DNA of 41,544 nt from Fragilariopsis cylindrus CCMP1102 (lineage: Eukaryota; Bacillariophyta; Bacillariophyceae; Bacillariales; Bacillariaceae), in contig FMBT01000587.1 of the NCBI GenBank assembly GCA_900095095.1, positions 1-41,544 on the forward strand, read 5' to 3'. Within the stretch, counting starts at the first letter, position 1. Each line of letters begins with the position of its first letter. Of this stretch, positions 1 to 41,544 are shown one piece after another. The position numbers and the translations under genes were made by a program. Below the pieces are notes generated by a model, which worked only from the letters and a program-made list of their open reading frames with translations, was not told the origin of the DNA and did not search any database.

Positions 1-498
1 AAACACTACCACATCACGTCACACTATTACACTACTACAAGTATCACACACATACATCCACTTCAGAAATATTGTAGTACCAAAAAATGCTATAATGATG
101 ACGATGCCAACTTGCGTTGATCACTAATATGATAAAGGTTTTTTGAACTCTTCAACAGCTTTGATTCACATTTGAAATGTTTTATTTTATTTTTCTATTA
201 ATAAGTTCCAATAGTAATTTACATGTAACTTTTCCATTATATGACTTACAAACTACCCATAGCCTCAGAATAGGAAAAATATGCACTTCAACTCGACTTA
301 ACTTTATCATGTTATATTACATATTATAAAGGTTTCTTCTTAGGTTCTATTGGATCGTAAAGGCACCTCAGTCGATATCAATATGATTCACATCCTTGAT
401 TCAATCCTTCACTCCATCATCGTCACCATATCGTCACCAATATCGTCACCATCATCGTCACCATCATCGTCGCCCAATCAATCGTCAAACAAACTGTT
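1..498. other. no convincing gene; 3' flank of the first gene
   Basis: AT-rich sequence with no domain I can name. Positions 417-474 hold degenerate copies of a TCGTCACCA unit, which read on the minus strand as a run of Met-Val-Thr codons. This may be the ragged 3' end of the minus-strand gene that follows, or a small minisatellite beyond it. Confidence 0.4.
417..474. repeat. degenerate TCGTCACCA minisatellite
   Basis: Four to six imperfect copies of a 9 to 12 base unit built on TCGTCACCA lie side by side. They sit at or just beyond the 3' end of the minus-strand gene. Confidence 0.6.
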
Positions 499-1516
499 TC
501 ACAAATACCAAAAAAAAAGGAGAGAGAATCGAATTTTAAACTGTTCCATTGGTTCTTCGATATTTTCACCTTCGTTATTATTATTGCTCTTCTTCCCAAC
601 CCGGCTAATACGACCTTCAAAATTTCCCATTTCATCTGCAGCAGCTTCAAAGGATTTAGTAACATTTGACGTTTTCAGCATAGTTCGAATGAATTTCGAT
701 ATTAATTTTAGTACTCCTCCACATATATAAGAAACCGTAACCACCGATGTCAATAAAGAGACAGTTATTTTAGTCTCCAACTATTTTCCTTGACGGTCGT
801 AGTAGTATCAGTATATCGTCATTTTTTTCTATCATATCCAGATTTCCAGTATTCATAACAACTTCCATTTGATGATACACTTGTCGTACGGTCGCAGGCA
901 TAGAACAAAAAATCCCGATACGTTCTATAGCTGATAAAGAGTGTATAGAATAGACATGCTTTCGCAGCATATAGAATCTTGGTGGATTGCTTCTTGGATT
1001 CAATTCCCTTCGCGGTACTTTTTTGTGCCGTTTTGAATTTTTCACCCACCTCATTCAATAAAGTAAGCAATGATTTGTTGTTGTTGCTGGTGCTATCCTC
1101 CGTGTGGAAGTAGATTCCGATTCCTTCGTAGGATCAGATATTTCAGCATCAATAATATCGTCGGTAGATATTATCCCCACTAAAGGCGAGGAATCGTCTT
1201 CTCCTTCTAGAGCTTTCGTTTCTTCTTCTTCTTCCTCCTCCTCCTCTGTTATTTCTTTCTCTTCGCTACTATCATCGTTGTCCTTCTTCGGAGATGATCT
1301 ATTAAAGAAACTTTCACTCAGTTGAATACCGTCGCCCCGAATCGATCGCCGCTGCTGAACGTGATTCCTCGTCGTCGCTGGAAGAAAAAATTGAGATGGA
1401 TGACGAGTCATCGTCGTCGTCAAGTGGAATCCAAGAGTCGACGGGAGAAAAGTCATCATCGACAATAAGAGAAGGCAACCCCTTCCCAGCATCATATTGG
1501 TCATCATATCGAACAA
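499..1516 (-). CDS. conserved unknown membrane protein with a plastid-type presequence, frame-broken
   Basis: The product begins with several Met codons and a hydrophobic stretch (about residues 10-28) ending in STLGF-H. A signal peptide followed by Phe resembles the bipartite plastid presequence of diatoms. A Ser/Asp/Glu-rich linker follows, then an amphipathic block (LLNEVGEKF, near 1050), a hydrophobic block (CLFYTLFISYRTYR, near 935-975), the segment MPATVRQVYHQME, and a probable membrane helix (ITVSLLTSVVTVSYICGG) followed by KFIRT and TKSFEAAADE. These blocks lie in different frames. They join if single bases are missing near 1115, 825 and 770 and one base is gained (or two lost) near 905. 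No family is assigned. The upstream start at 1516 is the first Met before the signal peptide; the C-terminus beyond about 540 is uncertain. Confidence 0.6.
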
Positions 1517-2069
1517 CGGGTCCTGTTTTTATTTACTTTGTAGAGAAAGAATCGGTAGAAATTGAAAGTCGAGGTTATAATATTTATTTGTGCTTTTATT
1601 ATTCAGGGTTCGCTGTGAGGCAGATGTGAAACAAACGACAAACAATATCTTAATAATTAATTAAGCAATGCTGCATGATGTTGTTTGATGTTACGAATCG
1701 AATCTTTCTTGTTCTCTCTTCGTAAATTCAACCAATGAGAACGAACTACATTGAAATCACACGTCCGTCCTTCGCTCTTAGTCGTGCATTTTGAAAGTTT
1801 CATTTTCACTACGACCATTAAAAAAGGGATCGATGCAATAATATAGAGCTGAGAGCTGACAGTAACAAAAAGATAGAATAGCTATAGCTATTTAGCGCTC
1901 CTCGTCATCGATATTGTGATAAAAAGTGAAAGTTTTCCGGAGATTTTGCGACTTCTAAAATTCCCTGTGAAGTAAATTAGGTACATCTTTTCTCCTTTCA
2001 CCTCAAAAGCGCGTACAGCAAGTCACTTCTATTATTATATTTCGACCTGTCGGAGAAGGATAGCACATT
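1517..2069. promoter_or_regulatory. divergent intergenic region
   Basis: This gap separates the starts of two divergent genes and should hold both promoters. It is AT-rich, with TAATTAATTAAG near 1655. I see no coding region and no confident named site. Confidence 0.4.
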
Positions 2070-2305
2070 ATGGGAATGGCAAGGATGATGTGGTTTCTGG
2101 TTTGTCTTGTATTGATTGTTGCCCTTACATCTGCTTCCGACAGTAGTTTTGATCAACATAATAAACCGGGATGGGATCCAAAAGCACTCCATCCGTGTAC
2201 AATAGAACAGATAACCCTCACTGATTTCCTAGCTAGGTACGGACATCAAGGGGACTGCCACCATTATTTCCACGACCACTCATCATTACAAATAGTCACA
2301 ACGCG

Positions 2306-2337
<32 letters not shown>

Positions 2338-3000
2338 AAATAACATCCATAAACGGAATCAACAATTCCAAAATATTACAAGATCGGATAATATCCTACA
2401 TTCTTTTCCTGAAAATTTTACTGTGACGTTATCCAGTTCGAATTCCTTTAGTGAACATCGTCGGAATATACCTCTTGCTGGCTACCTAAAGGAGGTTAAT
2501 ATGGGTCAAACCAATCCTGATATGAAATCAACTGAGAATTGGTATTTATTCGGTGAGACCTACTCGTCTGAATGGAAAAATTTCCTACGATCGTATGAGC
2601 TACCACCTTGTCAGGCTTGTGATAATAAATTCGATGAGAATTTGATTGCTCTATCTTTTGGTATCGGTAATTCAGGATCCGGTGTCCAATGGCATGTCCA
2701 TGGACCAGGTTTTCAGAGGCTCTGCATGGACGGAAACATTGGATATTGTATCCACCCGAATCTAGACCTGATTTCCATCCAGATCAAACATCATTGAATT
2801 GGATGTATTACACTTACTCGACCATTACAAACATGGAAGACAAACCATTGGAATGTACCCTTTCTCCAGGAGACATACTATATTTTCCTAACATGTGGTG
2901 GCACGCAACTGTCAATGTGGACGATTATACTGCATTCGTTTCGACGTTCACACAAGAGCATTTATTCGTAGAAACAAAACAACAACGAATACTATACTAG
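2070..3000 (+). CDS. JMJD8: JMJD8-like JmjC/cupin protein of the secretory pathway (two frame breaks)
   Basis: The start opens a clear signal peptide (MWFLVCLVLIVALTSAS, about residues 7-23), consistent with an ER-lumen protein as reported for animal JMJD8. The rest follows JMJD8 block by block: a TLTDFLARYG entry segment, LSSSNSFSEHRR, WYLFGE..SEWKNF, the core SFGIGNSGSGVQWHVHGPGF, SEALHGRKHWILYPPE, and the end LECTLSPGDILYFPNMWWHATVN. The two metal-site His candidates in WHVHGPG and the late His in WWHATVN are present. Reading it through needs one extra base at the G4 run 2250-2253 and one at the T4 run 2710-2713; restored length is about 310 residues. An ACA repeat (2305-2335) encodes an Asn-rich insert not seen in animal homologues. 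JMJD8 is not firmly established as a demethylase, so I infer no substrate. Confidence 0.85.
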
Positions 3001-3469
3001 TTAGTATAGATAGAGTAATGCAATAGTACTATAAAATAGCTTACTTTTGATGGCACAACTTTTTAGTTCTTTACAACCTAATAATATCTAATAATGTGAC
3101 TTGGTGATGCAATTTTTCTCATCTTTTCCATTCATTCATGTAGACATAACTCATTTTTTCTTTTCTTTTTTCCGTACTTAGACGATACAATGTAATTTTG
3201 TTTGTTTCCTTGTGTTTTTTTTTACCATTGTCACAGTCTCATTTAACTATAATAATGCTCATCTTCTCCATATTCTGAAGAAGCTTGGCAATTGCGGAGA
3301 GAACGCACACAATATAAAGATACTTTACCAATTCCTCTTTCGACGAAATGGTTTTTAATTCTATTTTTTTAACCTGATTTTTACTTTTTAAGGCGATGTC
3401 GTGTTCAAAACTAAACCCGGGACGAACGGGTCGGTCGGAAGCAAATAGCGAATGAAGGATTTCAGTTCT
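3001..3469. other. convergent 3' intergenic region
   Basis: AT-rich spacer between the 3' ends of the JMJD8-like gene and the heat shock factor gene. I see T-rich tracts and no open frame of note. Confidence 0.5.
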
Positions 3470-5289
3470 TTAAAAGATTAAGGCGTTACTTTCGTCGGCG
3501 TTGCAACCCCCGTTGTTGCCGCTTTCATCAGATGTTTCCATTGGAACAACGGAGTCTTCTACTCCACTTTTCTGATTATTATTATTTGTTCTATCATTCC
3601 TTTGTTGAAGAGCAACTCCGTATCGTGCCAAGAAGGCTCCAAGTGCGGCAGTTGCCAGCTGTACAGATTGTTCATTGTTGTTATTATTGGATCATCGTAT
3701 TCTTAGTATCGATCCGTGTTTTTTCCGCTGCTAAATGTGCTAAACGGCTAACAGCTTCCACCTGACTATGGAATGATTCAGGACAGGCAATTACATTAAT
3801 CAGGCGTTCCACAAAAAGTTCTTGTAAGCTCTTTGGAAGATTTTTTAACGACTGTCGTAATTGCTCTACCAATTTCGGATCAGGTTGATCGTCTTGAGTC
3901 GACTTGGTGGGTGGCAATGATGACATGGCACTATCTGGAACTTCCGTTTTATTTTTTTCGATTGTATTATTTTGACTATCATCGTCCAGAGCAAGTAGTG
4001 TCGCAAGAAGATCCTCGTCATAATCACCAAGTGATCCTGCTAAGTAATTGCCGACGGAAGCTTCCTTTGAAATGAATGAGGAAGCAGCAGCTCGTGGTGG
4101 TATAGCTGGTGCATTGGCATCATCCGTCGCCGCTGACAACGCTGTATTATTATTTGTTTGTTGGTGGTGGTCGAATAGATCAGAATCAATGGCAGTGCTG
4201 CATCGGGAAGGGAAGTCACTGAAAGTGGTCGGATGAAAGTAAGGCCATTCTGACTGGACTGGGATCTCACGGGTGATGGAGGAGGCACACCAACTACTGG
4301 TGGTTCAGATGATACTCGGCGTTTCTTACTACTTGCTACCGAATCGTGAACAACATACCGATCCGTCTGCTGCTGCTGCTGTTGTTCTTCTTGGTTCTTC
4401 ATCATACTTCCTACTAGTGATGCCAATCGTTCCATATCCTTCGTCATTGTGGAAAGCTGATTTTTTAATTCATTCACTTCTGATTTAGGGCATCTACTTC
4501 TTGTTTTTCAGCGGGTTCTATTTGATTTGATTTTTTAATTCGCACAGTAAATCGGGTCTACCTCGTAAGAACTTTTCATGATGGAATGGCCAGTATTTGG
4601 ACTCCTTACTCGATTCTTGATCACGATTGATTCGAATTGGGTCATACTTTATTTTTTTAAATCCATAAAAATTCAATTGCCGTACGAACGATGCGAAATT
4701 ATTATGCTTAAAAAATTGTGGTATAGTCTCCTCCGCAAATTTGTTGTTGTCGTACACCACGAAGGTTTTACCATCCTCCGACCATCCAGCTAATTCGGGA
4801 TTGCAAGTATTAATCATTTCATATGTTCTGATTTCAAGGAGATAGAGAGAGGTGGATAGAGAGAAATATAGAGTGTGAGAGAAATGTAGACGCATGGAAT
4901 AGAAATGTGTAATTTCAGTCGTGTAAAACACTTCATTACATTGATTTTTTTCAATGAAGCAAAGTTTGTCATTAACCGTTATGCTAGAACATTTGTTCTC
5001 TTCGTGTTATGAATCGATGCGTTCTAAGACTGCATTTTGCGAAAGCAGTTTGGTGTTCTTAACAGTAACAAATCTCACGTGAATTTCACTACAATTTATA
5101 CCATCAAATCATGCATTTTTTTAAAACTTACTTTCGAAGGAAGATGGGTGCGTTATCGGTAACTTCTCTCTTCTTGGGGAACGTAGTTTTTTGGTCGCCA
5201 TCTTGGACATTGACGAAATCACAGTAGGAAAAGGAGCGATGGTAATCTGTTTGGTTTTCTAGCTTAACTCTGACATCTCCAGAACTCAT
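3470..5289 (-). CDS. HSF: heat shock transcription factor
   Basis: Two exons, 5289-5132 and 4827-3470, flank a 304-nt GTAAGT...AG intron that splits the DNA-binding domain. Exon 1 ends APIFLRK and exon 2 continues TYEMIN. The domain is complete: [41 protein letters not shown] and a closing [21 protein letters not shown] hydrophobic heptad region ([22 protein letters not shown]) fits the trimerisation coiled coil. A Gln run and a basic KKRR nuclear-import candidate follow, then an acidic/hydrophobic patch ([14 protein letters not shown]) that could be an activation domain. Single bases appear missing at the T6 run 4531-4536, at 4484-4486 and near 4191, and the frame also changes near 3688. Diatoms have large HSF families, so a specific role cannot be given. 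Confidence 0.92.
4828..5131 (-). other. intron in HSF gene
   Basis: Donor GTAAGT at 5131-5126 and acceptor AG at 4829-4828, minus strand. Removing it restores the HSF core across a split Lys codon. Confidence 0.9.
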
Positions 5290-5977
5290 CGTGGTAAATA
5301 TTGTAAACGGTTCTCGTTATTATTTTTTGTGTGTTTGCTGTGTCTACTTTATTTTCGTGCATATTTTCTGTGCCTTTTTTGGGTAACTTTTCTTGTTCGC
5401 CGTGTGAAATTGCATACAGGTTGCTCGGTTGGAGTTACGGTATTTGTTTTGTTAAAAACTGTTTTTATGGGGCCGTAACCAGTCTGAGAATCATCCCAAA
5501 TTCTCTTTGATTACTGGAACATTAATGAAGCAAGAAGATGAACTGCACCCACGTGTCATCACAGTAAACACGAATGAAATTACAGAGCGTTTGTAGCACT
5601 GAAAAAATACGCCTGCGACAGCTCAGCATATAACCATAGTGTCTTACGTCATCACAAAACAATCCATATAGGTTAAAAACAAGAAAAGACAAAAAGTCCT
5701 TCCGCCCTATCGCGAGTCAGTCGATCCCCTTCGGGATTTCGTTTAGTGTTTTCACCCCCGTTGGCCAAATTGCCATCCATATTTCATCCCGAACAAGGCT
5801 ACAAGTACACAGTGGAGAAATCTCATGCCCACCCATCCACCACCTTGAACTTTCCAGCGACAATCTGGCCTCACTCACGATTGTCCGTTTTGCACTGTCA
5901 TTTTGGCCGCCGACTCTGAAAGAATGGAAGATCGTACATAGTGTTATATATCATTACGATTCATTGGAACGCTTGAA
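5290..5977. other. intergenic, no gene recognised
   Basis: The stretch upstream of HSF carries a CACGTG core within CCCACGTGTCATCA near 5549, a possible bZIP or bHLH site. Positions 5700-5930 are richer in GC than their surroundings and include GATCCCCTTCGGGAT, a small hairpin, but show no convincing open frame. Confidence 0.4.
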
Positions 5978-6450
5978 TCACCGAACACACCACACCACAA
6001 CGGAGACGCAGACGTAGACGAGGATACAGTAGACGAATAACAAGACACTGATGACAAGATTTCTTTGGCGACGTTCGCTACTACTACTACTACTACTACT
6101 TGTATTACGATGAGCAGTCTCGAAAATTTGCTACTTTTCAAAATAAACGGTGGCGACGATGGCGTAGACGACCTATACTATTCTCCTGACTGTTATTGTA
6201 TTCGTCATTATTGTTGTCTACATCATTTTTCTTTCTACCACCATTATCATTGTCGTTTTCAAATTGGCAGAGAAAAATAGGAGGAGGAGGAAGAAGAAGA
6301 TACCGCCGCTGAAGCTGAAGATGGCGCTTGCGCTGATTTTCTCCTTGTTTTCGGGTTTCAAATGTGACGATGTTGAGGACGATGATACCAATGAATATGG
6401 TGCCAACAATAAGTAGCAACAACTGTGATTGTTTAGTGCGAAGATTTCAT
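5978..6450 (-). CDS. doubtful small membrane protein
   Basis: Reading the minus strand from the ATG at 6450 with one or two frame changes gives a hydrophobic segment (LLLLIVGTIFIGIIVLNIV), a basic/Asn-rich linker, and a second hydrophobic segment (LVISVLLFVYCILVYVCVSV) that follows a Ser run and ends at a stop at 5978. Two such segments at this spacing would suit a small two-span protein. Simple repeats in this stretch also create hydrophobic reading frames by chance, and no homologue is recognised, so this is a weak call. Confidence 0.25.
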
Positions 6451-7365
6451 TTTCTTGTCTTTTTAATGGTCGTAATCCAGTACTACGTGGTTATAATACT
6501 GTAATGGGCGAAAACACATTCTATGTTGGATAGAAATGCTGCAATTATTAGCATAGTAATATTTTTCTTGTCTCGAGGTGCAACGAAGTCGTTAAGACAC
6601 ACTGAACGAAGAACCCGACGACAATCGGTAGAGCATGGCTGTTTGTGTCACTAATAAAGAAGGCCGACTCGACCACTGTCACTGCGTGAGATTTCGTATT
6701 AATTCTTCTTTTTTACCACGATAAAATAGACAAATTAGAACAGTAACGTTATGGTTCGGTTCGAAAAAAAAAATGAAAAATGAGACAACACTCAATGTCA
6801 CAAAAGAACATCGAAAAAAGAGCCATACAATTAATTGTAGATACAATTGTAGAGCGAGGAGCGACAAAAAAGAAAACATCAAGCCGGAACTTTCAATCAA
6901 GGCAACACTTCCTCCGTGCAACGGATATTTGCGAACGGGCGAATGGCCTGAAATTTTGACGCGATAATAGCACGGAGAACCTTAATAAAATCTACACAAT
7001 CGTAGGACAAATTAAAAGATAAAATGTCGTCATCAGTCTACGCTTTGAAATGATAACGAGACACACAAAAATTGACACAGCATACTACAGAAAATAAACC
7101 AAACAGGGAAGAAAATTTTTCCCAGGATGATATGGTTGTTGCATTGATTGTATTTTAAATAAGCAGCAGCTACCTTATTCATTATTTATTTAACTATTCA
7201 TTCATCCATAAAAGTACCCATATCTAACATAGTTAGACAACTTCATTCTTTATCTGTATGTATGTCGTATCCAGCCTGTAACAGTCGGACGAAATCGAAA
7301 TTGAGGACGATACAGTACTGAAGGGTATAATTATCTGCTGCACTCGCTTACTAGGATCCAAACAA
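6451..7365. other. AT-rich intergenic region
   Basis: Nothing convincing is seen on either strand. Short open frames here look random. Confidence 0.5.
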
Positions 7366-7497
7366 TTACGAAATCGATGCAACCATGTAGGTCAGAGCAG
7401 ATGTAACAGCCACAAACAACACGAGGGTTGTTTTAGTATTATTTCTTGATACGTAGATTGTACTGCTGGTACCAGTACTACTCTCTGTACTGATGTT

Positions 7498-7529
<32 letters not shown>

Positions 7530-9063
7530 CAGGAGTATCTGAAACAATTGAGTTGTCCGATTCTTCTTCTTCCTTCTCATCTAATGTTGTAGTAGGAGAA
7601 GTACAACCACATACGTCACGTGCATTTTCACGTAATAATTGACATTCGTCATCTGAAATAAAACTCTTCATAAACTTAAATAATCCATCAATACAACGTA
7701 TTTGTTCATTATTCGTACCCAGAAACATTTCATCAGGTAATTTGGTCATTCCATAATTACCACTCCCATTATCCGTACCACATATATTACATCCACCACT
7801 ACAGGGTAAACTTTTAGAAATGAAATAATCATTTACAAAGGTTGTTATTCCTTTTGTTGATGAATTACCATCTAATATTCCCAAAATTGTATTACTACAA
7901 TCATATAATATATCTTCTTTTTTGTCTACGAATATACAAGAATTACATTCAAAATCATCCACAAACATTTGACATTTTCGAATTTCATTATCATTATCAT
8001 CATCCACGGTGTTGTCAGCAGCAGCAGGAGTGTAATCAGTCATGCTAAAACAATATGAAAATATATATGGACTTTTTGTATAATTAGAACATACTTGTAA
8101 AGTGAATGTACCATCCTCGTTTCTTCTTCCACTACTTGTTTCTAATCCACAAATATTAATAGTTAAATTATTATCTGCTGGACCACATAATCCATCAATA
8201 TCCTCACAAAATTCACCATCACTGTATGAACAATTAAATGATTGTGGTTGATTATCATCATCATACGTACAATCACAAGATACATACTCGCTGCTGCTGC
8301 TGCTGCTGTAACCAGTAGTAGTACCACAAGAATAAGTAAACAAATTGAAGTAGTCCTCCGTACTATAAGACAAATCATAATACTCAGCTGAACAATCTAC
8401 CATTGATACTTGAAATTTTTCTGCATCAACGACACATGATGTTTGACATAGACTGCGCAAACATAAATTTTCTAATACATTAAAAATGTTAGAAACATCA
8501 GTATCATCATCATTATTTTCATCATCATCCATATCCAACAAATGGATTTACGTCACAATCCAATAATATACTAAACGGATACCTGCGTCTGCCTGACATA
8601 CACTGCATTCAAGACCTGCAATAGTACCACAAACCTATAAACATAAGATTGGAATACATTTATACACATTAATATCATCATCAAATTGAAGTGATCTAAC
8701 ACTTTGTTGTTGCTGATCCTGATACTGTTGCTGATCCTGTTGCTGACTCGAGTTATTATTATAAGCAAAAACCAAGCGCGACGTTTCCGTTGTCGCTACC
8801 AACATTCCAAGATCAGTAGTGTTAACATTAACGTTAACGTTGCCTATTCCATTGCCGTATTCTTCTTCTTCTTCTTCTTTGACAGCACGACGATCATCAT
8901 CCTCATGAACTATCGTATTAGTAGTAATACTGGTAGACGACGATAATGAGTTAATAGCATTCTGACGACGACGGCGGCGACGGATTTCGAGTAGGAGAGA
9001 AGATACAGCCGCTGATGCTGGCTGACACTGATGCTGATGCTGACACTGATGCTGAAACTTCAT
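7366..9063 (-). CDS. Cys-rich protein with C-terminal hydrophobic tail
   Basis: The 3' exon (8541-7366) is a long clean frame with about 30 Cys, many spaced as in disulphide-rich secreted proteins (for example CSGGCNICG and VCGCTS). It has several N-glycosylation sequons (NNLT, NYTK, NSST, NNTK) and ends in an Ala/Ser/Thr stalk plus a hydrophobic tail (TLVLFVAVTSALTYMVASIS). That tail would suit a GPI signal or membrane anchor. Upstream in the same frame, after a stop at 8635-8637, lies CGTIAGLECSVCQADAG, then a second stop near 8541. Before these is a Gln/Asp/Asn-rich exon with its first ATG at 9063. The in-frame stops imply one or two short introns that I cannot place, or breaks. No clear signal peptide is visible, so the true 5' end may differ. 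Family unknown; a cell-surface role is inference. Confidence 0.6.
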
Positions 9064-9384
9064 CCTTGTTGTCGGTCGTCTCGATAATAATGATGACGAT
9101 GATGATGATGATGATGACACAGCAGACGATGATGTCAATGATAACGTAGCACAACAGCTGTGATGGTTGATTGTGGAAATTTCATTTCTTTGTTGTCTTG
9201 TTTTATAATCGTAGTAACTATATATGTGGATATATACTGTAAATTTATGTAATGTAAAATTATGGCGATACTGTAGCACTTTTATGCTGGATAGCCAGTA
9301 GAGCGAGATCTTATGCGGAATTTCGCAATTGTGTTAATGTTCTTTTTGAAACCGAAGGATACCATAATTTGCTTATAGTACTTT

Positions 9385-9446
9385 CGAAGGTTACCGTTCA
9401 AGCTGTCGATCAATCAACGAAGGTCACCGTTCAAGCTGACGATCAA
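9385..9446. repeat. 29-base direct repeat, two copies
   Basis: Units 9385-9413 and 9418-9446 share CGAAGGTnACCGTTCAAGC and continue to a common GATCAA, with two mismatches and a four-base spacer. Confidence 0.8.
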
Positions 9447-9593
9447 AAAGATTATGATTGGTTGGGTCGTCGGTGATCCATTGAACATGTCATTATCCGA
9501 CATCAAACGACGACGAAGTATCTGCATTGGAACTTGTAAGTTATCGCAATTTTTTTAATAGAAAATTATGGTCTCTCTGTGTTGTTGTTCTTT

Positions 9594-9620
9594 TTGTTCT
9601 TTTTGATAAAAAAAGAACAA
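9594..9620. repeat. A/T-rich inverted repeat
   Basis: TTGTTCTTTTT faces AAAAAGAACAA around a short centre. A related TTGTTCTTTTTGATAA string occurs again near 9878. Confidence 0.6.
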
Positions 9621-9718
9621 CCACTTCTTTCAAAAAGAAAGTCAAGATAAAATTTATCATAGGAAGGCGCAGTTAGTGGCAACGCAAAAAAAAGAGATTT
9701 CACTATCACGACACAGGC

Positions 9719-9772
9719 TTACTCACTTGCTCACTCACTTGCTCACTCACTCATTCACTCACTCACTCACTT
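9719..9772. repeat. CACT/TGCTCACT microsatellite
   Basis: Imperfect tandem tetranucleotide (CACT)n interrupted by TTG and ATT. Confidence 0.8.
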
Positions 9773-10039
9773 ATCAAAAATCGTCAAAAGTTGAAGAAGC
9801 AAGCGCCAAAAGAGAACAGATAGATAGATGATATATAATATTATAGAAAATTGTAGTCTATCGGAATTTCAATCTGTGTTGTTCTTTTTGATAACGGACG
9901 ATAACAACATATATGCTGTGTACTAGCTACTGCAAGCACTTTTTCATTTTGGAATTGGTGTGTCTGGAGAATAAAACTGAGGATAGCAATCGCTTATCAT
10001 AATGAAACAGGAGTGAAACCGGTGTTCGTTTGGGTTTGT

Positions 10040-10811
10040 TCAGAGTGACTTTATCATGCTTACCGGCAGTAGTACTTTTAGAGACGGCGATAGACCTGCA
10101 AATGTAGCATTTGTGGCTCGTGCTACCGGTCCAGGTTCAATTACTTTCTGACCACGATCATCACCATCATCATTATCATCATCATTATTATTGTTATAAT
10201 GCGCATCAACATTGTTTTGTATCTGTGCCAAAGCAGATGCTGCATATGGTCCTTGACGTTGTAGCCAATTTTGTGTAAGTTGTTCTACTGCCAATCTCTG
10301 CAAGGCAGATCTTCGAACAGCACCTCTAGTTTCCATCTTACGACGAGTTTCAATTGTATAAGGAAGGTATGATGTAAAGGACAAGCTAGCTGTTTGATGA
10401 TTAGGCTACTATGTGTTACAGTAGGACTTGTAATGATATGGTGATATGTTGTTGTACTGTACTTTTTCCTATCCATTTTGGTCCCGTCTTGTGGGAACTA
10501 CTCTAGATGGTGCATCAATTGTTTGATCGAAGTATATTGACTATAGGAGGAGATCAATTCCATCATATTATGGATAGTACCTTGTTCGTATTGTTTCTTT
10601 AGATATTTAATTTTTCCAGCTTTGGTAGGAAGAGGAGGTATAGGGGCCAAAGAAAGAGGAAGGGGCCAACAAGATAGTTCATAGTTGAAGAACTCGTGCA
10701 AAACTCATAGTAACCATCAAATAATGGACGTGTGTGTGGAGTGCTGGCAAAAGAAGACTGGGGAGATGATGAAGAAGTATGGATATTCAACGGCACTTTT
10801 GGAACCATCAA
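10040..10811 (-). CDS. hypothetical protein, frame-broken or spliced
   Basis: Three blocks look coding. The first (10811-10690) is Ser/Pro-rich and leads into RPLFDGYYEF. The second, in another frame, gives HEFFNYELSCWPLP, then PPLPTKAGKIKYLKKQYEQG and ends MHHLE. They join if one T is missing near 10695. The third (10384-10040) is SYLPYTIETRRKMETRGAVR followed by a helical RSALQRLAVEQLTQNW and an Asn/Asp tract. An intron probably lies between 10500 and 10390. A GTAAGC donor near 10060, after VLLP, suggests a further exon that I could not place, and sequence upstream of 10811 may also be coding. I do not recognise the family. Confidence 0.45.
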
Positions 10812-11061
10812 TATATTTAGAAATAACTATAAAGTCACATTTACAACTATTCGTCTTACTCGTTTCTTGTTCAACAGTAATGGTTCAGGTCACATTTGAA
10901 TAGATTTTGACGTAATATTAAAAATTTAAAACCAGAAACATTGGTTATGCATGAACTACATATATTTAAATCATATAATTAACAAGGCTCCTAATTTGCC
11001 ATACAAGTCAAGTATTACAAAATATTATATAACCTCGAATCTACTTTTTTCTTTCTATACA
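10812..11061. other. short AT-rich spacer
   Basis: Lies between the 3' end of the pirin gene and the unknown gene, both on the minus strand. It may include a 5' exon of the unknown gene; nothing else is seen. Confidence 0.4.
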
Positions 11062-12291
11062 TCACAGTTCATCGTCACTTTTCTTTTGTTCTTTTCCCTC
11101 CTCAATTCCATTTGTTGTTACATTTGGGGATGATTCAATTCCATCTAACAATGCAAAGCGGCCCTTATTCTGAGAAAAGATCATGTCATCTCTTGGCCAT
11201 GGCCAGCCCCCGAATTGCGTTTTCCTGTAATCAAAGAATGCTTGCTTAATTTCTTGCTCTGTATTCATCACAAATGGCCCATGCTGGACTACTGGCTCAT
11301 CAATGGGTTTACCTTGTAGAACAAGAAATTCTGTTCCATTCTTAGCATCGATAGGTAACTCGATCGAGACATCCTTCGTTGCATCCAACGTCATACAACA
11401 CTTTTTGGTTATAATCTCTCCATCAATTTTTACACCATCAAGACCATTCACTAGGTACAAAGCTCGATTTATTCGAGTTTTTTCACCCATGTTTGCTTTG
11501 GGAAGAACAATGCGACCTCCTGGTTCACAACAATAAATAATACGGCAACATCGTTTTCAGGATTTGACGCCCAAGAATCTGGTGGTGGAGTACCTGCGTC
11601 CTTTTCTTCGATAAAATAATCCCCTGCCCATACCGTAACAGTCGATAATCCATCGTCCGACTTATATTCGGGTACATCATTCGACCAGAACATAGCAAAG
11701 CTCGGGTCGACCATCTTACTTGCTTTGGGTAAGTTAAGCCAGATCTGAAAGAATGTAGTTAAGTTAGGCTTATCAGCATTCACGAGAGGGAACATTTCAC
11801 CGTGAACAACTCCCTTTCCTGCAGTCATCCATTGAACATCACCTTCGCCGTACCTTCCAGCTTTCCAGTGGAATCAGCATGGTCTATATTACGAACGACG
11901 TGTGAGCAAAAGACGTGTGAGCAAAATAGTATCGGAAGAGTATAGCGTTATCGTTGAGTAGCTATCACTCAATAACAACAACAACAACAACAACAACAAC
12001 AATAACGTACCTATGATTCCTTTTATTGTGGCTGTGATCGTCTCGAAACCTCGTGTGGATGTTGAGGAAAACCAGGTACTTGATCACCGTGATACATACG
12101 ATATGGAGCATCGGATTGAAGTCAGCACCATTACCTCGTGTTAAAAATTCCTGCTTGCCTCCCGAAGGATCTTCAGGATATTTATCTACGTGAAAAACAC
12201 AGAAAAGAAATGGATCAGGTGTTGGATAGGGACCAGCTAAAGGCAGAGCCACGGTTTTAATGATTGAATTTTTCATCCCTGATAATCTCAT
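11062..12291 (-). CDS. PIR: pirin family protein (bicupin)
   Basis: Two exons, 12291-12011 and 11883-11062, with a 127-nt GTACGT...AG intron. The N-terminal cupin shows DPFLFCVFHVDKYPE, then PGFPQHPH-GFETITATIKG, and QWMTAGKGVVHGEMFP; these hold the His/His/His/Glu iron-binding set of pirins. The C-terminal cupin ends with EPVVQHGPFVMNTEQEIKQA, a pirin signature. Reading it through needs one missing base restored near 12112, 12052, 11863 and 11530, giving about 368 residues, longer than the roughly 290 of human pirin because of an insert before the metal site. Pirins are nuclear redox co-regulators or quercetinase-like dioxygenases in other organisms; the role here is not known. The last residues are KKSDDEL, like an ER-retrieval tail, although no signal peptide is visible at this start. 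Confidence 0.9.
11884..12010 (-). other. intron in pirin gene
   Basis: Donor GTACGT at 12010 and acceptor ending at 11884 on the minus strand; removing it joins KGII to DHADSTGK across a split Asp codon. It carries an (AAC)n tract at 11975-12001. Confidence 0.8.
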
Positions 12292-12812
12292 TACTGTCTT
12301 GCGTCTACTATTCTGTTGTGTTTCTATTATTTGGTTTGCGTTTTGCGTTTTGCTTCTGTGTTTTGTGAGTAGGACTGTATCATCAAACTTTACGGAAGTT
12401 TAGTTTTTTTCTTGTTCTCTTGTTTTGATCATTATTTATTTGAACTTATTTTTTCTTATTCACCGAGAACACGCCGAGATATCATAAAAGTATATCACGC
12501 TTTGAGTCCTGCATTTTTTTCTATTTCACCGAGATCACGCCGAGACATCATAAGCTTATAATATTATGATGCACGCTTTGCCCGTCATAGCGCGTCGACG
12601 GTTTCTACTATAGTATTCCTACTAACTAGGTCAAAAATAATCTACGGTATTATTTATAGAATCATGGAAAGTTTTTTTTAATTATATATCATCTACAGTA
12701 TAATAATATATATATCCTTTGTTCCTATTCAATTCTATCTTTGTTTAATTTGAAACCCGATTACGGCTTTACCCGTTCTGTCCCGATGAGACGATGATGG
12801 ATGAGTAGCTAG
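12292..12812. promoter_or_regulatory. upstream region of pirin with a direct repeat
   Basis: Spacer between the 3' end of the RluA/PPR gene and the start of the pirin gene. Positions 12461-12487 and 12528-12554 carry near-identical CACCGAGAnCACGCCGAGAn units, each followed by CATAA and then, after a variable stretch, by CACGCTTTG. Paired copies upstream of a start could be regulatory. Confidence 0.45.
12461..12576. repeat. two-copy direct repeat upstream of pirin
   Basis: Copy 1 begins at 12461 and copy 2 at 12528; 25 of the first 27 bases agree and both copies end in CACGCTTTG. Confidence 0.75.
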
Positions 12813-14825
12813 CTAGGCTGTTAGTTGCTTTTCTTCTTCTTCTTCTTCTTCTTCTTCTTTCGTAGTAGTAATAATAGTGTTTGATAAGGACGAAAAGTCA
12901 GATGGTGGATCACACACAATTTTGATTGGATCGCCTGTTGTTGGATGAGGTATCGTAAGTTCAAATGCATGAAGCATACACCGGTAGTTGTTATCATCAT
13001 TATTGTTGTTAGTTGTTATAGTTGTACTGGCATACATTGGATCACCAACAAGAGGACAATCTAATACAGATGACATATGAACACGAATTTGATGTGTACG
13101 ACCTGTTTCGATAACAATACGGTTTAGACTATGTATACCATTATAGGCCAACGGAATAACAATACTCTTTGCGTCTCGTCCACCATCATCTGTTGATACA
13201 ATCCCCATTAAACGTTTGCGTGTACCTAATCGACCAATAGGTGCGTTAACGACAATATCTTTGTTGAGCAGAAGTGATGAATCTACGTCGTCGTCGTTGT
13301 TGTTGTTGTTGCCTGCTGCTGTTTATAGGATGAGAAGGTTCTATGGTACTGCTGGTCGTCATCGTTGTCACTCGTCGTAATCCGAGCAAATCGATCCTTC
13401 AAAGCAATAAGTGACGGCGATGATTCTCCTTCTCCTTCGCACCTCTCGCAAGCAGTGATCATCGCATTGTAACATCCAATAAGTTGTAGTTTTCTACTAC
13501 CATCAAATGCAGAATCGTTATAATGTCATCACTTATACTATTCTCTTCTTCTTCTCTTCTTCTTCTTCTACAAGACGAAGAAGTTTGAATGCTGAATCTA
13601 ACTGATTTGCTTGTCCACAGGCACTAATTGCAGAACTAATACAATGTAGATTTAATGATGGTGATAATTTACATTCTTGTAAATACATAACATAATCAAT
13701 TGCTTTTTGATATAATGGTCCTGTTGGTTGTTCATCTTTCGAACATAAATTAATTGCTTTTAAAAAACATTTAATGTTTGGTACTATATCACGTGTTTTC
13801 ATTGAATCAAATACTTCTAGAGCTTTATTTCGTCGTCCTGCACGTTTACATACACCCATAGCAGCATTATAACATATTGAATTCGGTAGAAATGCTAAAG
13901 GATGATCAGTAGTGTTGTTGTGTGATCATCACTATCAGATTTCTGTTGGTGACGATGGTGTTGTTGATCGAGTAATTGTATAGCCTTGTCAACATCACGA
14001 CCACAATTTTTAATCTGCTTGGATAGTAAACGCTGTTGCTTTTCTAGTTCTTGATTCATTATAATTTTCCTGTGATGATGATGACGGTTGTTTTTGTTGC
14101 TGTTGCTGGTTTTCGTTTTTGTATTGTTATTACGACGTATCAGTGGTGACGATGATGATGTTTCGGTTTGCATACTAGATGATGGTGTTTTGTTTTGTTT
14201 TTGTTTGGCGTTGGCGGTGGTTGTAGTCGTAGTTGGTAATCCCACAGCAATTGCTAGATATGTTTTATCAACCCGGCGTTGATGAAAAGATTCATGTAAC
14301 GCTTTGGCAGCACCGGGTGTTTCGCTACAACCAAATACCCGATGTTTCTTTATCAATTCGATGAACAATTCCTTCAAATGATGTTGATGTTTCCCATGGC
14401 CATAACGGTGTCCCATATGCTGATACTGTAGTAGAATTAAGATAGGACACAACTGCACGCTCTACAGATCCAGATACGAATTGCATAATCATTCCTGATG
14501 GTTTGTTTATTACTAACATATCATGATCTTCGTATAATACATCTAGAGGAATGTTTTCTGGTATGACACATCGCCCTTCCTTCTTCTTTTTGTTTTTGTT
14601 TTTTTACTGTTATTGTTAGTTATAATTCCGGTAGCTTCGATAGGAAGGATCTTGACGACGATAATGTATGTGAAGCAAGGGTAAGGAAACCGACGTAAAT
14701 GTATAGACGCACTTTATTCGAAGTAGTACAAACGTTGTTATTGTTACTACTACTACACTTGTACGCAGAATGCTGAAAAAAGGGACTGCTCGTCCCGATT
14801 TTTTTGTCACACCTGATAATTTCAT
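12813..14825 (-). CDS. RluA-type pseudouridine synthase with PPR-like repeats inserted in the catalytic domain
   Basis: The N-terminus has a hydrophobic segment (VVVVTITTFVLLRI), possibly for organelle import. The catalytic half follows: YEDHDMLVINKPSG, then GIVHRIDKETSG with the catalytic Asp of the HRxD motif, and TPGAAKALHESFHQRRVDKTYLAIAVGLP in pieces. Instead of running on, about 220-270 residues intervene: a Thr/Asn/Gln-rich linker, then PPR-like repeats (YNAAMGVCKRAGRRNKALEVF and later ISACGQANQLDSAFKLL, and GCYNAMITACERC). The synthase resumes with VVNAPIGRLGTRKR, ETGRTHQIRVHMS and LVGDPMYA. Frame changes at 14577, 14333 and 14321 fit single missing bases; another lies near 13520, and the 5' end before 14600 is uncertain. 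Total length is about 670 residues against 220-330 for simple RluA enzymes. The likely product modifies uridines of organellar or cytosolic RNA; substrate unknown. Confidence 0.85.
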
Positions 14826-15226
14826 TGTATTTATTGTCGTCTATATCTCATTGCATTGGCTGCGTTTCTACGGTATGTTATGATAGCTTCTGATCAATCT
14901 ATTGCTAGTATCTATTAGAATGATCGTCTATCGTTTGCTCCGTTTGCTACTGTACAGTATTATTATGCGTATCGTTTTTTGTTTCGGTTAATGTGATGTG
15001 TGATGGTTATTAAACTTAGGTAAATCCTCCTTCATATATTGAGTTACCGTACCTGCTTGACGAAGCACAAACGATTTTCGCGAAAAGTGCGCGCCAAAAT
15101 TGAAAATCAAGAGAAAATCTAAGAGAAATCGATCGATGGGTCGATGAGATCGAGGTGATATTCAATATGTGCTGCCCATGTACAAAATACAAAATACTTC
15201 TATTGAACCATATTTAGAACGACAGA
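14826..15226. promoter_or_regulatory. divergent promoter region with E2F-like sites
   Basis: The gap separates the start of the pseudouridine synthase gene (-) from the lipase gene (+). At 15075-15086 lies the palindrome TTTTCGCGAAAA and at 15089-15099 GCGCGCCAAAA; both match the E2F/DP consensus core. No other named element is clear. Confidence 0.5.
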
Positions 15227-17057
15227 ATGATGAGCAGTTCTTACTTTCGCTACTCTGCTAGACTTTCCGTGCCAATTATGGGCACAGTACTCTACAACGT
15301 GAATCATTATTTAGCTACTATTACTCGTGATGGTGAACGTACGATGTTCACACAATCAGACGATGGCGATAGATCTACCACCAATCACGATAAAAAATTT
15401 GATACCCACAACGATAAAAGCAAAAATGAGGATAAAAATGGCGAAAACGAAATGTATTGTTTGATATGACAGAAAAATTCGGACTTGAGATTAGGAAGAA
15501 GTTCATTGGAAATGATCAATCTCCGACAAAAAATAATACGATTATTGATAGAAAAACGACGACTGAAGAACAAGAATCCAAATCAGAAGAAACCTATCAA
15601 GATATGGGAAGGATGTTGATGAAACTGATGTTACCTAGCAACAGCAATGACTCGAAAGTAGAATCGTTGAATGATGTTATAAAGAAGTAAAAGGTATGAG
15701 TGGACGTGGTGATATTCAAGATAATAATACTATGGTAGAAGTTTTCAATGTTGCAAAACGATGTCACAATATGCTTGACTCCCAACTGAATGAATTCTTT
15801 GGAGAAAAGGGACCCCTCCACTATATTTAACAAATTTAATATACTATATTGAAAGAGAAGATGAAATTAAAAATCCAACATGGAAACGAAGGAAACATTA
15901 TTTCTTTCCTGGGATTGATATTGCACAAATGGATGATTTGAATGAAAAATTAAAACTAACTGATTTAGCATACGAGGATACTATTGATGAGATTCGGGAT
16001 CGATTAGATATAGAATACAATTCGGAACTTGTATATTGCTCTTTAGAGAGCTTGCCTAACAAACCAGCCCATTTCATTGCTGTTAAGAGAGATCAGTCAC
16101 CCCGAGTAAAGAACTGAAGTACTCCTTGTTGTGTGTGGAACGAAACGTATCACGGATGTTATAACCGACTTAATCTGTGATGCAACAGTGTATCGAGAGG
16201 GATTTGCTCACTCAGGGATACGTGATAGTGGACAATGGATTGCGAATGAACATTCCGATCTTTTTGAAAAGTTGCGAGTTCTTGCCAACAAGAAAAAGAT
16301 TAAACTAACCCTTCTTGGTCATAGCTTAGGCGCAGGTGCCGCTTCGAGTACGTTTACATTTATTTAAAACAATGTATGTTGTTCGTATATTTCGATTTTT
16401 TGGATTGTTCATAATTACTCACAAGTATTTTACTCCTATTGTTTCATTCTTCTACAACACACAGTTGCTGGAATTGAGCTCAATGACAATCCATTTATTG
16501 ACGTGAAAGTCGTGGGATTCGGTTGTCCAGCTATGATGTCGTCTGAGTTGTCGGAGTCTTATGAGGATATCATAACAACAGTTATTGGTGATAATGATTG
16601 TGTTCCTCGGATGAGTATGGCAACCATGGTAAATGCACTCCTAGATATCACGGAACTTGATTACACTCCATTCGCGCTTCGAGATTTTGAAGAAACTGTC
16701 GATGAGATGCAACGATTTTTACCATCATACGTGGACGAGTCAGTAAAGGAAAAGATCTTGAAAAATCTTCACGTTTTGTTACCAGATCGCTCATCCTTTG
16801 TTACCGATCATCAAACTGATGAAAACAAAAGAATGGATGTAGTTTTATTTCCTCCGGGCCGATGCATCCATTTTTACAGTGATGGTTTTGGGATTGCTGG
16901 ATCTGTTGTACCTTGCACCTTCTTTGATGAACTCGACATTAATCGTAGACTTTTGCACGATCATTTGATACAACAGGGTTACCAAAAAATCTTCCTTGAT
17001 TTAATGAGACAGTATCACAACGACAATCACTTCAACTTCCGTCGAGATAAGGAGTGA
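15227..17057 (+). CDS. class 3 (alpha/beta hydrolase) lipase
   Basis: Exon 1 is 15227-16347 and exon 2 is 16465-17057, with a 117-nt intron directly after the nucleophile elbow. The elbow is LLGHSLGAGAAS with Ser in GHSLG. The VLLVVCGTKRITDVITDL stretch upstream matches the lipase 3 core with its oxyanion region; the Asp candidate is in GDNDCVPR and the His candidate in GRCIHFYSDG. This pattern is typical of diacylglycerol lipase-like enzymes, so the likely reaction is hydrolysis of an acyl glycerol ester. The start lies at two adjacent Met codons (15227, 15230). Four frame changes are needed: single missing bases near 15460, 15686 and in the C4 run 15813-15816, and one extra base near 16112. 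Restored length is about 571 residues. An Asp/Asn/Lys-rich low-complexity region (about residues 45-80) sits before the hydrolase domain. Confidence 0.85.
16348..16464 (+). other. intron in lipase gene
   Basis: GTACGT donor and CACAG acceptor, 117 nt; its removal joins GAGAAS to IAGIELN across a split Ile codon. Confidence 0.85.
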
Positions 17058-17225
17058 GATTCAACCATGTAACGGATTTTGAACTACAAAAAAAGGCTTT
17101 CTCTCTGTCTCTAGCCTATTTAATATGTAAATATCACCATCAGTCTATCTCTATGCTACTGGTGTAAATAAAATAATTATATAAATAATAACATAAAAAA
17201 TATAACTATGTTTCAGAACATAAAT
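17058..17225. other. convergent 3' spacer
   Basis: AT-rich 170-base gap between the converging ends of the lipase gene and the unknown gene. Nothing else is seen. Confidence 0.5.
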
Positions 17226-19036
17226 CTAACTCGTACGAATATAGAAAAGATTTACACACACAAAATATAATATACAGTGGCTTGTTTCACTTTCTTTACA
17301 GAATGAAAAGGGACACAGAGATGCAGCATGTTGAACTTCAAGAAGGAAATCGTGCTCATGTCGGAGAAGGGGTCGCATCATTTCGATTTGATGGTGATGT
17401 GCTATTAGTGAAGCTTCCAGAGAACGAGCATATGCAGCAACTAGAAGAGTAAAGTCTGCATTACATTCCAATAGACGAGCCCTTCCACTAAAAGAAATGG
17501 TGACGTCGTCCACTTGATGGATTTCCATCTCCTTAACATCGATTTTGAAATCAAAGAGACTTCTTTGCACTACAGCACTTGGATCATTACATGGAATTGA
17601 AGAATTACTTATCCCTATTTTTTGTGTTGTTGTTGCCCAATCGAGTTTCATATCAAACACCGATAATACGTCATGTAACGACGAATATTCTTCTCCTTCA
17701 TCACCATTATTTATATAATATCTACTTGTACTGTCCGGTATTAAATCAACTCGGTGCGATTCCAGTGGACACTAATCTTTTGACCAGTGTACTCGTGGAT
17801 GCTGCCCATATCACCCCATTCCAGTTCAAGATTAGCAAAAGAAAGTTCGTCGCACGACCATGAAAATTCAGTAAAAGGATAATTTCGTCACCATCATCGT
17901 TATTGCTATAGTTGTTTTTGTTCCTGTTATTTGAGCAAGTTTCGGGAAGAAACTGTCCATTAATATTTCTCCCGGTGATATTACTAGCAAAGTCATCATC
18001 TTTTCGTTTGAATTTTTCTGCCTGGCAACGATATTCAACCGACGAGCACACAGCATATTCAACAATTCGACCCTCCTGTTCCCGTTCGAAGACCGTCTCT
18101 TGATTATCATTCGCTCTTCGAAACACGGAATAACCAGAAACAAAATGTCCATCGACTAACGGTGTTACAACAAATCGACAATCTTTCATGCGATTCTCAG
18201 CGAATTGTCGACCAAACTTTTCAAAAACATGGTTTCCTGTTTTTTGCATACAATTAATTGATAATACGTCAAGCATTTTTTCAATGCCCCACAAGCTACA
18301 AATCTCTAAAATCAATTCTAACTTTTCAAAATCTTTGTAGAATGATGATGATGATTTGCTGATAGTCAAAACGGCAGAAGAAGAAGTATCATCATCAGTA
18401 GCATTAATATCATTATCAACACATTGACGATGACAATGACGACGTTGATGCTGACGAAGACGTGATTCTTCCAAGATCGTTATTTGGGCTGTATCGGATT
18501 CATTTAATGCGCCTATGGCGACCTTAACGAGATGACTGCTAAATAATTGTTGTTGATCTTGATGCCGTAGATTGTGTAAGTTCTCCCTTAAAAATCCAGT
18601 CAATTCGTAGTAAAATTGTGATTATAAACAGCACTGCCATCGCTGATTCGTTGATCAAAATATTTTGTGAATTCTTCAAGACGATAGGACACTATCGCCA
18701 CGGTGCACAATTTTTCCTTATCAAAATATAACGTAATCTCAGGATGAATCTTTTGACAAGAGGTGTCGTCACATGACCATTTGCCGTTCTTTTGTCGATG
18801 ATTTCCGCCCTCACCACCACCGGCTATGAATCGGTTACAAATTTCGTGCTTTCGATTTCGACTTTGATGCAACCAATCGTCAAAGATATCTGTAACGAAC
18901 ATTTTTTTATCTGTACACTCATTAGAGCAGGTACTTGTAGCCACTATTGAGATACAACCATTGTCAGCTGTTATAGGCGGAAAGAATACAATGTACCGGT
19001 ACCAATTGTAAAAAGAATTCTTTTGTGTTCCCGCAT
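17226..19036 (-). CDS. unknown protein, about 604 residues, frame-broken
   Basis: From the ATG at 19036 (MREHKRILFTIG) the product can be followed to a stop at 17226 by allowing four single missing bases, near 18970, 18605, 17860 and 17755; the total then divides exactly by three, which supports one gene. Visible blocks are an ATSTCSNEC entry, HPEITLYFDKEKLCTVAIVS, FLRENLHNLRHQDQQQLFSS, then DFEKLELILEICSLWGIEKM, FGRQFAENRMKDCRFVVTPL, NLELEWGDMGSIHEYTG, and near the C-terminus VVQRSLFDFKIDVKE with VTISFSGRARLLECNADFTL. No transmembrane segment is evident. Asn/Asp repeats interrupt it twice. The alternation of hydrophobic beta-like segments suggests a folded domain, but I recognise no family and assign no function. 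Confidence 0.6.
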
Positions 19037-19388
19037 TTCGACTTTTAGCATAGAGGATACGATCAAATCAAGAAAACAAAACAGAATTGATGTCAACATT
19101 GAATCGACGCACATACTGTATATCGAAGTTCAACCGACACCCGACTCACCCGACTCACTCGACTCACTCGTGCGTAAACCAATAATCTCAATCGAATTCA
19201 ATCAAAAATATAAAAATACACTGGAATAATCGCAAAAATTCAAGATTAGGATAGATAGTAATAAATCAAACACACCAGCAGCAAGTACAAGTTAGGGGAG
19301 TACAACAACATCCAGAAGAGCAGAGAAATGTAGTATTGCATCTGCTATTTGTTCTAAACAAAAACAAATAAACCACATTTTCGAAAGG
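19037..19388. promoter_or_regulatory. divergent intergenic region
   Basis: It lies between the starts of the unknown gene (-) and the AlkB-like gene (+). It has a CGACTCAC-type short repeat at 19134-19172 and no clear TATA element. Confidence 0.4.
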
Positions 19389-20819
19389 ATGAAAGCAAAG
19401 CGTTATGGCAGTGATACTAAACTTTCAAATGTGATTTCCTTCTTGCGTCGTTTTGGATGGTTGCATGTTACTGTGTTTGCAGTAGTGACGGTATCAGCAT
19501 TTTCTGGGAAAACGGGAACCGTTGGTCATCGTCGTAATAAAAAGTCGCCGTCAGTACAAGTGCAGCAGCAGCAGCAGCAGCAGCCGTCACTACATACTAA
19601 ACTTCAGAATTGCTTCACTCCAACTAGTATTCTGGAGAATATAGCTGTTTTAGTAACACCGAAAGTAGACCCCTCTGCATCACTATCAAGCCTAGCTCTG
19701 ATTCGTCTATCGAAGCAAATCATCGCTTTGGACAACGAAAACAATGAATACCTTATCAATGACAACAATAAACAATTATGGAAGGAAGGATTAAGAAATT
19801 TAGTATCATGCTTGGCATCATCAAACTGGAAAGCCTCTCCAAAAGCACTTGAAACAGCTGTTGAAGGTGTTAAGGCCGCGTCGGTGATATCTCGACTGGT
19901 GTCGTCTGATTATCTTATATCATCTAATAATGACAATAATAATGGAAAAGTTTGGTGGGAGCCTCTTGTGGAGAAACTCCACGAGGAAGCAGACGATCAG
20001 CTCGTACGTATGATTCAACCACATCAGTTATCAGGTATAAAGTTCTCCATTGATTGTATTCAGCTTTCATCATCAACGAAACAAGATGCCAGTGACTTAT
20101 TGTCGTCGCACCGACAACAATATTTACTACCACAAAGTTTGCAGATCGCGTACGACAATTTAAATCTGCCCTTTTCGGTCCGGCCCGGTTTTTTAAATGG
20201 AAATGATGATGATGATGATGATGATGTTGATAACAAACATAATAATAATTTGTTTACAGTTGCATCCTTTGTAAAGCAAGTAAAGTTTCAAATCGAAACA
20301 ATTCAGACAGCCACCAACCGTACCGTTGCAGAAAGACGACAAACTGCCTGGGAGGGAGATGAACATGTTGAAAACTTTGAATATTCTGAAAAGTCTATGC
20401 GTCGATTGCCTTGGTCAGACGTAGTAGCTAATGTACGAGATCGTTTATATAATGAAACGTCTCACTATTACGATGGTTGCTTACTTAATTTCTATCCTGA
20501 CGGTGATTCAGCTATGAGGTATCATATTGACCCCGACCAGGGAGTTCTATGGGATTATGAAACTGCTGTTGTCAGTATTGGAGCCACGCGCCGTTTTTCC
20601 TTTCGCGAGTCTTCTAGTGGTAATGGATCTAACAAACCTCATGTGTTTGTGCTGATGAATGGAGACGTGACTGAAATGTTTAATGATTGTCAAGAACGCT
20701 TCCAACATACCGTTCAAAAATCATCAGTCAAGGGAGAATCGGCATCCCGTGTGAGTCTTGTCTTCAAAAAGACGTTGGGTTACTCAAATTATAAAAGAGA
20801 GAACAAAATCTCGAACTAA
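19389..20819 (+). CDS. AlkB-like 2-oxoglutarate/Fe(II) dioxygenase with targeting peptide
   Basis: An unbroken 476-residue frame. The C-terminal third carries the dioxygenase core: LLNFYPDGDSAMRYHIDPDQ with the metal HxD (His379, Asp381), SIGATRRFSFRE, VLMNGDVTEMF, the distal His440 in FQHTV and Arg454 in SRVSLVFKK for the 2-oxoglutarate carboxylate. This layout is that of AlkB family enzymes, which remove alkyl groups from nucleic acid bases or from proteins; the substrate here is unknown. The N-terminus has a hydrophobic segment (WLHVTVFAVVTVSAF, residues 24-38), and VSAF-SG resembles the diatom plastid cleavage motif, so plastid import is possible. The 270 residues between the presequence and the core hold Gln, Asn and Asp runs and no known domain. 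No introns or frame breaks. Confidence 0.85.
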   Translation: MKAKRYGSDTKLSNVISFLRRFGWLHVTVFAVVTVSAFSGKTGTVGHRRNKKSPSVQVQQQQQQQPSLHTKLQNCFTPTSILENIAVLVTPKVDPSASLSSLALIRLSKQIIALDNENNEYLINDNNKQLWKEGLRNLVSCLASSNWKASPKALETAVEGVKAASVISRLVSSDYLISSNNDNNNGKVWWEPLVEKLHEEADDQLVRMIQPHQLSGIKFSIDCIQLSSSTKQDASDLLSSHRQQYLLPQSLQIAYDNLNLPFSVRPGFLNGNDDDDDDDVDNKHNNNLFTVASFVKQVKFQIETIQTATNRTVAERRQTAWEGDEHVENFEYSEKSMRRLPWSDVVANVRDRLYNETSHYYDGCLLNFYPDGDSAMRYHIDPDQGVLWDYETAVVSIGATRRFSFRESSSGNGSNKPHVFVLMNGDVTEMFNDCQERFQHTVQKSSVKGESASRVSLVFKKTLGYSNYKRENKISN

Positions 20820-21147
20820 GGTATAATTATTTATTTCAACAATATTTTATCAACAAAAATAATTTTCACGATTGGCTATAGTGCAGGTGTTGTAAAGAAT
20901 TGATTCTAAAATTGTTGACAATGAATTCGTTCTTTCGAATCATTATGAAATAACAGTTCGAACCATAATTTTAGATTTGACATATTCTCATCTCAAATCT
21001 GTAACAGAATATATTGAGAAATACACCTCGCTAGTCAAAACGATAATTTATTTTATTTTTGTTGTTGCCATTGGGTCACTGGTAGCAAGAAGTCCGAAAC
21101 CCTTGATGATCTATTGCGTACATATTATTCTATCTCATTTTATTATT
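20820..21147. other. convergent 3' intergenic region
   Basis: AT-rich spacer between the ends of the AlkB-like and RING-like genes. No coding region is seen. Confidence 0.5.
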
Positions 21148-22614
21148 TTACATAACGATGCAACTTTCTTCCTTCACCTTTTGTCCTTGTGCATCCCGTC
21201 CTAGAAGATCTAATTTATGCCATTTTGCAATACCCCGTCTTGCTGTATGGACTCTAGTTCGGGCCAGCTCCAAAAAATCTTCGTCTCCCCATTCTTCTGG
21301 AACATCATTTGCTGGTATACAAGGAAGTTGATCATATCGGATTTTCCAATGGGTAGACTTTTGACAATTATTACATGGACACATTTCATTCCCGAAACTT
21401 TTCGATGATGGTTGTGATCGATACAATGTAGATTGAATTACCTGATCTGAATGACATTCCTCACATTCATATGTCAATGATGTTTCCTTTCCTAGAAAAC
21501 AAGCATCACACGTAGGTGGATTTTCAACAACTAACGGTGTCTTTGTTTGTAGACAAGATTCGCATTTTCCAGATGTTTGTAATTTGCGAACTACCATAGA
21601 AGCGGATGTTGAATGCAAGGTTAATATTGATATCCATTCCCTACATCGAGGACATCGTCCCACACGAGATATTCCATCTTTCGTCGCCACTGTCAAAACA
21701 AGCATACACGCGGTACAGACCTTGAAGTTACTATTTTTTCCACCCTGAGTTTCTTCGTCTTCGTTGCAATTATTGGTACTATCTCTACTCATTATTATGT
21801 CACAGCAAGGCAATCGACAAAATGTAGGCTTCCTCGATCCATCTTTTGCGATGTTGCTTGGACTTGTGGTTATTGCACCATTAGTACTATCATACACAGC
21901 TAAAGAATCATTGCAGATAGCGCATTCATGAATGGCACCCTCATCTATTGTAAGATTATGATCTTCATCTTCTTCTTGAATTACATCATCTTCCGCTGCC
22001 ACATCTACCAAGCTCCGAGTACTGTTACCTTGTTGTTTCGAATCGACATGTTCATGCCCTGGCGGTAATGGCTGAGATGTATGGAGGGTTGTATCCATCG
22101 GAAGGATAATACCGTCACATAGATCGGCACTTAGAGGAGTACTGTCAATAATATCACGACAAGGATCGATTGCAGTATCATGCGCATCATCAGCACTGAT
22201 ACCACAAACTTGTTCTAGTATATCATCCAGCTCGGGGGTTATAATACTATTTGACAGTGTATTTTCTACTGCAGATCGGATACCATCTGTAGCAGCTGAT
22301 GCGTCAATCATTTGTAGTCGAATAAATGATGCTTCTGCCTCACTCAGACCATGGTCCATAGCAATCTGACGTTGATGTGCTGCCTGTTTTTGTAATCCTT
22401 CTTCAAATATTTGTTGTCTATCAATACCATCACAAAATCCTACACATTCTTCCATCGATTCCAATACATTGTCACAATCATGATATTGTTGAGCTGCAAT
22501 GAGTGCATCGGTCGAATGATGAACAGTTGCCTCACCGATTTCTATTGCTGAAATTTTGACCGTAGTAGCATCAGCATTATTATCGGAGTTCTTATTAAGT
22601 GCTGCTGTCGACAT
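21148..22614 (-). CDS. RING/zinc-ribbon protein with C-terminal CaaX box
   Basis: An intact 488-residue frame. The N-terminal half is acidic and without a domain I can name. A RING-like cluster follows: HECAICNDS, FCRLPCCD, VCTACM and GRCPRCREW, the order of metal ligands expected of a RING or related E3 ligase fold. Several more CxxC pairs come after it (KCESC, TCDACF, YECEEC, CPCNNC), which could form zinc ribbons. The last four residues are CIVM, a CaaX motif whose terminal Met favours farnesylation, so the protein may be membrane-attached. The spacing between the second and third ligand pairs is long and Asp/Asn-rich, so assignment to a RING subtype is uncertain. Ubiquitin ligase activity is inference. 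Confidence 0.75.
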   Translation of the reverse strand: MSTAALNKNSDNNADATTVKISAIEIGEATVHHSTDALIAAQQYHDCDNVLESMEECVGFCDGIDRQQIFEEGLQKQAAHQRQIAMDHGLSEAEASFIRLQMIDASAATDGIRSAVENTLSNSIITPELDDILEQVCGISADDAHDTAIDPCRDIIDSTPLSADLCDGIILPMDTTLHTSQPLPPGHEHVDSKQQGNSTRSLVDVAAEDDVIQEEDEDHNLTIDEGAIHECAICNDSLAVYDSTNGAITTSPSNIAKDGSRKPTFCRLPCCDIIMSRDSTNNCNEDEETQGGKNSNFKVCTACMLVLTVATKDGISRVGRCPRCREWISILTLHSTSASMVVRKLQTSGKCESCLQTKTPLVVENPPTCDACFLGKETSLTYECEECHSDQVIQSTLYRSQPSSKSFGNEMCPCNNCQKSTHWKIRYDQLPCIPANDVPEEWGDEDFLELARTRVHTARRGIAKWHKLDLLGRDAQGQKVKEESCIVM

Positions 22615-23332
22615 AATGAGATTTGAGAGGCGGCGTAATAGTATTGCGAAGAATTATTGTACAGTTATGGCTTCAAAAATAATACTGGGAATAGTAAAGG
22701 CGACAAATGATACTACCGTAGAGATCTTAAATGCGACGATGATTGATTCGAATGTTATATGATTGGTTATTAACATAGTAAAGTAAGTCTAAAAGGTGAG
22801 GTTCAAAATCAATACATACGTAATGCCAATTGAAAAATTTCTAATTGATTGATGTTTGTGTCGTCGGAGTTGGTGTAGTTACGTTGATACACTATATAAA
22901 TTTACTAGACGTCAGTTGAGACTTTCACCCCGCTTCGACTGTGATTGACACATTTGTTTTCGCGCAGGCGCTTTTTATTTAACGGCTACAATAGGGTTAG
23001 GGTGAATTTGATGAAAAGAAAGAAAAAAATAATGACCTCAAAAAAAGACGACGAGGATCGAGAGACGACGATGACAAAAACAATTTTGCGCCACACGACA
23101 CAACATCTAAATTCCTGGATTCACTTACTGTACTATTTTGAATTTTAAAAGGTTGTGTATTATAGTACATACGACGACCAAGAGAGGAGCGAGAACAAAT
23201 ATAGTTCACGGAGTACAGCATTAACGCTCTGGATCTTAAAGGAGAAAAGAAGAGGCAAATCAACCGTGTTTCATAAACGACAATAATTAATAATAAAAGC
23301 ACAAACAAAAGTCAAAAACAAACAAAAAAAAC
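22615..23332. promoter_or_regulatory. divergent promoter region (RING-like / DENND4-like)
   Basis: It contains CTATATAAAT (22892-22901), GACGTCAG (22908-22915), a core known from cAMP/CO2-responsive diatom promoters, and TAGGGTTAGGGT (22992-23003), a two-copy telomere-type or telo-box motif. All are sequence matches only. A short open frame at 22945-23148 is not convincing. Confidence 0.45.
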
Positions 23333-26300
23333 ATGGTCTTGGCCAGTCCTTCCACCGATGGTGGAGAAGGTGTTGTCACAAAAAAGAAACTTGCATTGGA
23401 GAAAAGTGATGGTCGAAGACTTGTGGAATATTTGGTGGTTGTGTCTTCGTTGAGTCGGGAGGTACCGCCATCATCTTCCGATGACGACGACGTCAATGAT
23501 GGGAAAAAGAAAGAATCAGACAATAACAATAACAATGGCGGCGATGATCAATGGAAATTATCGACAAATTTTGACGATGAAGATATAGAAATTGTTCATG
23601 CAGGTTTTAATCCAGTCATTACAGCTCGGTATCCACAATACGATCATGAAGATAATCCATTTGATGCAAATGTATCCTATTTTTGTCATACTTCCGGTTC
23701 GATTGAATTGAAAAAGGAACCGTTCATGCCCAAGGTATGTACTACAGTAGTACGAACTATAGCAACGCATTTTTTTTTTTTTGCGTTAATTTAATGGTAT
23801 TAGTGGAGGCAATAACATAAAATTAACTTTGTAAATGTTAATCATCGTTGCTGCTGCTGTTGTTGTTGTTGTTGTTGTTGTGATAAGATTCATTCATTCT
23901 CTATTCCTTACACGATTATCGTCTCTTCAATTGTTTTGGCTTTGTTCGCAACAATTTAAAAATATACTAATAATAGATTCATTACTTTGTGGCGACTGGA
24001 GAGACGGGGAAAAAAATGTATGGTACTTGCTTAACGTTATGGGAACCGACACAGATTCCTGGAAGGAAAAAGAAACGTAAAAACAAATCTAAATCAAATT
24101 ACAGTAACGATATTGAATCGGAAGAAGAAGAAGAAACAACCAACCTCGATGTCTTTCTACCAAAATGTGTTGTATTGATGTCAACTTATCCATACCTAAT
24201 GGCATTCCGAGAATATTTGAGTCAATTAAATCGATTGACCAAGATTGGTGATATGACACTCCCCATCGAACGATACATTACTAATATTTGTCTTGAAATT
24301 CCAGCACCGCCTCCTGGTTCCTTTTCGGTCCAGACAACAATCTTGGATTCGATCATAAAAATTTGGTCCCCACCACACAATCAGCCAATCGCTTGGGTTA
24401 GTCTACCCTTTTCCGATTTATTCTCCTGTTTGGACATTGATAATATCATTTTAGTTTGGCATTGTCTTGTTTTGGAACGGCAGGTTATATTGACGTCGAC
24501 ACAACGTTCTATCTTAACAACATGCGCGGAGATTCTCCTTTCGATGCTATTTCCGATGAGATGGTCACATGCATACATCCCACTCTTGCCAAAAGCCCTT
24601 CTTCCCATCCTCTCAGCACCCATGCCCTTCTTTTGTGGTATCGATAAGGCCAGTCTCGCAGAGGCATTGTATGACTTAAGTCCCGAATGTGTGGTTGTTG
24701 ATTTAGATAAGAATTTGGTGACGTTAGGGCCTGAAACTGAACCACTACCGCCGTTACCGCCCCAACTAGCCTCGAGTCTTAAGTCACAACTTGAGGAGAA
24801 TGTTGGTATGGTCTTCCGTGAGGCTAGGTCGTTAACAAGAAAAGATGATTATTCCGATAGCGGGTCACATCTCCCGTCCCATGTCAAACAAGTGGCAGAG
24901 GCTATGTGGGAGGGTAAACTTAGTCTCTTCGACGAAGCATTCCATTTGTATTTCACTCCCGAAGAGTCTAGAAAGAATAGGTTGAATGGAAATGACACAT
25001 CGGGTATGGAATGGAGTGACCGAGATGCGAATGATCAGGCGCGTATCATGGCAGCATCAGGTGAGGACAAATCATTTGCTTTACGTAAGCAATCAGAGTG
25101 GGATGCCGTCCAAGAGGGATTTTTGGACACCTTCGTTTATTTGCTGAGAAATTATCGCAAGTTTTTGGTTTTCCCCTCGAAGCATAATGAAGGAAACTAC
25201 GGAGGCGCAGGTTTCCGTTCAAAGGAATTCGTTGAAAATCAACGACTTGATATGCGTGATTTCTTAGAACAATTCGTAAAACCCAAATGTACGACAACTT
25301 CGTCACCAAACGACTATGTACGTAATATTGATGGAACAAAGAATGAGGTTGGCGTAATACTATTATTTACTTACCTATCTATTGCATGGTTCCGTTCCCA
25401 CTACTAATACATATATATATATATATATATATTTCATTTGCCATATCTTATATTCGTTTCCGTTTCAACTTACATAACATGATATTACATAACAGACGGC
25501 AGTGGTGAATCGGATGTTGCATTTTTTGATTTAGCGGTAGATCGATTTTTGAAGAGTTCCGGTCTCTTATCAATGTGGATATTGGCGGTCGTTTGTTCCA
25601 GGCTGCTGGAATCTCAGCACAAAAGTCTCGAATAGTTCAGCTAGTAGTGGGATGCGTTCGAGTATTTCCGGCTTAGGATATCAAAAAGCAACAGAACCTC
25701 TCCTTCAGAGTGCTCGTGTCCACCGCAAACTGAAAACGATTGTTCCTCCAGAACCTTGTCAAGAAGACTTACCGCATATTTCTGAAGGAGAGGGTGGCGT
25801 TATGGCCGTTTCCGATCAGCAGACCGTAATATCAGACGATAATAAAAGTGTGGGTTCGGCCAGTACATCTTCTCGCGCAAGTGATGCCAATGCCTACAAG
25901 AGTGTACAGACAAGGCTGCAGAAATTTTAGGAAAGTCTAGTTTTCGATACAAATACGATACATTCCCTTCAGAATTCCGTGAAGAATTTTTTTCGGCTCC
26001 TCGTCCCCTTTCAGCTGCTGTGCTTGCCGAATTTGATCGACAGAAGAAGGATGCCGCACAATTTCGTCGGAAGAAATCTGCCTTAAAGACAAACGACAAA
26101 AATAGTCATCTCCATCGTAATCAATCTAAAGTAGATAATGTACGTCAAGTTTTGTAAATGCTTTGTTTGACCTATCGATTTTAGAACATGTCACTCAACA
26201 TTATTTTTTTCCCTCATTTTTTCTTCTTTCTTTCAATAAAACGATAGGAAAAACCTCCTTCACCCGAAGTTGCCACTTTCACCGTTTTTTTCATGGCATT

Positions 26301-28002
26301 TACAGCTGTGGTCGGTAAGGAGCTTATGGGAATTAGTTATAATCCAGAGCAAGACGGTAAGACTATTTTGTCTACATATTCGCATAATTCACAAAACGAG
26401 ACGGAAAGTGAAACAGACACTGCAGAAAGCACAGGCGAGGACTTAAGCGAATTTCAGGATGCGGTTGCCGAAATGAAAACCTCTCGCCCTTCCATGGGAG
26501 AAATGTTTGGTGATACTGATTCTGATGAACCTGTTAACGAGAATACGAATGAAGATAAGGTTAAATCGACAAAAGCTGGAAATGATGAGAGCACTTCCGA
26601 ACAAGAAATAGAGAAGACACCAGAATTGACTGAAAAAAAAACAGAGCCAAAGCGACGATTTCGAGATTCGTTGAATGCAAATGAAATCGAAGAAGCAAAG
26701 GCTACTGGTCGAGCTCAGCTTGGCCTCGCATTTGGTAAGTGCTACTTAAGAACATGTTTGCTTTAATTTTGTTCGTAAAAGTACTATGCCCTATTGTCTT
26801 GATCTCACATCTCGCTTTTTGAATGCACTAGAAATGCTGACCATGATGAAGAAGCGGGCTCTGAAGGCTGATCCCGAGGCCTACCAAGCTCTTGTTGATG
26901 CCTGTGGAAGAGTAGGCGACACTAAGAGAGCTTCAGATTTGCTCGCTAGAATGCACGAGGATGGGATTGTTGCGGATGGTACAGTTTATGCTTGCTTAGT
27001 TGCCGCATTTTCAGCAGATACTGCATGGAGAAACGGAACGAAAGATGAAGACCTTCCAGGTATGTTATTAAGTTTTTTCTAAGTTTTTTAAGCCCACTAC
27101 TGTACTCCTTATCTAATATCTGATTGTTGCTTCCTTCTTCCATAATGTTAGAATGGGCAAACAGCACTGCTGTAGAGATGGACTGGAGTAGGCTTCAGAA
27201 ACGAACATTTTTAGATCGTTTGAGAGGCCGTGCTAACGACGACTCCGATGATGAGACAAACGAGCAAGATGCTGTTGGTGCCGGAATTTCAAAGTTTCGG
27301 CAATTTATGTCGAATCGACAAGGCAAGAAGAGAGTTACACCTAAGGTGGAAGAAAGTCGTGTCGAATTCTATGTTACTGAGACAGTCGAAAGGCAGATCG
27401 AATTGGGCGAAAATCTTTTGGAGGTCGTTTTCCCCGACATATCAGGTAAGGGCTTACATGGTAGAGGCTAATGCAAGTTTATCCTTAGTATTAATTGTGT
27501 CTGACATCGATATATTGCTAACATAAATATGTATATTGTATCGTATAATCTTTTCCCTATTGTTTTAGTGGATACCGACAACGAGACTTGCCCACGTTGC
27601 AACTTTTTGCTTTCGGATGACGATGTAGTTTGTGGTTGGACACCTGGTGACAGTAACGACTACACAACGAAGTGTCCTAACTGTAATCAGCGTTTTGTAC
27701 CGCATTTTTGTGTGCAAAGCTCTTCTGCAACCTTCATGGGATCGAAGGGTCCTTCTTCCGCTTTGATGTGTGAACGTCTATCTCCGTGGGTTCTACAAAA
27801 AGAGATTCGTTCTGTCATGAGCGATCGAGAAGGTATTGAAAACCTTCTCAGTCCAACATGGAGAGCAGAGGAATATAAGAATGCTGTACTGTGGTGGAAT
27901 TTGGTCCTTTCTAGCATGAGATATAGATTTCCTTTCTCCTTCCTTTTACAAGGTAATTTCGAACAAAATCTGATTGCTCCGATGCCAGAAGACGATAGTT
28001 GA
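23333..28002 (+). CDS. DENND4: DENND4-type Rab guanine nucleotide exchange factor
   Basis: Exons: 23333-23734, 23977-25347 (or 25353), 25496-26139, 26248-26734, 26832-27059, 27152-27445, 27569-28002. The uDENN part (DGRRLVEYLVVVSSLSREVP; IHYFVATGETGKKMYGTCLT), the central DENN part (WVSLPFSDLFSCLDIDNIIL; LERQVILTS; HAYIPLLPK; DLSPECVVVDLDKNLVTL) and the dDENN part (FFDLAVDRFLKSSGLL) follow in order. Then comes a PPR-like pair (PEAYQALVDACGRVGDTKRA; GIVADGTVYACLVAAF) and a C-terminal zinc ribbon (ETCPRCNFLLSDDDV ... TKCPNCNQRFVPHF). DENN plus PPR plus this ribbon is the architecture of animal DENND4 proteins, which activate Rab10 on vesicles. Four single missing bases are implied in exon 3: the T6 run 25522-25527, near 25572, the A4 run 25621-25624 and near 25906. 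Rab partner here unknown. Confidence 0.9.
23735..23976 (+). other. intron 1 of DENND4-like gene
   Basis: Donor GTATGT after MPK, acceptor TAATAG before IHYFVATG. It includes poly-T and a TTG repeat. Confidence 0.85.
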
Positions 28003-28265
28003 GAAGATCTTATCTGTCTATATTATCTTAAGATGATAACGTAATTATTGATTGTCTTTTCATACATCTGTCGGGGAGGAGAAAGTTAATTACATCAAAG
28101 CTCGATGATAGCCTAAGATTACTACAGTATTTACTCGATACAATTTATGTTGTGCAATGCTAGCTCTTCACATTTTATTTCAAAAGTAGGTATACTGATA
28201 ATAAAATTTTCTATCTGGTGTTATCAGCGTTCATTCTAGCTAGAACCTATATAATTAACCTCCTA
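28003..28265. other. convergent 3' spacer
   Basis: AT-rich gap between the ends of the DENND4-like and RsuA-type genes; no gene seen. Confidence 0.5.
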
Positions 28266-29422
28266 CTACTGTACACTACTAATCCATTTCACTGGTGTAG
28301 CTGTTTGAGTTTTCTTATTATCCTTGTTGTCAGTACCGGTGTTTTTGTTTTTGTTGGAGGGAATATAAAGTTGACCTTTTGCTTTTTGATACGACACAGC
28401 CTTATATGGGATCGGTATAGCCATTCCTGCAGGAATGGTATCAGTTTGTAGTCACCGTATTGAATTCGAATTAATCTCGTCACCGTCAATCCCAATGCTT
28501 TAAAGACATTTCGAATTTGACGATTTTTACCTTCCGTACAGGTCACCTTCAGCCAGGTATTAGTGGATGTTGGTTTATTGGATCTTTTTGGTTTTTCTAT
28601 TGCCACCTTCATGGCAGAATACCTGACATTGTCAAATTCAATTCCACCCTTTCGTATCCGATCTAATTTGTAGGATGTTAATCGTCCATGTACACGAGCT
28701 CGGTAGATACGATGTAATTTATTGGATGGTAATTCCATTTCTCGTGAAAAATCTCCATCATTCGTTATTAACATCAATCCTTCGTTGGAATATCCAATCG
28801 TCCAATTGGCTTTAAATGAAGCTTACCCCCCTTCCTCGATTTACCAACGCCACTTCGTTGCAATCGTTCCATCAGTGATGGCCGATTGTGTGGATCATTT
28901 TCTGCAACAACTTCACCACTAACTTTATGGACCGCCCAAACCTTGATCGATCTTTCATGCTGATGATTGTCGGTTGAGGATGATGAGGACGATGTTATCG
29001 ATGACGAGGGATTGAATATGACCGGTTTCCCTTTCAGTTTCAATAATGGGCTACTATTCTTAGCAGAAAAAGAGGAAATTTCATCAAACGCAACCAGCGT
29101 TTGAGGAATTGTTACTACCTTACCAGCCAATGTAACTTGTCCATCTCGAATATGTCGTTCCGCTTGTCTTCGACTTAAAGTTAGATTTGCGGAGTCGTGA
29201 CTTAACAGTTTTGATAATCGAATACAATTTGTCGTATCTTTTACCATGGGCACGGGTACTACGGAGTACTTGTACTTGTACCGCCACGATCATTACTACT
29301 ACCAATCGTGGTCGTTTTATTGTTGATGACGATGACGGCGTTATTGTCGTTGGAAAAGGAAAAGAAGAAGCGTAGAAACGATTGAGTGTTCGTCGTTGTG
29401 TGCAGCAACAGCAGGCGAACAT
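28266..29422 (-). CDS. RsuA/RluB-type pseudouridine synthase
   Basis: An S4 RNA-binding domain (RLSKLLSHDSANLTLSRRQA; HIRDGQVTLAGKVV) precedes a synthase core with GRLD, holding the catalytic Asp, followed by YSNEGLMLITNDGDF, YRARVHGRL, and the family end motif CTEGKNRQIRNVFKALGLTV with RLIRIQYGDYKL and IPAGMAIPIPY. This is the RsuA/RluB/RluE/RluF branch, acting on a single uridine of small- or large-subunit rRNA, likely in mitochondria or plastids here. The start at 29422 gives a Cys/Arg/Ser-rich leader (MFACCCCTQRRTLNRFYASS) that could be an organelle transit peptide, but a frame change near 29250 lies between it and the S4 domain; a start at MPMVKD (29253) is the alternative. Single bases are missing near 28791 and 28437. 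Restored length is about 385 residues. Confidence 0.88.
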
Positions 29423-29880
29423 GATCGAAATATGCGATTCGATAAAGTCGAGGAGAACATTTGAATTTTGCAATTACAATAACAAGTCGTTATTAATAAT
29501 AACTGTAAGTTGCGTGTGGCTGTATTTAGTGTGGCTTCAAGTTTGTTCTCAACATGAGATCAATGATGAAGAATGAAAAGAATGAAAATGAGAAAAATAA
29601 AGTTGCTTGATGCTTATAGTCCGTCCATCCACCCGTCGGACCAAAAATAAATAAATCAGTTTTGCATAAAAAATGATTTAGAAAATATTATTAGAATATA
29701 TATTGAAAAAACATTGGTTTTATATATTTATTAATAGCTTATGATTGATATGAGTTAATGACTACGAAATAGAATTGCAGTTATTTATCTTGTATATCTT
29801 TTTCTATGGTTGAATAATAGGCTGTGGATATATTGTAATCTGTGGATGCTTTTGGCACAATAAAACAAAATGCAGCTTCC
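29423..29880. other. AT-rich intergenic region
   Basis: It holds the RsuA-type gene's upstream region and the 3' flank of the large membrane protein gene. No element is recognised. Confidence 0.45.
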
Positions 29881-32800
29881 TCATTTAGCTATCTTTCTTT
29901 TACGATATGCTAAATAAGCAAGTTCAATTGTGTGGACGCTACGAAGCACTTTTTTCCATAACCGTAGGCGCTCAATTCGATTTCGCACATCAGATCCGCT
30001 ATAGTAAGAGGAAGAACGAATAAGAAAGATAAAATTAGTGCTTTGAATGGGAGAAAAATAGGACTACTTTCTGTATCATATGTATCAGACATATTATATA
30101 CTCACCTTATGGGAGATGCTGTTGTGGCGATTCTAACGATGCTGTGGGTTCTGTCAATACGGTATGACCACAACCCGAATGATATAGTTGCAAAGAAGCG
30201 TTCAACACGTTTAGCAATATGATGGAAGAAGACGCACATCCATACGAAACGTTGCATTGAAGCGATTCTCGTTTCATATAGCTCCTGTACGAAATGCTGT
30301 TTTTTCGCTAATTCAAAGTCCATATCTTTAATCTTGTTTTTGCCAGCATTGTATTTCCTTAAACGTTCACCAAAGTACCTTTCCGTCGATGCCTCAATTT
30401 GGATTAATCCACGGTCATCGCGATTGCATGGAGGGATCTTGATCAGTTCATCATAGCCAGAATTCTGAAGGAAAGCGACAAACTGATTGTAATCCACCTC
30501 GCCTGTGTGATCAGTGTCAGCCTCCTTATACATAATTTTAGTTTCTAGTTCTGTCAGGGAAGGATCGAATGCACCAAACCCCATAATAAACTCATCTTCT
30601 GTCAAAATCCCCCTACCGTCTTTGTCAAATCTATTAAATAGTACGTGTAGTCGATCACCAATTTTTCGATCACGAATGGCACCAGCAACGATGTCATCGA
30701 CAGAGTAGGAATCCTGTGTCTCATCTGAAGTTTCGTCATCAATTGTGTCTCTGTTACTCTTTTCCTCGTTTATACCCATGTATGCACCAACCAGAGCGTG
30801 CGATGACCTCTTTTTGTGAATCTTCACCGAAATACTGCAGTCCATCATTGAATGAATCGACATAGATAGCCCATTTTGAGGGCTTTTTCTGCTGAAACAG
30901 GAGAAGAGATTCTTACAAGTCATCCACATATTATTACGATAGTGTTGTGTTACTGTCACGATCGAGTCATCGTCGTCGTCTTCTTTTTTCTCGCGTATGG
31001 CCTTTGCTTCATCGGCAGCATCGGTTTCAATCAAAAGTCTTTCGCACAAGAACAAGGGGCGATGCCGTTTGAGGAAAATTCCTGTTTTGGACAGATCTAA
31101 TTTAAATGGATTGTGGCCGATTGTTAAAGATTCACAAGTTCCGCCATGACTTTGAATACTACTTGCTTGGTTACAACTGAGACACACAGCGCCTTCAGCT
31201 GTTGCCAATGCTGACAATCGACCGTCGGGTCGACCAAAGATTGCTAATGTACCTCGAACAACCCTACAAATATATTTATTTAGAGAGAGAGAGAGAGGAA
31301 ACAGAGAAACGAGACAACAATTTTAGAGAAAAGAAAACACGACGATGTTGAGGAAAAAGTATCTAGTTTTCATGTATTAATTTAAACACACAAAAAAACT
31401 GAACACAAATTTGATTGTATTCAGATTTCATCCAAAAAAAAAGCATCTTCTTACCTATGAGTATGACGGTGCACAAAATGGTCAGATGGATTTCCACTCA
31501 AGACATTTAGGGATGCGATGCTATAGGATACGGCAAAACATTTGCTTAAAAAGGCATCAGAGCATTGAGAAACCTTGTTTTATATTGAAATAGACGATAC
31601 ATACAACAATTATTAGAGAGAAAAAAAGGGGGGGGGGGGGGGATGTACAAACAAACAAAGCAGTTTTTGCATACCTATCCCGTTTCGTTACCATACGTAC
31701 CCAAGGAATATCTCCGATAACAATCGTTCGCCCTACCATTCTATGCCGAAGATTACGCCCCTGAAAAATACGAATGATGGTGATGCAAATCTGGGGAAGC
31801 CAGAAGTAGATACACGAGTCAAGGAACCTTACTAAGTACGTAATGATTCCTCCTTCTGTGGCACCAAAAGCACTACCTATAGCTGTAGCCAAGGGCCATC
31901 CTGACGTAACAGTAACGAAGATGTAGATGAAGCACATAATATAGGATCTTGCGCCTTCAAGAATATGGTCCCCCCATAAATTTCCAAGCTCACGGAGGTT
32001 GCTTAATAGTGGCGACACTCGATCAAGAGGATAACCAAATGCATTAAAGCCAACAATTTCTACCAGAGCCTCAATATTCATTTGATTGCACCTCTCAAGT
32101 ATCTGGATGTCCTGTTCGGTGATTTGAGCTTTGGTCACTCTACGAAATTCTTGATCGCTTAAAATTAAGACACTAATGTATTCGAAGAGATTGGTCAGTA
32201 GCTGGTGTGTAGCTACCACAGATACTGAGCACGGCTCGGCTGGTCTCATTCCTACTTCTGTTGAAAAAATTCGTTGATTCATCAAGTATCCACTGCTACC
32301 ATCCATTTCATCGATCATTCGCAATTGCTTACCGATTTGTGTATCCCATTCTGACGTCACTACAAATATGTTTGGTGTTGTAGATTGCAGAAGATTAGAA
32401 CAAGCAAGTGGTCCGAAGGTACCGCCTGAATGACTTACAATAATTACAATAGAATCGTGAATATTCTTAGTTTGGGGTGAAGAAGGAAATCCCAATGATG
32501 GTACGGCAATTTCTTGCCCGTACAACCCAAGTAGCTTGTTGCTGCTGACTGCCTCAATGGTGAGTTTGGGAAAAGACTTTTTCAAATCGCTTGCAAACTG
32601 CTCAGCAAGATACAAAGAGACTTCGCACCCTGTTAATAGAATATCAACGGACATCGAGGGAACTGTACCAGCCACGTGCTGTTCTAAACGTCTTCGGAGG
32701 CACCGAGACAAATTGAAGGCTGTTAATCTATTCAAACTACTAGAAGCCCTGCGAGAATGCCAATCATCTTGAATATTTTTACATACACTTGGAATGTCTT

Positions 32801-35140
32801 CAATATCAGTCTTCACTGGGTCTGTGGTGAATTCTTTTAAAGGCTGAATAAGATAGTTTCCCGACAGTTTAGTCATTCGATGAAAAAGTTCCGAATCAAT
32901 CTTAGTTGATTTAGATTCTTGATGCAAAATTGCTGTTATTTTCCCGTTCATTAAATGAAATTGTTCGAGATGACTATTTGGGAACGATACAGGAGGCGTT
33001 TGATACTTCTTTACGCCCCAGTCTAGGACAATTATTTCCCCTCCTAGATCATCCAGGTCGAGTCGCGTTGATTCGTTATCAACTTCTCTGGTTGAACAAT
33101 TTGTACCTTGCAGCCTGTCGTTGTTATAGAGTCCATCACATGAGGCATTCATTCCAGCCTTTACGGCTGCTTGCTCTGATCCATAACACACTAGATCCTT
33201 TTGAGGGTAAAATGCAATGGATATGGTTTGCCCTCGGGCTGCCATGCACATTTGTCGGTGCGAATCAAGATTGGATGTCACGCTGATCCCAAAGCTTCCT
33301 TTCGCATTTTCCATGAAGATTTTAGTAGTCATGAATAAATCATTATCAAAAAAGGCATCAATAGTGATTTTGCAAAAGGCTCGAAGATTTTCGTCAAGAG
33401 ATTCAATGTCACTATAATGGTATCAATAACAGTTGAATCAATAAAATGATCGTCATCGTTTTTGTCATCGTATATGTCGGTGTCATCTTCCGTAATCTCA
33501 ATTAGTTTATTCTTTTCAACAGCTTGACTATTATCGGGAGCGGGAACAACTTTACTTGATTTCTTACGAATATTTAGTGCTTTCATTAGTGGTCGTAAGC
33601 GCTCAATTGGCCAGGTTTGAAATTCTTTCAAAACTAATTGCACCAATTTGACTCGAGCTTGTAAATTGGAGCTAATATTTCGTAAATTGGTAACAGAATT
33701 TGTACTGTTGTGACAGTACTCCTCTAAAACCTTTTCAAATGCAATTCCTATATCTTCCTCCAGGTACTCCTTATAAGGAGGGAAGAAGAATTTTCCACCA
33801 TTATTCGCTGCTGTCATTTTCATACTACAATTTGACGATTCCATTCCTAGGGCCAAAGCGTATCGTGCACTCAGTCCAAATGATCCTTTCGATCTTAAAA
33901 TATCGACCATACCAGCAATAGCACAAGAATCGACAGAGGCCGGTGTTTTTGTTTCTGTTACTACACTCAACCAATCTTGTATCGTCTCCAACTCATATAA
34001 CTTGCCATGACAACGATAAAAATCGAAATCCCCATTATGAGTAATGAAATTTTCAACGGTGACAACAGTCGGCTTTAGTGGGACTGGGACAGCCGGTGAT
34101 GTGTTTCTTGTTGGAATACCGCCAACGTTATCCATATAATAAACCCGTCGTGGAGAGGGTGGTGTCCATTGATGAGGATGGGTTCCGTCTAATGTACTTA
34201 ATGAGCTTGTTGCGAATCTGGTGTGGCCAACCAACATACGCGGCACAAAAGTGTTTGCATCAACGTTTCGAGAAGTTGTCATTTTTCGTAGATCCTTTTC
34301 TACCCGATTCCGTACGAGTTTACTAAGATCAGTTCGTTTTTTATTCACGACACGTGATCGAACCGCCTTCGAGCACAAAGTCGTTTCCTTGTTGTTGCTT
34401 TTCTGTTTACTACTTTCATCAGTGGGATGGTAAGTGACACAACCACCTGACTGCGCTCCTCGCATCATAGTCACTTCGATCATTTGCTGTAATGTATCAA
34501 GTGCAACGGCCTTAGTATGATGATCTTGTAACCACCAATGATTCAATAATATGATACCAAAGTTACCACAATAGAAGCATAAAAGACCTGATTCAGTTGT
34601 AGAGGATGGAGTACACAGTGAAAGAAATGGTTTTAATCCAATCAAATCGGTTGATATAGCCTCAAATGCCGTAACAAGAGCAGCCAGTAACATACCACTA
34701 GATGAAATGGCAGTAATGAAGGAGTACTGACTTTTATCACTGCTACTGCTGTTGTTAGAATATTGAAATAACCGATTAAATCTAGCAGCAATCAATAGTA
34801 CAGCCACCAGGAGGACACTAAAAATCCAACCGGCATGTCTGACGGGTCCTTCTATTTGTGATAATGCATTCGGAAGACTACATTGCCTCCCTAGTACAAC
34901 CTCATAGAACAGACGGAACCATTCATCTTGAGAGAATTGTATAAATGGGTAATCCAGCCACCAGGCAGTAATAAGATGAGATACTTCATGAACAATCCCA
35001 AAGAAAATATACCATATGAATATTTGTTCCCAAGAAGCGCAGTGATGATGGGACAACAAGCGACGGTGCTGCCGCTGCAGCAGCGGTGAACAACGATGCG
35101 ATGGTGGTGGTGGTGGTGGTTCCATATATCCTATTATCAT
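29881..35140 (-). CDS. membrane protein fusing HExxH segment, glutamine amidotransferase, SIS domains and EF-hands
   Basis: Exons 35140-31701, 31573-31455, 31263-30106 and 29998-29881. With one missing base restored near 33411, the total is exactly 1612 codons including the stop. Order: (1) membrane segments, the first with IVHEVSHLITAWW (HExxH at residues 51-55), then WIFSVLLVAVLLIAA and more; (2) a class II amidotransferase domain starting at CGNFGI (Cys191), with MMRGAQSGG, VGHTRFATSS and THNGDFDFY; (3) sugar isomerase domains with IIVSHSGGTFGPLACSNLL and IFVVTSEWDTQIGK; (4) hydrophobic segments (YIMCFIYIFVTV; IYFWLPQICITIIRIF); (5) two EF-hands, FDKDGRGILTEDEF and ADTDHTGEVDYNQF, the second with Gln at loop position 12; (6) a basic tail. 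Domains 2 and 3 are those of glucosamine-6-phosphate synthase, but the family's SGET is SGGT here and Cys191 is not N-terminal, so GlcN6P synthesis is not assured. A calcium-responsive membrane enzyme or sensor is inferred. Confidence 0.88.
29999..30105 (-). other. intron 3 of the amidotransferase fusion gene
   Basis: GTGAGT donor and CTATAG acceptor, 107 nt; the join restores a basic C-terminal tail ending LAYRKRKIAK. Confidence 0.75.
31264..31454 (-). other. intron 2 of the amidotransferase fusion gene
   Basis: GTAAGA donor after HRHTH and TTGTAG acceptor before VVRGTLAIFGRPDGR, with a split Arg codon; 191 nt. A (GA)n microsatellite lies at 31282-31295. Confidence 0.8.
31574..31700 (-). 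other. intron 1 of the amidotransferase fusion gene
   Basis: GTACGT donor at 31700, AAG acceptor at 31574. On the coding strand it contains a C15 tract followed by T7 (G15 at 31628-31642 on the + strand), an unusually long polypyrimidine tract. Confidence 0.8.
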
Positions 35141-35895
35141 GTGTATTTTTAATAGTACGACGAGCCCTTAGTAATTAAAATGTTTACGACCGAAACGACA
35201 CAAAGAGGCCAGACTATTCTGACTTTATTATGTGATATTTGATATTTGTAGGCTTTCTTTTTTCCTTTTCTTCAGATCCAAATGGTGATCCCGATCCCCA
35301 GATATGACACGCTCAGTGATTGATGTCGTGACGACTCGTGACAGCGAAATCTTTTTTTTGTGCAAGTGTATAAGTGACGAATGTTGTTGATGATGTTTAC
35401 AAAATCAAATTGAAATTGCAATGCTGTCAACTTTGTTATCGTTTAAATAAATAATGAATCAATCAATCATGTGACTCCCCAGGAGGACCCGGCATATATT
35501 TTATATTGTCGCGCATAAGATTCGGCGAATAAAATTAATCCATGTTCGCGCGGGAACCAACTGTTTTCCACGATTAATTTATTTCGACCGGGTCCTCCTG
35601 TATCAATTAAATTGAAAAGGTGTGGTCTGTCCCTCGCATCAGCTCGTATGTTTTTGTATGGGTTTATTGTTTCTTTCCTTTAATTTAAAAAATCCTAATC
35701 CTTAATATCTGTGCAAAAAAATGATAAACGGTACTCAAAGACTAGACTATTAGTTGCATGCAGCAATTTTAACATACAAGAGAAGTAGAAGGAGAACAGA
35801 GAGAGAGAGAGAGGCAGAGAAGGGTCTACCACTTAGCTAGCTAGGTACGATTACCTGAGGATAGAATAGATAAAGAGAAGTCAAATTTGAAAATA
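35141..35895. promoter_or_regulatory. divergent promoter region with inverted-repeat element
   Basis: It separates the starts of the amidotransferase fusion gene (-) and the WBP4-like gene (+). A 121-base block with 13-base inverted termini (35480-35600) holds an E2F-like site, TTCGCGCGGGAA at 35545-35556. A (GA)n run lies near 35800. Confidence 0.5.
35480..35600. repeat. 121-base block bounded by perfect 13-base inverted repeats
   Basis: CAGGAGGACCCGG at 35480-35492 faces CCGGGTCCTCCTG at 35588-35600. The interior is AT-rich with one GC-rich E2F-like core. No clear target-site duplication flanks it. Confidence 0.7.
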
Positions 35896-37620
35896 ATGTC
35901 ATCACAACAACCAAAACAATCATGGCAACATGATGAGAGGCATTATTGTTCGGTCTGTAATGCGTGGATGGGAAGTGATCGACAATCGATTTTGATACAT
36001 GAAAATGGAAAAAAGCATCAAGAAAATGTTGAACGGGCTCTACAAGAAAAACGAGTTAGTAAACAAAAAGAGGGACAGGCACAAAAATTCTTGGCAGATT
36101 CCTTGAAACAAATGGAAGCAGCTGCTGCTGCTCTTGCAGGAGGAGGAACAGGAACAGGAGCAGTCGCGAATAACAGCCAACACCACCACCAGCAACAAGG
36201 AGGGACTGGACCGCAACCTCCGCCAATACCATCGAACAATCATGCTTACCATTCTCTTCCTCATCACCATAATCATTATCATCATCATCACCCCCCGCCG
36301 CCACCTCCGCATCCAAACGCCATTGGTTCTTCTTGGTTAGGCCCTGCAAGTGCTGCACCCCAGCAACAACAACAACAATTGCATTATCCGAAACAGCAAC
36401 CTCATAATACTTATCAATCGGCGCCATCATCGAATTATTCTAATAATAATAATAATAATACTAATACAAACAATAAACAATTGCAACAACAGGAAAAGAT
36501 AGATTGGCAAGCTCAAAAACTAAAACGTGAGGAGATTAATACCAAGAAACGCAATAAAGGAGGAGAAGAAAGTGACGAAGATGAAGACCAAGAAATATCG
36601 TTATCCAACAAACGTCCCAAAATCACATTCCATCCTGATGAAGGATTTTATACCTACAACGACAACACAAATACTGATACCGATACTAATACTAATACTA
36701 ATAACGATGTCGTCAAGAACGAGGACTTGAAAGAAATTGATTGCGACGCGGCGATAACACAACAAAAAACAACAACAACAACAACAACAACAGCAACATA
36801 CTTAGAAGGACCTGTATTTTTTGGATTACTTTGTGAGGAGATGCCAGTTGAAGTATGGAGTGGACCATCGTCCTATAGTGGCTTAGAGAAACGCCTGTCA
36901 AAAAATTCAGTGTTTTGGAAGGATTCATTAGTCGTGGCAGTTGTTATGACAAATAGTAGTAAAGTAAAAGTAGCAAATGATGAAGATGTAGATGAAGATG
37001 ATGATGGAGTTCAACGACCAATAATCCACGTTAGTTATTTAAAAACCCTCGATGATACAGAAGAAACGATCGAAAAGAATGTGTCAGTTGATCGGATTCG
37101 TATAATATTGGGTGGAGATAAAACAATCCCTGATACTATTGAAGCGTGTCGACTTTTAGCTCTGGGCGGAGAGGAGGTTCAGGTCAGCAATAATAATAGT
37201 AATAATGACCAAGACGATGCCAAGATGATGGAGGCAACGGGACTATCGGGATGGTCGACTGTGACTATAAAGAAAACAAGCATATTACAAGAAAGCCGTG
37301 ACGAGAAAGAAAAATTGAAAGAACAACGTCGTCAGGTACGAGCTGACCGAGAAGCCGAACAAAGACGAACCGAAGCTAGACGAATGGAGGAAGCAAAAGT
37401 ATCGAACGCAGATGATTCAGCGTTAGGTGCGTATGATGTATGGGGTAAGGGTGAATACAAAGGTATTGATATCTCAAAAGAGCTTGATTGCCCCATCGAG
37501 GAAACGGCCAAGCGATTGGCAGGAGCGTCGTCTACAAAAGGAAAGATATCCTTTAAGAAACGGACAAAGAAAAAGGGGGCGGGAATGGCTAGAAGAAAAA
37601 CGTCGGCAGATGACGATTGA
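35896..37620 (+). CDS. WBP4: WBP4/FBP21-like spliceosomal protein with U1-type zinc finger
   Basis: An intact frame of 574 residues from the ATG at 35896; an upstream TTG is not used as the start. Residues 16-43 form a U1/matrin-type C2H2 finger (Cys18, Cys21, His35, His41; YCSVCNAWM ... HENGKKHQENV), followed by the KRVSKQKEGQAQKFLADSL helix, as at the N-terminus of WBP4, a factor of the spliceosomal A/B complexes. A very low-complexity centre follows, rich in His, Pro, Gln, Asn and Thr. A C-terminal charged region (EKLKEQRRQVRADREAEQRR) leads to GKISFKKRTKKK, again like the WBP4 end. I do not see the WW domains of vertebrate WBP4. A segment YLEGPVFFGLLCEEMPVEVW is of unknown type. No introns or breaks. 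Confidence 0.75.
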   Translation: MSSQQPKQSWQHDERHYCSVCNAWMGSDRQSILIHENGKKHQENVERALQEKRVSKQKEGQAQKFLADSLKQMEAAAAALAGGGTGTGAVANNSQHHHQQQGGTGPQPPPIPSNNHAYHSLPHHHNHYHHHHPPPPPPHPNAIGSSWLGPASAAPQQQQQQLHYPKQQPHNTYQSAPSSNYSNNNNNNTNTNNKQLQQQEKIDWQAQKLKREEINTKKRNKGGEESDEDEDQEISLSNKRPKITFHPDEGFYTYNDNTNTDTDTNTNTNNDVVKNEDLKEIDCDAAITQQKTTTTTTTTATYLEGPVFFGLLCEEMPVEVWSGPSSYSGLEKRLSKNSVFWKDSLVVAVVMTNSSKVKVANDEDVDEDDDGVQRPIIHVSYLKTLDDTEETIEKNVSVDRIRIILGGDKTIPDTIEACRLLALGGEEVQVSNNNSNNDQDDAKMMEATGLSGWSTVTIKKTSILQESRDEKEKLKEQRRQVRADREAEQRRTEARRMEEAKVSNADDSALGAYDVWGKGEYKGIDISKELDCPIEETAKRLAGASSTKGKISFKKRTKKKGAGMARRKTSADDD

Positions 37621-37915
37621 CGATAACTAGACTAGATAGATAGATAACGTCACGAAGGTCTGTAATTATCAACAATTTTAAAAATAATAACTTGGAGAGA
37701 TTTGACGAAATTACATACGAATATTATCTTGTTGATCGAATTTACGAATTGTGCAGACAGAATGTAATAGATATATAAATAGCTAATGCAGATAAAGTTT
37801 AGAAAATAATGATAAAATAATGTATTACATTTAATTTACGAACCTCTAGGAATTTTATATTAAAACAAATAAAACCGTACTTCTTCTAAAGTGTTCCTTT
37901 GCTCGGATCCATCTT
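37621..37915. other. convergent 3' spacer
   Basis: AT-rich gap between the 3' ends of the WBP4-like gene and the receptor-like gene. A TAGATAGATAGATA microsatellite begins at about 37631. Confidence 0.5.
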
Positions 37916-39769
37916 CTATAAGGGGTGTTTACAATATTGTTGTTCTTGCGATAATGAATATGGATCCTGTCGGAATCCGTTGATATTCTCTTGTACACGA
38001 TCTGCGTGTCGTAGTTCCTCTGTGCGGAACGTTCTGTTGTCAGTGTACGGATGAGTTGGTGATGTTGGATATGATTGCATGGAGGATGAAGAACTGATTT
38101 GCTTCGACTCCATCTCGTACATATTGGCCATAATGCTTACACCTTTCCACTTTCCTGCTCGCATGAGCTTCTCGATTGTTTGTTTCTTTGAAAGCTCTGT
38201 GTCGGTTGTATTTGTGGACACGACAGATGATGTGCTTGACAATACAAAAGCTTGGGAGTCCGTGTCGAAGGAGTTTCCCCCCTTTTGATCCTTGATCTTG
38301 CTAGCAAAATAGTTTACCTGAGACCAGTCTCCCGCATTAAGGGCTTGACTTAGACCACCAACCATCTCTTCCATAGAGGACTGGCCCTCTTCGATATCTT
38401 GATTTTGATTTCGTGAAGACCTAATAAATGATGGCAAACGAACTGTGCTTCTCCTTGGAGAAGGTGCGTCGGCGCCGTACGAAAATTTGTTTGGATGTTC
38501 GTGCGAAGAGCCACTTGTCTCGCCAGCATAAAGCGCAGCAGTTACAGCAAGTCCAGTCCAGTCACCATTGGAAGCAAGATCGTCTAATGTTTTTGTACGC
38601 TCCTGATCTTCTACAGCAAGATGGCTACGACTTTGACCTCTGAATGATCCGATACTGGGTAGGGACAACCCATCATCAGCCTCGGCAAGTCTTGAAGCTA
38701 GTTTGTAAACATGATCCCAATCAGCATTGTTAATAGCTCCTTTGATCTCGTCAAAAGGAGTAAACACGGCACTAGAAGATCCCGACGATGTTGTACTAAA
38801 CGAAGCGACGGAAGAAGTAGAAACTTTGATCACTCCATCCTCACCGAGATTTAGCTTTCCATTACGGGCACTCCTTGAACGGCCTTTTTCGCGACGGCGT
38901 GTTTCACTGTAGAAAAAGAGTGCAATAAACAACGCAACGGCGCAAGAGATTCCAATTATAGCACCAATACTCAATGCGTGATCTTCCTCTACCACTTCCG
39001 TGATTGTAAATGATTGGTTGTTATTGTTTCCAGTATCTCCAATATTTAATTCATTGTTGGTTTGGGTAGTAGGAACTGTGGTAGCTGATTCAGCGACTTC
39101 TGTCTTTTCTGGCACTCGAATCATTATAGGTTCGGTTTGGATATGTTCGGGAATTTGACTAATAAAGGCATCTGGAAAGTATAAATATATTAGCAAAACA
39201 AAAAATCGTTAGTCATACATACTCAGGGCAAATATCAATTTAGTTCATTTAATGCATGGTAACATACCTCCAAAAGATCCATGGACTTCAACGCATAAGT
39301 CATTTCTCATAGTATTGAGCTCAAGAGATGTTTTGTCAGAGACAATGTATCCGACATTTCCCATGGCCATTATAGCACTGATGGGTAATGACTTGTCTTT
39401 ACCCATTTGATGGGCTGCATGTGTAAAGAAAGCATTTTGAAAACCAGCACTAAGACTACCAAAGCTGTTTTCTCTGCAGGTTCCTTGATCTGAATTAGGA
39501 GCAAACTTCAGACACAAGTCTGTAACTTCCTCAGCGTAATCCGACATAAAATAACTGGTCTTCTGTAAATGGTCTTCGCTCAAAAATACTTCGTTACAAA
39601 TTTGTTGAAATTCCCGTTCTTGTAATCCGCGAGCTTTGTGTACCCAGCTTTCGGAATGGTTGTTGTTCTCATTATTGCTTCCAAGGACAACCGTAGGCCA
39701 CAATGCAACAGTTAGAACTGCGCACTGTAAAAGTGCTTTGCTATTTGGAAAGATCATTGTTGACGACAA
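37916..39769 (-). CDS. single-pass membrane protein with four cytosolic GDW-type repeats
   Basis: Two exons, 39769-39268 and 39171-37916, joined across a 96-nt GTATGT...CCAG intron; 585 residues with no breaks. A signal peptide (ALLQCAVLTVALWPTVVLGS, about residues 12-31) leads to an extracellular region with five or so Cys (QQICNEVFL, DLCLKFAP, GTCRENSFG, NDLCVEVHG). A membrane helix (IGAIIGISCAVALFIALFFY) is followed by the basic stop-transfer ETRRREKGRSRS. The inside carries four spaced repeats with a conserved Trp: NNADWDHVYKLASRL, SNGDWTGLAVTAALYA, NAGDWSQVNYFASKI and RAGKWKGVSIMANMY. The design is that of a receptor or adhesion protein whose repeats bind a partner; the family is not one I can name. 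Confidence 0.8.
39172..39267 (-). other. intron of the receptor-like gene
   Basis: GTATGT donor and TTCCAG acceptor, 96 nt; removal joins HGSFG to DAFISQIPEH across a split Asp codon. Confidence 0.85.
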
Positions 39770-40216
39770 TAGGCGGTTGACGATAAATGTATGCGTTAGT
39801 GATATACGTTAATGTCTGATTGATCAGGTAAGATACGTTTCCGAATGAGAGGGGAAGAAATTTTGTGTTTGTAAGTCATATTTTATTCGTACAGCATCAT
39901 AAACATCATGTGTAGTAGTACAATGCTTTTTTAAATCGAAATCTCATCAACGGGATACTTTTGGCCAAATTCATGCTTTGTACGACTTCGTTGAAACAAA
40001 ATGTGACCGATTACACGAGTGAATTGGTATCCATTCAATTCCATATTTCTGGGGCATATCTATGTCACTTGTTTTTTAACCGATTACCTTCATTTTTTTT
40101 CATTCTTAATTGGGCGAGTTCGACGCGCGAGATCAATCACATAGGGCGAGTGTAACGACAAAAATTTGATTGAAAGTTCTGGCTGTGTGGCACGCCCAGT
40201 CGTGGTACATACTACT

Positions 40217-40285
40217 TGGTACAGTACTTACTACTACTGTACTACTTATTGTCGCTACTAGCTAACTTACTAGTGTACTGTACCA
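40217..40285. repeat. inverted repeat TGGTACAGTAC
   Basis: TGGTACAGTAC (40217-40227) faces GTACTGTACCA (40275-40285) across 47 bases rich in TACTA strings. Confidence 0.7.
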
Positions 40286-40378
40286 GAGGTAAAATGTACT
40301 TTAATTTGGTACTAGTAGTTTGTCATGTCAATACATCCAGCCAATCAGCTAGTAGGTATTCAACTTGGTAGTATTATG

Positions 40379-40427
40379 GAGACCAATTTAGCTTCAAAAA
40401 GCATCTGATGCCCAAATGCTTGGTCTC
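40379..40427. repeat. nested inverted repeat (hairpin)
   Basis: GAGACCAA (40379-40386) faces TTGGTCTC (40420-40427), with AAGCAT and ATGCTT nested inside. Confidence 0.65.
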
Positions 40428-40847
40428 ACTTGGTGGTTGTTTATATATATTGTTGTGCATTTTCGATATTCGAAACTATTGATCTAGTACTACTATTTTG
40501 ATAGTTGTCAGTAGCCCCTGCCAACTAGTAAGTGTTGCAATATTTCATCCAGTAGTACCAAATTAATATCAATCAGTATCAATAATAGCTTAATCATCCC
40601 TGTTCTTCTGTGTAAGAGTGCAGTTATCTGTAGCAGTGTTGAAACTTTTTACCGTAGCATCGGTATAATAATCTATAATACAGTAAATATATTAATAATG
40701 CATTATGATGCTGTGTATACAGACAAAATTGCCTCAAACAAACAGCCCAGTTTTTCACAAAACAAGCTATAATGTGCGTGCAATGATGATTGATGTGTCT
40801 TTTTGCTGAAACACACACACATACACACACAGTAATGTTACACAGCT

Positions 40848-41082
40848 AGGACAGTCCTAGGTATTTAGATTTTTGCATGATATACAGTAGGGATTGTAAT
40901 GTTATGATAGTACTGACAATGCACTATAAATATTCCACAAAAAGTCACATCATAATGACAGAAAATCCCTCAAGGACAGTCCTAGGTATTTTGATTTTTA
41001 CATAATGTATAGTAGGGATTGTAATGTTATAATACTGACAATGGACTATAAATGTTCCACAAAAAGTCACATCATAATGACA
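40848..41082. repeat. two tandem copies of a roughly 125-base unit
   Basis: Unit 1 (40848-40972) and unit 2 (40973-41082) begin AGGACAGTCCTAGGTATT and share GTAGGGATTGTAATGTTAT, CACAAAAAGTCACATCATAA and flanking text with a few substitutions and short deletions. Unit 1 opens in the perfect palindrome CTAGGACAGTCCTAG (40847-40861 region). Confidence 0.85.
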
Positions 41083-41544
41083 AATGGATAAAGCAGTCTT
41101 TGATGATAATGCAAAGCAGAAAAATGATAATACTACAGCTCACTAAGCAAGGAGTCCACCCAATTATAACAATCATAACTGTTGCTTCCAGCTGGCAAGG
41201 AAAGGACCAAAAACTACAGAATAAAATAACGGGAGTGCCGGAAGCCATTGTTGATAGTGGGAATATTCCAAATACAAGACTGTTCAACTTATTTTCTTCT
41301 ATGCAATCTCAACACAAGGTCAGAATTTCAAAGAATTGGATCTGTTTTTAGATCTGTCAAAGCAAAAGATGTAAAGATTCTTCCTATGCTAGGAGTGGGA
41401 AGAGAGCGACAATAAGTGTAGCCATCAGAATATAAGTACATATTATTAAATATGTAGTAAGAATTTTGCTCATCTGAACAAATTTAGTCAAATACATTGC
41501 GATTTATTAGAAACTTGGGGTATAATAAATGCATCTTAGAGAGG
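41083..41544. other. no convincing gene at window end
   Basis: A plus-strand frame runs through 41052-41351 but starts inside the tandem repeat and shows no domain. It may be a decayed element or non-coding. Confidence 0.4.

Follow-up and report, generated by a model that had tools for sequence, protein, structure and literature searches.

The window analysed here (41,544 nucleotides, contig FMBT01000587.1 of Fragilariopsis cylindrus CCMP1102) carries on its minus strand a four-exon gene of about 1610 residues (29881..35140), delimited from splice junctions, translation and colinear cyanobacterial homologues. The start codon lies at 35140 and the stop codon ends at 29881. Three GT-AG introns were placed from their splice junctions at 31674-31545 (intron 1, 130 nt), 31454-31264 (intron 2, 191 nt) and 30105-29999 (intron 3, 107 nt). 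Counting one unread residue at a frame offset inside exon 1 (~33417..33420), the encoded chain comprises 1610 residues, or 1611 codons including the stop. An earlier note, written from this DNA alone, had described four exons with one restored base on this strand and at these coordinates, and splice junctions and translation bore this out; its total of 1612 codons did not hold. Matches to light-harvesting proteins numbered 104 in the same genome, which is therefore that of a photosynthetic alga.

Domains of the encoded protein

All features lie on the minus strand. The N-terminal membrane domain (residues 1-190; 34571..35140) was recognised from three hydrophobic segments and from helices in the model of a cyanobacterial homologue. 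With a simple hydropathy threshold of 1.5, four segments were called in the whole chain (residues 40-58, 103-121, 141-159, and 1060-1078), and the membrane segments proposed in the earlier note are upheld by this hydropathy and by helices in the predicted structure. The domain contains the motif HEVSH (34976..34990), located by alignment, both histidines of which are invariant in the 33 aligned members (the alga and 32 cyanobacterial sequences).

The class II glutamine amidotransferase domain follows (residues 191-767, approximate limits; 32841..34570). Alignment and a structure comparison of the cyanobacterial member L018 identified Cys191 (34568..34570) as the equivalent of the nucleophile Cys1 of GlmS: in L018, the match to solved GlmS/GFAT chains begins at the corresponding cysteine, which pairs with their residue 1 or 2. 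Cys191 is invariant (33/33) and sits inside the encoded chain, not at its start; for class II glutamine amidotransferases, a passage in PMC9140057 describes an N-terminal nucleophile freed by autocatalytic removal of a few residues. In the family alignment with GlmS, the algal protein retains the nucleophile and a complete set of Arg, Asn-Gly, and Asp, which we take to be the glutamine pocket of class II amidotransferases beside that cysteine. The pocket is likewise complete in 28 of the 32 cyanobacterial members, and the glutaminase residues are lost in the other four, all of one clade, so glutamine hydrolysis is not essential family-wide.

SIS1 and its leading helices (residues 768-1045, approximate limits; 32007..32840) keep the SxSGxT sugar-phosphate loop as SHSGGT (32418-32435). 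A membrane hairpin between SIS1 and SIS2 (31752..31964) was assigned from hydropathy, model helices and the homologous hairpin in cyanobacteria; one of its two helices exceeds the threshold. The first part of SIS2 (31107..31742, by alignment to the cyanobacterial members) is split by introns 1 and 2. It is followed by a 271-residue segment (residues 1239-1509; 30294..31106), delimited by the alignment count and by blastp matches on both sides, and then by the last SIS2 helix with a GlmS-like C-terminal tail (30108..30293), where blastp past the insert matched 30 of the 32 members with E no higher than 1e-3, the lowest being 4.6e-9. The terminal residues (29881..30107, split by intron 3) have no obvious match among the cyanobacterial sequences in the alignment, of which nine members were shown.

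EF-hand loops as a rule carry an acidic residue at position 12. The inserted segment holds two EF-hand loops, DKDGRGILTEDE (loop 1, 30591..30626; PF00036/PF13405/PF13499), with E at this position, and DTDHTGEVDYNQ (loop 2, 30483..30518; Pfam), with Q. PF00036 matched two stretches (E 3.8e-9, 35.9 bits vs a cut-off of 25.4) and PF13499 also exceeded its cut-off (E 1.7e-7, 32 bits vs 30), confirming the two EF-hands claimed earlier. They had been placed after the enzyme part; by alignment, the segment carrying both is inserted within SIS2, just before its last helix. The calcium control proposed alongside them was not borne out, loop 2 having Q at position 12.

The cyanobacterial family and its relation to GlmS

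Scattered cyanobacteria carry the same protein end to end and colinear, minus the EF-hand insert. This unnamed membrane GlmS-like family (L018-L077) shares with the alga the cysteine, the glutamine pocket, an HxxxH motif in a membrane segment, the hairpin and the SIS2 tail, and differs in the insert, 23-39 residues standing at that site in 32/32 members. The suggestion that the combination of membrane segments, amidotransferase and SIS domains is specific to stramenopiles therefore fails, the insert alone being absent from the cyanobacterial members compared (32/32). The family alignment comprised 32 full-length, non-identical cyanobacterial frames of 1196-1315 residues stop to stop; near-identical repeats (L035, L036, L037, L038, L057, L064) and shorter frames (among them L047, L049, L052, L053, L060, L061, L063, L077) were left out, and L020 (which ends after 618 residues), L024-L026, and L028-L034 were not entered. 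Since homologous sequence resumes past the EF-hands in 30/32 members, two separate genes are unlikely, in agreement with the single gene of the earlier note, and an artefact of neighbouring genes is ruled out by homology on both flanks of the insert.

The tree placed the algal sequence outside all 32 cyanobacterial members on a very long branch, because of which its exact place is unsure; this position gives no support to a recent acquisition from one of the sampled cyanobacteria. Among 20 gene contexts, no same-strand neighbour was shared across clades as in a conserved operon, and some recurred within a clade; the neighbours vary by clade and include signalling-type genes, in counts inflated by relatedness. 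Viral contigs yielded no confirmed relatives, and plasmids and phages none of L018.

The algal HEVSH and the corresponding motif of L041 resemble Peptidase M50 (site-2 proteases) in having HExxH in a membrane helix, whereas 31/32 cyanobacterial members have HGxGH, with Gly for Glu. The algal protein did not match the M50 profile in Pfam, and L041 reached E 0.98 (9.1 bits vs a cut-off of 27.2). The Asp before the cysteine, the third motif residue, is present in 32/32 cyanobacterial members, whereas this alignment puts an Ala of the algal protein there. An M50 protease identity read from HEVSH is unsupported by Pfam.

The soluble enzyme GlmS/GFAT controls entry into amino-sugar synthesis. In single-sequence searches, the algal pieces matched no amidotransferase or SIS family (Pfam, NCBIfam, PDB sequences), and three algal pieces gave no match to the GlmS models (TIGR01135, NF001484) at E up to 1. 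Against the 32 cyanobacterial members, these models reached a best E of 6.9e-9; L018 scored 23 bits vs a curated cut-off of 381, well short of a full-length GlmS score. L018 found no GlmS among PDB sequences (four weak unrelated matches, best E 0.043), the profile of all 32 found none there at E 1, and Pfam returned no family for any of the 32 at E 0.01. The amidotransferase and SIS parts were shown through the cyanobacterial homologues, by profile comparison with GlmS and by predicted structure, in which glutaminase, SIS1 and SIS2 folds occur in the same order as in GlmS/GFAT and a cyanobacterial member adopts the GlmS fold from end to end; GFAT filled the lists of structural matches. Kinship to GlmS/GFAT, as first proposed, is confirmed by these approaches, and the SIS fold appears in the structure prediction, a check set beforehand. 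The family differs from GlmS/GFAT (TIGR01135) in the membrane domain of about 190 residues before the catalytic cysteine and in the hairpin that separates SIS1 from SIS2. These membrane parts are conserved across the cyanobacterial members, which rules out chance additions to a soluble GFAT. No description of such a protein was found in the literature covered, which was not exhaustive.

At the positions of Glu488 and Lys603 (E. coli numbering), which we assume to be GlmS isomerase residues, the alga has A and A and the 32 cyanobacterial members S/A/G and M/L/A, as aligned by eye with SIS2 aligned without confidence. The usual isomerase residues are thus apparently replaced in all 33 members. 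SIS2 alone gave E 0.032 in a profile-profile comparison with GlmS (lowest control 0.059) and its first part had pLDDT <50 in the predicted model, which makes this reading weak. A Lys and a His of SIS2, which may correspond to K485 and H504, are invariant (33/33).

Proposed role and alternatives

According to alignments and the predicted model, the chain starts with the membrane domain and continues with a class II glutaminase whose pocket is complete; SIS1 comes next, then the hairpin, and finally SIS2, whose tail resembles that of GlmS. With a probability of roughly 60%, the algal protein belongs, together with those of scattered cyanobacteria, to a membrane-embedded and hitherto undescribed branch of the GlmS/GFAT fold and is most likely a membrane enzyme or sensor responsive to glutamine and sugar phosphate, not a supplier of hexosamine. 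Cleavage of the chain immediately ahead of the internal cysteine would free the nucleophile, at which glutamine would then be hydrolysed; the ammonia might pass to the SIS pair, or the SIS pair might read glutamine occupancy, binding a phosphosugar at the membrane face without the usual isomerisation of fructose-6-phosphate. In the alga, calcium binding to the insert would modulate SIS2.

The apparent replacement of the isomerase residues in all 33 members, the loss of glutaminase residues in the clade of four with the rest kept and the signalling-type neighbours would also suit a regulatory pseudoenzyme, that is, a receptor in the membrane that senses glutamine and a phosphosugar and passes on a signal but yields no product. 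We consider this rather unlikely, as a glutamine pocket complete in 28/32 members and the alga despite great divergence suggests selection for catalysis. A true membrane-bound glucosamine-6-phosphate synthase, i.e., a second, calcium-switched GFAT making hexosamine at the membrane as proposed in the earlier note, is less likely still: the end-to-end GlmS fold of a cyanobacterial member, the full glutaminase pocket, the SIS1 loop kept in the alga and the invariant SIS2 Lys and His speak for it, but the by-eye replacement of both isomerase residues (33/33), GlmS-model scores far under the curated cut-offs and the coexistence of ordinary GlmS/GFAT, which the algal genome also carries, speak against it, and hexosamine production was accordingly not borne out.

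The preferred membrane enzyme or sensor can be extended, as a long shot, to a GlmS-fold receptor-enzyme reading glutamine and phosphosugar on one side of the membrane, and in the alga also calcium through EF-hands in its sugar-binding half, whose membrane domain, in this reading related to site-2 proteases, would control the cut freeing the catalytic cysteine, so that the enzyme would be switched on by intramembrane proteolysis. A membrane-embedded branch with internal nucleophile, an isomerase site that appears changed and, in a single alga, inserted EF-hands would put the GlmS/GFAT fold to a new use and might directly tie together calcium, nitrogen (as glutamine) and sugar status at the membrane; the cyanobacterial members, among them ones from Pleurocapsa and Synechococcus with the cysteine set in YCGNFG, offer tractable test subjects. 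As described for Saccharina and other red-plastid algae in PMC6720183, Tic20 of stramenopiles carries an EF-hand segment of non-cyanobacterial origin on a cyanobacterium-derived membrane protein. The present gene, with EF-hands likewise joined to a membrane protein that has cyanobacterial homologues, adds a case to this pattern of EF-hands on cyanobacterium-derived proteins in algae with red-type plastids, whereas Tic20 is a protein-import channel of another family with N-terminal EF-hands.

The frame offset and a second copy

The frame offset was recognised from two overlapping open frames, and contig C796, on which the front of the gene occurs a second time (98% identical), is continuous here. 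Elsewhere, the C796 copy shows a short duplication and further single-base offsets specific to it, and 14 indels separate the two copies within the gene. Single bases were compared over 32935-35140 minus 34131-34159 (the stretch duplicated in C796); rates outside the gene were left out, as the alignment there had no end anchor. The 19 single-base differences comprised 12 silent and 7 nonsilent changes, an excess of silent ones at P ~7e-4 if 74% of random changes are assumed to be nonsilent. The offsets and the duplication could mark a gene copy in decay or a chimeric assembly, but this is very improbable given colinear homology on both flanks of the frame offset and of the insert, clean splice sites, and allelic differences of which 13/19 fall at third codon positions and none creates a stop; the offsets in the two copies point to draft-assembly error and, less probably, to a decaying allele.

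Cyanobacterial relatives of the algal gene

The fusion described in the earlier note was confirmed and is better founded than could be known at that point, while its core (in order: membrane domain, glutaminase, SIS1, membrane hairpin, and SIS2), suggested there as perhaps lineage-specific, is shared with a scattered set of cyanobacteria. Pfam matched the EF-hands alone in the algal protein, and the amidotransferase and SIS parts gave no match in NCBIfam or PDB sequence searches. When the protein encoded by exon 1 was used to scan bacterial genomes, seven loci came up, in Pleurocapsa, Hyella, a Xenococcaceae genome, and Synechococcus, five of which carried frames of 1,222–1,251 residues (one of these, L022, extends to the edge of its locus). 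The frame of L020 ended after 618 residues, and L024, a second Hyella contig, was outside the five translated long frames. Full-length, non-identical cyanobacterial frames (32 members) were then compared with parts of the algal protein flanking the frame offset and the insert: the front part matched 30/32 members at E 1e-3 or better (21–30% identity, best 5.7e-22), the rear part matched all 32 (26–31% identity, best 7.5e-78), and the stretch past the EF-hands matched 30 (best 4.6e-9).

By profile search, 23 of the 388 genomes searched in one cyanobacterial order had matches, as did 13 of 399 in a second order; these counts include a few fragments as well as the genomes from which the search started. 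Across a phylum-wide sample, the family was found in just 3/386 genomes by profile search and in 2/292 with a single sequence; its distribution across cyanobacteria is scattered. None of the 32 members matched any Pfam family at E 0.01, and the sole NCBIfam matches came from two GlmS models, which hit 22 and 16 members (best E 6.9e-9) with scores far under the model cut-offs. Ordinary GlmS was matched by its model in all 59 cyanobacterial genomes searched, in 57 of them above cut-off, including the genome of member L018 (G001). The latter also carries a second family copy (L030, contig C58), which is short at the front and is split by a change of frame close to its end. Additionally, contig C85 of G293 holds a broken family gene (L033/L034): its SIS1 part shares a reading frame with N-terminal sequence that looks unrelated, and its rear part is encoded in another frame.

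In a midpoint-rooted tree of the 32 members and the algal protein, the alga was placed outside every cyanobacterial member with a branch length of about 4.8 changes per column, which speaks against a recent transfer from a sampled lineage; the algal gene may derive from plastid descent or from an old transfer.

EF-hand insert

The EF-hands noted earlier are present in the gene, placed as an insert inside SIS2. Between homologous flanks, the alga has 271 residues versus 23–39 in all 32 members, and the corresponding 23–39 residues were free of any EF-like loop in each of them; the segment with the EF-hands has therefore been inserted into an older protein. It is positioned within SIS2, ahead of the last SIS2 helix. 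Loop 1 (DKDGRGILTEDE) is canonical, and the final residue of loop 2 (DTDHTGEVDYNQ) is Q. Tic20 of brown and other red-plastid algae, a member of a different protein family, is a close parallel in kind: there, a non-cyanobacterial EF-hand segment is joined to a cyanobacterium-derived membrane protein (PMC6720183).

Active-site residues, membrane domain, and predicted function

The cysteine and the RG motif were invariant in all 33 aligned rows (32 members plus alga). The residues that form the glutamine pocket of GlmS (Arg, Asn, Gly, and Asp; E. coli numbering) were all found in the alga and in 28/32 members. In one clade of four (L073, L074, L075, and L076), Arg, Asn, and Asp are missing from the pocket, but the cysteine is kept along with everything else in the architecture, suggesting that these proteins act as sensors or pseudoenzymes. 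In the encoded algal chain, the cysteine is preceded by about 190 residues, the membrane domain among them. Class II amidotransferases require this cysteine at the mature N-terminus, exposed by removal of a few residues (PMC9140057); the algal chain would be cut directly before its internal cysteine.

The Ser-Gly of the SIS1 sugar-phosphate loop was retained in 33/33 rows. Where Glu488 and Lys603 of the isomerase fall in an alignment made by eye, the rows have A/S/G and A/M/L, and SIS2 showed an invariant Lys and His, possibly answering to K485 and H504. Judged from these residues, which lie in the part compared least securely with GlmS (SIS2), isomerase chemistry has likely been lost. Ordinary hexosamine synthesis, one of the options raised in the earlier note, is doubtful given the residue comparison and an ordinary GFAT in the algal genome. 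The latter was detected as a frame that covers two SIS domains and the back part of the glutaminase, in two copies (contigs C60 and C314, equal PF01380 scores) that are probably two haplotypes. As a variant of GlmS, the protein under study may be either a membrane amidotransferase whose acceptor has changed or a sensor of glutamine and sugar phosphate.

The first motif of the N-terminal membrane domain reads HEVSH in the alga, HELGH in L041 (G473), and HGxGH in the remaining 31/32 members, with both histidines invariant in 33/33 rows. This histidine motif recalls site-2 proteases; the Pfam M50 threshold was not reached (L041 E 0.98; alga without any match). HELGH in L041 is a metalloprotease-type motif, in which Gly replaces Glu in 31/32 members. 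A later Asp was found in 32/32 members and is Ala in the alga in the alignment used.

Among twenty cyanobacterial gene contexts examined, no same-strand neighbour recurred across clades, and neighbour cases within one clade are not independent. A Crp-like regulator adjoined the family gene in eight (L116–L123, about 5900–11500), is transcribed in the opposite direction in all 7 contexts where its frame was called, and is a possible direct regulator. A class III nucleotide cyclase was near the gene in 6/20 contexts, and 5/20 had a membrane protein containing a PAS or GGDEF-like part (GGDEF Pfam match slightly below its cut-off). Upstream of the gene, a kinase with a periplasmic-binding part was found in L108, and kinase-like frames were recognized by eye in L018 and L019.

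Gene structure and second copy

The gene spans 35140 to 29881 on the minus strand with four exons and three GT-AG introns (31674–31545, 31454–31264, and 30105–29999). Exon 1 contains a frame offset near 33417–33420; with one unknown residue placed there, translation yielded 1610 residues with the sole stop at the end. Contig C796 carries a second copy of the gene's front (98% identical), which is unbroken at this offset and has its own offsets and a short duplicated stretch elsewhere; protein and DNA searches of the algal genome gave no further copies. Counted in the gene, 14 indels separate both copies. The part compared showed 19 base differences (13 at third positions), of which 12 were silent, 7 nonsilent, and none created a new stop, i.e., nonsilent changes were below the no-selection expectation (P about 7e-4, assuming 74% nonsilent). 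The offsets in both copies are read as draft errors; alternatively, they may mark a damaged allele.

Intron 2 contains a GA tract, a simple repeat, and intron 1 a G run (31280–31300 and 31625–31643, respectively). The gene's neighbours in the window encode an S4-domain protein and a U1-type zinc-finger protein, without evident link to the gene. The window also encodes a protein of Pfam family 2OG-FeII_Oxy_2 (19296–20816, plus strand) and a DENN-domain protein (23977–25404, plus strand).
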